This document shows, piece after piece, positions 1 to 64,000 of a stretch of 64,000 nt of DNA. Each line of letters starts with the position of its first letter. The stretch's first letter is position 1. The notes beneath the pieces were generated by a model. It made no database searches, was not told the origin of the DNA, and saw only the letters and a program-made list of their open reading frames with translations. Both the position numbers and the translations under genes were made by a program. The stretch comes from Streptomyces sp. NBC_01335. Its GTDB lineage: Bacteria > Actinomycetota > Actinomycetes > Streptomycetales > Streptomycetaceae. The DNA lies in the NCBI RefSeq assembly GCF_035953295.1, contig NZ_CP108370.1, positions 6,805,001 to 6,869,000 of the forward strand, read 5' to 3'.

Positions 1-687
1 TCCACCGTGTACGCGACCCGCGAGGGGCTGGTGGGCGGCACCACGGCCAACGGGCACGTGATCGTCGCCAGTGACCACTTCGTGGCCCTGCCGTCCCGGC
101 GCGGGCTCTCCCCGAAGGGCAGCACCCAGTACTCGGTCAAGGTCTGCGGCCCCGCCCGCTGCGAGACGGCCCCGGTGTGGGACGTGGGCCCGTGGAACAC
201 CAAGGACGACTACTGGAACCTCTCCTCCACCCGCGAGTCCTTCAAGGACCTGCCGCAGGGCAAGCCCGAGGCGCAGGCCGCCTACCTGGAGGGGTACAAC
301 GGCGGCCTGGACGGGTCCGGCCGCAAGGTGCTCAACCCGGCCGGCATCGACCTCGCCGACGGCACCTTCTACAACATCGGCCTCAACAACAACGGCTACG
401 TCACCGTCGAGTACCTCTGGACCGGTGCCGGAGCCGCGACGAAGTCCTTCCCGACCTGGGGCACCGACGTCAACATCCGCCAGCAGGCCACCAGCACCTC
501 CACCCGGGTCGCCCAGCTCGCGGGGCCCACGACCGTACGGGTGCAGTGCCAGGTGCACGGGCAGCTCGTCCAGTCCGGCGGTTACAGCAACGACGCCTGG
601 TCCTACCTGCCGGACTACGGCGGATACATCTCCAACATCTTCATCGACAACGCCGCCGGCTGGCTCCCCGGCGTCCCGAACTGCTGA
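1..687 (+). CDS. Secreted protein with C-terminal SH3-like region, 5' end cut by window
   Basis: The reading frame is open from base 1, so the gene starts upstream of the window; the first in-frame GTG at base 7 is unlikely to be the real start. The visible 228 residues are rich in Trp, Tyr, Gly and Asn and include a stretch with two Cys (VCGPARCE) followed by a tryptophan-rich segment (APVWDVGPWN), then a C-terminal part (about residues 155-228) reading TWGTDVNIRQQATSTSTRVAQL, typical of bacterial SH3-like domains of secreted actinomycete proteins. The last residue is Cys. No catalytic motif was recognised. A cell-wall associated or extracellular role is inference from composition. A strong hairpin follows the stop. 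Confidence 0.75.
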   Translation, partial: STVYATREGLVGGTTANGHVIVASDHFVALPSRRGLSPKGSTQYSVKVCGPARCETAPVWDVGPWNTKDDYWNLSSTRESFKDLPQGKPEAQAAYLEGYNGGLDGSGRKVLNPAGIDLADGTFYNIGLNNNGYVTVEYLWTGAGAATKSFPTWGTDVNIRQQATSTSTRVAQLAGPTTVRVQCQVHGQLVQSGGYSNDAWSYLPDYGGYISNIFIDNAAGWLPGVPNC

Positions 688-702
688 GGGCGCGCACCTG
701 AC

Positions 703-743
703 GGGCCGGGAGAGCGGCGCATCCGACGCCGCTCTCCCGGCCC
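703..743 (+). terminator. Strong hairpin terminator after the secreted-protein gene
   Basis: A perfect 17-bp stem (703-719 with 727-743) with a 7-nt loop begins 15 bases after the stop codon at 687 and is followed by a C/T-rich stretch. GC-rich stems without a long U tract are usual terminators in Streptomyces. Confidence 0.85.
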
Positions 744-936
744 CCTCTTCCCAAGGTGCCGAAAGCGGTCCAGAATCATCGCTCCGCGACTCGCGTCCGA
801 GGCGCCGTCGTACAGGGTTCGGCATGGTCCGATATGGAAGGATTCCGCCGGAGAACGTCACTCGTGGGCGGCGTGCCCGCAGTGCCGGACGCCGACGGAG
901 ACCCTCCCGCCCTGTGCGGCGGACTCGCCTTCCACG

Positions 937-991
937 GGCGGAAGTTCACCGGCGAACCTCACCGGCGGAACTTCACCGGCGGATGTTCACC
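937..991. repeat. Four imperfect 14-bp tandem units upstream of LLM gene
   Basis: Units GGCGGAAGTTCACC, GGCGAACCTCACC, GGCGGAACTTCACC and GGCGGATGTTCACC lie head to tail and end 66 bp before the ATG at 1058. The spacing (13-14 bp) is not an exact helical turn. They could be a regulator-binding array or simple slippage; the position in the promoter region is what makes them notable. Confidence 0.7.
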
Positions 992-1057
992 GGCCGGGGC
1001 GGCCGCGGCCGTCCGCCCCGCGCGCCACCCTTCGCGCACTGGACCAGGAGCAGCGAC

Positions 1058-2059
1058 ATGGACTTCGGACTCGTACTCCAGACCGACCCGCCCGCCTCGT
1101 CCGTCGTCGGCCTGATGCGCCGCGCCGAACGCAACGGATTCCGGTACGGCTGGACCTTCGACTCGGCGGTGCTCTGGCAGGAGCCCTTCGTCATCTACAG
1201 CCGCATCCTCGAACACACCGAGCGGCTGATCGTCGGCCCGATGGTCACCAACCCCGGCACCCGCACCTGGGAGGTCACCGCCTCCACCTTCGCCACCCTG
1301 AACGACATGTACGGCAACCGGACCGTCTGCGGCATCGGCCGGGGCGACTCCGCGATGCGGGTCGCGGGCCGCAGGCCCAACACGCTCGCCCGGATCGGCG
1401 AGGCCATCGACGTCATCCGCGACCTCGCCGAGGGGCGCGAGGCGTCCGTCGACGGGCAGCCGGTCCGCATCCCGTGGGTGAAGGACGGCAGGCTGCCGGT
1501 GTGGATGGCCGCGTACGGGCCCAAGGCGCTGGCCCTCGCCGGGCAGAAGGCCGACGGGTTCATCCTCCAGCTCGCGGACCCGTTCCTCACCGAGTGGATG
1601 ATCAAGGCGGTACGGAAGGCCGCGGCGGACGCCGGCCGCGACCCGGACTCCGTCACCATCTGCGTCGCCGCCCCGGCCTACGTGGGCGACGACCTCGGCC
1701 ACGCGCGCGAGCAGTGCCGCTGGTTCGGCGGCATGGTCGGCAACCACGTCGCCGACCTGGTCTCCCGGTACGGCGAGCACTCCGGCCTGGTGCCCGAGGC
1801 CCTCACCGCGTACATCGCCGGCCGCTCCGGCTACGACTACAGCCACCACGGCCGCAGCGGCAACCCGGACACCGCCTTCGTGCCGGACGAGATCGTCGAC
1901 CGGTTCTGCCTGCTCGGCCCCGCCGAGGCGCACATCGAGAAGCTCCGGGCCCTGCGCGACCTCGGCGTCGACCAGTTCGCCGTCTACAACATGCACGACG
2001 CCCGCGAAGCCACCATCGACGCCTACGGATCGACGATCATCCCCGCCCTCGCCGGCTGA
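1058..2059 (+). CDS. LLM-class F420-dependent oxidoreductase
   Basis: A 333-residue luciferase-like TIM-barrel protein. It opens MDFGLVLQTDPP, has the family's barrel segments (LIVGPMVTNPGTR, CGIGRGDSAMRVAGRRP, PVWMAAYGPKALALAGQKADGF) and ends in a normal C-terminal helix region. The full length matches the family (about 330). AGGAG at 1046-1050 fixes the ATG at 1058. Members use reduced F420 or flavin to oxidise or reduce small substrates; the substrate here is not visible. The next gene is an NCS1 transporter for hydantoin- or nucleobase-like compounds, 145 bp downstream on the same strand, so a role in N-heterocycle metabolism is a reasonable inference. No hydantoinase or nitrilase is present in the window. 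Confidence 0.88.
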   Translation: MDFGLVLQTDPPASSVVGLMRRAERNGFRYGWTFDSAVLWQEPFVIYSRILEHTERLIVGPMVTNPGTRTWEVTASTFATLNDMYGNRTVCGIGRGDSAMRVAGRRPNTLARIGEAIDVIRDLAEGREASVDGQPVRIPWVKDGRLPVWMAAYGPKALALAGQKADGFILQLADPFLTEWMIKAVRKAAADAGRDPDSVTICVAAPAYVGDDLGHAREQCRWFGGMVGNHVADLVSRYGEHSGLVPEALTAYIAGRSGYDYSHHGRSGNPDTAFVPDEIVDRFCLLGPAEAHIEKLRALRDLGVDQFAVYNMHDAREATIDAYGSTIIPALAG

Positions 2060-2088
2060 CCCCGGCCGAGCCGCCCGTACACCCCCGG

Positions 2089-2111
2089 CACCCGCACCCG
2101 CACCCGCACCG
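2089..2111. repeat. Hexamer repeat (CACCCG, nearly four copies)
   Basis: CACCCG is repeated almost four times in the spacer between the LLM and NCS1 genes. A simple-sequence repeat with no evident function. Confidence 0.7.
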
Positions 2112-2204
2112 GCTGTACGCACGTCCCGGGCCCGGCACCGAGGCCGGCCCGGGTCTCGGTCCCCGCCCCGCACGGCACCACACCCGAGCGAAGGGTTCAG
2201 CCGC

Positions 2205-3806
2205 ATGACAGCGACCACCCCACCCACCCTACCCGTCGCGACACCGTCCGGCGGGACGCCCCCGGCCGATCCGGCCCCCGCGCAGCAGGTGCACCCGGAC
2301 GGCAGGGTCGCCCTGTCCGACCCGTCCGCGGTGGAGCCCTCCCGGTTCGCCAACGCCGACCTGGTGCCGGTCCCGGTCGAACGCCGTACGTGGGGCACGT
2401 ACAACTACCTCGCCCTCTGGGTAGGCATGGCGCACTGCATCCCGTCGTGGACGCTGGCCTCGGGGCTCGTCGCACTGGGGATGGACTGGAAGCAGGCGGT
2501 GCTGACGATCGCGCTGGCGAACGTGATCGTGCTGCTGCCGATGCTGCTGACCGGCCACGCCGGCACCAAGTACGGCATCCCCTTCCCGGTGTTCGCGAGG
2601 GCGGCGTTCGGGGTGCGCGGGGCGAACCTGCCGGCGATGGTGCGGGCGGCGGTGGCGTGCTGCTGGTTCGGTATCCAGACCTGGATCGGCGGTGAGGGCA
2701 TCTATCTGCTGCTCGGCAAACTGCTCGGGGACGGCTGGCTGGACGCCGGCCGGATATCGGGCACGCCGTGGACGCAGTGGCTGTCGTTCGCGGTGTTCTG
2801 GCTGCTGGAGGTCGCCATCATCACCCGGGGCATGGAGACCCTGCGGAGGGTGGAGAACTGGGCGGCGCCCCTGGTGATCGTCGGCGCCCTGGTGCTGCTG
2901 GGCTTCATGGCCGCCGAGGCGGGCGGCTTCGGACCGCTCCTGGACCAGCCTTCCCGCCTGGGCTGGGGGAGCGGGTTCTGGAAGGTGTTCTTCCCCTCCC
3001 TGATGGGCATGATCGGCTTCTGGTCCACCCTGTCGCTGAACATCCCCGACTTCACGCGCTTCGGCGGCAGCCAGCGTGCTCAGGTCCGGGGCCAGGCACT
3101 GGGCCTGCCGACCACGATGACCCTGTTCGCGGTTCTCTCGGTGCTGGTCACCTCCGGCTCCCAGGCCGTCTACGGGGAGCCGATCTGGGACCCGATCGAG
3201 CTGAGCGCGAAGATGAGCAATACCGTCGGCGCCCTGTTCGCACTGCTGATCGTGATGGTGGCCACCGTGTCGGTCAACATCGCCGCCAACGTGGTCTCCC
3301 CCGCCTACGACCTGTCCAACCTGATGCCCCGTCAAGTCGGGTTCCGTACAGGCGCGTTGATCACCTGTGTGGTCGGGGTCCTGATCATGCCGTGGAAACT
3401 GGTCGCCGACCCGCACGTCTACATCTTCACCTGGCTGGGCTTCGTCGGCGGCCTGCTCGGCACGGTGGCCGGCATCCTCGTCGCCGACTACTGGATCGTG
3501 CGCCGCACCCGCCTGGAACTGAGGGAGTTGTACGAGCCCGGCGGCCGCTACTGGTACACGGGCGGCTGGAACTGGCGCGCGGTCACGGCGTTCGTGGTGG
3601 GCGGAGTCCTCGCCGTGGGCGGCTCGTACTCCACGCTCGACGCCGACGGCAAGAAGGCGGGCCCGTTCCCGGTCGACGGCCTGATCCCGTTCCTCAAGCC
3701 GCTGGCCGACTACGGATGGGCCGTCGGGCTCGGCGCGTCGATCGTGGTCCACCTCGCCCTGACGGCGGGCGTGCGGGAGAGGAAGACCGTCTCCAGCACC
3801 GTGTGA
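2205..3806 (+). CDS. NCS1-family nucleobase/hydantoin-type cation symporter
   Basis: A 533-residue polytopic membrane protein of the nucleobase:cation symporter-1 family. After a Pro-rich cytoplasmic N-terminus come the family hallmarks: WGTYNYLALWVGMAHCIPSW in helix 1, AGTKYGIPFPVFARAAFGVRG, and CCWFGIQTWIGGEG in helix 3, then about 12 hydrophobic segments in total. These resemble the hydantoin transporter Mhp1 and related allantoin/uracil/cytosine carriers; substrate cannot be fixed by eye. AAGGG at 2191-2195 precedes the ATG. It follows the LLM oxidoreductase in the same direction and is closed by a hairpin, suggesting a two-gene unit or two adjacent units. Confidence 0.92.
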   Translation: MTATTPPTLPVATPSGGTPPADPAPAQQVHPDGRVALSDPSAVEPSRFANADLVPVPVERRTWGTYNYLALWVGMAHCIPSWTLASGLVALGMDWKQAVLTIALANVIVLLPMLLTGHAGTKYGIPFPVFARAAFGVRGANLPAMVRAAVACCWFGIQTWIGGEGIYLLLGKLLGDGWLDAGRISGTPWTQWLSFAVFWLLEVAIITRGMETLRRVENWAAPLVIVGALVLLGFMAAEAGGFGPLLDQPSRLGWGSGFWKVFFPSLMGMIGFWSTLSLNIPDFTRFGGSQRAQVRGQALGLPTTMTLFAVLSVLVTSGSQAVYGEPIWDPIELSAKMSNTVGALFALLIVMVATVSVNIAANVVSPAYDLSNLMPRQVGFRTGALITCVVGVLIMPWKLVADPHVYIFTWLGFVGGLLGTVAGILVADYWIVRRTRLELRELYEPGGRYWYTGGWNWRAVTAFVVGGVLAVGGSYSTLDADGKKAGPFPVDGLIPFLKPLADYGWAVGLGASIVVHLALTAGVRERKTVSSTV

Positions 3807-3833
3807 GGCGGTCGGTGAGACCCGGTGTGGCCC

Positions 3834-3883
3834 GGTGAAGCCCGGTGTGGCGCGGCGGGGCGCGGCCTGCGCCGGGCTTCACC
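3834..3883 (+). terminator. Hairpin after the NCS1 gene
   Basis: A 12-bp perfect stem (3834-3845 with 3872-3883) encloses a GC-rich loop that can itself fold. It lies 28 bp after the stop of the transporter. Confidence 0.65.
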
Positions 3884-3931
3884 GCGTTCGGCGAGGAGTC
3901 CCGGGCCCGGTGCAGGGCCTCGCGCTCAGTG

Positions 3932-4050
3932 GGAGGCCTCGCGCCGGCCGTGTACACGCAGGCCGCGGACGTGCTCCGCAGCGAGCTGGGCCCTGGAGCC
4001 GGGTCTGCGCCTGCGCGAGCTCCAGCGGGTGGTGCTGATCGCGGACACCC
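3932..4050 (+). pseudogene. Frameshifted fragment of a SARP-type regulator (BTAD domain)
   Basis: Frame 2 reads AVYTQAADVLRSELG and, after one extra C in the run at 3991-3993, frame 3 continues LEPGLRLRELQRVVLIAD. Removing one base gives ELGLEPG..LRELQR, the characteristic end of a bacterial transcriptional activation domain as found in SARP/AfsR regulators. Nothing of the DNA-binding region is visible upstream and no start or ribosome site fits. I read it as a relic of a pathway regulator. It is next to a truncated efflux pump, consistent with decay of one former gene cluster. Confidence 0.6.
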
Positions 4051-4111
4051 GGCAACGCGTGGTGCTGGCATCGGTGGCCCGAGCGTCGTTGGTCCGAGGA
4101 GCAACGCCGAA

Positions 4112-4147
4112 GCCGGCCCCGTGGCGTGCGCACGCCACGGGGCCGGC
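4112..4147. terminator. Perfect 36-bp palindrome, bidirectional terminator
   Basis: Arms 4112-4129 and 4130-4147 are exact reverse complements (18 bp each, GC-rich). It lies between a rightward unit and the leftward MFS fragment, 22 bp beyond the latter's stop, so it can end transcription from both sides. Confidence 0.85.
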
Positions 4148-4169
4148 CGCTGTCACGCGCCGGTGGGGC

Positions 4170-5000
4170 TCAGCTCGCGCTCTCGGCCTGCTGGGGCTTG
4201 CCGGGCGCGGACGCCGGGGCCGCCTGCGCCTGCTTGCTCTTGTCCCGCAGGAACAGCGCCACCAGGAAAGCGACCACGAAGAACGGCAGGGCCCAGCGGA
4301 ACATGCTCCGGGTGCCGCCGGCCACGGCGTCCACGTACGCGGTGCGGGCCGAATCGGAGAGTGACTCGATCGCGCTCGAACCCGCCCGGCCGCCGTGCTC
4401 GTGCACGGCGCGCAGCTCCTCGGCGGAGAGCTTGGAGTCGAGGGAGTCGGTCAGCCGGCTGGAGAACACGGCCGCGAAGAGCGCCGTACCGAACGAGCCG
4501 CCGACGGAGCGGAAGTACGTCAGCGTGCCGCTGGCCACGCCCATGTCCTTCAGCTCGACGCTGTTCTGGGTGATGACCATGACGTTCTGGAAAACCAGCC
4601 CCAGACCGAGACCGAAGACCACCATGTAGACCGAGGCGACGAGGCGGGAGGTGTCCACGTCCAGCATCGACAGCAGGAACGAGCCGACGCTCAGGAGTGC
4701 CCCGCCGGCCAGGAGGATCAGCCGGTGGCGGCTGGACTCGCTCATCAGCGGGCCGCTGTACATCGAAGCGACGAGCATGCCGCCGAGCACGGGCAGCAGC
4801 AGCAGACCGCTGCTGGTCGCGGAGAGATGCTGCACGCTCTGCTGGTAGACCGGCAGATAGGTGATGGTGCCGTAGAGAGCGATGCCGACGAGGAAGCCGA
4901 GCACCAGGCCGGCCACGAAGTTGCGGGAGCGGAACAGGTGCGGCGGCAGGATCGGCTGGGCGGCCGTCATGGCGAGCACCCTGATCGCGGCCCAGCGCAC
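4170..5000 (-). pseudogene. C-terminal half of a DHA2-type MFS drug transporter
   Basis: The 276-residue frame begins at a GTG inside what is normally mid-protein and reads AAQPILPPHLFRSRNFV, the sequence that follows the central loop in 14-helix DHA2 efflux pumps of about 500 residues. The remaining six or seven membrane segments are present, including LLLLPVLGGMLVASMYSGPL and DMGVASGTLTYFRSVGGSFG, and the end is charged and intact. The N-terminal half with its motif A is missing; upstream in the same frame a TAG stop occurs near 5037. No ribosome site fits. It is therefore a truncated remnant, probably not functional. Confidence 0.75.
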
Positions 5001-7613
<2,613 letters not shown>

Positions 7614-7666
7614 TCCGGTCGCCCGGGTGAGTGCGCGCACCTCCGCCCGCACCGCCCACCGCACGT

Positions 7667-7711
7667 ACGCCTCCGCCCCGGCCAGGGGTCACCCGGCCGG
7701 GGCGGAGGCGT
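7667..7711. terminator. Convergent terminator between icd and TetR gene
   Basis: A perfect 17-bp stem (7667-7683 with 7695-7711) and an 11-nt loop. It sits 53 bp after icd, and its right arm is inside the last codons of the leftward TetR gene, so one hairpin probably serves both. Confidence 0.85.
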
Positions 7712-8357
7712 GTCCGGGACCGTGCGGTCCGGAAGGCCCCGGCGGCCGTGCCGGACGGGCCAGCCACTCCGGCAGGACGCGGAGGAGGATCCGGGCGAGC
7801 GCGACCGGATCACGTGGTGGCGCGGTCTCCAGCCATGTCTGGAGCACGCCGATGATGCCGAACCCCAGGAAGCGGCTGTACGCGGTGAGCGCCGGCTCGT
7901 CCCACGCCGGACCGGTCGGCACCAGCGAGGGCCGGGCGTCGAGCAGCGAGACGACCGACGCGGTGAAGTGGCGACTCAGCAGGCGGGTGAGTACGGGGCT
8001 CCGCCCGTCGAGCAGCCCGGTGGTGAAAATGTCCTCGTACCGCTCGAACCAGTCGAGGAAGTCCCACGCGACCTCCTCCCACACCCGGTCGAAGGGCAGG
8101 GAACGGTCCGCGGCGTTCTCGGCGAGCTTGCGGCGCATGGCGTCGAGATCGCCGACGAGCGCCTGCTCCAAGGCGTCCGCGGGGCTGCTCGCATGGTTGT
8201 AGAAGGTCGTGCGGTTGAGTCCCGCGGTACGGGTCACGTCCGCGACCGACACCGACTCGATGGGCTGCTCGGCGGCCAGCAGCAGAACGGCCTCCCGCAG
8301 CTTGCGCCTGCTGCGCAGGACCCGGACATCGGCCATGTCCACCTTCGGGCGAATCAT
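7689..8357 (-). CDS. TetR/AcrR-family transcriptional regulator
   Basis: A 222-residue protein with an N-terminal TetR helix-turn-helix: RRKLREAVLLLAAEQPIESVSVADVTRTAGLNRTTFYNHASSPADAL (about residues 15-60). The C-terminal ligand domain is all-helical with no recognisable ligand signature. Start chosen at MIRPKVDM (8357); a second Met at 8336 is possible and a longer frame to 8393 lacks support. It is divergent from the LLM oxidoreductase at 8521, 163 bp away, and probably regulates it. The C-terminal tail is Pro/Gly-rich and overlaps the terminator. Confidence 0.88.
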   Translation of the reverse strand: MIRPKVDMADVRVLRSRRKLREAVLLLAAEQPIESVSVADVTRTAGLNRTTFYNHASSPADALEQALVGDLDAMRRKLAENAADRSLPFDRVWEEVAWDFLDWFERYEDIFTTGLLDGRSPVLTRLLSRHFTASVVSLLDARPSLVPTGPAWDEPALTAYSRFLGFGIIGVLQTWLETAPPRDPVALARILLRVLPEWLARPARPPGPSGPHGPGHASAPAG

Positions 8358-8520
8358 GCCCTGCAACGTACCCCGCCACCCGCGGCGACCCACACCCGTC
8401 GTTCAGCGGGCGGGGGAGCGATCCCGCAACACTCCCGCCATCTTTCGCCCTGCCCCGCCTGCCAGAATGGGCACGGCTCGACCGCCCGGCAGGAAGCCGC
8501 GAACGACGACGGAGGAACGC

Positions 8521-9549
8521 GTGCCGCCCACCTCGAAACCGCTGCGCAAGCTCGGGTTCCTCACGATCGGCCTGTTCGACGGCGCGGACCCGCGCCCCGG
8601 CCACGAGTCGACCCTGCGCATCATCGAGCTGGGCGAGCGACTCGGCTTCGACAGCGCCTGGGTGAGGCAGCGTCACCTCCAGTACGGCATCTCCTCCCCG
8701 ATGGCCGTCCTGGCCGCGGCCACCCAGCGCACCAGCCGCATCCACCTCGGTACCGCCGTCATCCCGCTCGGCTGGGAGAACCCGCTCCGCCTCGCCGAGG
8801 ACCTGGCGACCGTGGACGTCCTCTCGGGAGGCCGTCTGGAACCGGGCGTCAGTGTGGGGCCGCCGATGCACTTCGGCCGGGTCAAGGACGCCCTCTACCC
8901 GGACACGGCCGCCGACGAGGACTTCAGCCACGACCGGGTACGCCGGCTCCTCGACTTCGTACGCGGCGAACGGGTCACCGCCTTCAGCGGCACCGAGGGG
9001 ATCGAGGTGTTCTCCGACCGCGTCGAACCCCACGCCCCGGGCCTCCGCGACCGCATGTGGTACGGCGCCGGCAGCCTCCGGTCCGCCCGGTGGGCCGGTG
9101 AGAACGGGATGAACCTGCTGACGAGCAGCGTGGTGAAGGCGGAAGACGCCGGTCCGTCACCGGACTTCGCCGAGATCCAGCTGTCCCACATCCGGACCTT
9201 CCGCGCCCACCACCCCGACGGCGACCGGGCCCGCGTCTCCCAGGGGCTCGTGGTCATCCCCACCGACTCCGCGACCCCCGCGCAACGCTCCACGTACGAG
9301 GAGTACGCCCGGAGCCGGGCACCGCGCACCACCGCCCCGCAGGGACCGGCGCGCATGATGTTCGCCCCCGACCTCGTGGGCACCTCGGAGCAGCTCGCCG
9401 AACAGCTCCACGCCCACGCCGCGTTCCGGGAGGTCGACGAGGTCGCGTTCGCCCTGCCGTTCAGCTTCGAGCACGAGGACTACGTCCAGATCCTCCACGA
9501 CATCGCCACCCTCCTCGGGCCCGCACTGGGGTGGAAGCCGGCGGGGTGA
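8521..9549 (+). CDS. LLM-class flavin/F420 oxidoreductase
   Basis: A 342-residue luciferase-like monooxygenase-fold protein: KLGFLTIGLFDG, RLGFDSAWVRQRHLQYGISSPMAVLAAATQRT, IHLGTAVIPLGWENPLRLAEDLATVDVLSGGRLEPGVSVG. The pattern GWENPLRLAEDLATVDVLSGGR is diagnostic for the fold's substrate and cofactor face. GTG start at 8521 is preceded by GGAGGAAC at 8510-8517. The substrate is unknown. It forms a divergent pair with the TetR regulator, a common arrangement in which the regulator senses the enzyme's substrate. Confidence 0.9.
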   Translation: MPPTSKPLRKLGFLTIGLFDGADPRPGHESTLRIIELGERLGFDSAWVRQRHLQYGISSPMAVLAAATQRTSRIHLGTAVIPLGWENPLRLAEDLATVDVLSGGRLEPGVSVGPPMHFGRVKDALYPDTAADEDFSHDRVRRLLDFVRGERVTAFSGTEGIEVFSDRVEPHAPGLRDRMWYGAGSLRSARWAGENGMNLLTSSVVKAEDAGPSPDFAEIQLSHIRTFRAHHPDGDRARVSQGLVVIPTDSATPAQRSTYEEYARSRAPRTTAPQGPARMMFAPDLVGTSEQLAEQLHAHAAFREVDEVAFALPFSFEHEDYVQILHDIATLLGPALGWKPAG

Positions 9550-9598
9550 GGCGTGGCGGGTGACGCTCCGCGGCCGCCCTTCACGGCATCCGCGCTCG

Positions 9599-11008
9599 TC
9601 ACCAGCTCGTCCGCAGCAGGTGGTTGACCAGGAGCGCCAGCACCACCTGGGCGCCGAGCCAGCCACGCCGGTGACGATCGGGCAGCGCGGCGGCGGCGGG
9701 CAGCAGCCAGAGGACGAAGGGCAGCCAGATCCGCTCCGTCTCGGCCTTGCTCATCCCCGACAGGTCGGCCGCGACGACGGCCAGCGCCGCCGCCAGCGTG
9801 AGAACGGCGAGCCGCTGCGCCCCGGCGAGCGGCCGGCCGGTCCGCAGCGCCCGTACGGCTCCGGGCGCGGCGACCGCCGACCGGCGCAACCCGGCCACCG
9901 TGGCCAGTCCGGCGGAGACGGTGACGGCCGCGAGGTTGGCCCAGACCCAGTACCCGTACGGCCGCTTGCCGCCCACCCCCTGGTGGTACCGCTCCACCAG
10001 CAGCGGATACGCGTCCCACCAGTGGAACCCCGCCAGGGTGAAGAACGCGGGCACCACCAGCGATCCGGCGGCGAACGCGGGCAGCGGGCGGGCCGTCCGG
10101 GCGAGCACCAGGACGGTCGCCAGCAGGAGACCGGTCAGCGGGAGCCCGTAACTCAGGTAGCAGACAAGACCGAACAGCAGGCCCGACCCGGCCGCCGCCG
10201 CCCCCGGGAGGCGGGTCGCGCCGGTCGCCGACAGCGCGAGCAGTGCCATCGACCAGCCGGCGACCGCCGCGAACGCGGCGTCGGCCGAGACGCCCGCCCA
10301 GATGGCCCCCGGCGCGAGGACGAGGAACGGCGCCGCCTTCCGGGCGATCCGCTCACCGGCCAGCGCCCGCAGGGTGACCAGCGCCGCCGCGGCGGCGGTC
10401 GCCGCGAGCACGACGCAGCAGACCGCCGCCCACACCGCCCCGCCGAGACCGATCCGGTCCAGGAGCACGAACGGCAGGGTGGCGCCCGGCGGATGCCCGG
10501 CCACATGGGTCGGCCAGTTGCCGGGCCGGCCCATCACGATGTGGTCCTCGAAGGTGCGCAGGGCGGCGCCGATGTCGTGGAACCCGGCGACCCCCGCCAG
10601 GTACTCGTGCCGGCTGGTCAGCTTCAGGGCGAACCCGCTCCGCCAGCCGTCGACCAGCGCGAGCGAGAAGATCCAGGCCGCCGAGACCGCCCAGGAGAGG
10701 ACGAGCAGCCCGCGCCAGCGCGTCCGGACGGCCACCCGGGGGCCGAGGGCGACGGCGAGCACGGCCAGCGCGAGCGCCGCCGGGGTACCGGCTCCGACGT
10801 GCGGCTCCCACGAGGCGATCAGGGGCGGCCACCCCGCGTAGAGGGACCCGTCGCCGTTCACGGCCCAGCCGACGAGCGCCGCCACCGCGACCAGTACCGC
10901 GCCCCCGGCCGCGGCCGTCAGGTCCCGGCGTCCCGTACGGTCCGCCGCCCCCGCGGTTTCCGCGGCTGCCGTTCCTCCGGCGCGTCCGGCGCGCTCCTCG
11001 GTCCTCAC
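9599..11008 (-). CDS. GT-C-like integral membrane protein
   Basis: A 469-residue protein with about 11-12 hydrophobic segments. The second third has FHDIGAALRTFEDHIVMGRP and HVAGHPPGATLPFVLLDR, an extracytoplasmic loop with acidic residues and an HPPG motif as found in polyprenol-phosphate-sugar dependent glycosyltransferases of the GT-C fold. No assignment to a named family is safe by eye. The start is a GTG at 11008. It lies beside a family-2 glycosyltransferase, an epimerase and a methyltransferase (12917-16382, same strand) and may act with them in assembling a glycoconjugate at the membrane. Alternative: a permease-like protein of unknown function. Confidence 0.75.
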   Translation of the reverse strand: MRTEERAGRAGGTAAAETAGAADRTGRRDLTAAAGGAVLVAVAALVGWAVNGDGSLYAGWPPLIASWEPHVGAGTPAALALAVLAVALGPRVAVRTRWRGLLVLSWAVSAAWIFSLALVDGWRSGFALKLTSRHEYLAGVAGFHDIGAALRTFEDHIVMGRPGNWPTHVAGHPPGATLPFVLLDRIGLGGAVWAAVCCVVLAATAAAAALVTLRALAGERIARKAAPFLVLAPGAIWAGVSADAAFAAVAGWSMALLALSATGATRLPGAAAAGSGLLFGLVCYLSYGLPLTGLLLATVLVLARTARPLPAFAAGSLVVPAFFTLAGFHWWDAYPLLVERYHQGVGGKRPYGYWVWANLAAVTVSAGLATVAGLRRSAVAAPGAVRALRTGRPLAGAQRLAVLTLAAALAVVAADLSGMSKAETERIWLPFVLWLLPAAAALPDRHRRGWLGAQVVLALLVNHLLRTSW

Positions 11009-11208
11009 CCCGGCACGCTAAGCCTCCGGCAGCCGTTTCCCCCGGCCGACCGGGCCGCTTCGCGCGACGGAACGTCGCGGGGCCACCGCGCTCCCGCGCA
11101 CGGAGTAACGGCTGCCGGGCCGTGCCGGGCCACTCGACGGGGTGACCCGGCCCGCACGGCGGGAGGCGCGTCCCCGTACCGACGGGGCCCGCACCCTACG
11201 GTCGCACC

Positions 11209-12468
11209 ATGGTTGACCTCATGCGACGCCTCTCGGCCCTGCCGGGCCCGACGCGACCGGACTTCTGGCGCAGCCCGCTGCGCGGAGCCCGGTTCACCGC
11301 CGTGCTCGGCGTCGTGCTGCTCGTCGGGCTGACCCTGGTGGCGGTCACCGGGCTGCTCTCCTACGCCTCGTACAACCCGGATCTCGCGGCCGTCAACGAC
11401 AAGACACCCGACAAGGGGCTGCTCGGCTTCTACCTGTTCGCCTGGCCGACCGACCCGTACTGGCTCTACCGGCTCACCCAGGGCGTGCACGTCACCCTCG
11501 GCACCGTGCTGGTCCCGGTGCTGCTCGCCAAGCTCTGGTCGGTCATCCCCCGGCTCTTCGCGCTCCCGCCGGCCCGCTCCCTCGGACACGCGCTGGAACG
11601 GCTCTCCATCGTCCTGCTGGTCGGCGGCGCGCTCTTCCAGTTCGTCACCGGGCTCCTCAACATCCAGCTGGAGTACGTCTTCCCCGGCTCCTTCTACCGG
11701 CTCCACTTCTACGGAGCGTGGGTCTTCCTCGCCGGCTTCCTCAGCCACACCGCGCTCAAGCTCCCGAAGGCCGTACGGGTCCTGCGCGCCGGTATCCCGG
11801 CGATTCCCGCAGACGAGAAGGACCCCCTGGCGGCGCCCGCGCCCGCCCCGCCGACGCTCTCCCGCCGCGGCGCGTTCGCCATGGTGGGCGCCGGGTCGCT
11901 GGTGCTGCTGGCCACCACGGCCGGCCGCAGCTCCGACGCCCTGCGCCCCACCGCCCTGCTCACCCCGCACGGGGTCGAGGACCCGGGCAGCGGGCCGAAC
12001 GGCTTCCAGATCAACAAGACCGCCGCGTCCGTGCACATCCGCCCCGCCGACATCGGACCGGCCTGGCGCCTGACCGTCCGCGGACCGGCCGGCACCTTCC
12101 GCTTCACCCGGGCCCAGCTGCTCGCCATGGACCAGCGGAGCGCGGCGCTCCCCATCGCCTGCGTGGAAGGCTGGTCCACCTCCGACCAGTGGTGGCGCGG
12201 GGTGCCGCTGCGGGACCTGGCGGCGATCGCCGGGTTCCCGGACGACCCCCCGGGCGTCCTGGTGGAATCCGTCCAGCGCACCGGCTCGTTCCGCCGGGCC
12301 GCCCTGCGCGACAACCAGGTGCGCGACGGCCGCTCGCTGCTCGCCCTGGCGGTCAACGGCGAGCCCCTGTCCGCCGACCACGGCCACCCGGCGCGGATCA
12401 TCGTGCCGGCCGCCCCCGGAGTGATGAACACCAAATGGGTCGGCTCCCTCACCTTCGGATCCCTGTGA
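11209..12468 (+). CDS. Molybdopterin-dependent oxidoreductase with N-terminal membrane module
   Basis: A 419-residue two-part protein. Residues 1-200 hold four to five membrane helices with spaced His residues (LTQGVHVTLGT, LHFYGAWVFLAGFLSHTALK) as in b-type cytochrome modules. A short linker with a twin-Arg-free segment and another hydrophobic stretch leads to a sulfite-oxidase-fold domain (about 250-419) with the molybdenum-ligating Cys in LPIACVEGWSTSDQWW and the end motif GVMNTKWVGSLTFG. The active domain should face outside. Electron donor and substrate are unknown. It is translationally coupled (GTGA) to a small membrane protein. A molybdate uptake system sits 10 kb away. Confidence 0.88.
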   Translation: MVDLMRRLSALPGPTRPDFWRSPLRGARFTAVLGVVLLVGLTLVAVTGLLSYASYNPDLAAVNDKTPDKGLLGFYLFAWPTDPYWLYRLTQGVHVTLGTVLVPVLLAKLWSVIPRLFALPPARSLGHALERLSIVLLVGGALFQFVTGLLNIQLEYVFPGSFYRLHFYGAWVFLAGFLSHTALKLPKAVRVLRAGIPAIPADEKDPLAAPAPAPPTLSRRGAFAMVGAGSLVLLATTAGRSSDALRPTALLTPHGVEDPGSGPNGFQINKTAASVHIRPADIGPAWRLTVRGPAGTFRFTRAQLLAMDQRSAALPIACVEGWSTSDQWWRGVPLRDLAAIAGFPDDPPGVLVESVQRTGSFRRAALRDNQVRDGRSLLALAVNGEPLSADHGHPARIIVPAAPGVMNTKWVGSLTFGSL

Positions 12469-13082
12469 CCGGCCACGAGCGGGACCCGGACGGATCGCAC
12501 ACGGAGGGATCGCACACGGACGGGGCAGGGCGCACGGACCGGGCGGGGAGCACGGACCGGGCGGGGAGCACGGCGACCCGCCCGCGCGGCACGGGCTCCT
12601 TCCGGCGCCGGTACGGCGAGGGGCCGCTGCACCTGCTGCTCCTGGCCGCGACCTTCGCCCTGACCGGGTATGCCGGGGTCAGGCTCCTGCACGGCGACAC
12701 CCTGCGGATCGTCCTCTGGTTCGCCGGTGCGGCCGTGGTGCACGACCTCGTCCTGCTGCCGGTGTACTCGACGGCCGACCGCGCCCTGCGCGAGGCGCTG
12801 GGGACGCGGCCGGGCCTCGGCCGGGTCAACTTCGTACGGGTACCGGCATTCCTCTCCCTGCTGCTCCTGGTGGTCCAGTTCCCGCTGATCGCCCGGCTCT
12901 CCGAACGCTACGAGCGCTACACCGGGCTCTCCGTCGACGTCTTCCTCGGCAACTGGCTCCTGGTCACCGGGGTGCTCTTCGCCGTCTCGGCGCTCTGGCT
13001 CGGCCTGTCCACGTGGCGGGGGAGCGCCCGGGCGTCCCGGCGGCGCAGGGAGACGAAGGGCCGCCCGTCCGACTCCCACTGA
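12465..13082 (+). CDS. Small polytopic membrane protein, repeat-rich N-terminus
   Basis: A 205-residue protein starting at a GTG that overlaps the stop of the molybdopterin enzyme. The first 45 residues are a hydrophilic repeat (GSHTEGSHTDG, RTDRAGSTDRAGST) encoded by tandem DNA repeats; then four hydrophobic segments follow (LHLLLLAATFALTGYAGV, VLWFAGAAVVHDLVLLPV, VPAFLSLLLLVVQFPLIA, FLGNWLLVTGVLFAVSALWL). No enzyme motif. Coupling suggests it is a partner of the molybdopterin enzyme, perhaps a membrane anchor; that is inference. Its last 166 bases overlap the methyltransferase on the opposite strand. Confidence 0.78.
   Translation: MTGHERDPDGSHTEGSHTDGAGRTDRAGSTDRAGSTATRPRGTGSFRRRYGEGPLHLLLLAATFALTGYAGVRLLHGDTLRIVLWFAGAAVVHDLVLLPVYSTADRALREALGTRPGLGRVNFVRVPAFLSLLLLVVQFPLIARLSERYERYTGLSVDVFLGNWLLVTGVLFAVSALWLGLSTWRGSARASRRRRETKGRPSDSH
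12492..12574. repeat. Tandem repeats in the membrane-protein N-terminus
   Basis: Two 15-bp copies (12492-12506, 12507-12521) are followed by 2.4 copies of an 18-bp unit (12532-12549, 12550-12567, partial). All are multiples of three and keep the frame open, so copy-number change would only lengthen the hydrophilic tail. Confidence 0.8.
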
Positions 13083-13729
13083 TCGACCACCCGCCACCCC
13101 TGCGGACGGGCATGGCGCAGCAGGGCCGGGGTCCCGAGCCGGGCCCACGGGAACGGCGAGGGCGGGGGTGACGGAGGCCGGGTGCCGGCGGCGTCGGCCG
13201 CGGCAGGGCTTCCGTCGTGGAGATGGACCTCGGACCGCTCGTCCAGGTCGAGCGGGTGCGTCTCCACGACGAGGAGCCCGCCCGGGGCGAGCAGCGCCTC
13301 CACGCGCTCCAGCAGCGCGGAAGGATCACCGCCGATACCGATGTTGCCGTCCACCAGCAGCACCGTGCCCCACCGGCCCTCACCCGGCAGCGGGTCGAAC
13401 ACGCTGCGCCGCAGGGCCCAGCCTCCGAGACCGCGGGTACGGGCCACGGCGGCGTCGCTCACGTCGATGCCGAGCGCCCGGTGGCCGCGCCGGCCGAGCG
13501 CGGCCACCAGCCGGCCCGGTCCGCAGCCGATGTCGAGCACCGGCCCCTCGCAGCGGCGCAGCGCCGACAGGTCGGCGTCGTCGGCGCCCAGGCACCAGCG
13601 CTCCACGTCCAGCGGCATCAGCAGGCCGTCCGTCCGGCGGAGGAAGAGCGGCCCGCGGCCGGAGCGGAGGGCGTTCGCGTACGGGTCGGCCGCCCAGGGG
13701 ACGTTGCCCGCGGCCTGGGAGTCGCTCAT
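12917..13729 (-). CDS. Class I SAM-dependent methyltransferase
   Basis: A 270-residue Rossmann methyltransferase. Motif I is VLDIGCGPGRLVAALGRRGHRALGID (residues about 64-90), followed by LLVDGNIGIGGDP and LLAPGGLLVVETHP. The fold ends near FVSLRRRDARALP; the last roughly 40 residues (SAETAKSTPVTRSQLPRK) have no family character and are antisense to the convergent membrane protein. The ATG at 13729 overlaps the stop of the DUF2064 gene (ATGA), so it is last in the leftward operon epimerase, GT2, DUF2064, methyltransferase. The acceptor is unknown. Confidence 0.85.
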   Translation of the reverse strand: MSDSQAAGNVPWAADPYANALRSGRGPLFLRRTDGLLMPLDVERWCLGADDADLSALRRCEGPVLDIGCGPGRLVAALGRRGHRALGIDVSDAAVARTRGLGGWALRRSVFDPLPGEGRWGTVLLVDGNIGIGGDPSALLERVEALLAPGGLLVVETHPLDLDERSEVHLHDGSPAAADAAGTRPPSPPPSPFPWARLGTPALLRHARPQGWRVVDQWESDGRPFVSLRRRDARALPRHVDRPSQSAETAKSTPVTRSQLPRKTSTESPV

Positions 13730-14406
13730 CGGGCCGCCGCCCGGTTCAGCCGGCCGAGCGTCGCGGCGAACCGTCCCTGCGGCGCGAGCCCGGCGACCCG
13801 CACCGCGTCCTCGGCGGTGTCCACGTCGCTGAGCCGGTCCAGCTCACGGACCCTCAGCCCGGCGTCCAGCAGCCGCGCGCGCTGCACCGCGCCGGTCTCG
13901 GGTACGGACATGGGGACGCCCCGCAGCAGCGCGGGGTCGGGGGACGCGAGCCCCAGGGCCCAGAACCCGCCGTCCTCCGCCTCGCCGAACCAGGCGTCGC
14001 ACCGGTCCCACCCGTCCGGCGCCAACACGGGCGCCAGGTGGGACGGTTCGATCTGCGGAGTGTCCATGCCGATGAGGAGCGCCGGACCGTCGCAGCCGCC
14101 GAACGCCCCGGCGAGCCGTTCGTCCAGACCGCCGGAGCACTGCGGCACGACGTCGATGCCCGGAGGCAGCCAGGGGCCGGGCCTCCCCTCCAGGACGAGG
14201 ACCCGGCGCGCGGCGGGCAGCGAGAGCACGGCCAGCAGGGTGTCCGCGAGGGAGGCGGCCGCGAGCTCCGCCGCCTCCTCGGGGCTGAACGGCGGGGTGA
14301 GCCTGGTCTTGACGCGCCCGGGAACCGGCTCCTTCGCGAGGACCAGCACGGTGGTCGGCCCCGAGGGGAGCGAGGCGTCGGCGGAGGTCGGTGCGTACGG
14401 GTTCAT
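13726..14406 (-). CDS. DUF2064 / TIGR04282-type nucleotide-sugar transferase-like protein
   Basis: A 226-residue protein of the GT-A-like fold group often annotated as a glycosyltransferase. Diagnostic pieces are TTVLVLAKEPVPGRVKTRLTPPFSPEEAAELAAASLADTL near the N-terminus (the VPGRVKTRL loop resembles nucleotidyltransferases), PALLIGMDTPQIEPSHL and FGEAEDGGFWALGL. The ATG at 14406 overlaps the stop of the GT2 gene; a GTG six bases upstream is an alternative. Coupling to a GT2, an epimerase and a methyltransferase points to sugar transfer or activation. Confidence 0.85.
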   Translation of the reverse strand: MNPYAPTSADASLPSGPTTVLVLAKEPVPGRVKTRLTPPFSPEEAAELAAASLADTLLAVLSLPAARRVLVLEGRPGPWLPPGIDVVPQCSGGLDERLAGAFGGCDGPALLIGMDTPQIEPSHLAPVLAPDGWDRCDAWFGEAEDGGFWALGLASPDPALLRGVPMSVPETGAVQRARLLDAGLRVRELDRLSDVDTAEDAVRVAGLAPQGRFAATLGRLNRAAAR

Positions 14407-15146
14407 CGACACGACTCCGTCCGTACGGCGGTGCGCGCGCGGGGCGTTTCCCGCAGGACCGCCCGCATGTCGAGCACCGCGTGCCAGGTCCCCCGCCAGG
14501 TCCCGGTCACCTTGGACCTGCCGGTTCGGGGGCGGTACGGGACGTCCGCCTCGGCGATCCTGAGCCCGGAGTCGGAGGCCCGCACCACCATCTGGAGCGG
14601 ATACCCGCTGCGGCGGTCGGTGAGATCGAGCGCCAGCAGGTCCGCCCGGCGCGCCGCGCGCAGCGGGCCGAGGTCGCGCAGCCGCAGACCCGTGCGGCGC
14701 CGCAGCATCCGGGCGAGCGCGATGTTGCCGAGCCGCGCGTGCAACGGCCAGGCGCCGCGCCCCTCGGGACGGCGGCGGCCCAGCACGAGGTCGCAGGTCC
14801 CGGAGGCGACCCGCTGGACGAACGAGGGCAGCAGGCCGGGGTCGAGCGAGTCGTCGCAGTCGCAGAAGCAGACGAACTCCGCCTCGGCGGCGGCGAGTCC
14901 CGCATGGCACGCGGAGCCGAAGCCGCGGCGCGGCTCGTGCACGACGGTGGCGCCGAGCGAACGCGCCACCTCCGCCGAGCCGTCGGTCGAACCGTTGTCG
15001 ACGACGATCGCGCGCCAGCCGGCCGGGATGCGGGCCAGCACCCGGGGAAGGGCGGCGGCCTCGTCGAGGCAGGGCAGCACCACGTCGACGGAGAACGGTG
15101 TGGGGGAGGGGGAGGGCGTGGGGGAGCTGGTCGAGGTGTCGGTCAC
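14403..15146 (-). CDS. Glycosyltransferase family 2
   Basis: About 247 residues with the GT2 GT-A fold: VDVVLPCLDEAAALPRVLARIP, AIVVDNGSTDGSAEVARSLGA and the metal-binding region FVCFCDCDDSLDPGLLPSFV, with GRRRPEGRGAWPLHARLGN later. The family transfers a sugar from a nucleotide sugar to lipid or other acceptors. The start is uncertain: GTG at 15146 has AGGGTGA just upstream; GTG at 15155 and an ATG at 15242 are in frame. A Ser/Pro repeat (PTPSPSPTPF) precedes the domain. It overlaps the DUF2064 gene by 4 bases. Confidence 0.88.
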   Translation of the reverse strand: MTDTSTSSPTPSPSPTPFSVDVVLPCLDEAAALPRVLARIPAGWRAIVVDNGSTDGSAEVARSLGATVVHEPRRGFGSACHAGLAAAEAEFVCFCDCDDSLDPGLLPSFVQRVASGTCDLVLGRRRPEGRGAWPLHARLGNIALARMLRRRTGLRLRDLGPLRAARRADLLALDLTDRRSGYPLQMVVRASDSGLRIAEADVPYRPRTGRSKVTGTWRGTWHAVLDMRAVLRETPRARTAVRTESCR

Positions 15147-15259
15147 CTGGCTCACCCTATGGAGACGGATCGGGCATTTGCCGGTATATGGGACCGGCGA
15201 AACGGTGACGTCGATCGGGTGGCGGCCCGAGACCGGCCGCACCGCTCCGCCGCGCCGCT

Positions 15260-15312
15260 CCGTCAGGCGTCCGCGAGCCGGGCCCCGTCAGGCGTCCGCG
15301 AGCCGGGTCCCG
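15260..15312. repeat. 25-bp tandem duplication at the 3' end of the epimerase gene
   Basis: Segments 15260-15287 and 15285-15312 are near identical at 25-bp spacing. The right copy codes for the last residues and stop of the epimerase (GTRLADA-stop); the left copy repeats this tail, including the stop triplet, in the spacer. Confidence 0.85.
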
Positions 15313-16382
15313 CCCGGCGGAGCGACCGCCGCTCCCCGCTGCGGTGCGGTGGCGAACTCCCGCATCCCCTCGGCGAATCCCACCTTCGGCAGCCAGCCCA
15401 GGTCCGCCCGCAGCCGCCGGGAGTCCGCCGTCACATGACGTACGTCGCCGAGCCGGAACTCCCCGGTGACGACCGGAGGCGGACCGCCGTGCGCGGCGGC
15501 GAGGGCCGATGCCATCTCCCCGATGGTGTGCGGCTCGCCGCTCCCGGTGTTGTACACGGCGAGGGCCCCGGAGGTCCGCTGCGGCAGGGCGGTCAGCGCC
15601 GTCACGGCGGCCGCGGCGACGTCGGTCACGTGCACGAAATCGCGCCGCTGGCCGCCGTCCTCGAAGACCCGGGGCGCCTCACCGCGTGCCAGCGCGGAGC
15701 GGAACAGCGAGGCGACCCCGGCGTACGGGGTGTCGCGCGGCATCCCCGGCCCGTACACGTTGTGGTAGCGGAGCGACACCGCTCGGCCGTCCGTCGCGCG
15801 CGCCCACGCGGCGGCCAGGTGCTCCTGGGCGAGCTTGCTGGCGGCGTAGACGTTCCGGGGGTCCGCGGGGGCGTCCTCGGGGACCAGTCCCGGTACGAGG
15901 TCCGCCCCGCAGGACGGGCAGCGGGGCTCGAAGCGGCCCGCCTCCAGATCGCGCCGGGCACGCGGCCCGGGCCGGACGGGCCCGTGCCGCAGACAGTCGT
16001 ACTTCCCCTCGCCGTACACCACCATCGACCCGGCCAGCACCAGGTCCCGGACCCCGGCCGCCGCCATCGCGGCGAGCAGCACCGCCGTGCCCAGGTCGTT
16101 GCAGCCGACGTAGAGCGGTGCGTCGGCGAAGTCCTTGCCCAGTCCGACCATCGCGGCCTGGTGGCAGACCGCGTCGACACCCGCCAACGCACCGGCCACG
16201 CCCCCGGGGTCCCGTACGTCACCGACGATCAGACGCTCGTACGGCCCCTCGGGAGCCGTGCCGCCGGGATGGGCCGAGGGCAGCAACGCGTCGATCACCA
16301 CCACCTGATGCCCGGCCGCTACCAGGGCCTCGGTGATGTGCGACCCGATGAATCCCGCTCCGCCTGTGACGAGTACACGCAT
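15288..16382 (-). CDS. NAD-dependent nucleotide-sugar epimerase/dehydratase (SDR)
   Basis: A 364-residue extended SDR. It has the glycine motif MRVLVTGGAGFIGSHITEAL, the serine region LVLAGSMVVYGEGKYD, and the catalytic YxxxK in NVYAASKLAQEHL, with the substrate loop LRYHNVYGPGMPRDTPYAGV. An unusual insert of about 40 residues after the catalytic Ser carries CPSC in a context of charged residues, perhaps a half zinc knuckle. Likely acts on a UDP- or GDP-sugar. First gene of a leftward set with GT2, DUF2064 and methyltransferase genes, 142 bp before GT2. Confidence 0.9.
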   Translation of the reverse strand: MRVLVTGGAGFIGSHITEALVAAGHQVVVIDALLPSAHPGGTAPEGPYERLIVGDVRDPGGVAGALAGVDAVCHQAAMVGLGKDFADAPLYVGCNDLGTAVLLAAMAAAGVRDLVLAGSMVVYGEGKYDCLRHGPVRPGPRARRDLEAGRFEPRCPSCGADLVPGLVPEDAPADPRNVYAASKLAQEHLAAAWARATDGRAVSLRYHNVYGPGMPRDTPYAGVASLFRSALARGEAPRVFEDGGQRRDFVHVTDVAAAAVTALTALPQRTSGALAVYNTGSGEPHTIGEMASALAAAHGGPPPVVTGEFRLGDVRHVTADSRRLRADLGWLPKVGFAEGMREFATAPQRGAAVAPPGGTRLADA

Positions 16383-16473
16383 GACGCCACGTTAGGACGT
16401 GTCCGCCCCTTCACGTCGGAGCGGCGGGCGGTGTTCCCGCCCGGGGTGGAACGCGCCCAGCCGGGCGCCCGGG

Positions 16474-17265
16474 TCACTTCGGGTCGCGGTCGAAGAGCGA
16501 GGTGGACCAGAAGTAACCGAGCACGGCCAGCCCGAGGCACCAGGCGACGGCGATGAGGCCGTTGTTGCCGATCTCGGTGCCGAGCAGGAGTCCGCGCAGG
16601 GTCTCGATCGCCGGGGTGAAGGGCTGGTACTGGGCGATCGGCTGGAACCAGCCGGGCATCGCGTCCAGCGGGACGAAGGCGCTGGAGAGGAGCGGCAGGA
16701 TCATCAGCGGCATCGCGTTGTTACTGGCCGCCTCGACGTTCGGGCTGGAGAGGCCCATCCCGACCGCGATCCAGGTGAGCGCCAGCGAGACCAGCGCCAG
16801 CAGCCCCACCGCCGCCAGCCACTCCAGGACGGTGGCGTCGGTGGACCGGAACCCGATGGCCACCGCGACGGCCCCGACGAGGACCACGCTCATCACGCAC
16901 TGCAGCACGCTGCCGACGACGTGCCCGACGAGGACCGATCCCCGGTGGATCGCCATGGTGCGGAAGCGGGCGATGATGCCCTCGGTCATGTCCATGGAGA
17001 CGGAGACCGCGCTGCCGATGGTGGTTCCGCCGATGGTCAGCATCAGGATGCCGGGGACGAGGTACTTGAGGTACTCAGACCGGTCCGCATCGCCGCCGGC
17101 GATCCCCGCGCTCATGGTGTCGCCGAAGATGTAGACGAAGAGCAGCAACAGCATGACCGGCGTGAGCAGCAGGTTCAGCGTCAGGGACGGGTAGCGCCGG
17201 ACGTGCAGCAGATTGCGGCGCAGCATCGTGGACGAGTCGCGCACGGCGAGGGAGAGGGAGCTCAT
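16474..17265 (-). CDS. ABC-2 type permease, DrrB-like
   Basis: A 263-residue membrane protein with six hydrophobic segments and ABC-2 permease features: an amphipathic N-terminus (SLAVRDSSTMLRRNLLHVRRYPSLTLNLLLTPVMLLLLFVYIFG) and the late motif SSAFVPLDAMPGWFQPIAQYQPFTPAIETLRGLL. Such proteins pair with DrrA-type ATPases to export drugs or lipids. The ATG at 17265 overlaps the ATPase stop (ATGA). Confidence 0.93.
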   Translation of the reverse strand: MSSLSLAVRDSSTMLRRNLLHVRRYPSLTLNLLLTPVMLLLLFVYIFGDTMSAGIAGGDADRSEYLKYLVPGILMLTIGGTTIGSAVSVSMDMTEGIIARFRTMAIHRGSVLVGHVVGSVLQCVMSVVLVGAVAVAIGFRSTDATVLEWLAAVGLLALVSLALTWIAVGMGLSSPNVEAASNNAMPLMILPLLSSAFVPLDAMPGWFQPIAQYQPFTPAIETLRGLLLGTEIGNNGLIAVAWCLGLAVLGYFWSTSLFDRDPK

Positions 17266-18296
17266 CGGACGTTCTCCTCGGTGTGGTTCGGCTGGGTCTG
17301 CTGGTCCGCCCCGGTCTGCTGGTTCGGCACGGTGCCGCCGGTGAGGGCGAAGAACACGTCGTCGAGGTCGGGGGTGTGGACGGTGAGTTCGTCGGCTTCG
17401 ACGTGGGCGGTGTCGAGGCGGTCGAGGATGGTGCGGAGTTCGCGCTGGCTGCCGTCGCTGAGGATCTGGAGGGCGAGGGCGTCGTCGTCGCGGGAGGCGT
17501 CGGGCAGGGCGGTGGCGGCTTCGCGGTAGGTGGTGGGGTCGGTGAAGCGGAGGCGGACGTGTCCGCCGGGGACGAGGCGCTTGAGTTCCTCGGCGGTGCC
17601 TTCGGCGGCGATCTTTCCGTCGTGGAGGACGGCGATGCGGTCGGCGAGTTCGTCGGCTTCGTCGAGGTACTGGGTGGTGAGGAAGACGGTGACGCCGCCG
17701 GTGACGAGTTCGCGGATGATGCCCCACATGGTGTGGCGGGAGCGGGGGTCGAGGCCGGTGGTGGGTTCGTCGAGGAAGATGATCCTCGGGTCGCCGACCA
17801 GGGTCATGGCGATGTCGAGGCGGCGTTTCATGCCGCCGGAGTAGGTGGAGGCGGGCTTCTGCGCCGCTTCGGTGAGGTCGAACCGCTCCAGCAGTTCGGC
17901 GGCGACGCGCTTGCCCTCCGCCTTGGGCAGGTGGTGGAGGTCGGCCATGAGGAGCATGTTCTCCTCGCCGGTGATCAGTCCGTCGACCGCGGAGAACTGT
18001 CCGGTGACCCCGATCGCGGCGCGTACCGCCTGCGGGGCGGCCGCGAGGTCGTGCCCCGCGACCTGAACCTGCCCGGCCCCGGCGGTGATGAGGGTGGAGA
18101 GGATCTTGACGACGGTGGTCTTGCCGGCACCGTTCGGGCCGAGGAGCGCGAACACGGACCCGGCCGGAATGCGCAGGTCGATGCCGTCGAGGACGGTCCT
18201 GTCGCCGTAGGACTTGCGCAGGCCGATGGCGGAGACGGCGGCCGGGGACGGGTGGTCCGCACTCTTTCTGGATGTGGGCATGACATGAATCGACAT
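17262..18296 (-). CDS. ABC transporter ATPase, DrrA-like
   Basis: A 344-residue nucleotide-binding subunit with Walker A LLGPNGAGKTTVVKIL, Q-loop GVTGQFSAVDGLIT, signature STYSGGMKRRLDIAMTL, Walker B IIFLDEPTTGLD and H-loop region. The C-terminal about 100 residues carry the DrrA-type accessory domain (ADELTVHTPDLDDVFFALTGG), then a polar Gln/Asn/Thr tail. It follows the DUF4097 gene after a 77-bp gap holding a GC-rich hairpin, and is coupled to the permease. Substrate unknown; antibiotic or envelope lipid export are both possible. Confidence 0.95.
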   Translation of the reverse strand: MSIHVMPTSRKSADHPSPAAVSAIGLRKSYGDRTVLDGIDLRIPAGSVFALLGPNGAGKTTVVKILSTLITAGAGQVQVAGHDLAAAPQAVRAAIGVTGQFSAVDGLITGEENMLLMADLHHLPKAEGKRVAAELLERFDLTEAAQKPASTYSGGMKRRLDIAMTLVGDPRIIFLDEPTTGLDPRSRHTMWGIIRELVTGGVTVFLTTQYLDEADELADRIAVLHDGKIAAEGTAEELKRLVPGGHVRLRFTDPTTYREAATALPDASRDDDALALQILSDGSQRELRTILDRLDTAHVEADELTVHTPDLDDVFFALTGGTVPNQQTGADQQTQPNHTEENVR

Positions 18297-18336
18297 GAGG
18301 GTCCTCGCGGTCGAAGGAAGGAGGTGAGGGGCGGGC

Positions 18337-18369
18337 GGGGAGGGAGGGCGGCCGGAGCCGGCCCTCCCC
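18337..18369 (-). terminator. GC-rich hairpin between DUF4097 and ABC genes
   Basis: Arms 18337-18344 and 18362-18369 pair perfectly with further pairing inside. It lies just after the DUF4097 stop and before the ATPase, so it may lower rather than abolish expression of the exporter genes. Confidence 0.45.
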
Positions 18370-18373
18370 GCGG

Positions 18374-19225
18374 TCAGGCCGTGGCGCGGCGGACGTCGAT
18401 GTTGCCGTGCCGGGTGCGTGCGCGGACCTTGACGGTGCTGCTGGTGCTGTCGGAATCGGCCGGTGCCTCGGACGCGGCGAGCGTGTTGCGTACCTGGCCC
18501 GAGCCCGAACTCGCGTCGAGCCAGGCGGCCGAGCCCTCCCGGATGCCGATCTCGATGGCCCCGTAGTTCGTCTCCAGCTGGAGCGTGCCACGGACTGCTT
18601 CGCCCACGCGCAAGGTGCCGTAGGCGGTGGTGGCGGTGACGGAGTCCTCCGCGCGTTGGATCTCGATGTCGCCGTGGGCACCGCTCACCCGCAGTTCGCC
18701 GGTCGCGGCCCGGACGGTGGTGGTGCCGTGCGAGTTCTTCAGTACGCCCGGCCCGTCGACGACCCCGACACGCAGGCTCCCGGAACTGGTGGTGATCTCG
18801 GCCCTGCCCTCGATCCGGTCCACGGTGATCGAGCCGTGAGAAGCGGTCAGATGGAGGGGGCCGGTCGTGTCGAGGCGGACGTCGCCGGACGAGGTCTTCA
18901 CACGGACCTCGCCGAGGCGCCCCTCGCCGAGTACCTGGGTCCAGGCGCCGGTCATGTCGATGCGCGAGCCCGACGGCAGCTCGACGGTGACGTCGACGAT
19001 GCCGGTACGACCGAACAGGCCGGACTTGGGCGTCCTGATGGTCAGTGTGCCGTTCGCGTGCGTCACCTCGGTCTGGCCGGCCGCCCGCACGTCCATGTCC
19101 CGCTTCGGGTCGCGGGGGTGCACCGCGACGACGGTGTCGAGGCGGTCGTCCGCCGTGAACTGGATGGAGCCGGCCTCCACGCGTGCGGTGACCGAGATCG
19201 CTTCAGGGGTGTCGAAAGAAGGCAT
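18374..19225 (-). CDS. DUF4097-family beta-helix-like protein
   Basis: A 283-residue protein made of repeating beta strands with many G-S/D-V-R-V patterns (VKTSSGDVRLDTTGPLHLTASHGSITVDRIEGRAEITTSSGSLRV). These define the DUF4097 family, predicted to form a stacked beta structure. There is no signal peptide, so it is likely cytoplasmic or membrane peripheral. Start chosen at ATG 19225 (MPSFDTPEAISV), the family's usual N-terminus, with GGAGG upstream; an ATG at 19279 has no ribosome site. Located between a ribbon-helix-helix regulator and an ABC exporter on the same strand, probably one operon. Confidence 0.88.
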   Translation of the reverse strand: MPSFDTPEAISVTARVEAGSIQFTADDRLDTVVAVHPRDPKRDMDVRAAGQTEVTHANGTLTIRTPKSGLFGRTGIVDVTVELPSGSRIDMTGAWTQVLGEGRLGEVRVKTSSGDVRLDTTGPLHLTASHGSITVDRIEGRAEITTSSGSLRVGVVDGPGVLKNSHGTTTVRAATGELRVSGAHGDIEIQRAEDSVTATTAYGTLRVGEAVRGTLQLETNYGAIEIGIREGSAAWLDASSGSGQVRNTLAASEAPADSDSTSSTVKVRARTRHGNIDVRRATA

Positions 19226-19335
19226 GGCTGTCCCGTCCTCCGGGGTCTTGAGGTCGTCCCTGCTGGTGGGACGTGTCATGGATGAGGGATGTGCTGGTGT
19301 CTGCCCGCTCGGAAGGCGTCAGGCCGGGACCGCCT

Positions 19336-19845
19336 TCAGCGGACCCAGCCGGTGAAGCTCTGCCCGAGTGTCTGTGCCTTCTCCGCCGCGCGCGGCCGGC
19401 TGCCGTCGACGGCGGCCGACACGGCACGTACCAGCCACGCGTTGACCGACAGGCCCTCGCGGCTCGCGGCCTCCTCGGCGCGCGTCTTGAGGTGGGCCGG
19501 CAGGCGCAGGTTGACGCGGGCGGTGCCGCCCTCGTCTCCGTCGGCGGGCGCCAGGGAGGGAGGCGGTTCGACGGGGGCTGCCTGCTCCGCGGGGGAGTCG
19601 GTGAGCGGTCGGGTCACCACGAAGTCGGGGTCGAGTCCCCGCAGTCGTACGTCGACCGAGCCCGGGGCGAGCTCGCGGGTGACCTCGTCCATCGCGGCCG
19701 AGAGCACGTTGAGCAGGGTCAGCCGGGTCGCCGATTCCAGGGGGGCGGTGAGCCGCTCCGCCAGCTCGCGGGCTTCGTCGCCGCCGGCATCGGCGGCCAC
19801 CGCGAGTTCGCGGCGGAGAGTGTCGACATACGGGGTGAGGTCCAT
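19336..19845 (-). CDS. HicB/CopG-type ribbon-helix-helix regulator
   Basis: A 169-residue protein. Residues about 113-155 form a ribbon-helix-helix DNA-binding unit: ARVNLRLPAHLKTRAEEAASREGLSVNAWLVRAVSAAVDG. The N-terminal helical part (PYVDTLRRELAVAADAGGDEARELAERL) resembles that of HicB-like antitoxin proteins, but no toxin gene is adjacent. The ATG at 19845 has no ribosome site and lies inside an operator-like repeat; a -10-like CATAGT ends 6 nt before it, so the mRNA may be leaderless. Likely autoregulator of the DUF4097-ABC operon. Confidence 0.85.
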   Translation of the reverse strand: MDLTPYVDTLRRELAVAADAGGDEARELAERLTAPLESATRLTLLNVLSAAMDEVTRELAPGSVDVRLRGLDPDFVVTRPLTDSPAEQAAPVEPPPSLAPADGDEGGTARVNLRLPAHLKTRAEEAASREGLSVNAWLVRAVSAAVDGSRPRAAEKAQTLGQSFTGWVR

Positions 19846-19874
19846 GACGCCACTATGGCACCATGATGGCGTCA
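19845..19874 (-). promoter_or_regulatory. Three operator-like octamers over the RHH gene start
   Basis: TGACGCCA (19845-19852), TGGCACCA (19856-19863) and TGGCGTCA (19867-19874) are spaced exactly 11 bp. All fit TGRYRYCA. The first overlaps the start codon of the RHH gene. On the minus strand CATAGT sits between sites, positioned as a -10 box for a leaderless transcript. Confidence 0.6.
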
Positions 19875-19984
19875 CGCGCAAGGGTGGATGTGTCGTCTTG
19901 CGGGTGAGATCCAGCCCTACCGCTTTGACCTGCGGAAATGGGGGGCGTTGCGTCGGGATCGATGTGGCGTCCCGGTGTGTCGGG

Positions 19985-20042
19985 TGGCGTCACGCGGTGC
20001 CAAGTGGTGCCAGGTGGTGCCATTCGGCGTCGGGTGGCGCCT
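19985..20042. repeat. Six-unit 10-bp-phased octamer array upstream of the RHH gene
   Basis: Octamers begin at 19985 (TGGCGTCA), 19995 (CGGTGCCA), 20005 and 20015 (TGGTGCCA), 20025 (CGGCGTCG) and 20035 (TGGCGCCT), each exactly 10 bp apart. They match the motif at the RHH gene start. Ribbon-helix-helix proteins commonly bind short sites on successive helical turns. The array starts 140 bp upstream of the regulator's ATG and its last unit touches the modC stop codon. Confidence 0.65.
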
Positions 20043-21133
20043 CAGGCGGGATACGCGTGGGTCTGCGCGGCCTTGACCGCGGCCCAGACCGTGGCGCCCG
20101 GGTGCAGGTCGAGTTCGGCGGCGGCGACCGTGGTGAGGTCGGCGGCGAGGGGGAGTTCGCCCGTGAGGTCCGCGCGGATCTGGTCGCCGTGCGTCTCCAG
20201 CCCGTCGACCTCGCACCGCCAGAGGTTGCGGGCGCTGGAACCGGTGGGGCGCTCCCGGTGCAGGGTGACCGCGTTCGGGGGGAACGCGACGAACACCGGC
20301 CCGGTGAGGTCCTCGGTGGTGGTGATCGCCGGACCGGCGTCGAGCCGGACGGTGTGGCCCTCGGCCCGCCCCCGGTAGAGGTTGAGCCCGACGAGCCGCG
20401 CGATGTAGTCGGTACGCGGGCGGCGGGCGATGTCCGACGGTGCGCCCTCCTGGACGACTCGGCCGTGCTCGATCACGACCAGCCGGTCGGCGAGGACCAT
20501 CGCGTCCAGCGGATCATGCGTGACCAGCACCGCGACTGCCTCGAACTCGGCAAGATGGCGCCGGAGTTGGGACCTGACGTCGAGACGGGTACGCGCGTCG
20601 AGCGCGGCCAGCGGCTCGTCGAGCAGCAACAGCCGGGGGCGGGTGGCCAGGGCGCGGGCGAGTGCGACGCGCTGTGCCTGGCCGCCGGAGAGCCGGCGCG
20701 GCTTCGCCCCTGCCCGGTCGGTCAGCCCCATGCGGTCCAGCAGCGCGGCAGCCTGGGCCCGCGCCTCGGACCTGCGTACGCCCCGGCAGCGCGGCCCGAA
20801 AGCCACGTTGTCCAGGGCCGACAGGTGGGGGAAGAGCAGATAGTCCTGGAAGACGACTCCGACCGGCCGAGACTCCGGCGGCGTGCCCGTCAACGCGGCC
20901 CCGTCCAGCCACAGATGGCCCTCTGAGAGTGGAGTGAGGCCCGCGAGCGCGCGCAGCGCCGTGGTCTTCCCGGCCCCGTTCGGGCCCAGCAGGGCGACGA
21001 CCTCACCGGGCCGGGCGCTCAGCTCCACGTCCAGGCGGAAGGCGCCCCGGTCCACGACGAGCCGGGCGTCGAGCCCCTCGGCCGGCGCCGGGGCGTCCGG
21101 AGCGTCGGAGGCGGAGGCGGACGTGGCCGTCAT
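20042..21133 (-). CDS. modC: Molybdate ABC transporter ATPase
   Basis: A 363-residue ATPase with Walker A LLGPNGAGKTTALRAL, Q-loop VFQDYLLFPHLSALDNVAFG, signature RLSGGQAQRVALARAL, Walker B LLLLDEPLAALD and H-loop VLVTHDPLDAM. The C-terminal quarter (about 285-363) is a TOBE region (NLWRCEVDGLETHGDQIRADLTGELPLAADLTTVAAAELDL). The ATG at 21133 overlaps the modB stop. The subunit energises molybdate (or tungstate) uptake. Confidence 0.93.
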   Translation of the reverse strand: MTATSASASDAPDAPAPAEGLDARLVVDRGAFRLDVELSARPGEVVALLGPNGAGKTTALRALAGLTPLSEGHLWLDGAALTGTPPESRPVGVVFQDYLLFPHLSALDNVAFGPRCRGVRRSEARAQAAALLDRMGLTDRAGAKPRRLSGGQAQRVALARALATRPRLLLLDEPLAALDARTRLDVRSQLRRHLAEFEAVAVLVTHDPLDAMVLADRLVVIEHGRVVQEGAPSDIARRPRTDYIARLVGLNLYRGRAEGHTVRLDAGPAITTTEDLTGPVFVAFPPNAVTLHRERPTGSSARNLWRCEVDGLETHGDQIRADLTGELPLAADLTTVAAAELDLHPGATVWAAVKAAQTHAYPA

Positions 21134-22053
21134 GACGCCGTCATCCAGCGGTCGCGCAGCCCCGCCAGCACCGCGATCGACACCGCCAGCAGCACCAGGC
21201 TCAACGCGATGGCGGCCTCCGGGTCGTCCTGCAGGGCGAGGTAGACGGCCAGCGGCATGGTCTGCGTACGGCCGGGGAAGTTGCCCGCGAAGGTGATCGT
21301 CGCCCCGAACTCGCCCAGGGCGCGGGCCCAGGCGAGTACGGCACCCGCCGCGATGCCCGGGGCGATCAGCGGCAGGGTGACCCGCCGGAACGCCGTGAAG
21401 CGGGAGGCGCCCAGGGTGGTGGCCGCCTCCTCGTACCGAGGGTCGGCGGCCCGCAGGGTGCCCTCCACGCTGATGACGAGGAAGGGCATGGCCACGAACG
21501 CCTCGGCCACGATCACCCCCGCCGTGGTGAACGGCAGCGTGATGCCGAACCAGGAGTCCAGCCACTGCCCCACCACGCCGTTGCGGCCGAGCGCCAGCAG
21601 CAGCGCCACACCGCCCACCACCGGCGGCAGCACCAACGGCAGCGTCACCAGGGCCCGTACGAAACCCCGACCGGGGAAGTCGGTGCGCGCCAGCACCCAG
21701 GCGAGCGGCACACCCAGCACCAGACTCACCGCGGTGGCGGCGGTGGCCGAGATCAGCGACAACTGGAGCGCCTGCCAGACCTCCGTACTGGACAGCTGCT
21801 CCGGCATGCTCCGCCAGGGGGCCCGCATGAGCAGGGCGACCATCGGCAGCAGCAGGAACACCAGCCCGAGCAGGGCGGGCAGCAGCAGCGGCAGCGGAAC
21901 CCGGCCGCGCCGCCCCGTACCACCGGGCCCTCGCGCGCCGCCGCGCCGCCCCGTACCGTCGTCCCGTCCCGTGCTGTCGCCCCGGACGCGGCGAAGCCGT
22001 GACCGGCCCGTCGAAGGGCCCGTCACGGCGTCGGACGCGGTATGCCGTTTCAC
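21130..22053 (-). CDS. modB: Molybdate ABC transporter permease
   Basis: A 307-residue permease with an Arg/Gly-rich cytoplasmic N-terminus of about 50 residues and five to six membrane helices. The EAA loop is EEAATTLGASRFTAFRRVTLPLIAPGI, followed by GAVLAWARALGEFGATITFAGNFPGRTQTMPLAVYLAL, both typical of ModB. GTG start at 22053 overlaps the modA stop (GTGA). Same-strand operon modA-modB-modC. Confidence 0.94.
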   Translation of the reverse strand: MKRHTASDAVTGPSTGRSRLRRVRGDSTGRDDGTGRRGGARGPGGTGRRGRVPLPLLLPALLGLVFLLLPMVALLMRAPWRSMPEQLSSTEVWQALQLSLISATAATAVSLVLGVPLAWVLARTDFPGRGFVRALVTLPLVLPPVVGGVALLLALGRNGVVGQWLDSWFGITLPFTTAGVIVAEAFVAMPFLVISVEGTLRAADPRYEEAATTLGASRFTAFRRVTLPLIAPGIAAGAVLAWARALGEFGATITFAGNFPGRTQTMPLAVYLALQDDPEAAIALSLVLLAVSIAVLAGLRDRWMTAS

Positions 22054-22892
22054 GGCTTGATGAACCCCGCCCCGGTCAGCACCTGCTGGCCCTCGGCGGA
22101 CTGCACCAGCGCGATGAACGCCTTCGCCGCCTCGGTGTTGGGGGCGTTCTTCAGCAGCGTGATCGGGTAGTCGTTGATGGCGTCGGCGGACTCGGGGAAC
22201 TCCACACCCTCCACCTTGTCACCCGCGGCCTTCACATCGGTCTTGTAGACCACGGCCGCGTCGGCTTCCTTGAGCTCCACCTTGGTGAGCGCGCTCTTCA
22301 CGTCCTGCTCGTAGCTGACGGGGGTGAGCTTGAGCCCGGCGGCGTCCAGGGCCTTCTGCGCGGCGGCACCGCAGGGCACCGTCTTGTCGCAGAGCACGAC
22401 CTTCAGACCGGAGTCCGTGAGGTCCTTGAGGGTGGCGACCTTGTCCGGGTTGCCGGGCAGGGTCGCGATCTCCAGCTGGTTGCGCACGAACGTGGCGGGC
22501 GTGCCCACCGCGTCCTTCGCGTCGGTGACGATCGCCATCGTCTTGGCGCTGGCGGCGGCGAAGACGTCGGCCGGTGCGCCCTGGGTGATCCCGGCGGCCA
22601 GGCTGTCGCTGCCCCCGAAGTTGAAGGTGACCTTCGTCCCCGGATGGGCCTTCTCGAACGAGGCGCCCAGGGTCGTGAAGCTCTCCTTGAGCGACGCGGC
22701 GGCGAACACGGTCACCGTGCCGGAGAGCTTCGGGGTGGCGTCGGCGGACGCGGAAGCCGAGGTGCCCGTCGGAGTGGTGGCGTCCGACGAGGAGTCGTCG
22801 GAGGAGGAGCAGGCGCTCAGCGCCAGCAGTGCGGCGACTCCCACGCCCGTCCACTGCAGGGTCCTACGGGTCCGGCGAGCGGAACGGGTCAT
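22050..22892 (-). CDS. modA: Molybdate-binding lipoprotein
   Basis: A 280-residue substrate-binding protein with a lipoprotein signal peptide (lipobox ALLALSACSS, Cys about residue 27) and a Ser/Thr/Ala-rich spacer. The ModA fold follows: VTVFAAASLKESFTTLGASFEKAHPG, FNFGGSDSLAAGITQGAPADVFAAAS, and late EADAAVVYKTDVKAAG. Start chosen at ATG 22892; the longer open frame to 23057 has no secretion-compatible N-terminus. First gene of modABC. Confidence 0.95.
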   Translation of the reverse strand: MTRSARRTRRTLQWTGVGVAALLALSACSSSDDSSSDATTPTGTSASASADATPKLSGTVTVFAAASLKESFTTLGASFEKAHPGTKVTFNFGGSDSLAAGITQGAPADVFAAASAKTMAIVTDAKDAVGTPATFVRNQLEIATLPGNPDKVATLKDLTDSGLKVVLCDKTVPCGAAAQKALDAAGLKLTPVSYEQDVKSALTKVELKEADAAVVYKTDVKAAGDKVEGVEFPESADAINDYPITLLKNAPNTEAAKAFIALVQSAEGQQVLTGAGFIKP

Positions 22893-22995
22893 CACGGGGT
22901 CTGCTCCCTCTGGTCGACGCGAATGCACGGACCGATCATACTGGCGCAGATGCGAGGGGGAAGACCGGAATAGCCTGGCAATAGCTGTGATGCAG

Positions 22996-23013
22996 ATGCC
23001 CCGACTGGGGCAT
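22996..23013. promoter_or_regulatory. Inverted repeat ATGCCCC-N4-GGGGCAT upstream of modA
   Basis: Perfect 7-bp arms around a 4-nt centre, about 100 bp before modA and 100 bp beyond the end of the HTH-TOBE gene. It could be the operator for that regulator or a small terminator. Confidence 0.45.
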
Positions 23014-23113
23014 ATGCGCTTCCCGGTCCTCGCGCGTGACTGCTTGTTTTCGGACATGCGTCAGCTCCCGGGAACACGTGGTCCCGGGGGCAGGGATGCG
23101 AGGGGTACCCGGA

Positions 23114-23512
23114 TCAGACGCGGTCGATGTGCACGTTGGTCGACTTCACGCGGGCGGTGGCCTCCATGCCGACCTCCAGGCCCAGTTCCTCCACCGCCTC
23201 GCGCGTCAGCAGGGAGACCAGCCGGTGCGGCCCGGCCTGGATCTCGACCTGCGCGGCGACGTCACCGAGCTTCACCGCCGTGACGATGCCCGCGAAGGCG
23301 TTGCGCACCGAGGTGTACGGAACCTCCTCCTCGCCCCCGCCCGCGCTCCCGGCGACCTCGACGGAGAAGGCCGCCAGATCCCCGCCGTCGATGAGCCGGC
23401 GCCCACTCTTGTCGCGGTGCGTGGCCACCCGGCCGGCGTCGGCCCACCGCCGCGCGGTGTCCGGGCTCACGCCCAGAAGGCGGGCCGCCTGGCCGATCGT
23501 GTAGGACTGCAT
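23114..23512 (-). CDS. Helix-turn-helix protein with molybdenum-binding TOBE domain
   Basis: A 132-residue protein. Residues 1-55 form a MerR/excisionase-type helix-turn-helix (SYTIGQAARLLGVSPDTARRWADAGRVATHRDKSGRRLIDGGDLAAF); residues about 68-132 form a Mop/TOBE domain (SVRNAFAGIVTAVKLGDVAAQVEIQAGPHRLVSLLTREAVEELGLEVG). This combination is the usual actinobacterial candidate for a molybdate-responsive regulator functionally like ModE. ATG at 23512 is preferred; GTG at 23521 is possible. It lies directly upstream of modABC on the same strand with a 221-bp gap. Confidence 0.9.
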   Translation of the reverse strand: MQSYTIGQAARLLGVSPDTARRWADAGRVATHRDKSGRRLIDGGDLAAFSVEVAGSAGGGEEEVPYTSVRNAFAGIVTAVKLGDVAAQVEIQAGPHRLVSLLTREAVEELGLEVGMEATARVKSTNVHIDRV

Positions 23513-23617
23513 GGGCGTCACGGTAGGTTCCCGGTCCTCGCGGACGCAAGCGCGGACGGCGCGGCGCCGCAGGTCGGGCGGCCCAGCGGCACGGGTCCGG
23601 GCCCCGGGAGCCCGGAC

Positions 23618-24682
23618 CTACGGCACGCGGGCGGTCCACTCGTCGCCGCTGTACTTGGTGGCGGCCAGCTCCTCCGCGCGCGCGAGCTCGTCGGCCGTGA
23701 CCCGGCCGTCGGTGAGCCCGTAACGGTTGCGGAAGGAGTCGACCATCCGCTCGATGACCGTCTCGCGCGGCAGCCCCGTCTGGCGCCGGAGCGGATCGAC
23801 CCGCTTCTTGGCCGACTTCGTGCCCTTGTCGGACATCTTCTCCTTGCCGATGCGGAGAACCTCGAGCATCTTGTCCGCGTCGATGTCGTAGCTCATGGTG
23901 ACGTGGTGCAGCACCGCTCCGGGACCGCCCTTCGGCCCGGTCACCCGCTTCTGGGCGGCGCCCGCGATCTTCCCGACCTCGGTCGCGATGTCGTTGAGCG
24001 GCTGGTACCAGGCCTTGATGCCCATGTCACCGAGGGCCGCGAGGACCCAGTCGTCGAGATAGGCGTACGAGTCCGCGAAGGAGAGCCCCGAGACGAGGGA
24101 GGCCGGCACGGACAGGGAGTACGTGATGGTGTTCCCCGCCTCCACGAACATGGCCCCGCCCCCGGAGATCCGGCGCACCACCCGCACGCCGTGGCGGGCC
24201 GCGCCCTCGGGATCGACCTCGTTGCGCAGGGACTGGAAACTGCCGATGATGACCGCGGGGGCGCCCCACTCCCAGACGCGGAGCGTCGGGGCGCGGCGCC
24301 CGGCGGCCACCTCCTCGGTGAGTACCTCGTCGAGCGCCATGTGGAGTTCGGGGGACTGGGGACCCTCGTGGATGAACTGCCAGTCGTAGTCGGTCCAGTC
24401 CGTGGCGTGGGCGAGCGCGCGCCGCACCGCCACCGCGATGCCCTCGGTGGTGATCCCGTACATCACCGTGCCCTCGGGCAGAGCCGCCTCGACGCGTGCG
24501 GCCAGTCCGGCGGCCTCGGTGTCGGCGGGCGCTCCTTCCAGGGCGGCGTCGACGGCCGTGATGGCCTCGTCGGGCTCCAGGAAGAAGTCCCCGGCGACCC
24601 GTACGTTGCGCAGGGCACCCGCTTCGACGTCCAGATCCACGACGACCAGCTTGCCGCCGGGCACCTTGTACTCACCATGCAC
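23618..24682 (-). CDS. lplA: Lipoate-protein ligase A-like protein
   Basis: About 354 residues. An N-terminal small domain (HGEYKVPGGKLVVVDLDVEAGALRNVRVAGDFFLEPDEAI) precedes a biotin/lipoate ligase fold with ELHMALDEVL, LRVWEWGAPAVIIGSFQSLRNEV, the substrate loop VVRRISGGGAMFVEAGNTITYSL, and NDIATEVGKIAGAAQKR, which holds the catalytic Lys. GTG at 24682 is preceded by AGGGGAG and gives the family N-terminus (MHGEYK); the longer frame has no support. It attaches scavenged lipoate to 2-oxoacid dehydrogenases or GcvH. The order of the small domain before the ligase domain is seen in some actinobacterial members. Confidence 0.9.
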   Translation of the reverse strand: MHGEYKVPGGKLVVVDLDVEAGALRNVRVAGDFFLEPDEAITAVDAALEGAPADTEAAGLAARVEAALPEGTVMYGITTEGIAVAVRRALAHATDWTDYDWQFIHEGPQSPELHMALDEVLTEEVAAGRRAPTLRVWEWGAPAVIIGSFQSLRNEVDPEGAARHGVRVVRRISGGGAMFVEAGNTITYSLSVPASLVSGLSFADSYAYLDDWVLAALGDMGIKAWYQPLNDIATEVGKIAGAAQKRVTGPKGGPGAVLHHVTMSYDIDADKMLEVLRIGKEKMSDKGTKSAKKRVDPLRRQTGLPRETVIERMVDSFRNRYGLTDGRVTADELARAEELAATKYSGDEWTARVP

Positions 24683-24928
24683 GGCTTCGCTCCCCTCGGC
24701 GCGCGATGTGATCCCTGAGCCTGTTGCCCCGAAGTCCTCAAAAAGCGCGCACATGCTCCGTATCGCACTTTAATGCTCGCTCGTGCCGGGCGGCCTTGCG
24801 GCTTCGAGAGGGCGGGCGTCCATTTCCTGGAGCCGGGCGGGCGTCCAACTCCAGGAGTTCCGTCGCGTGGCGGTCGTCGGTGTGCGGGAGGGCCCTGCCT
24901 GTGCTTCGTGGCCCGCAGCACGGCCTGC

Positions 24929-24983
24929 GACGGCCGACGGCCCGCGACCTCCGCCGGAGCGGTGGGGCGCGGGCCGCCGACCG
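24929..24983 (-). terminator. Hairpin after the propeller gene
   Basis: Arms 24929-24945 and 24967-24983 pair over 17 positions with two G-U type mismatches. It lies 43 bp beyond the stop of the leftward beta-propeller gene. The rest of the 343-bp gap to 24683 shows only a direct repeat of GGGCGGGCGTCCA near 24810-24850. Confidence 0.6.
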
Positions 24984-25025
24984 TCGTGGATCCCGGCCTG
25001 ACGGCATACGTCGCCGGGACCGGGG

Positions 25026-26078
25026 TCAGTGGCCCAGGACGATGCGGTGGATCAGGTCCTTGCCGTCCGTGCCCGAGCCGGACTTGTCCACGACGTACGC
25101 GACGCCGTCCGCGACCGTGACGTGGTTCGGGTTGGCGCCCGTGGCGAGGGTCTCGACGACGGCGCCCTTCTTCGGGTCGACGACCGTCACGTTGGCGTCG
25201 GTGCGGTTGACGACCAGCACCCGGCCCGACTTCTTGTCGGTGGCGACGGCCAGCGGGCCGGCGCCGGTGGTGACGGTCGACGTGACGGTGCCCTTCTTCA
25301 GGTCGATGACCGAGAGGGTGCCGGCGGTCTGGTTCGCGGTGTACGCGGTCTTGCCGTTGGCGGACAGGGCGACCGAGATCGCGCCGTCACCGGCGGGGAT
25401 GAAGCGCGGCGCCTTGTGCGGGGCGACCTCGACGACACGGTCGTTGTTCATGTCGGCGGTGTAGACCGTGCCGGTCTTCTCGTTCAGCGCGAGGCCGGTC
25501 GGGCTCGACCCCTCGATGGTGACGCGGCCCTTCTCCTTGAGCGTCTTCGAGTCGAACGCGACCAGGCTCGCACCGGCGAAGCTGCTCGCCCACACGGTGT
25601 TGTGCTTCTCGTCCACGACGATGTCACGGCCGTGCGCCACGTCCGGCAGGGTGGCGAGGTGTGCGCCGGTCTTCTGGCTGTAGACCGAGACGGTGTTGCT
25701 GCGGGTGTTGGTCGTCCACACGGTGTTGTGCTCGTCGTCCACCGCGACACCGTAGACAGCCTCGACCGCACCGGTCGCCGCGTCCGTGACCGGCGGCACG
25801 ATGGTCTTCTCGACCTTGAGGGTGCGCGGATCCACCTTCAGCAGGCTGGAGTTGGTGACCGGCGGGCGGCCCACGGCGGTCGTCGTCCACAGCACGTGGT
25901 TCCGCTCGGAGTACGAGGACTGGTACAGGCCCGTAGCCAGCGAGGCGGACGTGACGGTGGAGGCGGATCCGCCCTTGTGGGCCGTGGCACTGGCGGTCGC
26001 CGTGCCGGCCAGAGCCAGCGAACCGCCGACGGCGAGAACGATGGCGGTGCTGATGGAGCGGCGGGTAACAGACATCAT
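25026..26078 (-). CDS. Secreted YncE-like beta-propeller protein, iron-box controlled
   Basis: A 350-residue exported protein with signal peptide (SISTAIVLAVGGSLALAGTATASA) and seven repeating blades, each carrying a V-x-V-D/x-N-x-V-W/Y-T-x-N pattern such as VDDEHNTVWTTNTRSNTVSVYS and LNEKTGTVYTADMNNDRVVEV. These are YVTN-type blades, as in YncE. The dual ATG start (26078 or 26075) follows AAGGAG. An iron box 57 bp upstream matches 17 of 19 consensus positions, so expression should rise when iron is scarce; E. coli yncE is likewise known to be Fur-regulated. The biochemical role is not established. Confidence 0.9.
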   Translation of the reverse strand: MMSVTRRSISTAIVLAVGGSLALAGTATASATAHKGGSASTVTSASLATGLYQSSYSERNHVLWTTTAVGRPPVTNSSLLKVDPRTLKVEKTIVPPVTDAATGAVEAVYGVAVDDEHNTVWTTNTRSNTVSVYSQKTGAHLATLPDVAHGRDIVVDEKHNTVWASSFAGASLVAFDSKTLKEKGRVTIEGSSPTGLALNEKTGTVYTADMNNDRVVEVAPHKAPRFIPAGDGAISVALSANGKTAYTANQTAGTLSVIDLKKGTVTSTVTTGAGPLAVATDKKSGRVLVVNRTDANVTVVDPKKGAVVETLATGANPNHVTVADGVAYVVDKSGSGTDGKDLIHRIVLGH

Positions 26079-26134
26079 GCTGCGTCAATCTCCTTGACTG
26101 GTGCACCTCTTGTGGCGAGGCGTTACCCATGAGG

Positions 26135-26153
26135 TTAGCTTAGGCTTACCTAA
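26135..26153 (-). promoter_or_regulatory. Iron box upstream of the propeller gene
   Basis: TTAGCTTAGGCTTACCTAA matches TTAGGTTAGGCTAACCTAA, the DmdR/IdeR operator, at 17 of 19 positions. It is 57 bp before the start codon and probably overlaps the promoter. Confidence 0.85.
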
Positions 26154-26223
26154 CTTCCACACTTTTTCGAGTGGTGTGCATCACAGTTCTCGATGGCGGT
26201 AAACCTTCTGAGCCTCAAACGCG

Positions 26224-26265
26224 TCACGGGGCGTCGTGCGCGGTGAAGCACACAACGCCCCGTGA
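26224..26265 (-). terminator. 18-bp stem terminator after the repeat-domain surface protein
   Basis: Arms 26224-26241 and 26248-26265 pair over 18 positions with two wobble pairs and a 6-nt loop. It lies 68 bp beyond the stop at 26334 in the direction of transcription. Confidence 0.85.
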
Positions 26266-26333
26266 TGACGTAGGGGTTGTTCAAGTCGCCTGTCTGTGAC
26301 CCCTCGTGCAGGCAGAGCAGATATGACGGAACG

Positions 26334-28184
26334 TCAGACGCCCTCAGGCTGCTGTGGCTTGCGTCGACGCAGGATGAAAGTCGTGGCGCCCGCCGCTCCG
26401 GCGGCACCGCCGACAGCTGCGGCCCCGGCCGCCCAGGCGATCGTCGCGTACGAGACCCCGGCCTCGGCGCTCCGCACCGAGGCGGCGTTGACGGTCGCGT
26501 CGGTGGTGGCCGTCGTCGCATCCGAGGAGGAGGGTGAGGACGAGGACGAGGCTGCCGCGGTGGAGTCGGCGGCCAGCACGGTGAAGTCGACCTTGAGCGT
26601 CGTGGACGGGCTCGGGGCGAGGAAGCGCAGCCAGTGCGCACCGGGCGTCACCTCGGCCGGGATGTCGACGTCTCCCTCGAACGACCCCTCGGCGTCGATG
26701 TCCCATTGGCCGAGGATGGCATCGTCGTCGAGCTTGATGGTGACGACCTGCGACGCCGGGAAATGCGCGACCTTGAAGTGCAGTTTTCCGCCCGGCTGGA
26801 CCTCGCTGGCGGTGATCTCCGCCTTCGCCCCGCTCGCGTTGACGGCGCTGGCGGGTGCGCCCGTGGCGGCGGGGACCACCGCGGCCGAGCCGTCGGCAGA
26901 TGCGGAGTTGGTGCCCGTGGCCGCGCTCGTGCCGCCCGCGCCGCTGGTGGTGGCCGAGGTGTCCGCGCCGGAGGTGACGGTGAAGTCGGCCTTCGTGCTG
27001 GTGGACGGGTTGGGAGCGAGGAAGCGCAGCCAGTGCGCGCCCTTGGTCGCGGTCGCGGGGACGGTGACCGTGCCGGAGAAGGTTCCGTCGGCGGCGATGC
27101 CGTCGGGCCACTGCCCGATGATCTCGTCGTCGTCGAACTTCACGGTGATCTGCTGCCCGGCGGGGTAACCCGTCAGCCGGAAGGACACCTTGCCGCCTGC
27201 GGCGACGCTCGAACCGGCGGTGATGGTGGCGGAAGTGGCCGAGGTGGCGGTGCCGCCGGTGGACGAGTTGCCGGTGCTCGTACCGCCGGTGCCGGTACCG
27301 GAGTCGCCCGTGCTCGTACCGCCGGATGATCCGCCCGTCGATCCGCCCGTGGTGCTGCCGCTGGTGCTGCCGCCGCCGGAGCCGCTGCTGCCCGAACCAC
27401 TGCTGCCCGAACTGCCGCTGCTCGAACCGCCCGTGGAGGACGAGGAGGTGACGGTGAAGTCGGCCCTCAGGCTGGTGGAGGGCTCCGGGGCGAGGACGCG
27501 CAGCCAGTGGGCTCCCTCGGCCGCGGTCGCGGGGACGGTGACCGTGCCCGCGAACGTGCCGTCCGCCTTCACCGCGGCGGTCCACTGCTTGAGGATCGTC
27601 TGGTCGTCGAGCTTGACCGTGACGTCCTGGCCCTCGACGAAGCCGGACAGCGCGAAGGAGACGGTGCCGCCCGCGGTGACCTTGGTGGTACCGAGCTGGA
27701 TCCTCGGGGTGGCCGGCTCGGGCGTGGTGGTGGCCGCGGTGACGGTGAGTGCGGCGCTCTTGAGGCTGGTCTGCGGGGCGAGGAGGCGGAGCCAGTGAGT
27801 GGTGCCGGGGGTGGTGTCGGAGGGGATGGTGACGGTGCCGGTGACGCTGCCGTCGGCGCCGCTGGTGAACTGGGCGAGAAGCGCGGCGTCGTCGAGCTTG
27901 ACGCTGACCTTGCTGTCGGCCGGGAAGCCCGTCGCGGTGAACGACACGCTGCCGCCCGCCTTCACCGAGGCCGATCCCAGGGTGACGGCCGGGGCCGACG
28001 CCTCGTCAGCCGCGGACGCGACGGTTCCGGTCGCCCCCGGGTCGTCGCTCGCCGCGGCGAGCGGCATCGACAGCACGCCGAGGCCCAGCGTGGCCCCGGC
28101 GGTGAGCGCGGCGACCCGCGCGACCCTGCCTCGGGGGCCGCGCAGCGGCGATATGGAGGTGCGGAAAGGTCTGGCTGCGCTCAT
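26334..28184 (-). CDS. Iron-regulated surface protein with four Ig-like repeats and C-terminal anchor
   Basis: A 616-residue exported protein: signal peptide (residues 1-45, VAALTAGATLGLGVLSMPLAAAS), four repeats of about 88 residues (near 64-150, 158-250, 322-412, 460-548), Ser/Gly/Thr-rich linkers (250-320 is almost pure S/G/T), then a membrane helix and RRRK tail. Each repeat reads GGxVSFxxxGFP, VKLDD, ILxQW, GTVTVP, GAHWLRFLAP. The start at 28184 has AGGAG at 7-nt spacing. A 17/19 iron box lies 95 bp upstream. There is no LPXTG motif, so it is a membrane-anchored wall-spanning protein. Known families cannot be named by eye; a role in iron, haem or siderophore capture is inference from regulation and position. 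Confidence 0.85.
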   Translation of the reverse strand: MSAARPFRTSISPLRGPRGRVARVAALTAGATLGLGVLSMPLAAASDDPGATGTVASAADEASAPAVTLGSASVKAGGSVSFTATGFPADSKVSVKLDDAALLAQFTSGADGSVTGTVTIPSDTTPGTTHWLRLLAPQTSLKSAALTVTAATTTPEPATPRIQLGTTKVTAGGTVSFALSGFVEGQDVTVKLDDQTILKQWTAAVKADGTFAGTVTVPATAAEGAHWLRVLAPEPSTSLRADFTVTSSSSTGGSSSGSSGSSGSGSSGSGGGSTSGSTTGGSTGGSSGGTSTGDSGTGTGGTSTGNSSTGGTATSATSATITAGSSVAAGGKVSFRLTGYPAGQQITVKFDDDEIIGQWPDGIAADGTFSGTVTVPATATKGAHWLRFLAPNPSTSTKADFTVTSGADTSATTSGAGGTSAATGTNSASADGSAAVVPAATGAPASAVNASGAKAEITASEVQPGGKLHFKVAHFPASQVVTIKLDDDAILGQWDIDAEGSFEGDVDIPAEVTPGAHWLRFLAPSPSTTLKVDFTVLAADSTAAASSSSSPSSSDATTATTDATVNAASVRSAEAGVSYATIAWAAGAAAVGGAAGAAGATTFILRRRKPQQPEGV

Positions 28185-28278
28185 GGCGTGCTCCTGGCAG
28201 GCAAGAAACGGCAAGAAAAGTGCATGGGGGAGATGCGGCATCCACTGGCCGGTACGGCAGGATGTCGCCCATCATTGG

Positions 28279-28297
28279 TTAGGTTAGCCTAACCAAC
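28279..28297 (-). promoter_or_regulatory. Iron box upstream of the surface-protein gene
   Basis: TTAGGTTAGCCTAACCAAC matches the 19-bp DmdR/IdeR consensus at 17 positions; the core GGTTAGCCTAACC is a perfect palindrome. Confidence 0.9.
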
Positions 28298-28358
28298 CTT
28301 GAGGAACTCGCGGTGGCCCCGGGTGGAGGAGGGTGGGTCCGTGGTGGCCCGGGGCAGG

Positions 28359-28377
28359 TAAGGTAAGCCTTACTTGT
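28359..28377 (+). promoter_or_regulatory. Weaker iron box upstream of the esterase gene
   Basis: TAAGGTAAGCCTTACTTGT matches the consensus at 13 of 19 positions and keeps the palindromic centre GTAAGCCTTAC. It is 25 bp before the esterase start. Confidence 0.65.
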
Positions 28378-28401
28378 CGCCGTTCTTCGGAGGTCGCCCG
28401 C

Positions 28402-29667
28402 ATGTTCGCGTCCGCACCGCCCGAAGGGGCTCCCCTCCATCCGCCCAGGACGGCCCGCCCCGACGCGGTTCCGTTTCTTGCCGCGCCCGGCGTCGAACTG
28501 CCGGGACCGGAAGGGGTCGAGGAGTTCTGGGCGCGGATGCGCGAGCGGGGTACGCCGCTGATCGCCCCCGATCCGCAGGGCAGTCCCGAACACGCGGCCG
28601 TCACCTTCCTCTGGCGCGGTACCGAAGCGACCCGGGCGGTCCAGGTGATGCCCAACAAGCTCGGCGACCCGCGCGCGCCCGAGGCCAACCTGATGGCGCG
28701 TCATCCGGGCACGGACATCTGGCACTGGACGCTCCGGCTGCGCCGCGACTGGCGCGGCACCTACGACTTCCACGTGGACGAGGGTGACGGCCCCGAGGCC
28801 GAAGGGCCGGGCTACTGGCAATGGCTGCGGACGCGGCGTCACTCCGACCCGTTCAACTCCCGCCTCCTGCCGCGTCGCTGGGGTGGCGAAGCGGTGTCCT
28901 GGGCGGAGACCGGGGAGCTCCCGTCCGACTCGGACTGGGAGTCTCGCCCCGGTACGCCCCAGGGCAGGGTGACCGAGCACGGCGTCCCCAGCGGGCACCT
29001 GCAAGAGGAACGCCGGGTCTGGTTGTACGAACCGCCCGCACCGGCCGGCGGCTCCACCGGGCCGGCCGAACTCCCCGTACTGGTCGTGCTGGACGGCGAA
29101 CACTGGCAGCCGAAGCTGGGACTCGCGAACCTGCTCGACAACCTCGTCGCGGACGGCCGGATACCGCCGACGGCCGCGATCCTGGTGGACTCGGTGGACT
29201 CCGGCTCCCGTTGGCGGGACCTCGCCTGCCGCCCCGCCCACGCGGCTTTTCTGACCGAGGAGTTGCTCCCGTGGGTCGCCCGGAGGCTGCCGCTCACGGA
29301 CGATCCGGCGCGCACCGTGATCGCCGGGCAGAGCCTGGGCGGTCTGTCCGCGACGTACACGGCGCTGACGGCCCCGCACCGCTTCGGCAACGCCTTGGTC
29401 CAGTCAGCCTCCTACTGGTGGCCGAACGGGCCGGAGCCGGAGTGGCTGACCGGCCGGATCGCCGCCGCCCCGCGCCGCCCGGTACGGTTCCGGCTCTCCT
29501 TCGGCGAGCAGGAATGGGTGGCGCTCCCCGCCGCACGGCGGCTGCGCGACACCCTCGAAGAAGCCGGATACGACTACCACTACCGCGAGTTCAACGGCGG
29601 TCACGACTACCTGTGGTGGCGCACGGAGATGGCGGAGGGGCTGACCGGGCTGCTGGGCCGTGTCTGA
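28402..29667 (+). CDS. fes: Enterochelin esterase-like protein
   Basis: A 421-residue protein of the Fes family. The N-terminal domain (about 1-185) has VTFLWRG and YDFHVDEGDG typical of the early-set domain; the alpha/beta hydrolase domain contains VLVVLDGEHW, the nucleophile elbow VIAGQSLGGLSATYTAL, and the terminal catalytic His in YREFNGGHDYLWWR. Fes enzymes hydrolyse ferric enterobactin-type trilactones inside the cell to free the iron. GGAGG at 28389-28393 supports the ATG. It lies beside the siderophore biosynthetic operon and under an iron box. No signal peptide, so cytoplasmic. Confidence 0.93.
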   Translation: MFASAPPEGAPLHPPRTARPDAVPFLAAPGVELPGPEGVEEFWARMRERGTPLIAPDPQGSPEHAAVTFLWRGTEATRAVQVMPNKLGDPRAPEANLMARHPGTDIWHWTLRLRRDWRGTYDFHVDEGDGPEAEGPGYWQWLRTRRHSDPFNSRLLPRRWGGEAVSWAETGELPSDSDWESRPGTPQGRVTEHGVPSGHLQEERRVWLYEPPAPAGGSTGPAELPVLVVLDGEHWQPKLGLANLLDNLVADGRIPPTAAILVDSVDSGSRWRDLACRPAHAAFLTEELLPWVARRLPLTDDPARTVIAGQSLGGLSATYTALTAPHRFGNALVQSASYWWPNGPEPEWLTGRIAAAPRRPVRFRLSFGEQEWVALPAARRLRDTLEEAGYDYHYREFNGGHDYLWWRTEMAEGLTGLLGRV

Positions 29668-29717
29668 CCATTCCCGCCGGGCGGGCGGCGTCCGGCACGG
29701 CACCTCGTGGCGTTGTC

Positions 29718-29751
29718 GGATCACCCGAGTACATCAGTACACGGGTGATCC
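29718..29751. terminator. Extended inverted repeat after the esterase gene
   Basis: Perfect 10-bp arms (29718-29727, 29742-29751) enclose a second dyad (GTAC-ATCA-GTAC), giving a nearly continuous stem. It follows the esterase stop by 51 bp and precedes the end of the convergent PPTase gene. It may terminate one or both; a protein-binding site is possible. The remainder of the 272-bp gap shows no gene. Confidence 0.6.
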
Positions 29752-29939
29752 TCCGCCTTGCGATGCACCGCACCGGACACCATCCGCTGATCCGACGCGC
29801 ACTGTCGGAGACGGCCTGGGCCCGGAGCCTGACGCGTACGACCGGCCCTGGTTCCGGTCGCCGAGGTCCGTAACCCGGCGGCCGTACCGCTCACAGGGCC
29901 GCGCCTCTCACGCGGCCGCACCGCTCATACGGCCGACGC

Positions 29940-30656
29940 TCACACCGCCACCGCGCACGCCGCGGTGAAACCGGCCGGCACCTCGACGTCGGTGAGGGCC
30001 CAGCCGGCCGGAGGCGCTGCCGGGGAGGGGCCGGTACCCAGGTAGGTGCCCCCCAGTGCCTCGCCGGCGAGCCCCTCGCCGGTGCCCTTGAGGTACGCCT
30101 CCTTGCGGGTCCAGCAGCGGGCGAAGGCGGCCGGCCGGTCCGGCGCCGCCATGCGCGCCAACTCCGCCTGCTCGGAAGGGTGCAGGGACTTCGCGACGTC
30201 CGCGGTCGTCCTCTCCGAAGGTGGCCGCTCGACGTCCACCCCGACCGGCCGGGCGGCCAGCGCCACCACCGCCAGGCCGTCCGTGTGCGACAGCGAGAAG
30301 TGCACCCGCTCACCGGCGGGCCCCGCGACCGCAGGCCGGCCGTGAAGGGCGCCGCACCCCGGGCACGCCAGCCGGACCATCGTCACCCGGGTGGGCGGGA
30401 GCTCCAGGACTCCGCCCAGCAGTACCCGCAACGCCGTGTGCGAGGCCATGTACATCGCCCGGTCCTGGGGGCGCCGGAACGCCGCGCAACGGCGCTGCTC
30501 CTCCTCGTCGAGAACGACGGGAAGGGAGAAGGCCGAGGGGTCCTGGTCCCAGGGACGTACGGACCACAGCAGCGGGCCGGCGCCGTCCAGCGCGGACGGC
30601 CCCGGAGGCCGGTCTCCCGGTGTCCAGGGCCGCGCCTTCGCCGGCGTACTCACCAC
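29940..30656 (-). CDS. 4'-phosphopantetheinyl transferase (Sfp/EntD type)
   Basis: A 238-residue PPTase. Diagnostic motifs are VHFSLSHTDGLAVVALAARPVGVDVE (magnesium site) and CWTRKEAYLKGTGEGL. A Cys-rich segment ACPGCGALHGRP before the first motif is typical of Streptomyces members. It transfers phosphopantetheine from CoA to carrier proteins, here most likely the aryl carrier protein and the synthetase's T domain. Start is one of two adjacent GTG codons (30656 or 30653). It follows the NRPS gene by 43 bp on the same strand as the last gene of the siderophore operon. Confidence 0.93.
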   Translation of the reverse strand: MVSTPAKARPWTPGDRPPGPSALDGAGPLLWSVRPWDQDPSAFSLPVVLDEEEQRRCAAFRRPQDRAMYMASHTALRVLLGGVLELPPTRVTMVRLACPGCGALHGRPAVAGPAGERVHFSLSHTDGLAVVALAARPVGVDVERPPSERTTADVAKSLHPSEQAELARMAAPDRPAAFARCWTRKEAYLKGTGEGLAGEALGGTYLGTGPSPAAPPAGWALTDVEVPAGFTAACAVAV

Positions 30657-30699
30657 GGGGCGGACGCGCGCGCGGGGTCGAACGGGGCGGTCGGTTCGG

Positions 30700-34652
<3,953 letters not shown>

Positions 34653-34656
<4 letters not shown>

Positions 34657-34880
34657 GAGGCCCCCAGCAGCGGCAACCACGCCTCCACGGCGGGCTGTTC
34701 GGCGAGATCGGCGAAGGCGGCTTCCACGCCGTGCTCGCGGCGCCAGCGCTCCAGCAGCGCCATGATGCGTACCGAGTCCAGCCCGTAGTCGACGAGGTTC
34801 TCGTCGACCGGGATGTCCTCGGGGTCCTCGCCGAGGGAGTCGGCGATGTCGGCGCGGATCAGCTCAAGAGTGAGGGGCAT
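34653..34880 (-). CDS. Free-standing aryl carrier protein
   Basis: A 75-residue carrier protein, MPLTLELIRADIADSLGED..., with the phosphopantetheine attachment Ser in VDYGLDSVRIMALLERWRREHG. In EntB/DhbB this domain is fused to the C-terminus of the isochorismatase; here it is a separate gene starting 4 bp after the isochorismatase stop. It should carry DHB activated by the EntE part to the synthetase. Confidence 0.93.
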
Positions 34881-34884
34881 CGGC

Positions 34885-37278
34885 TCAGACCTCCTGGAAG
34901 AGAGCGTCGGCGGTGGTCACCACGGCGCAACGGCCGGCCGCGTACCGCAGCGCCATGTCGTGGTCCGCCCGGGAGAAGTCGGCGACCGCGTCGGCGACGA
35001 CGAACGCCTGGATGTCGCGCTGCCACGCGTCCGCGGCACTCATCAGCACGCCGATGTGCGCGTACACGCCGACGACGATCAGCTGGTCGCGGCCCTGCTC
35101 CCGCATCAGCGCGTTCAGTTCGGTGCGGACGAAGGCGCTGTACTTCCACTTGGTGATGACGTTCTCGCCCTCGACGGGTGCCACCTGCTCCGGCCCGGCG
35201 AGGGCTGCCGGGTCGTCCGCCACCCCGGGCCCCCAGAAGTCGAGTTGGAGGCCGCGCTCCTCGGGGGTCTGGCCGCCGCGCTGCGCCGAGTGCACCACCG
35301 GGACACCCAGGCCGCGGCACTTCTCGAGCACCCGGGCCGTGTTGTCCAGCATGCCGGTCAGCGGCTGCTCGCCGGCCGGGAACGCCTTCAGGAAGTGGTT
35401 CTGCAGGTCGTGGACGAGCAGCACCGCACGGGACGGATCGACCGTCCACGCCACCCGGTTGGCGGGCAACTCCTCCGCCGTGGGCAGCGGATACGGGGCG
35501 ATGGCGGGCAGTGCCATGGAAACGGGCCTTTCCTCGTGGTGCCGAGCCGGGGCGGCGGACCGCAGGCTCTTCTTGCTGATCTTGCCGATCCCGGTCTGCG
35601 GGAACGCGTCGACGAACTCGACCAGATCGGGGACCTTGTACGCGGCGATGCCGCGCTCGCGGACGAACCGCTTGATCTCGACGGACTTCAGCGGTCCGGC
35701 GCCCTCGCGGAGGACGACGTAGGCGAGGGAGCGTTCGCCGAGGTACGGGTCGGGGACGGCGACGACCGAGACGTCGTGGACGGCGGGGTGAGCGAGGACG
35801 ATGTTCTCGACCTCCTCGGGGGCGATCTTCTCGCCGCCCCGGTTGATCTGGTCCTTCGCCCGGCCCTCGACCACCAGGTGGCCGGTGGGGGTGCGGCGCA
35901 CGATGTCGCCGGTCCGGTAGAAGCCGTCCTCGGTGAAGGCCCGCGCGTTGTGGTCGGGGGCCCGCCAGTAGCCGCGGATCGTGTACGGCCCCCGGGTGAG
36001 CAGATGGCCCCACTCGCCCTCGGGGACGTCCCGGTCGGCGTCGTCCACGACGCGGACCTCGTCGTCGGCCGAGATCGGGCGGCCCTGGGTGGTGACGATC
36101 GTCTCCTCGTCGTCTTCCAGCCGCGTGTAGTTGACCAGTCCCTCGGCCATGCCGAAGACCTGCATCAACCGGCAGCCCAGCGCCGGGCCGAGGCGCCGGG
36201 CCGCCTCCTCGCTGTACTTGGCACCGCCGACCAGGATCAGTTCCAGGCTCGACAGGTCCTCCTTCGCCGCCGGAGCCGCGTCCGTCCACACCAGGGCGAG
36301 CGGGGGCACCATGCCGGTCATGGTGATCCGCTCCCGCTCGACGAGCGGGAAGGCCGTGGCCGGGTCGGGCCGGGGGCTCAGTACGACGGTGCCGCCCGCG
36401 TACAGCACGCCCTGCCAACCGGGCGAGCTCATCGGGAAGTTGTGCGCGGCGGGCAGGACCACCAGGAACCTGGTCCCCTCGTCGACCCCGCAGATCTCGT
36501 TGGACCCCCACAGCGAGTAGATGTAGTCGTCGTGGGTGCGGGGGATCAGCTTGGAGACGCCGGTGGTGCCGCCGGAGAGCTGGAGGAAGGCCAGTTCGTG
36601 CGAGCGGGGACCCTCGATCGTGCCGGTCGGCTCGACCGGCACGTCGGCGAGCGCGGTGTGCTCGCCCGGATCGCCCACCACGAAGACCTCACGCAGACTG
36701 GGCGTCAGCTTCTTGACGTGCGAGGCGAGTTCACGGTGGTCGTAGCCAGCGTGGCGGTCGGGTACGACGTACGCCACGGCCTCGGAGAACGCGCAGAAGT
36801 GCTCGATCTCGGTCTCCCGGTGCGCCGGCAGGGCGTACACGGGGAGCGCGCCGATCCGGAAGAGCGCGAAGACGACCTCGATGAACTCGCCGATGTTCGG
36901 GAGCTGGAGGACGACCCGGTCGCCCTTGGCGATGCCCCGGGCGGCGAACCCGGCGGCCAGCCGGTCGGCGCTCTCGTCCAGTTCGCGGTACGTCCAGGTG
37001 CGGCGGACCGGTGCCGGGTCGACCAGTGCCGTCCGGTCGGGGTGCGCGGTGGCGCGTTCGCGCAGGAAGTCGCCGAAGGTCTCACCGCGCCAGTACCCCG
37101 CGGCGCGGTAGCGCGCGGCGAACTCGGCGGGCCAGGTCGGCGCGTCAGGGCCTCCCGGGGTGAGCGGGTCGTGTTCGTGCACGAGCGCGGCAGGGCCCCC
37201 CGGGGTGAGCGGGTCGTGCTCGTGCACGAGCGCGGCAGGGCCCCCCGGGGTGTGCGGGTCATGCTCGGTGGCGGTCAC
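34885..37278 (-). CDS. entEB: Fused DHB-AMP ligase and isochorismatase (EntE-EntB)
   Basis: One uninterrupted frame of 797 residues. Residues about 50-575 are a 2,3-dihydroxybenzoate-AMP ligase ([56 protein letters not shown]). After the linker [12 protein letters not shown] the isochorismatase begins at Met 588 (35517) with [26 protein letters not shown] and [18 protein letters not shown], ending FQEV. No stop codon separates them, although AGGAAAGG at 35527-35534 stands 9 nt before that ATG, so a separate EntB may also be made. The N-terminus has three [19 protein letters not shown] repeats. GTG start overlaps the entC stop. Confidence 0.9.
37148..37270. repeat. 45-bp tandem repeat in the entE N-terminus
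   Basis: Units 37148-37192 and 37193-37237 are nearly identical and a partial third extends to about 37270. Each codes 15 residues ([15 protein letters not shown]), extending the ligase N-terminus beyond the usual start. Copy-number change keeps the frame. Confidence 0.9.
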
Positions 37279-38492
37279 AGCTGGGCTCCTACGGCGTTCA
37301 GGAAGGTGCGGAACTTCGCCCCGGTCTCGGCGGTCTCCGCCTCGGGCGACGAGTCGGCCACCACACCGGCCCCGGCGAACAGGCGCAGCGAGCGGCCCTC
37401 GGCCTCGGCGCAGCGGATGGTGACGACCCACTCGCCGTCGCCGTCCGCGTCCTGCCACCCGACCATGCCGGTGTAGGCGCCCCGGTCGAACGGCTCGGAC
37501 TCGGCGATGACGGCGCGGGCGGCCGGGGTGGGCGTGCCGCACACGGCCGGGGTCGGATGCAGGGCGGCGGCGAGCCGCAGCGCGGTGGTGTCCGTGTCCA
37601 GGAGGTCGCCGGTGAGCGTCGTCGACAGGTGCCACATGGTGGCGGTGCGTACGAGGGTAGGGCGCTCGGGCACGTCGAGGCGGGTGCAGAACGGGGCGAG
37701 GGCCTCACGCACGGCGGCCACCACCACCGCGTGCTCGTGCAGGTCCTTGGGGGAGTCCAGCAGCGCGGCGGCCCGGCGGACGTCCTCGGCCAGGTCCGGG
37801 CTGCGCGGCGCGGAACCGGCCAGCGGGTTGGCGACGAGCCGACCCTCCTGCCGGGCGACCAGGAGCTCGGGGCTCGCCCCGATCAGGGTACGGCCGGGGC
37901 CGGTGGGCACCGCGAAGGTATAGCCGCCGGGGTCCCGGCGGGCGAGCCGGCTCAGCATCGCGGGCAGGTCCGGCTCGGCGGGGGCGGTCAGCTCCAGGGT
38001 GCGGGCCAGCACCACCTTGGCGAACTCCCCGGCGCGCATGCGGCGTACGGCGGAGGCGACGGCCTCGGCGTACGCGGCGGCGGCCGGGACCTCGCGCACC
38101 TGCCAGGAGCCGCCGTCCTCGGCGGCGGGAGCGGGCAGTGCCACCAGCGGATCCCGGCGCAGCGCGGGCGCCCACCGGACGGACTCGGGGACCACCAGCG
38201 CGGCGGGGGCGTCCGCGTCGAACGGTATGGAGCCGACGACGACGGGCGCGGGGTTCCCCGCCCGCCGCTGGGCGTGCAGGGCGTCGCGTACGCGCTCCTC
38301 CACCGGGTTCGTACCGTGCGGCACTTCGGCGAGCACGCCGCGGCCGAGCAGGGTGAGCGTCGGCGAGGCCACGAAGCGGTCGGTGCCGGGCCGGTAGGCG
38401 TCGAGCAGCGCGGTCGCCGCTCCGGGGGTGACGGAGTCGGGGTGGGTGAGGGCGGGGGCGGCGGTGGGGGACTCGTGCACGGAGGTGGACAT
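37275..38492 (-). CDS. entC: Isochorismate synthase
   Basis: A 405-residue chorismate-utilising enzyme. The catalytic domain (about 135-400) contains [86 protein letters not shown] and [24 protein letters not shown], the magnesium and substrate residues of this group. Converts chorismate to isochorismate, first step to DHB. ATG at 38492; 85 bp separate it from entA, while its stop overlaps the entEB start (GTGA). Confidence 0.95.
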
Positions 38493-38577
38493 GGGTGTCT
38501 CCTGCGGTGGAGGGCTCCCGCCACGGTCGGCGGCGGAGCGGTGAGACAGGGGGACCGGGGGGCCGAGGGGGCGGGGG

Positions 38578-39369
38578 TCAGGCCCGGAGGGTGGCGCCGC
38601 CGTCGACGTACAGGTCCTGCATGGTGATGTGGCGGGCGCGGTCGGACAGCAGGAACGTCACGGCGTCGGCGATGTCCGCGGGGTCCGCGATGCGGCCGAG
38701 CGGAATCCCCGTCCGGTACGCCGCGAGGTCGCCCGCGACGACGCGGTCCGCGGCGGCGGTCACGTCCGCCGGGTCCAGATCGGCCCACATGGCGCGCTGC
38801 ATGTCGGTCATGGTCGAGCCGGGGCAGACGCTGTTGCAGCGGACGCCGTGCGCGGCCATCTCCAGACCGAGGCACTTGGTGAACATCGCCGAGGCCGCCT
38901 TGGACGCGGCGTACGCGGCCATGCCGGCGCGCGGGATGCCCGCCGCGTTGGAGGCGACGGTGACGATGCCGCCCCGGCCGCGCGCGGCCATCCGCCGGGC
39001 GGCGGAACGCGAGACGTGGAACACCCCGTCGACGTTGACGGCGAAGGTGGCGGCCCAGTGCGCGTCCGTGGTGTCGAGGACGTCGGCGTTGCGCAGCACG
39101 CCGGCCACGTTGACCGCGAACTCCAGAGGCCCGAGGGCCTGTTCGGCCTCCTCGACCGCCGCCTCGACGGCCTCGGCGTCCGTGACGTCGAGCGGGCGGG
39201 CGACCACCCGCGAGCCGTACTTCCGCGCGAGGGCCTCGATGCCCCCGGAGGTGATGTCGGTGGCCACCACCCGGGCGCCGCGCTCCACGAGGGAGGCGAC
39301 GACGGCCGCGCCGATGCCCCGCCCCGCGCCCGTGACGAGCGCGAGCCTTCCGTCGAACCCGGTGCTCAC
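38578..39369 (-). CDS. entA: 2,3-dihydro-2,3-dihydroxybenzoate dehydrogenase
   Basis: A 263-residue short-chain dehydrogenase: [57 protein letters not shown] (catalytic Tyr and Lys) and [18 protein letters not shown]. The last is characteristic of EntA/DhbA. It oxidises the isochorismatase product to 2,3-dihydroxybenzoate with NAD+. The GTG at 39369 overlaps the binding-protein stop (GTGA). Confidence 0.94.
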
Positions 39370-40349
39370 TTGACCATGGCCTTCCGGAGGTCGGCCAGGA
39401 CGTTCACGGCGGCCTGCGCGCCGCCGAGACTCGTCCACATCGAGCCGTCGATCTCGGTCACATGACCGGCCTTGACGGCGCCGAGCTGCTGGTAGGCGGG
39501 CTTCGCGGAGAGCTGGTCGACCACGCCGGAGGTGCCGGTCGAGGTCAGGGTGCCGATGAAGAGCCAGTCACCGTCGATCTCGGCGAGGTTCTCGTCGCTG
39601 ATCGGCGTGGAGTGGCCCTCGCCCTTCTCGGCCTGGATGCCCGGCCGGGTGAAGCCGAGGTCGTTCAGCACGTCGCTGATGAACACGCCCTGCTGCATGA
39701 CGGCGGAGCCCTGCGGGGAGTAGCGGGCCACGGAGACCTTGGCTCCGGCCTCCGGCCCGAGGTCGCTCTTGAGTGCGGCGACCTTCGTGTCGTAGTCGGC
39801 GAGGAAGGCGTCGGCCGCGTTGGCCCTGCCGAGCACCTCGCCGGTGAGCGACAGGGACTTCTTCCAGTCCTTGTCGTCGCCGATGGTGACCAGCGTGGGC
39901 GCGATCTTCCGCAGCTGGGCCAGCACCTGAGTGTCCGTCATCTGACCGGCGAGGATCACGTCGGGGTCGGCCTGGACGACCTTCTCGATGTCCGGGCCGG
40001 TGACCGCGCCCACCACCGGGATGCCCTCGGCCTTCTCGGTCAGGTACGCCGGGGCGCCCTTCTGGCCGCGCCCCGCCGTGAGGCCCACCGGCTTCACGCC
40101 CAGCGTGAGCGAGGAGTCGAGGTCCATCTCGCTCAGCACCACGACCCGCGAGGGATCGGCGGGAACCGTCACCTCGGTGCCGGCCGCGTCGGTGACGGTC
40201 GTGGTGCTCTTCTTGTCGGAACCGCCGGACGCAGCACCCGAGTCCGAGGAGCCGCAGGCGGTCGCCGTGAGCGCGCAGATGCCGAGGACGGCGACCGCGG
40301 CCAGCGGGCGGACGGTGCGGCGGGGAGCGGGGGACTGGTTCGGCGTCAT
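39366..40349 (-). CDS. Siderophore-binding lipoprotein of the FepB/FhuD type
   Basis: A 327-residue exported binding protein with lipobox [10 protein letters not shown] and a class III (helical backbone) fold: [63 protein letters not shown], and a final [19 protein letters not shown]. Binds the ferric siderophore for the permeases on the other strand. GGAGG precedes the ATG at 40349. It is the first gene of the leftward biosynthetic operon under the shared iron box, so uptake and synthesis are co-regulated. Confidence 0.94.
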
Positions 40350-40481
40350 GGCCGGAAACCTCCGTAGGAAGGGTGGAGCGGGCAGGTGCCGACGCCCCGT
40401 CAGGGGGGACGGGCGACGTGCGGGCACGACGAATCCCGGCCGGAACGGCAGAAGGGGTCCCTCGGCCGGGGCGTCCGGTAC

Positions 40482-40500
40482 TTAGGTTAGGCTAACCATA
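40482..40500. promoter_or_regulatory. Iron box of the divergent siderophore uptake/biosynthesis promoter
   Basis: TTAGGTTAGGCTAACCATA matches the DmdR/IdeR consensus at 17 of 19 positions. It lies 133 bp before the leftward binding-protein gene and directly abuts the rightward permease ATG at 40500. TAGGCT inside it (40488-40493) ends 6 nt before that ATG, the spacing of a -10 box for a leaderless transcript. Confidence 0.92.
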
Positions 40501-41726
40501 TGTTCAATGCGCAAGAGGGCCCTCCAGGGAGGGTGAAAACCCGGACATCGAGGGCCTTTCGTGGGGATCCGGACGGAACGGGAAGCGGAGAGCCGCATCC
40601 GGCCCGGACTGCCGGAACGGGCAGCGGGGACCTGCGTCCGGACCGGACCGCCGGAGCGGAGGCCGGAGACCCGCGCCCGACCAGGTGGGCCGCCGGAGCG
40701 GAGAGCGGGGGGCGTCATCCGGCCAGGTGGGCCGCCGTGGCCCTCGTCGCCCTGCTCGGCCTGGTCCTCGCCTCCCTGCTGACCGGCACGGGCTCCACCC
40801 CGCCCGCCCGGGCCTGGGCGTACCTCTGGGGCGATCCGTCCGCCCGCGCCGACGCCCAACTGCGCCTCGCCGTCGTGGACGTACGCCTCCCGCGCACTCT
40901 CGCCGGGATCCTGGTGGGCCTCTGCCTCGGCTCCGCCGGCTGCCTCCTCCAGGCCGCCACCCGCAACCCCCTCGCGGAGACCGGGCTGCTCGGCGTCAAC
41001 TCCGGCGCCGCGTTCGCCGTCGTCCTCGGACTCACCTTCTTCCACGCCGACTCCTCCGGCGCTTTGCTCGTCTGGGCGCTGCTCGGCGGCATGGCGGCGA
41101 GCGCGGTCGTCCTCCTGCTCGCCGCCTCCGGGCGGGCCGCGGGCTCACCGCTGCGCCTGGTGCTCGCCGGTGCCGCGCTCAGCGCCACCTTCCACGGCCT
41201 CACCTCGTACGTCCTGCTGGGCACGCAGTCCACCTTCGACACCTACCGCTACTGGACCATCGGCTCGCTCGCCGGCGTCGAGACCGGACAACTGGTGCCC
41301 CTCGTCCCCCTGGTGGCGCTCGGCCTGCTCACCGCGGGCTGCTGCGTCCGGCCGCTCGCAGCCCTCGGCCTCGGCGACGACGGAGCGCGCTCCCTCGGCC
41401 ACCACCCCGGGCGCATCCGCCTCGTGGTGGCCGTCGCCGTGTCGCTGCTCGCCGGGTGCGCGGTCGCGGTCGCGGGGCCCATCGCCTTCCTCGGACTGCT
41501 CGCGCCCTACGCCGCACGCGCCCTGGCCGGCGCGTCCATGGGCGCCCAACTCGTGCTCTCCGCGCTGATCGCCGCGGACGTCATGATCCTCGCCGACATC
41601 CTCGCCCGGATCGTCATCCGCCCCTGGGAGACCCCGGTCAGCGTGCTCCTCGCCTTCGTCGGCGGCCCCCTGCTCGTCTGGATCGCCCGCTCGTCCCGCC
41701 TCTCCACCGCGGGGGCCGCCGCATGA
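40500..41726 (+). CDS. Ferric siderophore permease, FecCD family
   Basis: A 408-residue permease. The first 80 residues are an unusual hydrophilic region of four imperfect 13-14-residue repeats; the FecCD domain follows with about nine to ten helices (DVRLPRTLAGILVGLCLGSAGCLLQAATRNPLAETGLLGVNSGAAFAVV, YWTIGSLAG, VAVAGPIAFLGLLAPYAAR). The DVRLPRxLAGxLVGxxLxxAG motif is diagnostic. The ATG at 40500 has no ribosome site and may be leaderless; an in-frame GTG at 40533 is an alternative. Its stop overlaps the second permease (ATGA). Confidence 0.88.
   Translation: MFNAQEGPPGRVKTRTSRAFRGDPDGTGSGEPHPARTAGTGSGDLRPDRTAGAEAGDPRPTRWAAGAESGGRHPARWAAVALVALLGLVLASLLTGTGSTPPARAWAYLWGDPSARADAQLRLAVVDVRLPRTLAGILVGLCLGSAGCLLQAATRNPLAETGLLGVNSGAAFAVVLGLTFFHADSSGALLVWALLGGMAASAVVLLLAASGRAAGSPLRLVLAGAALSATFHGLTSYVLLGTQSTFDTYRYWTIGSLAGVETGQLVPLVPLVALGLLTAGCCVRPLAALGLGDDGARSLGHHPGRIRLVVAVAVSLLAGCAVAVAGPIAFLGLLAPYAARALAGASMGAQLVLSALIAADVMILADILARIVIRPWETPVSVLLAFVGGPLLVWIARSSRLSTAGAAA
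40575..40736. repeat. Four imperfect repeats in the permease N-terminus
   Basis: Codes for GTGSGEPHPARTA, GTGSGDLRPDRTA, GAEAGDPRPTRWAA and GAESGGRHPARWAA in a row. The drift between units suggests an older expansion than the entE repeat. Confidence 0.75.
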
Positions 41727-42847
41727 CCGGGAACACCCGGCCCGCGCCCGTCGCGCCCCGCCCCGACGCCGCCGGCCTCCCCCAGCAGAACCCGGCCCCG
41801 CCGGACCTCACCCCGCCCGACTCCACCGTGCTGCGCACCGGCGGCCTCTCCTGGCTCTTCCCGCGCCGCAGCGCCCTCGTCGCGGCGCTCCTCGTTCCCG
41901 TTCTCGCGCTGCTCGTCGCGCTCGCCGTGCTGGCCAGCTCCTCCGGCATGAGCCCGACGCAGACCCTCTCCGGACTGCTGGGCACCGGCGACGCGGGCAC
42001 CGTGATGGTCGTCCGTGAATTCCGGCTGCCCCGCGTCCTCGTCGGCATCATGGTCGGCGCCGCGCTCGGCATCTCCGGCTGCCTCACCCAGACCCTCGCC
42101 GGAAACCGGCTCGCCACCCCGGACCTGGTGGGCGTCAACGAGGGGGCCACGGCGGCCGTCGTCGCGGCGGCCGCCGGTACGTCCACCGGCATGGTCGGCA
42201 TGTGGTGGCTCGGCCCGGTCGGCGCCGTCGCCGCCGCCGCGCTCGTCGTGCTCTGCGCGGGCGGAGCCGGCAGCGCCGGCTACCGCGTCCTCGTCACCGG
42301 CATCGGCGTCTCCACCTTCGTCGGGGCCGTCAGCGACCTCGTGATGTCCCGCGAGAACGACAACTCGGCGGGCGGGGTGTTCCTCTGGGCCGTCGGCAGC
42401 CTCAACGGGCGTGACTGGGAAGCCGGTACGCCCCTGCTGATCGCCCTCTGCTTCCTCGTCCCGCTCGCCCTCGCGGCCGGACACCGGCTCCAACTGCTGC
42501 GCTTCGACGACGACATGGCCGCCACCCTCGGCGTCGACCTGCGCCGGGTACGCGCCGCCGCACTCGTCCTGGCCGTGCTGCTCGCCGGGGTCGCCGTCGG
42601 CGTCGGCGGACCGGTCGCCTTCATCGCGCTGGGCGCCCCCGTCCTCGCGCAGCGGCTGGCCGGGCCCACCCGGGTACCGGTCTTCGGCGCGGGCCTGGCC
42701 GGAGCCGCCCTCGTCACCGCGGCCGACGCGCTCGCCCGCGTCGCCGCCCCCGTCGAACTCCCCGTCGGCGTCGTCACCAGCGTCCTCGGCGGGCCCTTCC
42801 TCCTCTGGGTCCTCTTCCGCTCGGACCGCACGGAAGCAAAGGCATGA
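41723..42847 (+). CDS. Ferric siderophore permease, second FecCD subunit
   Basis: A 374-residue permease partner with a Pro-rich N-terminal tail of about 45 residues and nine to ten helices: REFRLPRVLVGIMVGAALGISGCLTQTLAGNRLATPDLVGVNEGATAAVV, WAVGSLNGRDW, VGVGGPVAFIALGAPVLAQRLAG. Resembles FepG-type subunits. Overlaps neighbours on both sides by four bases (ATGA at 41723 and 42844), so the three transport genes are tightly coupled. Confidence 0.93.
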   Translation: MTGNTRPAPVAPRPDAAGLPQQNPAPPDLTPPDSTVLRTGGLSWLFPRRSALVAALLVPVLALLVALAVLASSSGMSPTQTLSGLLGTGDAGTVMVVREFRLPRVLVGIMVGAALGISGCLTQTLAGNRLATPDLVGVNEGATAAVVAAAAGTSTGMVGMWWLGPVGAVAAAALVVLCAGGAGSAGYRVLVTGIGVSTFVGAVSDLVMSRENDNSAGGVFLWAVGSLNGRDWEAGTPLLIALCFLVPLALAAGHRLQLLRFDDDMAATLGVDLRRVRAAALVLAVLLAGVAVGVGGPVAFIALGAPVLAQRLAGPTRVPVFGAGLAGAALVTAADALARVAAPVELPVGVVTSVLGGPFLLWVLFRSDRTEAKA

Positions 42848-43704
42848 ACACCCCCGTCATGAGCACCTCCGTAGTGAACACCTCCACGAAGAACGCGCCG
42901 GGCGGCCTCGAAGTCCGCGGGCTCCACGTCTCCTACCCCGGCCGTACCGTCGTCAAGGACGCGGGGTTCACCGTGCCCGCGGGCCGGGTCGCCTCGATCG
43001 TCGGCCCCAACGGCTGTGGGAAGTCCACCCTGTTGCGCGCCGTCGCCCGGCTCCACCAGCCGGAGTCCGGCACGGTCCACGCCGACGGCGCGGACATCTG
43101 GACGCTCGGCCGCCGCCCGGCCGCCCGCCGCGTCGCCCTGCTGCCCCAGTCGCCCCGCGCCCCCGAGGCGGTGACCGTCGCTGGGCTCGTACGGTACGGC
43201 CGCCACCCCCACCAGGGCCTGCTGCGGCAGTGGTCGCGCGCGGACGAGAACGCGGTGCGCGAGGCGCTGGAGGCCACCGGCACCACCGAGCTGGCCGGTG
43301 AGCGGCTCGACCGGCTCTCCGGCGGCCAGCGCCAGCGCTGCTGGCTCGCCATGGTGCTCGCCCAGCAGACCCCCGTGGTCCTGCTCGACGAACCCACCAG
43401 CGCCCTCGACCTGGGGCACGTCGTGGAGGTCCTGGAACTCGTCCGCGAGGTAGCGCGCGCCGGCCGCACGGTCGTCATGGTCCAGCACGACCTGGCCGCC
43501 GCCGCCCGCTACTCCGACCTCCTCGTCGCGATGAAGGACGGCAGCGTCGTGGCCCGGGGAAACCCGCGCACCACCGTGACCGCCTCCCTGGTCCGGGAGT
43601 TGTACGGGGTGGAGGCCGACGTCCTTCAGGCACCGGTGGACGGATCGCCCGTCGTGATCGCCCGGGCGCGCACGGCGGTGACGGAAGGAGCCACGGCCGG
43701 GTGA
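42844..43704 (+). CDS. Ferric siderophore ABC ATPase
   Basis: A 286-residue FepC/FecE-type ATPase: Walker A IVGPNGCGKSTLLRAV, Q-loop LLPQSPRAPEAVTVAGLVRYGRHPHQG, signature RLSGGQRQRCWLAMVL, Walker B VVLLDEPTSALD and H-loop VVMVQHDLAAAARYSD. The GRHPHQ sequence is typical of iron-siderophore importers. It completes the uptake system with the binding protein at 39366-40349. Confidence 0.95.
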   Translation: MNTPVMSTSVVNTSTKNAPGGLEVRGLHVSYPGRTVVKDAGFTVPAGRVASIVGPNGCGKSTLLRAVARLHQPESGTVHADGADIWTLGRRPAARRVALLPQSPRAPEAVTVAGLVRYGRHPHQGLLRQWSRADENAVREALEATGTTELAGERLDRLSGGQRQRCWLAMVLAQQTPVVLLDEPTSALDLGHVVEVLELVREVARAGRTVVMVQHDLAAAARYSDLLVAMKDGSVVARGNPRTTVTASLVRELYGVEADVLQAPVDGSPVVIARARTAVTEGATAG

Positions 43705-43794
43705 AGGTCTCCGAAACCCACGGGCCGCGCCCCGTCGGCCGTCCACCGTACGGACACGCCGGCCGCGGGCCGACCCCCCCCGAGGAGGACTTCT

Positions 43795-44331
43795 GTGTCA
43801 TCGCTCTACGACCCCGCGCACGCCCCCGCCGGCGACGTGGGCGCGGCGCTCATGATGATCGACTCGCGGCTCAGGACCATCCACGTCCGCGAGGGCGAGA
43901 CCGATCCCGAACAGCAGGAACTGAGCGACCAGTTCGTCGCCTCCCTGGGGCCCGAAGGGGCCAGGGACATGCTGGACGGCGCGTGCACCCTGATCTACAT
44001 GTTCATGACGTGGCTGCGGAAGGCCCACGAGGAGCACGAGAAGGACGTCGTCGAGTACGTGGTCCCCCACCTTGTGGCCACGATGCGCATGATGCCCGTC
44101 AGCATCCGGCCCGAGACCATCCCCACCATGGCCGGCCTGGTGATCGCCGCCGCCACCGGACTCAGCCCCAGCCTATGGCGCGGCCAGTTCGGGGAGTGGG
44201 CCAAGGTGGAGATGAACCCGCTGGAGGCCACCGCGTTCCTGCTCGCGGAGCACATCAACCGCATCACCGACGACCCCGACTTCGCCACCCGCCTGATCTC
44301 CGAGGCGCTCTCGCGCGCGGACGCTGAGTAG
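43795..44331 (+). CDS. Hypothetical helical protein
   Basis: A 178-residue protein that I do not recognise. It is predicted mostly helical and acidic, without signal peptide or clear membrane segment; LIYMFMTWLRKAHEEHEKDVVEYVV and LVIAAATGLSPSLWRGQFGEWAKVEMNPLEATAFLLAEHINRI are its most distinctive parts. GTG at 43795 has a strong GAGGAGGA six bases upstream. It lies 90 bp after the siderophore ATPase and may be co-transcribed, but the leader has no iron box. It is not an MbtH-like protein (length and motifs differ). Confidence 0.75.
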   Translation: MSSLYDPAHAPAGDVGAALMMIDSRLRTIHVREGETDPEQQELSDQFVASLGPEGARDMLDGACTLIYMFMTWLRKAHEEHEKDVVEYVVPHLVATMRMMPVSIRPETIPTMAGLVIAAATGLSPSLWRGQFGEWAKVEMNPLEATAFLLAEHINRITDDPDFATRLISEALSRADAE

Positions 44332-44382
44332 GAGCGGCCGTCGGCGTGTGCGACCCGGGAGTACGGGCGGCCCGACCGGGCC

Positions 44383-44406
44383 GGCCGCCCGCGTACGCGG
44401 GCGGCC
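44383..44406. terminator. 24-bp perfect palindrome between convergent genes
   Basis: Positions 44383-44394 and 44395-44406 are exact complements, with more GC-rich complementarity on both sides. It lies between the rightward hypothetical gene (ends 44331) and the leftward cupin (ends 44477), hence a bidirectional terminator. Confidence 0.75.
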
Positions 44407-44476
44407 GCCCGCCGCGGACTCCGGCGCCGAACCCGTCGACGGCCGCCCCGCGCGTACGCGGCCGGGCACCTGCCGC

Positions 44477-44884
44477 TCAGCGCCCCATCAGGTCCTCCGC
44501 CGAGAGGTGTTCCACCGTCACCCCGGTGTCGGTGAACGTGCGCGTCACCGTCCCCGAGGTGTACACCCACAGGATGCGCAGCGGAGTGTCGCCGACATTC
44601 CGGAAGAGGTGGGGGACAGGGGAGGGGATGTACGTGGTGTCGTAGCGCTCCAAACGAGTCACGGAGCCCTCCACCAGCACTTCCGCCTCTCCTTCGAGAA
44701 TCGTCACGTGCTCGTCGCAGTTGTGCGCGTGCATCGGCGCCCCGGAACCGACCGGATAAACGCTCATTCCGCTGGTGATCCGATTCTCGCCGGCCGCCGA
44801 GACGGTCGTGACCAGCGGGGTCGTCACGATCGAACCTCCCCGGTCCAGCAAGGGGACGGAGGCGGCCTTGACGATGACACTCAT
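44477..44884 (-). CDS. Cupin-domain protein
   Basis: A 135-residue single-domain cupin. The metal-binding motifs are visible: [23 protein letters not shown] (motif 1, His-His-Glu) and [22 protein letters not shown] (motif 2, His). GAAAGGG stands 8 nt before the ATG at 44884. Divergent from the carboxymuconolactone decarboxylase-like gene, 186 bp away; the intergenic contains a candidate LysR site. It may be an isomerase, dioxygenase or sensor-like cupin of the catabolic region. Confidence 0.88.
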
Positions 44885-44958
44885 GCGCAAACCCTTTCGA
44901 CGGCGAGAGACGTCGTCCGACGTTAGGGGAAACGCGCCCCGCTGACAGGCCCCGGATG

Positions 44959-44975
44959 CGCACCTTTACCTTGCG
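44959..44975. promoter_or_regulatory. Candidate LysR-type site (CGCAC-N7-TTGCG)
   Basis: Matches the YGCAA-N7-TTGCR dyad seen at 50463 and 60071 at nine of ten arm positions. It is 96 bp before the CMD-like gene and 75 bp before the divergent cupin. Confidence 0.5.
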
Positions 44976-45070
44976 TTCCGAGAAGGGTGAGCCTCTACCA
45001 GCCGGATGTACGGTCTGCTGCCATCGCACATTTCGAGATTGTGTCGCAGATCGAAAGGCAGGGACCGGCC

Positions 45071-45664
45071 ATGCGCCTCCCCGTTCTCCGTACCGAAGAG
45101 ATGAACGAGCACCAGCAGGAGCTCCACGCCCGCATCACCGCTCGTCGTGGCGGGGTGCGCGGACCGTTCCGGGTCTGGCTGCAGAGCCCCGAGCTCTGCG
45201 AACGCGTGGAGTCCCTAGGCGCGTTCGTCCGATTCGACTCGGACCTGCCCAAGCACCTGCGGGAGTTGACCCTCCTGATGGCAGCCCGCAACTGGGACGC
45301 CCAGTACTCCTGGAACGCCCACGTCAAGGCGGCGATCGAGGCCGGTGTACCGGCCGCCGCCGTGGACGCGATCGCCGAGCGGCGCACCCCGGAGTTCGAC
45401 GACGAGGCGGACACCGCCTTCTACCGCTTCTGCCAGGAGGTGCTGGAGAAGCACTTCGTCTCCGACGAGACCTTCGCCGCCGCCCACCAGCACTTCGGCT
45501 CCCAGGGCCTGGTCGACGCCATCGGCTCGCTGGGCAACTTCACCATGCTCGGCATGTGCCTGAACACCTTCCAGGTGGACCTCCAGGCCGACCGCGAGCC
45601 GCCGTTCCCCGACATCCGCGGCTTCGCCCGCGTCGCCGGTGACGGGGAGCGGTCACAGCCGTGA
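45071..45664 (+). CDS. Carboxymuconolactone decarboxylase-family protein
   Basis: A 197-residue CMD/AhpD-like protein: GPFRVWLQSPELCERVESLGAFVRFDSDLPKHLRELTLLMAARNWDAQYSWNAHVKAAIEAGVPAAAVDAI. The ELTLLMAARNWDAQYSWNAH stretch is the family core; it has W/H in place of a CxxC, so it is not a peroxidase. Start chosen at ATG 45071. Followed at once by an RbsABC-type importer whose possible GTG at 45661 overlaps this stop. A step in breakdown of an aromatic-derived lactone is possible. Confidence 0.88.
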   Translation: MRLPVLRTEEMNEHQQELHARITARRGGVRGPFRVWLQSPELCERVESLGAFVRFDSDLPKHLRELTLLMAARNWDAQYSWNAHVKAAIEAGVPAAAVDAIAERRTPEFDDEADTAFYRFCQEVLEKHFVSDETFAAAHQHFGSQGLVDAIGSLGNFTMLGMCLNTFQVDLQADREPPFPDIRGFARVAGDGERSQP

Positions 45665-45702
45665 CTCCGCCCGTCGACCGACGTACCGAAGGGAGTCGTG
45701 AC

Positions 45703-47244
45703 GTGACACCCGGTACCGCGCCGCACCAGAGCACCACCACTGCCGTCGAGGCGCCCCGGGAGCCGGTGGTCAGGATCCGCGACCTCAGGAAGAGCTTCGG
45801 CGGGGCCGCCGCCCTCAAAGGAGTCTCCCTCGACATCAGGCCGGGCGAGATCCACGCCCTGATGGGGATGAACGGGGCCGGCAAGTCCACCCTCGTCCAG
45901 GTACTGGCCGGAGTCCACCAGGCGGACGGCGGCACCGTCGAGATCGACGGGCAGCCGCAGCCGGGCCTGACGACACGGCAGGCCCGACGGCTCGGCATCT
46001 CGACCGTGCCCCAGCGCCGCGAACTGGTCATGGAGCTGACCGTCGCCGAGAACATCCTCCTCGGCGACCTGCCCGCCCCCCGCGCGTTCGTCGCCTGGAA
46101 GTCGGTCCGGGAGCAGGCCCGCAAGGCCCTCGCCGACCTCGGCATCGCCATCGACGTGGAGCGGACCGCGGGCGGGCTGACCGTCGCGGAGCAGACCATG
46201 GTCGAGGTCGCTCGCGAGGTCCGGCGCGGCGGGAAGGTCCTCATCCTCGACGAGCCGACCGCCTGCCTCGGCGCCGAGGCCGCCGACCGGATCAGAGCGC
46301 TGGTCCGGACCCTGCGGGACGAGGGCATGGCCGTCGTCTACATCTCGCACTACATCGACGAGGTGCTCTCCGTCGCCGACCACGTCACCGTCCTGCGGGA
46401 CGGCGCGGTCGTGCACAGCGGTCCGGCGGCCGGCACCGACGCCGCCGGGCTGGTGCGCGACATGGTGGGCCGGGACGTCGTCTCCACCCGCCCCCGACGC
46501 CCCGCACCCTCACGGGAGACCGGCCTCGCGGTCCGGGGGCTCACGCACGGCCGCACCATCGAGGACTTCGCCGTCGAGGTGCGCAAGGGCGAGATCGTGG
46601 CCGTCCTCGGACCCGCCGGCGACGCGCAGTCCCGCCTCTTCGACCTGCTCTCCGGTCGCCGGCGCCCCGACTCGGGCGAGATGAGCGTGGACGGCAAGCC
46701 CGTACCCTTCGGCCGGATACCCCGGTCGCTCGCCAGCGGTCTGCGCTGCGTCACCGGCGACCGCAGGGCCCTCGGCCTGATCCCGGAACTCTCGCTGGAC
46801 GAGAACCTGATGCTGGCCAGCGACCGCCTGGACCGGCGCCGCCTCCAGCGCCGGTCCGCGCTCACCCGCCGGGCCGCCCCGCGGCGGGAGAGTTACGGAG
46901 TCGTCTCCCTGACCCGCAACCCGGCCGTCGGCCGCCTCTCGGGCGGCAACCAGCAGAAGGTCCTGCTGGCGAAGTGGCTGGAGACCGCGCCCGTCGCCTG
47001 CTTCCTGGAAGACCCCACCAACGGCGTCGACATCGCGGCCATCGCGGACATCCACACGCTCGTCGACGACCTCGCCGCACGCGGTGTCGCCGTGCTGCTC
47101 GCCTCCTCCTCCGCCGAGGAGGTCATGCGGCTGGCCGACCGGGTGATCGTCGTCAGCGGGGGACGGGCGGTCGCCGAACACGACGTCAACACCATCACCC
47201 GCGACCAACTCGTCGCCCTCGCCCTCGGAGGACAGAGCAAGTGA
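45703..47244 (+). CDS. Sugar-type ABC importer ATPase (RbsA/MglA class), divergent second domain
   Basis: A 513-residue tandem ATPase. First domain: Walker A GMNGAGKSTLVQVL, signature LTVAEQTMVEVARE, Walker B VLILDEPTACLG. Second domain: Walker A position reads GPAGDAQSRLF (no Lys, as is partly usual for this class), signature RLSGGNQQKVLLAKW, and Walker B region CFLEDPTNGVD, where the normal Asp-Glu order is swapped. Start at GTG 45703 has AAGGGAG seven bases upstream; GTG 45661 overlapping the previous stop is possible. Coupled to the permease gene by GTGA. Confidence 0.92.
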   Translation: MTPGTAPHQSTTTAVEAPREPVVRIRDLRKSFGGAAALKGVSLDIRPGEIHALMGMNGAGKSTLVQVLAGVHQADGGTVEIDGQPQPGLTTRQARRLGISTVPQRRELVMELTVAENILLGDLPAPRAFVAWKSVREQARKALADLGIAIDVERTAGGLTVAEQTMVEVAREVRRGGKVLILDEPTACLGAEAADRIRALVRTLRDEGMAVVYISHYIDEVLSVADHVTVLRDGAVVHSGPAAGTDAAGLVRDMVGRDVVSTRPRRPAPSRETGLAVRGLTHGRTIEDFAVEVRKGEIVAVLGPAGDAQSRLFDLLSGRRRPDSGEMSVDGKPVPFGRIPRSLASGLRCVTGDRRALGLIPELSLDENLMLASDRLDRRRLQRRSALTRRAAPRRESYGVVSLTRNPAVGRLSGGNQQKVLLAKWLETAPVACFLEDPTNGVDIAAIADIHTLVDDLAARGVAVLLASSSAEEVMRLADRVIVVSGGRAVAEHDVNTITRDQLVALALGGQSK

Positions 47245-48254
47245 GCCTCGAAGCGCCCCCGGTACAGCCCCGAGCGAAGGAAAGCACCCCGGACACCGTT
47301 TCCGGTTCACGCACCTCGCTGCGGGCCCTCTTCGGAGTCCCGCACGCGGGACTCGTCGCGGTGCTGATCATCGTGGTGGTGTTCGCGAGCCTGGAGACGG
47401 ACTCGTTCGCCACCTCGACCAACCTCATCAACATCCTCCGCCAGGTCAGCGTGTCCGCGGTGCTCGCCGCCGGTCTCACGCTGCTCATGACGGCCGGAGG
47501 CATGGACTTCTCGATGGGCAGCAACGCGGCCGTCGTCACGGCGGTGGCCGCCCAGATGCTGGCACACGGCGAGTCCACCGCCGTGACGGTCCTCGTCTCC
47601 CTCGTGCTGGCCACCCTCATCGGCCTGGTCAACGGGCTCGTGGTCACCTACACGAACGTGGCACCGTTCGTCGCCACCCTGGCGACGGCCACCCTGCTGG
47701 ACGGAGTCGCGCTGCTCGTCCTGGACGGTCTGAGCGTGTCGATCGGCACCCACCTCTCCTCGCTGGGCAACGGCAAGATCCTCGGCATCCCCTACCTGCT
47801 GATCGTGGCGGTCCTGGTACTGGTGGTGGCCGGTCTGGTCATGAAGTTCACCGTCTTCGGCCGCGACGCGTTCGCCATCGGGGGCAACGAGCACGTCGCC
47901 CGCCTCAGCGGCATCGGCGTCAACCGGAACAAGCTCCTGCTCTACGGGCTGGCCGGCACCCTCGCCGGACTCGCCGGGCTGATGCTGCTGTCCCGGCTGG
48001 GCGCGAGCAGCCCCGGAACGGGCGGTCTCACCCTGCAACTCACCGCCGTGGCCGCCGTCGTCATCGGCGGAACCTCGCTCGCCGGCGGCAGCGGCACCGT
48101 CGTCGGCACCGCCCTCGGCGTCGTCCTGCTCGGCGTCGTCGCCAACGCCCTGAACCTGCTGCAGGTGTCCAGCTACTTCCAGCAGATCTCGGTCGGTTCG
48201 GTCCTGCTCGTCGCGGCGATCGCCAACCAGCTCCACAAGAAGTCCCGGCACTGA
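47241..48254 (+). CDS. Sugar-type ABC importer permease (RbsC-like)
   Basis: A 337-residue permease with eight to ten helices. Family signatures are LAAGLTLLMTAGGMDFSMGSNAAVV, YTNVAPFVATLATATLLDGVALL and GRDAFAIGGNEHVARLSGIGVNRNKLLLYGLAGTLAGLAGLML, then VIGGTSLAGGSGTVVGTALGVVLLGVVANALNLL. Although named after ribose, this class also imports non-sugar metabolites, so substrate is open. Confidence 0.94.
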   Translation: MSLEAPPVQPRAKESTPDTVSGSRTSLRALFGVPHAGLVAVLIIVVVFASLETDSFATSTNLINILRQVSVSAVLAAGLTLLMTAGGMDFSMGSNAAVVTAVAAQMLAHGESTAVTVLVSLVLATLIGLVNGLVVTYTNVAPFVATLATATLLDGVALLVLDGLSVSIGTHLSSLGNGKILGIPYLLIVAVLVLVVAGLVMKFTVFGRDAFAIGGNEHVARLSGIGVNRNKLLLYGLAGTLAGLAGLMLLSRLGASSPGTGGLTLQLTAVAAVVIGGTSLAGGSGTVVGTALGVVLLGVVANALNLLQVSSYFQQISVGSVLLVAAIANQLHKKSRH

Positions 48255-48346
48255 CGTACTCCGGGACGGGTCCGCGATTCCCGCACCGCGACCCACTCCG
48301 TGCACGGCCACCGATGTCCCACGCACGCCACGAAAGGCGACACACC

Positions 48347-49288
48347 ATGAGCCTGTCCACCCACCCGCGAAGAGTGCTGGCCACGACCGTCGTGGGAGCC
48401 GCGCTGGCCCTCAGCGGCTGCAGCGGCCAGTCCGGTCAGGGCGGCGACGCCGTCACCCTCGGCTTCGTCAACGGCGGAGACACCGAGTTCCACACCTGCC
48501 TCCAGAAGGCGGTGGAGGACACGGCCAAGAACGGCGACGCGAAGATCTACACCGCCAACTCGCACCAGAACCCCGGCACCGAACTGTCCAACATCGAGGA
48601 CATGATCTCGCGCAACGTCGACGCGCTCATCGTGCAGACCGTGAACGTCGACGCGCTCAAGGGCGACATCGCCAAGGCCAGAAGCGCCAACATACCGATC
48701 TTCCTCACCTCCGTCGTCACCGACGACCCCTCCCAGATCCTCGGCGCGGTCGTCGTGGACCTCACCGCGGTCGGCGCGCTGGACGCCGGATGGGTCGAGA
48801 AGGACGCCGCGGGCAAGTCCGTGGAGGTCGGCGTGATCGCCGGTGCCCCCGGTGCCGCCTCCGACATGCTGGTCGCCGGATTCACCGACGCGCTGCCGGC
48901 CACCGCGAAGGTCGTCGCGAACCAGCCGGGCATGTTCAACGCGGCCAAGGCCAAGGACGTCGCGGAGAACATGATCCAGGCGCACCCGCATCTCGGTTAC
49001 GCCTTCGTCGCCAACGAGGAGATGGCGCTCGCCGCCCGCACGGCCTTCACGGCGGCCGGCGCCGACGTCAAGATCGTCACGGTCAACGGCACCGACCGGG
49101 GTCTCGACGGGATCGAGAAGGGCGAACTCTCCGCAACCGTGGCGAACTCGGCCATGAGCACGGGTTCCCTTGCGGTGAACAATGCGATAGGACTGCTCGA
49201 CAAAAAGAAGATCAGCAAGATCGACAAGACGCCGATCCTGCTGGTCACCAAGGACAACCTGGACAAGGCTCCGCAGTACTGCCCCTGA
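48347..49288 (+). CDS. Periplasmic-binding-protein-type lipoprotein (RbsB-like)
   Basis: A 313-residue substrate-binding protein with lipobox ALALSGCSG and a type-1 binding-protein fold: TLGFVNGGDTEFHTCLQKAVEDTAKNG, IEDMISRNVDALIVQTVNVDALKGDIAKARSANIPIFLT, YAFVANEEMALAARTAF, VNGTDRGLDGIEKGELSATVANS. ATG at 48347 follows GAAAGG. Delivers substrate to the RbsA/RbsC-type proteins before it. The order ATPase, permease, binding protein is complete. Confidence 0.93.
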   Translation: MSLSTHPRRVLATTVVGAALALSGCSGQSGQGGDAVTLGFVNGGDTEFHTCLQKAVEDTAKNGDAKIYTANSHQNPGTELSNIEDMISRNVDALIVQTVNVDALKGDIAKARSANIPIFLTSVVTDDPSQILGAVVVDLTAVGALDAGWVEKDAAGKSVEVGVIAGAPGAASDMLVAGFTDALPATAKVVANQPGMFNAAKAKDVAENMIQAHPHLGYAFVANEEMALAARTAFTAAGADVKIVTVNGTDRGLDGIEKGELSATVANSAMSTGSLAVNNAIGLLDKKKISKIDKTPILLVTKDNLDKAPQYCP

Positions 49289-49303
49289 GTCCGCGCCGGG
49301 CGA

Positions 49304-49325
49304 CCTTCGATCGCGCGATCGAAGG
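49304..49325. terminator. 22-bp perfect palindrome after the importer operon
   Basis: Arms CCTTCGATCGC (49304-49314) and its exact complement (49315-49325) lie 15 bp after the binding-protein stop. Most simply a terminator, although an uninterrupted palindrome can also be an operator. Confidence 0.65.
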
Positions 49326-49365
49326 CCACCCGACGGACTCCGGGCACCCGGGCCCGCGACACAGC

Positions 49366-49410
49366 GTTCCGCGACACCCCGTTCCGGCACATCCCATTCC
49401 GCGCACCCAC
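49366..49410. repeat. Three 15-bp tandem units upstream of the LysR gene
   Basis: GTTCCGCGACACCCC, GTTCCGGCACATCCC and ATTCCGCGCACCCAC lie in a row about 100-150 bp before the LysR start. Confidence 0.6.
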
Positions 49411-49513
49411 TGAGTGATCCCCGTTCCGGAGCGCCGCGCGGAGGCTCCGCCCGCACAACCCGCCACACACGGCCCTGCCACCACCGGGGCCGTGCACGGC
49501 CGGAGGTACCACC

Positions 49514-50419
49514 ATGGACCGTCTGCTCCTCATGCGCAGCTTCGTCACCGTCGCCAACATCGGCAGCTTCAGCGGGGCGGCCAAAGCGCTGAGCTCCTCG
49601 GGATCGCTCGTCTCACGCCACGTCGCGGAACTGGAACGCCAGATCGGGGTCCGCCTCGTCAACCGCACGGCCCGCTCCGTCAGCCTCACCCAGCCCGGAC
49701 TCCGTTACGCGGAGTTCGCGGCGCGCATCCTGGAGGAGATCTCCGCCGAGGACTCCCACATCGCGCAGCTCCACGACCGGCCGGAGGGATCGCTCAACAT
49801 CATCTGCCCGAAGTGGATAGGCAGTCTCGATCTCGGTGACGCCATATCGGCCTTCTCCGTCGCCCATCCGAAAATCGTCGTCCGTTTCGAGCTGGGCGGA
49901 ATCTCCGACCGCACCTACGATTTCCTGGACGGCGGATTCGACATCGCCTTCCACACGCGGGACTTGCGGGACTCCAGCGTCCGTCTGAAGAAAATCGCCT
50001 CGCTGCCCTTCGTGCTGTGCGCGTCGGAGAGATACCTGGAGGAGCACGGGACGCTGAGCCACCCGAACGACATCGCCGTCCACGACTGCCTGGTCCACGT
50101 CAACGACCCCGTCTGGCGCGTCGGGCACGGCCACGCGAGCACCCTGCACAAGATCCGCAACGTGGCGTTCTCGTCCAACTCCTACATCGCCCTGCAGAAG
50201 GCGGCCGTGCACGGCCGGGGGATCGCCCTGCTCCCGCAGCGGCCGGCCTACGACGACCTGCTCTCCGGCGCGCTCCGGGTGCTGCTGCCCGAACTCGCGG
50301 TGCCCGACCGGCCGCTGTACGCGATCTACGGCCCCGGCCAGGAGACGCCGCGCAAGGTGACCGTCTTCCTGGAATTCCTCGCGAAGTGGTTCTCGGAGAA
50401 CCCGATTCCCGCCATGTGA
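49514..50419 (+). CDS. LysR-family transcriptional regulator
   Basis: A 301-residue LTTR. The winged helix-turn-helix is LLLMRSFVTVANIGSFSGAAKALSSSGSLVSRHVAELERQIGVRLVNRTARSVSLTQPG (residues 4-63); the effector domain follows (EGSLNIICPKWIG, FLDGGFDIAFHTRDLRDSSV, KKIASLPFVLCASERYLEEHG, GRGIALLPQRPAYDDLLSG). ATG at 49514 has GGAGG at 49501-49505. It sits between two catabolic operons and reads the same way. Dyads with a 7-nt spacer near nearby operons suggest it is their common regulator. Codon choice between 49780 and 49990 is a little less GC-rich than neighbours. Confidence 0.94.
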   Translation: MDRLLLMRSFVTVANIGSFSGAAKALSSSGSLVSRHVAELERQIGVRLVNRTARSVSLTQPGLRYAEFAARILEEISAEDSHIAQLHDRPEGSLNIICPKWIGSLDLGDAISAFSVAHPKIVVRFELGGISDRTYDFLDGGFDIAFHTRDLRDSSVRLKKIASLPFVLCASERYLEEHGTLSHPNDIAVHDCLVHVNDPVWRVGHGHASTLHKIRNVAFSSNSYIALQKAAVHGRGIALLPQRPAYDDLLSGALRVLLPELAVPDRPLYAIYGPGQETPRKVTVFLEFLAKWFSENPIPAM

Positions 50420-50461
50420 AGCCTGAGTCCTCTCCGTGGCAACCGGGCGGCGCGACCGTCC

Positions 50462-50480
50462 GTGCAAGAAATGATTGCAC
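50462..50480. promoter_or_regulatory. Candidate LysR-type site (GTGCAA-N7-TTGCAC)
   Basis: A perfect dyad with 6-bp arms and 7-nt spacer, 95 bp before the VOC gene at 50575 and 43 bp after the LysR stop. The arm-spacer geometry suits LysR-type tetramers. The best copy of the motif in the window. Confidence 0.7.
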
Positions 50481-50574
50481 CATTCGAAATGCCGGGCCAT
50501 TGAGGCCGTGCGTCCCGATTTCTAGGCTGACCGGGCCGGTGTCGGGCGCCCTGTGCCCGCGGAACGAGGAGCTC

Positions 50575-51501
50575 ATGGGAATCCAGAGAATAGAGTCGGT
50601 CACCTACAGCATCGACGATCTCGACGCATGCGTCCGCTTCTTCACCGACTTCGGGCTGACCCCCGGGGAACGCACCGCCACCCGCGCCACGTTCGAGACC
50701 CTGGCGGGCCAGACGCTCCACCTCGACACCCTCCCCGACCCCGCTCTGCCGCCCGCCCTGGAAGAGGGCCCCACCCTCCGCGAGGTGGTCTGGGGCGTCG
50801 ACACCGAGGCGGAACTGGCGAAGCTCGTCGCCCGGGTCGCCGTCGACCGCGAGGTCACCCGCGCCGGGGACGGGGTGCACCGCACCCGGGACGAGACCGG
50901 CTTCGGCCTCGGCCTCGCCCTCGCCCGCCCGAAGGCACTCGACACGGCGGACGGACCGCGCGAGGCCAACACCTCCGGCAGCGTGCGCCGCTGGAACACG
51001 CCGCTGGACCCGGTCGGCCGGGTCAGGCCGCTGCGCATGTGCCACGTCGCCCTCAACATCCCCAAGGCCGGGCAGGAGGAGGCCGTCGCCTTCTACCTCG
51101 ACCGGCTCGGCTTCCGGGCGACCGACATCGTCAAGCCGATGGGCACCTTCATGCAGTGCGAGGGCGACGACGACCAGCACAACTTCCTGCTCTGCCACCG
51201 CCCGGACCGGGCCGGCGTCAACCACGTCAGCTACGAGGTCCCCGGGTTCGACGACGTGATCGAGGGCGGCAACCACATGATCGCCCAAGGCTGGCAGGAA
51301 GCCCGCAGGCTCGGCCGGCACACCGTCGGCTCCAACGTCTTCCGCTTCGTCCACGCCCCCTGCGGCGGCCGTGTCGAGTACGCCGCCGACATGGACCGCG
51401 TCGACGCCTCGTACGAGACCCGCGTCCACGAGACCACCCCGCCGCACCACATCTGGACCCTGCGCACGTCCCGTGACGCCTCCGGAACCCCCGCCTCCTG
51501 A
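50575..51501 (+). CDS. VOC-family extradiol dioxygenase-like protein
   Basis: A 308-residue two-domain vicinal oxygen chelate protein, the length of type I extradiol dioxygenases. Domain 1 opens ESVTYSIDDLDACVRFFTDFGL. Domain 2 carries a possible 2-His-1-carboxylate set: His in RMCHVALNIP, His in GVNHVSYEVPG, Glu in GRVEYAADMD. Such enzymes cleave catechols next to the hydroxyls using Fe(II). GAGGAG stands before the ATG at 50575. First gene of a long rightward operon with aldehyde dehydrogenase, FAH-family and hydrolase genes, as in meta-cleavage pathways. Actual substrate not deducible. Confidence 0.87.
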   Translation: MGIQRIESVTYSIDDLDACVRFFTDFGLTPGERTATRATFETLAGQTLHLDTLPDPALPPALEEGPTLREVVWGVDTEAELAKLVARVAVDREVTRAGDGVHRTRDETGFGLGLALARPKALDTADGPREANTSGSVRRWNTPLDPVGRVRPLRMCHVALNIPKAGQEEAVAFYLDRLGFRATDIVKPMGTFMQCEGDDDQHNFLLCHRPDRAGVNHVSYEVPGFDDVIEGGNHMIAQGWQEARRLGRHTVGSNVFRFVHAPCGGRVEYAADMDRVDASYETRVHETTPPHHIWTLRTSRDASGTPAS

Positions 51502-51528
51502 CGGGCCCGCGATCCCGCCATGTGACAT

Positions 51529-51638
51529 CGGGCGTCTCCCGGCATCAGGCGTCTCCCGCCACCGGCGCCTCCCGGCATCGGCACCCGCCGTCTCCCGGCA
51601 CCCGCCGTCTCCCGGCACCCAGCGCCTCCCGACACCCA
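51529..51638. repeat. Six imperfect 16-20-bp repeats in the VOC-ALDH spacer
   Basis: Variants of GGCGTCTCCCGGCA / CCGCCGTCTCCCGGCAC fill most of the 167-bp gap. Two central copies are identical. No gene lies here; the ALDH ribosome site (GAGAGGG) follows directly. Confidence 0.85.
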
Positions 51639-51668
51639 CCCGCCGAGCGTGAGAGGGCACACGCACCC

Positions 51669-53117
51669 ATGACGACCCACGACGACTACCCCGCCATCCG
51701 CATGTACATAGCGGGCGAATGGTGCGAGGGCGGGGCCGGAGCGACCGTACCGGTCGTGAACCCGGCCACCGAGACCGTGATCGGACACGTCCCGCTCGCC
51801 ACCACCGCCGACCTCGACCGCGCCGCCGAAGCGGCGGCCGCAGGCTTCGCGCTCTGGCGCGACACTCCCGTGGCCGAGCGCACCGCGATCCTCCACGAGG
51901 CCGCCGGCCTGCTCGTCTCCCGCGCCGACCAGGTCGGCCGCATCATGACCCGCGAACAGGGCAAACCGCTGCGCGAAGCCGCCGGGGAGGCGAAGCGGGT
52001 CGCCGGAGCCCTGCGCTGGGACGCCGACGACGCCCGCCGCGCCTACGGCCGGATCATCCCCTCCGAGGACGGCACCCTGCTCTCCGTCCGCCGCCGGCCC
52101 ATCGGCCCGGTCGCCGCCTTCACCCCGTGGAACTTCCCCGCCGGTTCACCGATGCGGAAGATCGCCGCGGCGCTCTCGGCCGGCTGCTCCCTCGTCATCA
52201 AGGCCTCCGAGGAGACCCCCGGCACCGCCGTCGCGCTGGTCCGCTGCTTCGAGGACGCCGGGCTGCCCGCAGGCGTACTCAACCTCGTCTTCGGCGAGCC
52301 CGCCGAGGTCTCCGCCCACCTCATCGCGCACCCCGCCACCCGGCTCGTCGCCTTCACCGGCTCGGTGCCGGTCGGCAAGCTGCTCGCCGCGGCCGCAGGG
52401 GCCGAGATGAAGCCGTCGCTCATGGAGCTGGGCGGCCACGCACCGGTCATCGTGTGCGCGGACGCCGACCCGGTGACCGCCGCCCGCCGTTCCGCCGCCG
52501 CCAAGTTCGCCAACGCCGGCCAGGTCTGCACCTCCCCCAGCCGCTTCCTGGTCCACGAGAGCCTGGTCGAGGAGTTCACCGAGGAGTTCGTCCGTGCCGC
52601 CGAGGCGGTCGTCGTCGGCGACGGGCTCGACGAGGGCGTCACCATGGGCCCGCTCGCCAACGAACGCCGACTGCGGGCGATGGAGGAACTCACCGCCGAC
52701 GCCGTCGCCAGGGGCGCGAAGATCCGCACCGGCGGCGAACGCCTCGCCCGTGCGGGCTACTTCTTCGCCCCCACCGTCCTCACCGACGTCCCCGAGGACG
52801 CCGCGCTCATGTCCGACGAGCCCTTCGGCCCGCTCGCTCCCATCGTCGCGTTCCGCGATCTCGACGAGGCCCTGCGGATCGCCAACTCGCTGCCCTACGG
52901 ACTCGCCGCGTACGGTTTCACCCGTTCCGCCGCCACCGCCGAGCGCCTCACCCGCGAGTTCGAGGCCGGCATCCTCTCCCTCAACCACTGCGGCGGATCC
53001 GTCCACGAGGCACCGTCCGGCGGGGTCAAGGCCAGCGGCTACGGACGCGAAGGCGGCCCGGAGGGCCTGGACGCCTACCTGGTCACCAAGCGCGTCTCCC
53101 ACCTGCTGACGGACTGA
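51669..53117 (+). CDS. Aldehyde dehydrogenase (semialdehyde type)
   Basis: A 482-residue NAD(P)-dependent aldehyde dehydrogenase: FTPWNFPAGSPMRKIAAALSAGCSLVIKASEETP, FTGSVPVGKLL, general base in LMELGGHAP, nucleophile Cys in FANAGQVCTSPSRF, and EPFGPLAPIVAF. Closest in pattern to succinate-semialdehyde/glutarate-semialdehyde type enzymes. Oxidises an aldehyde intermediate of the pathway. Separated from the FAH gene by only six bases. Confidence 0.94.
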   Translation: MTTHDDYPAIRMYIAGEWCEGGAGATVPVVNPATETVIGHVPLATTADLDRAAEAAAAGFALWRDTPVAERTAILHEAAGLLVSRADQVGRIMTREQGKPLREAAGEAKRVAGALRWDADDARRAYGRIIPSEDGTLLSVRRRPIGPVAAFTPWNFPAGSPMRKIAAALSAGCSLVIKASEETPGTAVALVRCFEDAGLPAGVLNLVFGEPAEVSAHLIAHPATRLVAFTGSVPVGKLLAAAAGAEMKPSLMELGGHAPVIVCADADPVTAARRSAAAKFANAGQVCTSPSRFLVHESLVEEFTEEFVRAAEAVVVGDGLDEGVTMGPLANERRLRAMEELTADAVARGAKIRTGGERLARAGYFFAPTVLTDVPEDAALMSDEPFGPLAPIVAFRDLDEALRIANSLPYGLAAYGFTRSAATAERLTREFEAGILSLNHCGGSVHEAPSGGVKASGYGREGGPEGLDAYLVTKRVSHLLTD

Positions 53118-53123
53118 GCCGCC

Positions 53124-53960
53124 ATGCGATACACCCGAGTCCGGGTGGGTGGCCGGGCCGTCTGGGGCCGCGTGGAGCACGACTCCGTACGCCTGCTCTC
53201 CGACTCCCCGCTGGACGGCGACCCCACCGTCATCGGCACCATCCCGCTCACCGAGGCCGACTGGCTGCCGCCCGTCGTCCCGCCCGTCTTCTACGCCGCC
53301 GGCATGAACTACCCGCGCCACATCGAGCACGCCCGGCTGCTCGGCGACAAGGCAGGAACCACGCCCGAGCGCCCCGAGGCCGGCTACCGCGCCAACAACG
53401 CGCTCACCGGCCACGGCACGGCGATCGTGAAACCCGCGGGGGTACGCGGCCGGTTCGAGGCCGAACCGGAGCTGGTCGCGGTCGTCGGCAGGACGCTGAG
53501 GCACGCCACGTACGAACAGGCGCGGGACGCCGTCTTCGGCTGGACGATCGGCAACGACGTCAGCGCCCGCAGCTGGCAGCACGAGGACCGCACCTTCTGG
53601 CGAGCCAAGAACAGCGACACCTTCAAGCCGATGGGCCCCTGGATCGAGACCGACGTCGACGCCCTGGCGCAGACCACCACGCTGCGCGTCAACGGCGAGA
53701 CCCGCGCTCTGTTCCCGACCGGCGACATGGTCTTCGACCCCTACGACTTCATGGTCGAGATCACCCGGCACATCACCCTGCACCCCGGCGACGTGCTGTG
53801 GATGGGCGCCGAGTCCACCGCCCAGATCGAGGCGGGCGACACGGTCGACGTCGAGATCAGCGGTATCGGCGTCCTGTCGAACACCGTCCTGGCCGAGCCC
53901 GACCGCCCCTGCGCGGCCCGGAGTCCGCACGCCAACTCCCCGAAAGGCAGCACCCCGTGA
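53124..53960 (+). CDS. Fumarylacetoacetate hydrolase-family protein
   Basis: A 278-residue FAH-fold protein. Visible are VFYAAGMNYPRHIEHA, the acidic metal site GRFEAEPELVAVVGRTLRHA with a later Asp in GWTIGNDVSARSWQ, and KNSDTFKPMGPWIETD, then MVFDPYDFMVEITRHITLHPGDVLWMGA. FAH members include hydratases, decarboxylases and acylpyruvate hydrolases of meta-cleavage pathways. GTGA overlap with the following VOC gene. Confidence 0.92.
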   Translation: MRYTRVRVGGRAVWGRVEHDSVRLLSDSPLDGDPTVIGTIPLTEADWLPPVVPPVFYAAGMNYPRHIEHARLLGDKAGTTPERPEAGYRANNALTGHGTAIVKPAGVRGRFEAEPELVAVVGRTLRHATYEQARDAVFGWTIGNDVSARSWQHEDRTFWRAKNSDTFKPMGPWIETDVDALAQTTTLRVNGETRALFPTGDMVFDPYDFMVEITRHITLHPGDVLWMGAESTAQIEAGDTVDVEISGIGVLSNTVLAEPDRPCAARSPHANSPKGSTP

Positions 53961-54328
53961 GCAAGGAACCCCGCTACATCCACCACGTCAACTTTCCCAC
54001 CACCGACCCCGACCGGACCGCCGAGTGGTACGCGCGGGTCTTCGGGATGAAGCGGATCATGCCGAAGTCCAACACCCGCGTGGTGCTGATGACGCGCGGC
54101 AACTTCGACCTCCACTTCACCCCGGTCGAGGACATGGACCGGATGGCGCCCTACCACTTCGCCGTCGAGGTCGACGACTGGGACGACTTCATGGAGCACC
54201 TCGCCGACCTGGGCATCCGGCACACCCGGCCCATCGAACGCCCCGAGAACCAGTCGAAGTTCTGCTACATCCACGACCCCGATCACACCATGATCGAGCT
54301 GGTGTTCCACGGCAAGCGCCCCAACTGA
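53957..54328 (+). CDS. Small VOC-family protein
   Basis: A 123-residue single VOC protein: RYIHHVNFPTTDPDRTAEWYARVFGMKRI, YHFAVEVDDWDDFMEHLADLGI, FCYIHDPDHTMIELVFHG, with His, His and Glu in the expected metal positions. Could be a lyase, isomerase or dioxygenase. GTG start at 53957 overlaps the FAH stop. Confidence 0.92.
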   Translation: MSKEPRYIHHVNFPTTDPDRTAEWYARVFGMKRIMPKSNTRVVLMTRGNFDLHFTPVEDMDRMAPYHFAVEVDDWDDFMEHLADLGIRHTRPIERPENQSKFCYIHDPDHTMIELVFHGKRPN

Positions 54329-54353
54329 ACCGCTACGACCAGGAGCCCCTTCC

Positions 54354-55145
54354 ATGCCCTACGTCGATTCAGACGGAGCGTCCCTCTACTACGAGCGCCA
54401 CGGCAGCGGCCCGGTGATCGTGTTCGTCCACGGCTCCGGAGGCCACCACGCCGCCTGGTGGCAGCAAGTGGCGGCCCTCCGCGACGGGTTCACCGTCGTC
54501 ACGCTCGACCTGCGCGGCTTCGGACGCACCGAACTGTCCGCACCGCAGGCCGAGTTCGACGGCCAGGCCTTCTACGGAGACGTCGTCGCCGTGCTCGACC
54601 AGGAGGACCTGACCGACGCCATGCTGGTGGGCCAGTCCATCGGCTCTATCGCGGCCCTGCGCGCCGGCCTGGTGCGCCCCGAGCGCGTCGGCGCGGTCGT
54701 CCTCGGCCACTCGCTGGGCGGCATCAGCCACCCCGAGCTGAAGGAACTCGCCGCGGCCGACCGTGCCGAGGCCGTCAAACTCCCCGTCATCGAACGGCTG
54801 TTGACCAAGGAGTTCCAGCAGGATCGGAAGGACCTCACCTTCCTCTTCCAGCAGATGGGCACCTTCAACACCGCCACCATGCAGGACCTGCGCAACCTCG
54901 ACACCGACGGCCCCGGGCTGGACGAGATACGGGACTCGGGCGTCACCATCGCCTTCCTCGCGGGCGAGAAGGACGCGGTGCTCAGCGTCAAGACGGTCAC
55001 CCGGGCCCACGAACTCGTCGAGGGCTCACACCTGGAGATCGTCCCGGGCGCCCCGCACTCCATGTACTGGGAGACCCCGGAGCCGTACAACGCCGCCGTC
55101 GCCCGGCTGCGCCGCACCCTCACCGCCCCGAAGGAAGCCGCATGA
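54354..55145 (+). CDS. Alpha/beta hydrolase
   Basis: A 263-residue hydrolase with oxyanion-hole motif VFVHGSGGHHAAWW, the nucleophile elbow LVGQSIGSIAAL (Ser about residue 97), acid in FLAGEKDAVLS and catalytic His in GAPHSMYWE. A GHSLGG further on (about 123) is outside the usual elbow. In meta-cleavage pathways such proteins hydrolyse the C-C bond of the ring-fission product; haloperoxidase-like members are an alternative. Overlaps the next gene (ATGA). Confidence 0.92.
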   Translation: MPYVDSDGASLYYERHGSGPVIVFVHGSGGHHAAWWQQVAALRDGFTVVTLDLRGFGRTELSAPQAEFDGQAFYGDVVAVLDQEDLTDAMLVGQSIGSIAALRAGLVRPERVGAVVLGHSLGGISHPELKELAAADRAEAVKLPVIERLLTKEFQQDRKDLTFLFQQMGTFNTATMQDLRNLDTDGPGLDEIRDSGVTIAFLAGEKDAVLSVKTVTRAHELVEGSHLEIVPGAPHSMYWETPEPYNAAVARLRRTLTAPKEAA

Positions 55146-55621
55146 GCACCCTCACCCTCGCCGCCGCCGAAGAGATCATCGCCGAAGCCCACGAGCGGGC
55201 CCAGGCCCTCGGCAAGGCGGTGAGCGTGGCCGTGGTGGACGCAGGCGGCTTCCCCGTCGCCATCCGCCGCCCGGACGGAGCCCGTCCCCTCACCCCCGAC
55301 ATCGCGCGGGCCAAGGCCTACACCGCCGCCGTCATGCAGCGCCCCGGCAAGATGCTGAAGAAGTGGCAGGAGAGCCAGCCGGTCTTCTTCTCCCAGCTCT
55401 CCCAGCTGCCCGGCGCCGCGATGCCCATCCTCGCCACCGAGGGCAGCGTCACCATCAAGAAGGACGGCGCGGTCATCGGCGGCCTCGGCATCGCCGGCGG
55501 CACCGCCGACGAGGACCAGCAGATCGCCGACGAGACGCTCGCCGCCCTCGGCTACGAACTGGAGTTCGCCGCCTGGGGCGTCTCCGGCGCGCCCGTCACC
55601 CACGCCGGAAAGGACGCCTGA
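55142..55621 (+). CDS. GlcG/HbpS-like (DUF336) protein
   Basis: A 159-residue protein of the GlcG/haem-degrading HbpS-like family: LTLAAAEEIIAEAHERAQALGKAVSVAVVDAGGFPVAIRRPDGA, DIARAKAYTAAVM, and PILATEGSVTIKKDGAVIGGLGIAGGTADEDQQIADETLAAL. No signal peptide. Often found in catabolic operons with FAH and Ldh-type genes; function in them is unknown. Confidence 0.92.
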   Translation: MSTLTLAAAEEIIAEAHERAQALGKAVSVAVVDAGGFPVAIRRPDGARPLTPDIARAKAYTAAVMQRPGKMLKKWQESQPVFFSQLSQLPGAAMPILATEGSVTIKKDGAVIGGLGIAGGTADEDQQIADETLAALGYELEFAAWGVSGAPVTHAGKDA

Positions 55622-55624
55622 ACC

Positions 55625-56677
55625 ATGGCGGACACGTTCAACTACCGCATCGACCACCACGGCAGCCTGGTCCGGCCGCCCGCCCTCCTGGCCGCCCGCG
55701 AGCGGACCGCCGGGGGAGAGGCGGACACCGAGAGCCTGCGCGCGGCCGAGCGCGCGGCCGTCAAGGAGGCCGTGGTCTTCCAGCGGCGGCTGCGCTCCAC
55801 CGTCGTCACCGACGGCGACCTGCCCCGCGAGGACTTCCGCAGCGCCGTCCTCGACCACGTCACCGGATTCCGGCGGACCGGCGAGGAGATTGACGGGCTT
55901 GCGCAGTGGGTGGCCGAAGCCCTCCCCAAGGCGGACGGCCCGCTGGTCGCCGGATGGGCAGGCCTGCTCGGCGAGCTCACGGTCGTCGCGCCCAAGGTCG
56001 CGCTGCCCTCCCCGGCGTACCTCGCCGCCACCACCTTCGACCCGGCTCTGGCCGCCTCGGGCGGACCCGCCTCGGCCCGCGAACTCGGCGAGGCCCTGGC
56101 GGAGATCATTCACGCGGAGATCCAGTTGCTCGTCGCCGAGGGGGTGCGCCTGATCCAGCTGAACAACCCGCTGCTGCTCGCCCACACGGCCACCGGACCC
56201 GGCGCGACCGGCGCGCTCTCCTTCGAGGACGCCCTCGCCGTGGAAGCCCTCGCGGTACGGCTGGACGAGCGACCGGAGGGCGTACGGATCGCCGTCGCGC
56301 CCGGCTGGACCTCTCCCCGGGAGGTGGACCGCGCCCGCGCCGAGCGGCTGTACGCGGCGGTCCCCGCCGACCGCTGGGTGCTCCCTCTCGACCGGGGCAC
56401 CGACGCCGAACTCGACCTGCTGCGCGCCCTCCCCGAGGACCGTGACGCCTGCCTCGGCGCGGTGGACGCGACCACCGCCGCGATGGAGGAGATCGACGCG
56501 GTGATGGCCCGCATCGACGCGGCGGCCGAGGTCAAGGAGCTGGAGGACATGGCGCTCTCACCCTCCCGGGGCTTCGCGGACGTGGCCTCCCGCCCGCTGC
56601 TGAGCGCCGAGGACCAGCACCGCAAGCTGGTCCAGGTGGAGACCCTCGCCCGCTACTGCTGGGGCAACGAGTTCTGA
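55625..56677 (+). CDS. MetE-like protein without zinc ligands
   Basis: A 350-residue protein with the barrel of the MetE C-terminal domain (HGSLVRPPALLAARERT, VTDGDLPREDFRS, LVAEGVRLIQLNNPLLL, DRDACLGAVDATTAAMEEIDAVMARI, LSPSRGFADVASRPLLSAEDQHRKLVQVETLAR). The positions that bind zinc in methionine synthase are replaced: the H-x-C strand reads RIAVAPGW, the Glu strand VLPLD, and the late Cys is Arg in SPSRGF. It cannot work as a zinc methyltransferase. Last gene of the operon; the substrate is presumably a pathway intermediate. Confidence 0.85.
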   Translation: MADTFNYRIDHHGSLVRPPALLAARERTAGGEADTESLRAAERAAVKEAVVFQRRLRSTVVTDGDLPREDFRSAVLDHVTGFRRTGEEIDGLAQWVAEALPKADGPLVAGWAGLLGELTVVAPKVALPSPAYLAATTFDPALAASGGPASARELGEALAEIIHAEIQLLVAEGVRLIQLNNPLLLAHTATGPGATGALSFEDALAVEALAVRLDERPEGVRIAVAPGWTSPREVDRARAERLYAAVPADRWVLPLDRGTDAELDLLRALPEDRDACLGAVDATTAAMEEIDAVMARIDAAAEVKELEDMALSPSRGFADVASRPLLSAEDQHRKLVQVETLARYCWGNEF

Positions 56678-56680
56678 CCC

Positions 56681-56783
56681 GCCCACGGCGGAGCGGGACC
56701 GGGAAACGCCCGCGGCGGCGGGGGCCGGGAAACGCCCACGGCGGCGGGGCCGGGGAACGCCCACGGCGGCGGGGACCGGGAAC
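56681..56783. repeat. Four tandem 25-27-bp repeats at the operon end
   Basis: Units at 56681-56707, 56708-56733, 56734-56758 and 56759-56783 share GCCCACGGCGGCGGGG...GGGAAC. The last unit pairs with the segment at about 56790-56804. Confidence 0.88.
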
Positions 56784-56805
56784 ATCCCCCGGCCCCGCCG
56801 CCGCG
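56764..56805 (+). terminator. Terminator formed by the last repeat unit
   Basis: CGGCGGCGGGG in the fourth unit pairs with CCCCGCCGCCG near 56794-56804. Because the earlier units contain almost the same arm, alternative pairings are possible. Confidence 0.65.
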
Positions 56806-56822
56806 CCCGCCCACGAAAGGCC

Positions 56823-57110
56823 CTACAGCACCTGCGCGAACGTCACCGCACGGTCCGTCAGCAGCGGCCGCACCGTCCGGACGATCAGCTCGTCGAAGTG
56901 GTCCGCCGCCGCGTGGGCGTCGAAGCCGGCCCGGTCGGCGTACCGCTCGTACAGCACGAAGCCGCCCGGCCGGTCCACCTCCGCGTGCACCTCGTACCCG
57001 AGGTTCCCCGGCTCGGCCAGCGTGTGCGCGCGCATCTTCAGCAGCGCGGCACGCACCGTGTCCTCGTCGGCGGGGGCACAGGTGTAGTGGGCGATCACGG
57101 CGAATGCCAT
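56823..57110 (-). CDS. ABM-family monooxygenase-like protein
   Basis: A 95-residue antibiotic-biosynthesis-monooxygenase/YgiN-type protein: FAVIAHYTCAPADEDTVRAALLKMRAHTLAEPGNLGYEVHAEVDRPGGFVLYERYADRAGFDAHAAADHFDEL. The fold is a dimeric ferredoxin-like barrel; relatives oxidise quinols or aromatic compounds without cofactors, or act as heme oxygenases. GGAGG stands 7 nt before the ATG. Divergent from the aldehyde dehydrogenase at 57319. Confidence 0.92.
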   Translation of the reverse strand: MAFAVIAHYTCAPADEDTVRAALLKMRAHTLAEPGNLGYEVHAEVDRPGGFVLYERYADRAGFDAHAAADHFDELIVRTVRPLLTDRAVTFAQVL

Positions 57111-57200
57111 GGTGCGGCCTCCTTCTTCGGCAGGGCCTTCGTCGGGGCCCTCAGCGGTGCCGATTCCAGCACAGTCGACGCGCGGGGGCCCGTGCGTGAC

Positions 57201-57219
57201 GTGCAAGCAATGTCTGCCG
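57201..57219. promoter_or_regulatory. Partial LysR-type site in the ABM/ALDH divergent promoter
   Basis: GTGCAA followed by 7 nt and CTGCCG: the left arm is identical to that of the site at 50462, the right arm agrees at three of six positions. A weak candidate, supported by position between divergent catabolic genes. Confidence 0.3.
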
Positions 57220-57318
57220 CCGCGGGCCTGGTCACCCCCGCGGACTTGCTGTGTTGTCGTGACGACCACGCCGTTACATCTGTACACCGCGCACAGCAGC
57301 CGCGGTCGGACGGGAGCA

Positions 57319-58776
57319 ATGATCCAGATGCGCACCATGGAAACCCTTCTCGGCGGACAGTGGGTGGCGGCCGACGCGTGGCTGGAGGTCCACGACCCGT
57401 CCGACACCCGCACCCCGGTCGCCCGGGTACCCGCGCTCGGTGCCCGGGAGGTCGCCCGCGCGTACGACGAGGCCGAGAAGGGCTTCGCGCTCTGGCGGCG
57501 CACCAGCCCCTTCGAGCGGTCCCGGGTGTTCCACGAGACGGCCCGGCTGCTCCGCGAGCGGGCCGCCCTGATCACCGACGCGGTGGTCACCGAGAACGGC
57601 AAGACCCTCCAGGAGGCCGGCGGCGAGGTCCAGAAGGCCGCCGACTTCTTCGAGTACTACGCCGGACTCGCCCGCACCGGTTACGGCACGCTCGTCCACG
57701 ACGCCCGGCCCGAGACGCGCACCAGCTTCCACCACGAGCCCCTCGGCACCGTCCTCGCGATCACCCCCTGGAACGACCCGCTGCTGACCCCGGCCCGCAA
57801 GCTGGCCCCCGCCCTCGCCGCCGGCAACGCGGTCGTCCTCAAGCCGGCCTCCGAGACCCCGATGTCCGCGCTCCACCTGGCCCGCGCCCTGCACGACGCC
57901 GGCCTGCCCGCCGGGGTGCTGGGCGTGGTCACCGGCCGGGGCGGATCCATCTCCGCCCCGCTGCTGGAGGACCCGCGCGTCGCCGCCGTCACCTTCACCG
58001 GGTCGAACGCGGTGGGCGAGTCCATCCGCCGCTCGCTGGCCGACCGCAACGTCCGCTTCCAGGGCGAGCTGGGCGGCAAGAACGCCACCGTCGTCCTCGC
58101 CGACGCCGACCTGACGGCCGCCGTGAAAGCGGTGATCGCCGCGGGGTTCGGACAGACCGGCCAGCGCTGCACCGCCACCAGCCGCGTCCTCGTCGAGCGG
58201 TCCGTGTACGCGGAGTTCACCGGCCTGCTGCTGGACGCCGTCGCCGCCCTGCGGCTCGGCTCCCGGGAGACGGACAACCTCTCCGTCGGCCCGCTCGTCA
58301 GCACCGGGCAGCGCCGAAGCGTCCTCGCCGACATCGCACGCGCGGTACAGGAGGGCGCGACCGTTCTCGCGGGCGGTGACACCCCGAAGGACGACGCGTA
58401 CGCCCACGGCTGCTGGGTCCTGCCGACCGTCCTCGGCGACGTGACCCGCGAGATGGCCGTCTGGCGCGAGGAGGTCTTCGGCCCGGTCGTCGTCGTCCGC
58501 GCCGTCGACGGCTTCGACGAAGCCGTCGAGGAGGTCAACGACTCCGGCTTCGGACTCGCCGCCGCCCTCTTCACCCGCGACCTGCGCGCCGCCCACCGCT
58601 TCGCCGACGAGGCCGACTGCGGGCAGGTCGCCGTCAACACCACGACCACCGGCTGGGACGTGCACCACCCCTTCGGCGGCTTCCGGGACTCGGGCTCCGC
58701 GTTCAAGGAGCAGGGCACCGAAGCACTGCGCTTCTACACCCGCGTCAAAACCGTCGCCTTCCACTTCGGTTCCTGA
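57319..58776 (+). CDS. Aldehyde dehydrogenase
   Basis: A 485-residue ALDH: ITPWNDPLLTPARKLAPALAAGNAVVLKPASETPMSALHLARAL, FTGSNAVGESIRRSL, general base QGELGGKNATVVLADADL, nucleophile GFGQTGQRCTATSRV and EEVFGPVVVV, ending TVAFHFGS. The start is uncertain: ATGs at 57319, 57328 and 57337 are in frame and GGGAG lies at 57312-57316, favouring 57328. Pattern suits oxidation of a carboxylated or hydroxylated aldehyde. Followed by the LhgO-like gene after 72 bp. Confidence 0.93.
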   Translation: MIQMRTMETLLGGQWVAADAWLEVHDPSDTRTPVARVPALGAREVARAYDEAEKGFALWRRTSPFERSRVFHETARLLRERAALITDAVVTENGKTLQEAGGEVQKAADFFEYYAGLARTGYGTLVHDARPETRTSFHHEPLGTVLAITPWNDPLLTPARKLAPALAAGNAVVLKPASETPMSALHLARALHDAGLPAGVLGVVTGRGGSISAPLLEDPRVAAVTFTGSNAVGESIRRSLADRNVRFQGELGGKNATVVLADADLTAAVKAVIAAGFGQTGQRCTATSRVLVERSVYAEFTGLLLDAVAALRLGSRETDNLSVGPLVSTGQRRSVLADIARAVQEGATVLAGGDTPKDDAYAHGCWVLPTVLGDVTREMAVWREEVFGPVVVVRAVDGFDEAVEEVNDSGFGLAAALFTRDLRAAHRFADEADCGQVAVNTTTTGWDVHHPFGGFRDSGSAFKEQGTEALRFYTRVKTVAFHFGS

Positions 58777-58848
58777 CGCGCGGGCACCAGGAATCATCGG
58801 GCTCCACCCAGTTACACCCAGTGTCACCAGCAAGAAAGGAGGATGCCG

Positions 58849-60048
58849 ATGGCAGACGAAACGATCGGCATCGTCGGAGCAGGCATCGTGGGCCTGGCGA
58901 CGGGCCGCGAGATCGCACTGCGCCGCCCCGGCACCCGCGTGGTGGTCTTCGAGAAGGAACGGCGGGTCGCGGTCCACCAGACCGGACACAACTCGGGCGT
59001 GGTGCACGCCGGCATCTACTACGCCCCGGGCAGCCTCAAGGCCGACCTGTGCGTACGGGGCGTGGCCCTGCTGCGCGCGTACTGCCAGGACCGCGAGCTG
59101 CCGTACCAGGAGATCGGCAAGCTCGTCGTCGCCGTGCGCGAGGACGAACTCGGCCGCATGGAGGGCCTGTACGAGCGGGCCAGGAACAACCACGTGCCCG
59201 ACCTGCGGAAGATCTCGAAGGACGAGATCAAGGAGATCGAGCCGCACGCCGGCGGCATCGCGGCCCTCCACTCGCCGCGCACCGCGATCACCGACTACCC
59301 CGCGGTCGCCCGCCGGTTCGCCGAGGACATCGAGGCCGCGGGCGGCCAGGTACGGCTCGACTTCCCGGTGGACTCGCTCACCGAAGTGACCGGCGGCATC
59401 GAGGTCGCCTCGGGCGAGGAACGCGTACGCGTGGACCGGCTGATCCTCTGCGCGGGCCTCCAGTCCGACTCCGTCGCCCGGCTGGCGCGGGACGACAAGG
59501 CGCCCAGGATCGTGCCCTTCCGGGGCGAGTACATGCTGCTCAGACCGGAGCGCACCGGTCTGGTGCGCGGCCTGATCTACCCCGTACCCGACCCGCGCTA
59601 CCCCTTCCTCGGGGTGCACTTCACCCCCCGGGTCGACGGCTCCGTGGAGGTCGGCCCCAACGCCGTCCTGGCGCTGGCCCGGGAGGGCTACAGGCTCTCG
59701 GACGTCTCCGTGAAGGACCTCGCGCGGCTCGCCGCGTACCCCGGCGCCTGGCGGATGGCCGCCCAGCACTGGCGGACCGGCATCAAGGAGTACCGGGGCT
59801 CGCTCTCCACGAGGGCCTTCATGAAGGACGCGGGGGCGTACGTCCCCGGCGTCGGCGCCGCCGACGTGGTCCGCGGCGGAGCCGGCGTACGCGCCCAGGC
59901 ACTCGACCCGGACGGCTCGCTCGTGGACGACTTCCGCATCCACCGGGTCGGCCGCGTCACCGCCGTACGCAACGCCCCCTCGCCGGCCGCCACGGCCTCC
60001 ATGGCGATCGCCGAGCACATCACCGAGGCCGTGTTCGGCCCCGCATGA
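58849..60048 (+). CDS. lhgO: L-2-hydroxyglutarate oxidase-like FAD enzyme
   Basis: A 399-residue FAD-dependent oxidoreductase of the DAO fold. FAD motif IGIVGAGIVGLATGREIALRRPGTRVVVFEKE; family features VAVHQTGHNSGVVHAGIYYAPGSLKADLCVRG, CAGLQSDSVARLARDD and VPFRGEYMLLRPER, GVHFTPRVDGSVEVGPNA. It matches LhgO, which oxidises L-2-hydroxyglutarate to 2-oxoglutarate. AAGGAGG at 58836-58842 is six bases before ATG 58849 and so decides against ATG 58843. Confidence 0.93.
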   Translation: MADETIGIVGAGIVGLATGREIALRRPGTRVVVFEKERRVAVHQTGHNSGVVHAGIYYAPGSLKADLCVRGVALLRAYCQDRELPYQEIGKLVVAVREDELGRMEGLYERARNNHVPDLRKISKDEIKEIEPHAGGIAALHSPRTAITDYPAVARRFAEDIEAAGGQVRLDFPVDSLTEVTGGIEVASGEERVRVDRLILCAGLQSDSVARLARDDKAPRIVPFRGEYMLLRPERTGLVRGLIYPVPDPRYPFLGVHFTPRVDGSVEVGPNAVLALAREGYRLSDVSVKDLARLAAYPGAWRMAAQHWRTGIKEYRGSLSTRAFMKDAGAYVPGVGAADVVRGGAGVRAQALDPDGSLVDDFRIHRVGRVTAVRNAPSPAATASMAIAEHITEAVFGPA

Positions 60049-60070
60049 CCGTCTGCGACCTGCCGGTTCA

Positions 60071-60087
60071 CGCAACAACTGGTTGCG
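60071..60087. promoter_or_regulatory. Candidate LysR-type site (CGCAA-N7-TTGCG)
   Basis: A perfect 5-bp dyad with 7-nt spacer, 82 bp before the amidohydrolase start, with the same geometry as the site at 50462. Confidence 0.62.
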
Positions 60088-60168
60088 CTCCAGGGGTCTT
60101 AGCAAACGTCTCCACCAGCTCTAACGTCTGACGCACACCACCCCACCCCGCAACGGAAGAGGCTCCCC

Positions 60169-61029
60169 ATGTTCGTCGTCGACACCCAGATCCACATCTG
60201 GAAGGAAGAGGCCCCGGACCGCCCCTGGGTCCCCGGAGCCCGCGAGCGCATCCGCCTCAACGGCCACCGCGAGGAGGCCTTCAGCTACGAGGAGGCGCTG
60301 GAGCTGATGGACGAGGCCGGCGTCAACCGCGCCCTCATCCTCCCGCCGTCGTGGGAGGGCAACCGCATCGACTACGCCCTCGAAGCCTGCGAGGCCCACC
60401 CCGACCGCTTCGGCATCATGGCCCGCGTCCCGCAGGACAACGAGGCCGAGGGCACGGCCATGCTGCGGGACTTCGCGCAGAACCCGCACATCAAGGGAAC
60501 CCGCCTCACCTTCCACCGGCCGCAGGACCGCAACTGGATGATCGACGGCACCAACGACTGGTACTGGCCGATCGCCGAGGAGCTCCGCGTCCCCACGATG
60601 GTGCACGCACCCATCTGGAAGCGGGAGCTCGGCCAGATCGCCGCCAAGCACCCCGAGCTGAAGATCATCATCGACCACATGGGCATCATGGCCCGCTGCG
60701 TGGACGACGCCATCGGCTACTGGGTCTCCGAGACCGCCGACCTCGCCCAGCACCCCAACATCTACGTCAAGGTCTCGGCCCTGCCCGGCTACTCCACCGA
60801 GCCCTTCCCGAACAAGAACATCGAGAAGTACGTCCGCGAGATGGTCGACAAGATGGGGCCGCAGCGGTGCTTCTACGGCACCGACATCACCCGCCTGCTC
60901 GGTCACGGCATCACCTACACCGACACCATCGAACAGTTCACCAAGCACTGGGACTTCACCCCCGAAGAGCTCGAATGGATGATGGGCCGCGGCATCAGCG
61001 AGGTCCTCGGCTGGCCGGTCGAGGGCTGA
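60169..61029 (+). CDS. Amidohydrolase-2-family metal-dependent hydrolase
   Basis: A 286-residue barrel hydrolase. The N-terminal metal motif is VVDTQIHIWKEE (Q-x-H in place of the usual H-x-H), later His in TMVHAPIW, KIIIDHMGIM, and Asp in CFYGTDITRLLGHG. These resemble the amidohydrolase-2 group with LigI-type pyrone dicarboxylate lactonases and carboxylases/decarboxylases. It opens a three-gene unit with a ThDP enzyme and an Ldh-type dehydrogenase. A lactone or ring-derived acid is a plausible substrate, but unproven. Confidence 0.9.
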   Translation: MFVVDTQIHIWKEEAPDRPWVPGARERIRLNGHREEAFSYEEALELMDEAGVNRALILPPSWEGNRIDYALEACEAHPDRFGIMARVPQDNEAEGTAMLRDFAQNPHIKGTRLTFHRPQDRNWMIDGTNDWYWPIAEELRVPTMVHAPIWKRELGQIAAKHPELKIIIDHMGIMARCVDDAIGYWVSETADLAQHPNIYVKVSALPGYSTEPFPNKNIEKYVREMVDKMGPQRCFYGTDITRLLGHGITYTDTIEQFTKHWDFTPEELEWMMGRGISEVLGWPVEG

Positions 61030-61042
61030 GGGAACACCTGAG

Positions 61043-62761
61043 ATGACGGACAGCAGCAACACGCCAGGCGTCGACGGCGGTGACGCCGTCGTCTCCGCCT
61101 TCAACGCCGTCGGCGCCGACTACCTCTTCTGCTCATCGGGGTCCGAATGGGCCCCGGTGTGGGAGTCACTGGCCCGGCGTCACCGCGACGGTGACCCGGC
61201 CCCCCACTACCTCGACCTCACCCACGAGACGGTCGCGGTCGGCATGGCCACCGGCTACGGCCTTGTCACCCGCCGCCCGCAGGGAGTCCTCCTGCACGCG
61301 GCCCCCGGCCTGCTCCAGGGCTCCATGGCGATCCACGGGGCGCTGCTCGCCGGCGTCCCCATGGTCGTCACGTCCTCGGAATCCAGCACCTACGGCGACG
61401 GCCCCGGGCAGGACCCGGGCGGCCAGTGGTACCGCAACCTCTCGATCGTGGGCGGCCCGCACGGCGTCGCCCAGCCCTTCACGAAGTGGGCCACCGAGGC
61501 CGCCAGCGTGCACACCCTGCCCACCATGATCACCCGCGCGGCGGAACTCTCCTGGCGGGCACCGGCGGGCCCGGCCTACCTCAACATCCCCCTGGAGATC
61601 CTCCTGGAGGAGTGGGACGGCCGTGGGGCCAAGCCGATCGTGGCACCCGGTTCCACCCACAGTTCGCCCGAAGAGGTCGACCCCGTCGCCCAGTTGATCC
61701 GCGACGCGAAGAACCCGGTGATCGTCACGGAGACGGCGGGCCGCGAGGCGGGCGGCTTCGAGGCGCTCCTCGCCTTCGCCGAGGCGTGGAACATCCCGGT
61801 GGTCGAACCCGACTCGGCCGTCTGCGGCAACTTCCCCCGCACCCACCCGTTGCACGCCGGCAGCGACATCGGCCCCTGGATGGACGAAGCCGACCTGATC
61901 CTCCTGGTCAACTGCCGCGTCCCCTTCTACCCGCCGAGCCGCCGCCCCTCGAAGGCGACGATCGTCGTCATCGACGAGGTGCCGCAGCGGCCGCACATCG
62001 TCTACCAGGTGCTCTTCGCCGACGCCTACCTCGAAGGCGACGTCGCCAACACCCTGCGTCAACTCACCAAGCGCGCAAAGGACTTCACCGAGGACCAGCG
62101 CGCCGGCGTCGCCCTGCGCCGCACCGCGCAGGAGGAGCGGTACGCCACCGAACAGGCGGCCGTCACCGCCGCCGAGGCGAAGGCGGAGGAGAGCGAAGGG
62201 GTGGATCCGGTCCTCGTCGCCGCCACGCTGCGCCGGCTGCTCGACGGGACCGGCGGGATCGTCGTGGACGAGACCATCACCCACAGCCGGATCGTGAAGC
62301 GCCACCTGCGCACCTCCGCGCCCGACGCGTACTTCTACGTGCAGGGCGGACTCGGACAGGGCATCGCGGTCGCCCTGGGCGTCAAACTCGCGGCCAGGGA
62401 CAAGCCGGTGGTCCTCACGGTCGGCGACGGCGCCTTCACCTACAACCCGGTGATCCAGTCGTACGACGCCGCCAGGACGTACGAACTTCCGCTGCTCATC
62501 GTGGTGTTCAACAACCGCGTCTACAAGTCGATGAACCTCAACCACCGCAGGTTCTACCCCGACGGCGCCGCCGCCGGGACCGGCGAATGGCTCGGCACCG
62601 ACCTGCACCGGCTGCCCCGGCTCGCCGCGTTCGCCGAGCCGTTCGGGATGCACACCGAGACCGTCGACACCACCGACGCCCTCGCGCCCGCGCTGGAGCG
62701 CGCGCTCAAGGCCGTCGCGGACGGGACCACCGCCGTCGTCGACGTACTCGTCACCCGCTGA
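61043..62761 (+). CDS. Thiamine-diphosphate-dependent enzyme (acetolactate synthase fold)
   Basis: A 572-residue ThDP enzyme. PYR domain with the cofactor-activating Glu in LDLTHETVAVGMATGYG; central domain (about 200-330); PP domain with the ThDP/Mg motif TVGDGAFTYNPVIQ and FNNRVYKSMN. The family includes acetolactate synthase, oxalyl-CoA, benzoylformate and other 2-oxoacid decarboxylases; specificity is not visible. Thirteen bases after the amidohydrolase. Confidence 0.92.
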   Translation: MTDSSNTPGVDGGDAVVSAFNAVGADYLFCSSGSEWAPVWESLARRHRDGDPAPHYLDLTHETVAVGMATGYGLVTRRPQGVLLHAAPGLLQGSMAIHGALLAGVPMVVTSSESSTYGDGPGQDPGGQWYRNLSIVGGPHGVAQPFTKWATEAASVHTLPTMITRAAELSWRAPAGPAYLNIPLEILLEEWDGRGAKPIVAPGSTHSSPEEVDPVAQLIRDAKNPVIVTETAGREAGGFEALLAFAEAWNIPVVEPDSAVCGNFPRTHPLHAGSDIGPWMDEADLILLVNCRVPFYPPSRRPSKATIVVIDEVPQRPHIVYQVLFADAYLEGDVANTLRQLTKRAKDFTEDQRAGVALRRTAQEERYATEQAAVTAAEAKAEESEGVDPVLVAATLRRLLDGTGGIVVDETITHSRIVKRHLRTSAPDAYFYVQGGLGQGIAVALGVKLAARDKPVVLTVGDGAFTYNPVIQSYDAARTYELPLLIVVFNNRVYKSMNLNHRRFYPDGAAAGTGEWLGTDLHRLPRLAAFAEPFGMHTETVDTTDALAPALERALKAVADGTTAVVDVLVTR

Positions 62762-62780
62762 CCCAGGAGGCACCGCCACC

Positions 62781-62834
62781 ATGACCGACCACCCCACCAT
62801 GACCGACCACCCCACCACGACCGGCCGGCCCACC
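62781..62834. repeat. 18-bp tandem repeat at the Ldh gene start
   Basis: Two identical 18-bp units (62781-62798, 62799-62816) and a diverged third (62817-62834) code MTDHPT, MTDHPT, TTGRPT. The duplication has also copied the start codon. Confidence 0.9.
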
Positions 62835-63896
62835 CCCGAGCCGGGCAAGGTCCTCGTTCCGGCCGAGGACCTGCGCACCTTCTCCGCCGCCCTCCTGGAG
62901 AAGGGCGGCCTCGACGCCGAAGCCGCCCGCACCACCGCCGACGTCTTCGTCTGGGCCGCGCTGCGCGGCGTCGACTCGCACGGCGTCGCCCGCGTCCCCG
63001 CCTACCTCGACCTGCTCGCCAAGGGCGTGGCCAACGCCAAGGCCGAGCTCACCGTCGAGTCGTCGACCCCGGCCGCCACGGTCATCGACGCCGACCACGC
63101 GCCCGGCCCGGTGGCCCTCACCGCCGCCGCCCACGAGGCGGCGGGCCGGGCCCGTACCAGCGGCATCGCCGCCGTCGCCGTCCGCCGCACCGTCCACACC
63201 GGCGCCATCGGCTACTACGTGTCGAAGATCGCCGAACAGGGCCTCATCGGCATCGGGTTCGTCTCCGGCATGCCCAACATGGGCTACACCGGCGTCAAGG
63301 GCGCCGCCGTCGCCACCAGCCCGCTCGCCATCGCCGTACCGGCCGACGCCCACGCGCCGCTCGTCCTCGACATGGCCACCGCCACCATCGCCCTCGGCAA
63401 GATCCGCCAGGCCAAGGCGAGCGGCACCCCGCTCCCCGAAGGCGCGGCGGCCACCGCCGACGGAACCCCCACCACCGACCCCGAACAGGCTGTCATGCCG
63501 CTCCCGTTGGGCGGCGCCAAGGGCTCCGGCATGTCGATCGCCTTCGAACTGCTCACCAGCGTGCTCGTCGGCGCACCGATCTTCGCCGCCTTCCACTCGG
63601 ACGACCCGAAGGGCCGCAAGCACCGCCAGAACGCGCTGCTCATCGCCCTCGACCCGGCGGCGTTCGGCGACCCGGCGGCCTTCACCGCCGCCGTGGACTC
63701 CACACTGACCACCCTCAAGGGCCTGCCGCAGGCGGACGACGCCTCCGGCGTCTTCTACCCCGGCGAGCGGAGCGCGGCCCTGGCCGTCGAGCGCGGCGAG
63801 AAGGGCCTGCCGGTGGCCCCGAAGGTCTGGCGCGAACTCCGCGAGCGCGCCGCCGCGTTCGGCATCACCCCGCCGGAGCCGGTGGCGGCGGGCTGA
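62781..63896 (+). CDS. Ldh/malate-dehydrogenase type 2 family oxidoreductase
   Basis: A 371-residue NAD(P)-dependent dehydrogenase of the Ldh_2 (malate/L-lactate/ureidoglycolate) family: LRGVDSHGVARVPAYLDLLAKG, VRRTVHTGAIGYYVSKIAEQGLIGIGFVSGMPNMGYTGVKGAAVATSPLAIAVP, LDMATATIALGKIRQAK, PLGGAKGSGMSIAFELLTSVL. Reduces or oxidises 2-oxo/2-hydroxy acids, which suits a neighbour of a 2-oxoacid ThDP enzyme and of LhgO. AGGAGG at 62765-62770 precedes ATG 62781; the N-terminus is an 18-bp repeat, so ATG 62799 is also possible. Confidence 0.93.
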   Translation: MTDHPTMTDHPTTTGRPTPEPGKVLVPAEDLRTFSAALLEKGGLDAEAARTTADVFVWAALRGVDSHGVARVPAYLDLLAKGVANAKAELTVESSTPAATVIDADHAPGPVALTAAAHEAAGRARTSGIAAVAVRRTVHTGAIGYYVSKIAEQGLIGIGFVSGMPNMGYTGVKGAAVATSPLAIAVPADAHAPLVLDMATATIALGKIRQAKASGTPLPEGAAATADGTPTTDPEQAVMPLPLGGAKGSGMSIAFELLTSVLVGAPIFAAFHSDDPKGRKHRQNALLIALDPAAFGDPAAFTAAVDSTLTTLKGLPQADDASGVFYPGERSAALAVERGEKGLPVAPKVWRELRERAAAFGITPPEPVAAG

Positions 63897-63988
63897 GGAG
63901 CGGCGGCGGGGCGGGCGACACGGTACGGGCAGGATCCAGCACCGGCCCCGTGCCGATCGCCCACGAGGAGGCCGGGGAGGAACCCACT

Positions 63989-64000
63989 GTGCGGGGGCTC
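63989..64000 (+). CDS. Possible start of the next gene, cut by window
   Basis: GTG at 63989 (reading M-R-G-L) is preceded by GGGGAGGA seven bases upstream and lies 93 bp after the Ldh-type gene. Only four codons are visible. Confidence 0.4.

Follow-up and report, generated by a model that had tools for sequence, protein, structure and literature searches.

A natural ligase-isochorismatase fusion in a putative enterobactin-type operon of Streptomyces, probably gained repeatedly through loss of a stop codon

The window, i.e. the whole 64,000-nucleotide stretch of DNA analysed here, comes from a genome of 8.36 Mb whose relatives at the siderophore locus are nearly all Streptomyces. Its minus strand carries a run of tightly packed genes, headed by a probable ferric-siderophore binding lipoprotein (39366-40427, named by eye). 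Next come gene A, a 2,3-dihydro-DHB dehydrogenase (38578-39438; above the TIGR04316 cut-off) for which GTG 39369 is the likelier start, and gene C, an isochorismate synthase (37275-38492) that scores above the cut-off of TIGR00543 and slightly below that of the DhbC model NF005380 (480.1 bits against 486). Gene C is separate from the fused ligase-isochorismatase gene (E-B) that follows, with an overlap of four bases. After E-B, on the same strand, lie a free aryl carrier protein of 75 amino acids (34653-34880; PF00550, PP-binding, with a GLDS motif), the non-ribosomal peptide synthetase (NRPS) gene F (30700-34680), which has a single C-A-T-TE module and a serine-type adenylation site, and a 4'-phosphopantetheinyl transferase (29940-30656; PF01648). 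Gene F probably begins at ATG 34656, in which case the carrier gene overlaps it. Upstream of the gene run there is an iron-box-like palindrome (40482-40500) with two mismatches to the consensus; palindromes with at most three mismatches to that consensus occur there, at 28279-28297 and at 26135-26153, and none was found in 100 shuffles. The latter two lie outside the operon, beside a repeat-rich surface-protein-like gene and an esterase-like one (both by eye).

The enterobactin-type gene set is complete, comprising A, C, E, isochorismatase, aryl carrier and one C-A-T-TE module, and the gene content is best explained as a Streptomyces-type operon for a catecholate siderophore of the enterobactin type. 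The adenylation-pocket residues of gene F equal those of EntF by eye in an alignment, which indicates a serine-type site and makes enterobactin the likely product. In such a pathway the isochorismatase (B) would yield 2,3-dihydro-DHB, the separate A protein would oxidise it, the ligase (E) would activate DHB and load the separate carrier, and F would build the serine trilactone; both fused domains should act as usual.

The first-pass annotation placed ligase and isochorismatase in one frame without a stop, and this is borne out by the domain matches: on the minus strand, E-B (34885-37278) runs for 797 codons (797 amino acids), stop-free, from GTG 37278, which overlaps the stop of gene C, to a stop at 34885-34887. 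Residues 48-573 (35560-37137) match the DHB-AMP ligase model TIGR02275 at 738 bits, above the curated cut-off of 723.55, and PDB 1md9, a DHB-AMP ligase, with an E value of 2.8e-221. From an internal ATG at 35517 follows an isochorismatase domain of 210 amino acids (34888-35517; PF00857 at residues 619-791), the top PDB matches of which are PhzD (1nf9) and S. maltophilia EntB (7l6j); it retains the isochorismatase Asp (in VHDLQ, a position altered in the PhzD entry 1nf8) as well as the TKWKYSAF and GVYAH segments. At the N-terminus of the ligase, a 45-bp tandem repeat of 2.8 copies (37140-37267) encodes a 15-residue unit roughly three times over, where the nearest relative, P0002, has it once.

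The two domains are joined by a linker of 11 codons (35518-35550), some of which (GCT, AGG and GTT) are seldom used in the cluster. Mean relative codon usage is 0.42 in the linker against 0.61 in the whole frame, a value equally low in 0.8% of windows of the same length, and codons of the rarest class make up two of the 11 against eight of 797 across the frame. Such unusual codons are as expected for a former intergenic spacer, which the linker probably is. A structure model, of moderate quality (mean pLDDT 71, pTM 0.58, 42 sequences) and used for this point alone, gives the linker a pLDDT of about 30, i.e. it is predicted to be disordered.

A sequencing or assembly artefact that merely hides a stop has next to no probability and was rejected, given that the nearest relative, a cluster of 23 sequences (P0002) with a 93% identical protein, shares this fusion along with a nearly identical linker, and that differing fusions are seen in the DNA of three other species, namely S. 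hyderabadensis (L009/L060), S. antioxidans (L013/L049) and S. olivaceus (L054/L122). When 5.8 billion proteins were searched, the best 120 listed per search included eight fused clusters at 90% identity (P0002-P0009); P0006 holds 34 sequences, P0008 and P0009 represent one and two, and eight of the 12 fused rows compared here are such protein records. With the junction-spanning half as query, the best 120 of 421 matches contained the same eight clusters and no other ligase-isochorismatase fusion; that search scored the 7999 candidates sharing most words, so that distant fusions could escape it, and the published C. jeikeium fusion was absent. Other natural isochorismatase fusions also appeared (P0122, P0123 and P0124), to a class II DAHP synthase in Dermacoccus and another source and to a PF05050 domain in Burkholderia ubonensis.

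The fused state is rare. Among 145 distinct ligase-isochorismatase junctions, collected in three rounds (107, 12 and 26), four are fused, the window included. In the first round both genes were present in 124 rows (the window plus 123 loci), from which 17 duplicates were dropped; this round left out L002, which has no isochorismatase, together with L001 and L003-L008. Its 107 junctions comprise four fused, 57 unfused in the same frame and 46 unfused in another frame; ranking the loci on their best aligned segment biases this set towards same-frame cases. The second round covered 39 loci: in 14 the two genes shared a strand, in 24 the DNA within reach contained no isochorismatase, and in one the isochorismatase was on the opposite strand; after removal of two duplicates, none of the 12 new junctions was fused. 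Of 40 loci in the third round, 12 were duplicates, two had no isochorismatase and the remaining 26 were all unfused. In an even sample of the genus (392 genomes), 72 had a match of at least 65% identity by hand count and all were read at the junction, two of them lacking an isochorismatase in the stretch; three of the 72 are fused, the window's own genome among them. Samples of the order (391 genomes, 137 with a match) and the phylum (396 genomes, 30 with a match) gave no fused genome beyond those named. Several possible further fusions, i.e. genus and order matches that ran past the junction with no stop, were rejected since the DNA of each one with an isochorismatase has a stop between the genes. 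S. olivaceus NRRL B-3009 has both a fused copy (L054), in a partial cluster, and an unfused one (L110). The fused copy adjoins an enterochelin-esterase homologue and an isochorismate synthase, and no gene A, carrier or NRPS was detected within 6 kb on each side by tblastn with the genes of the window.

The unfused junctions suggest how such a gene could arise. The end of the ligase gene reads ...CAGCAC TGA AAGG... in many relatives, and the ATG of the isochorismatase follows. The 141 unfused junctions divide into 61 that keep the frame and 80 that do not; a single in-frame stop precedes the isochorismatase start in 55, which are thus one stop codon from an in-frame fusion, and in 40 the stop lies inside TGA(A/G)AGG or TGAAGG. 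In relatives the stop thus stands shortly before the isochorismatase start, in a good part of them inside its ribosome-site-like motif, and loss of this stop would have made E and B one reading frame. Overlap of stop codon and ribosome site is a known general feature (PMC2784483). S. antioxidans has GGA where its relatives have TGA; the window, S. hyderabadensis and S. olivaceus have junctions that each diverge differently, and that of the window is more than one base away from its relatives, too far for its own mutational path to be read. The 80 out-of-frame junctions count against this route, in that loss of the stop would not by itself produce a fusion there.

On phylogenetic trees, the fused label requires at least eight changes of state, and strongly supported branches force at least five (FastTree, 115 rows) or at least seven (IQ-TREE quick, 47 selected rows). 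These trees do not distinguish gain from loss of the fusion; it is the differences among the fused junctions that favour repeated gain, which is the probable history. The preferred reading, to which a probability of roughly 75% is given, is that repeated loss of a stop between closely spaced genes has produced a bifunctional protein, probably accompanied by some free isochorismatase, and that the change would be near-neutral or mildly useful.

The ribosome site and start codon of the isochorismatase appear to have survived the fusion. The Shine-Dalgarno-like AGGAAAGG (35527-35534, minus strand) lies 9 nt before ATG 35517, and its duplex with the 16S tail has an energy of -7.9, compared with -7.5 to -7.9 for the internal sites of the four fused junctions and a median of -7.3 in 103 unfused ones. 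However, 14% of 579 overlapping windows of the ligase gene pair with the 16S tail equally well. The earlier description of a good ribosome site at a 9-nt gap thus holds as to its presence, while the strength of pairing is by itself unremarkable and counts, as a suggestive point only, through the position shared with the sites of unfused relatives; AGGAAAGG could be an unused leftover. The old start position is Met or Val in all 12 fused rows. Pairing as in unfused relatives and this conserved start make a free isochorismatase from internal initiation plausible. Of the proposal that both a fusion and a separate isochorismatase are made, the natural fusion with a retained internal start stands, and the two products are plausible. 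With no stop in the frame, every ribosome completing the ligase should continue into B and yield an E-B fusion of about 85 kDa, besides which some free isochorismatase would probably be made by internal initiation. The same continuity makes quite improbable an outcome in which the cell contains wholly or mainly separate proteins, whether through dominant internal initiation or through cutting of the linker. A site as strong as those of unfused relatives and the predicted disorder of the linker are consistent with that outcome; we know of no cleavage site in the linker.

From chorismate to DHB and its activation, isochorismatase and ligase are steps two and four of the route, and EntA is step three. 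The suggestion that the fusion tethers DHB production to its activation is therefore not supported: EntA has to oxidise what the isochorismatase makes before the ligase can use it, gene A is separate, and simple channelling is not the natural reading. For the same reason, direct transfer between the two fused enzymes was rejected as the default. Selection might instead act on the tether because it helps a DHB complex to assemble, EntA and the carrier included, or because it fixes the enzyme ratio, and so account for recurrence and persistence. This alternative is judged unlikely, although several observations speak for it: the recurrence on the trees (five to seven of the changes forced by well-supported branches), the retention of the fusion in both the window and P0002, whose identity is 93-94%, the 34 sequences of the P0006 cluster, and a pattern, noted in PMC4921024, of fusions around unstable intermediates, e.g. 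isochorismate. Against these stand the rarity of the fusion in the genus (three of 72 genomes), the intervening EntA step, the modelled disorder of the linker (moderate quality) and the many junctions one stop from fusion, whereby repeated stop loss requires no selection. Any advantage of the fusion is hypothetical, and the effect on the siderophore pathway is probably modest, with little changed. The ligase stop doubles in many relatives as part of the isochorismatase ribosome site, so that a single base change could convert a closely spaced pair into a dual-product gene. As a speculation to which only a small probability is assigned, Streptomyces catechol operons may shuttle in this way between E|B|carrier, E-B|carrier and E|B-carrier, the fused state being kept perhaps because, in iron-starved cells, it alters the proportions of the DHB enzymes or the way they assemble.

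Nor was the carrier set free by the fusion, as the first-pass annotation had it. In 74 of 107 loci the carrier is its own gene after the isochorismatase, and 71 of those have no ligase fusion; it is fused to the isochorismatase in three and lies farther off in five, and it was not found in 25 within the DNA compared, some of which extends over about 1.5 kb only. In this locus survey the NRPS query also matches the ligase, so that the 'E F B' orders there are not NRPS genes. A free carrier is therefore the usual Streptomyces arrangement in these sequences, and a new biosynthetic logic based on a freed carrier was rejected. In the window itself, the stop at 34885-34887 separates isochorismatase and carrier gene, i.e. 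the layout is not of the EntB type. The three isochorismatase-carrier fusions (L068, L069 and L081), which never occur together with the ligase-isochorismatase fusion, arise likewise, by a similar event. They are in frame and recreate the EntB layout in actinomycetes.

The same genome holds a second ligase and isochorismatase set (G000:C1:6364827-6371168). The region around it (L132, G000:C1:6355001-6375000) contains a ligase, a lone isochorismatase, a short-chain dehydrogenase, a class II DAHP synthase and a KASIII-type gene. Classical EntB was considered for this set and rejected, as its isochorismatase frame has no carrier domain; none was found in the eight frames scanned of 38 listed. The set is probably not a siderophore set and possibly serves another aromatic natural product.

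The fusion in the window is real, natural, present in several lineages and mechanistically simple. It offers a clear natural example of fusion by stop loss, with several lineages, one operon and unfused sister junctions for comparison. A similar step at the border of isochorismatase and carrier recreates the EntB layout, which suggests how the enterobacterial EntB fusion could arise from separate genes.

The premise that known systems keep ligase and isochorismatase apart is not supported, since a fusion of DHB-AMP ligase, isochorismatase and isochorismate synthase is listed for Corynebacterium jeikeium K411 (PMC4921024, Table 3, section 11). Going by this published listing, the gene in the window resembles it in joining ligase and isochorismatase, and differs in that isochorismate synthase is encoded apart, by gene C. 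C. variabile, a relative of C. jeikeium, has separate ent genes according to PMC3219685. According to PMC12210187, griseobactin-producing Streptomyces have an isochorismatase (DhbB) and a carrier (DhbG) as separate genes, a free carrier is known in S. maltophilia (EntB/EntB'), and the isochorismatase of E. coli, EntB, ends in the carrier as its C-terminal domain. As with DhbB and DhbG, the carrier of the window is its own gene beside the isochorismatase; unlike there, the isochorismatase is not a separate gene, although the internal start could give a free copy. The griseobactin ligase is separate and the griseobactin peptide differs, whereas the window NRPS has one serine-type module. In B. 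subtilis DhbB the carrier is again the C-terminal domain of the isochorismatase; the window isochorismatase belongs to the same family as this protein and E. coli EntB, but its carrier is in a separate gene. The engineered EntE-EntB chimera (PDB 3rg2 and 4iz6) is likewise a fusion involving EntE, but artificial, and joins EntE to the carrier domain rather than to the isochorismatase domain. The kind of fusion is thus known; what the open-access literature searched did not yield is its two-enzyme form in enterobactin operons of Streptomyces, with the recurrence and the mechanism of that form, nor was any Streptomyces ligase-isochorismatase fusion, most subscription journals lying outside that literature. 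Closest in overall layout is the ens cluster of S. varsoviensis, a strain from which enterobactin was isolated, with EnsB1 as isochorismatase and EnsB2 as separate carrier (PMC10188961); the siderophores assigned to that cluster are enterobactin and DHB-serine compounds. Both loci have A, C, E, an isochorismatase, a separate carrier and a single-module F in one direction, and the difference lies at the junction, where EnsE and EnsB1 are separate and their counterparts in the window share one frame.
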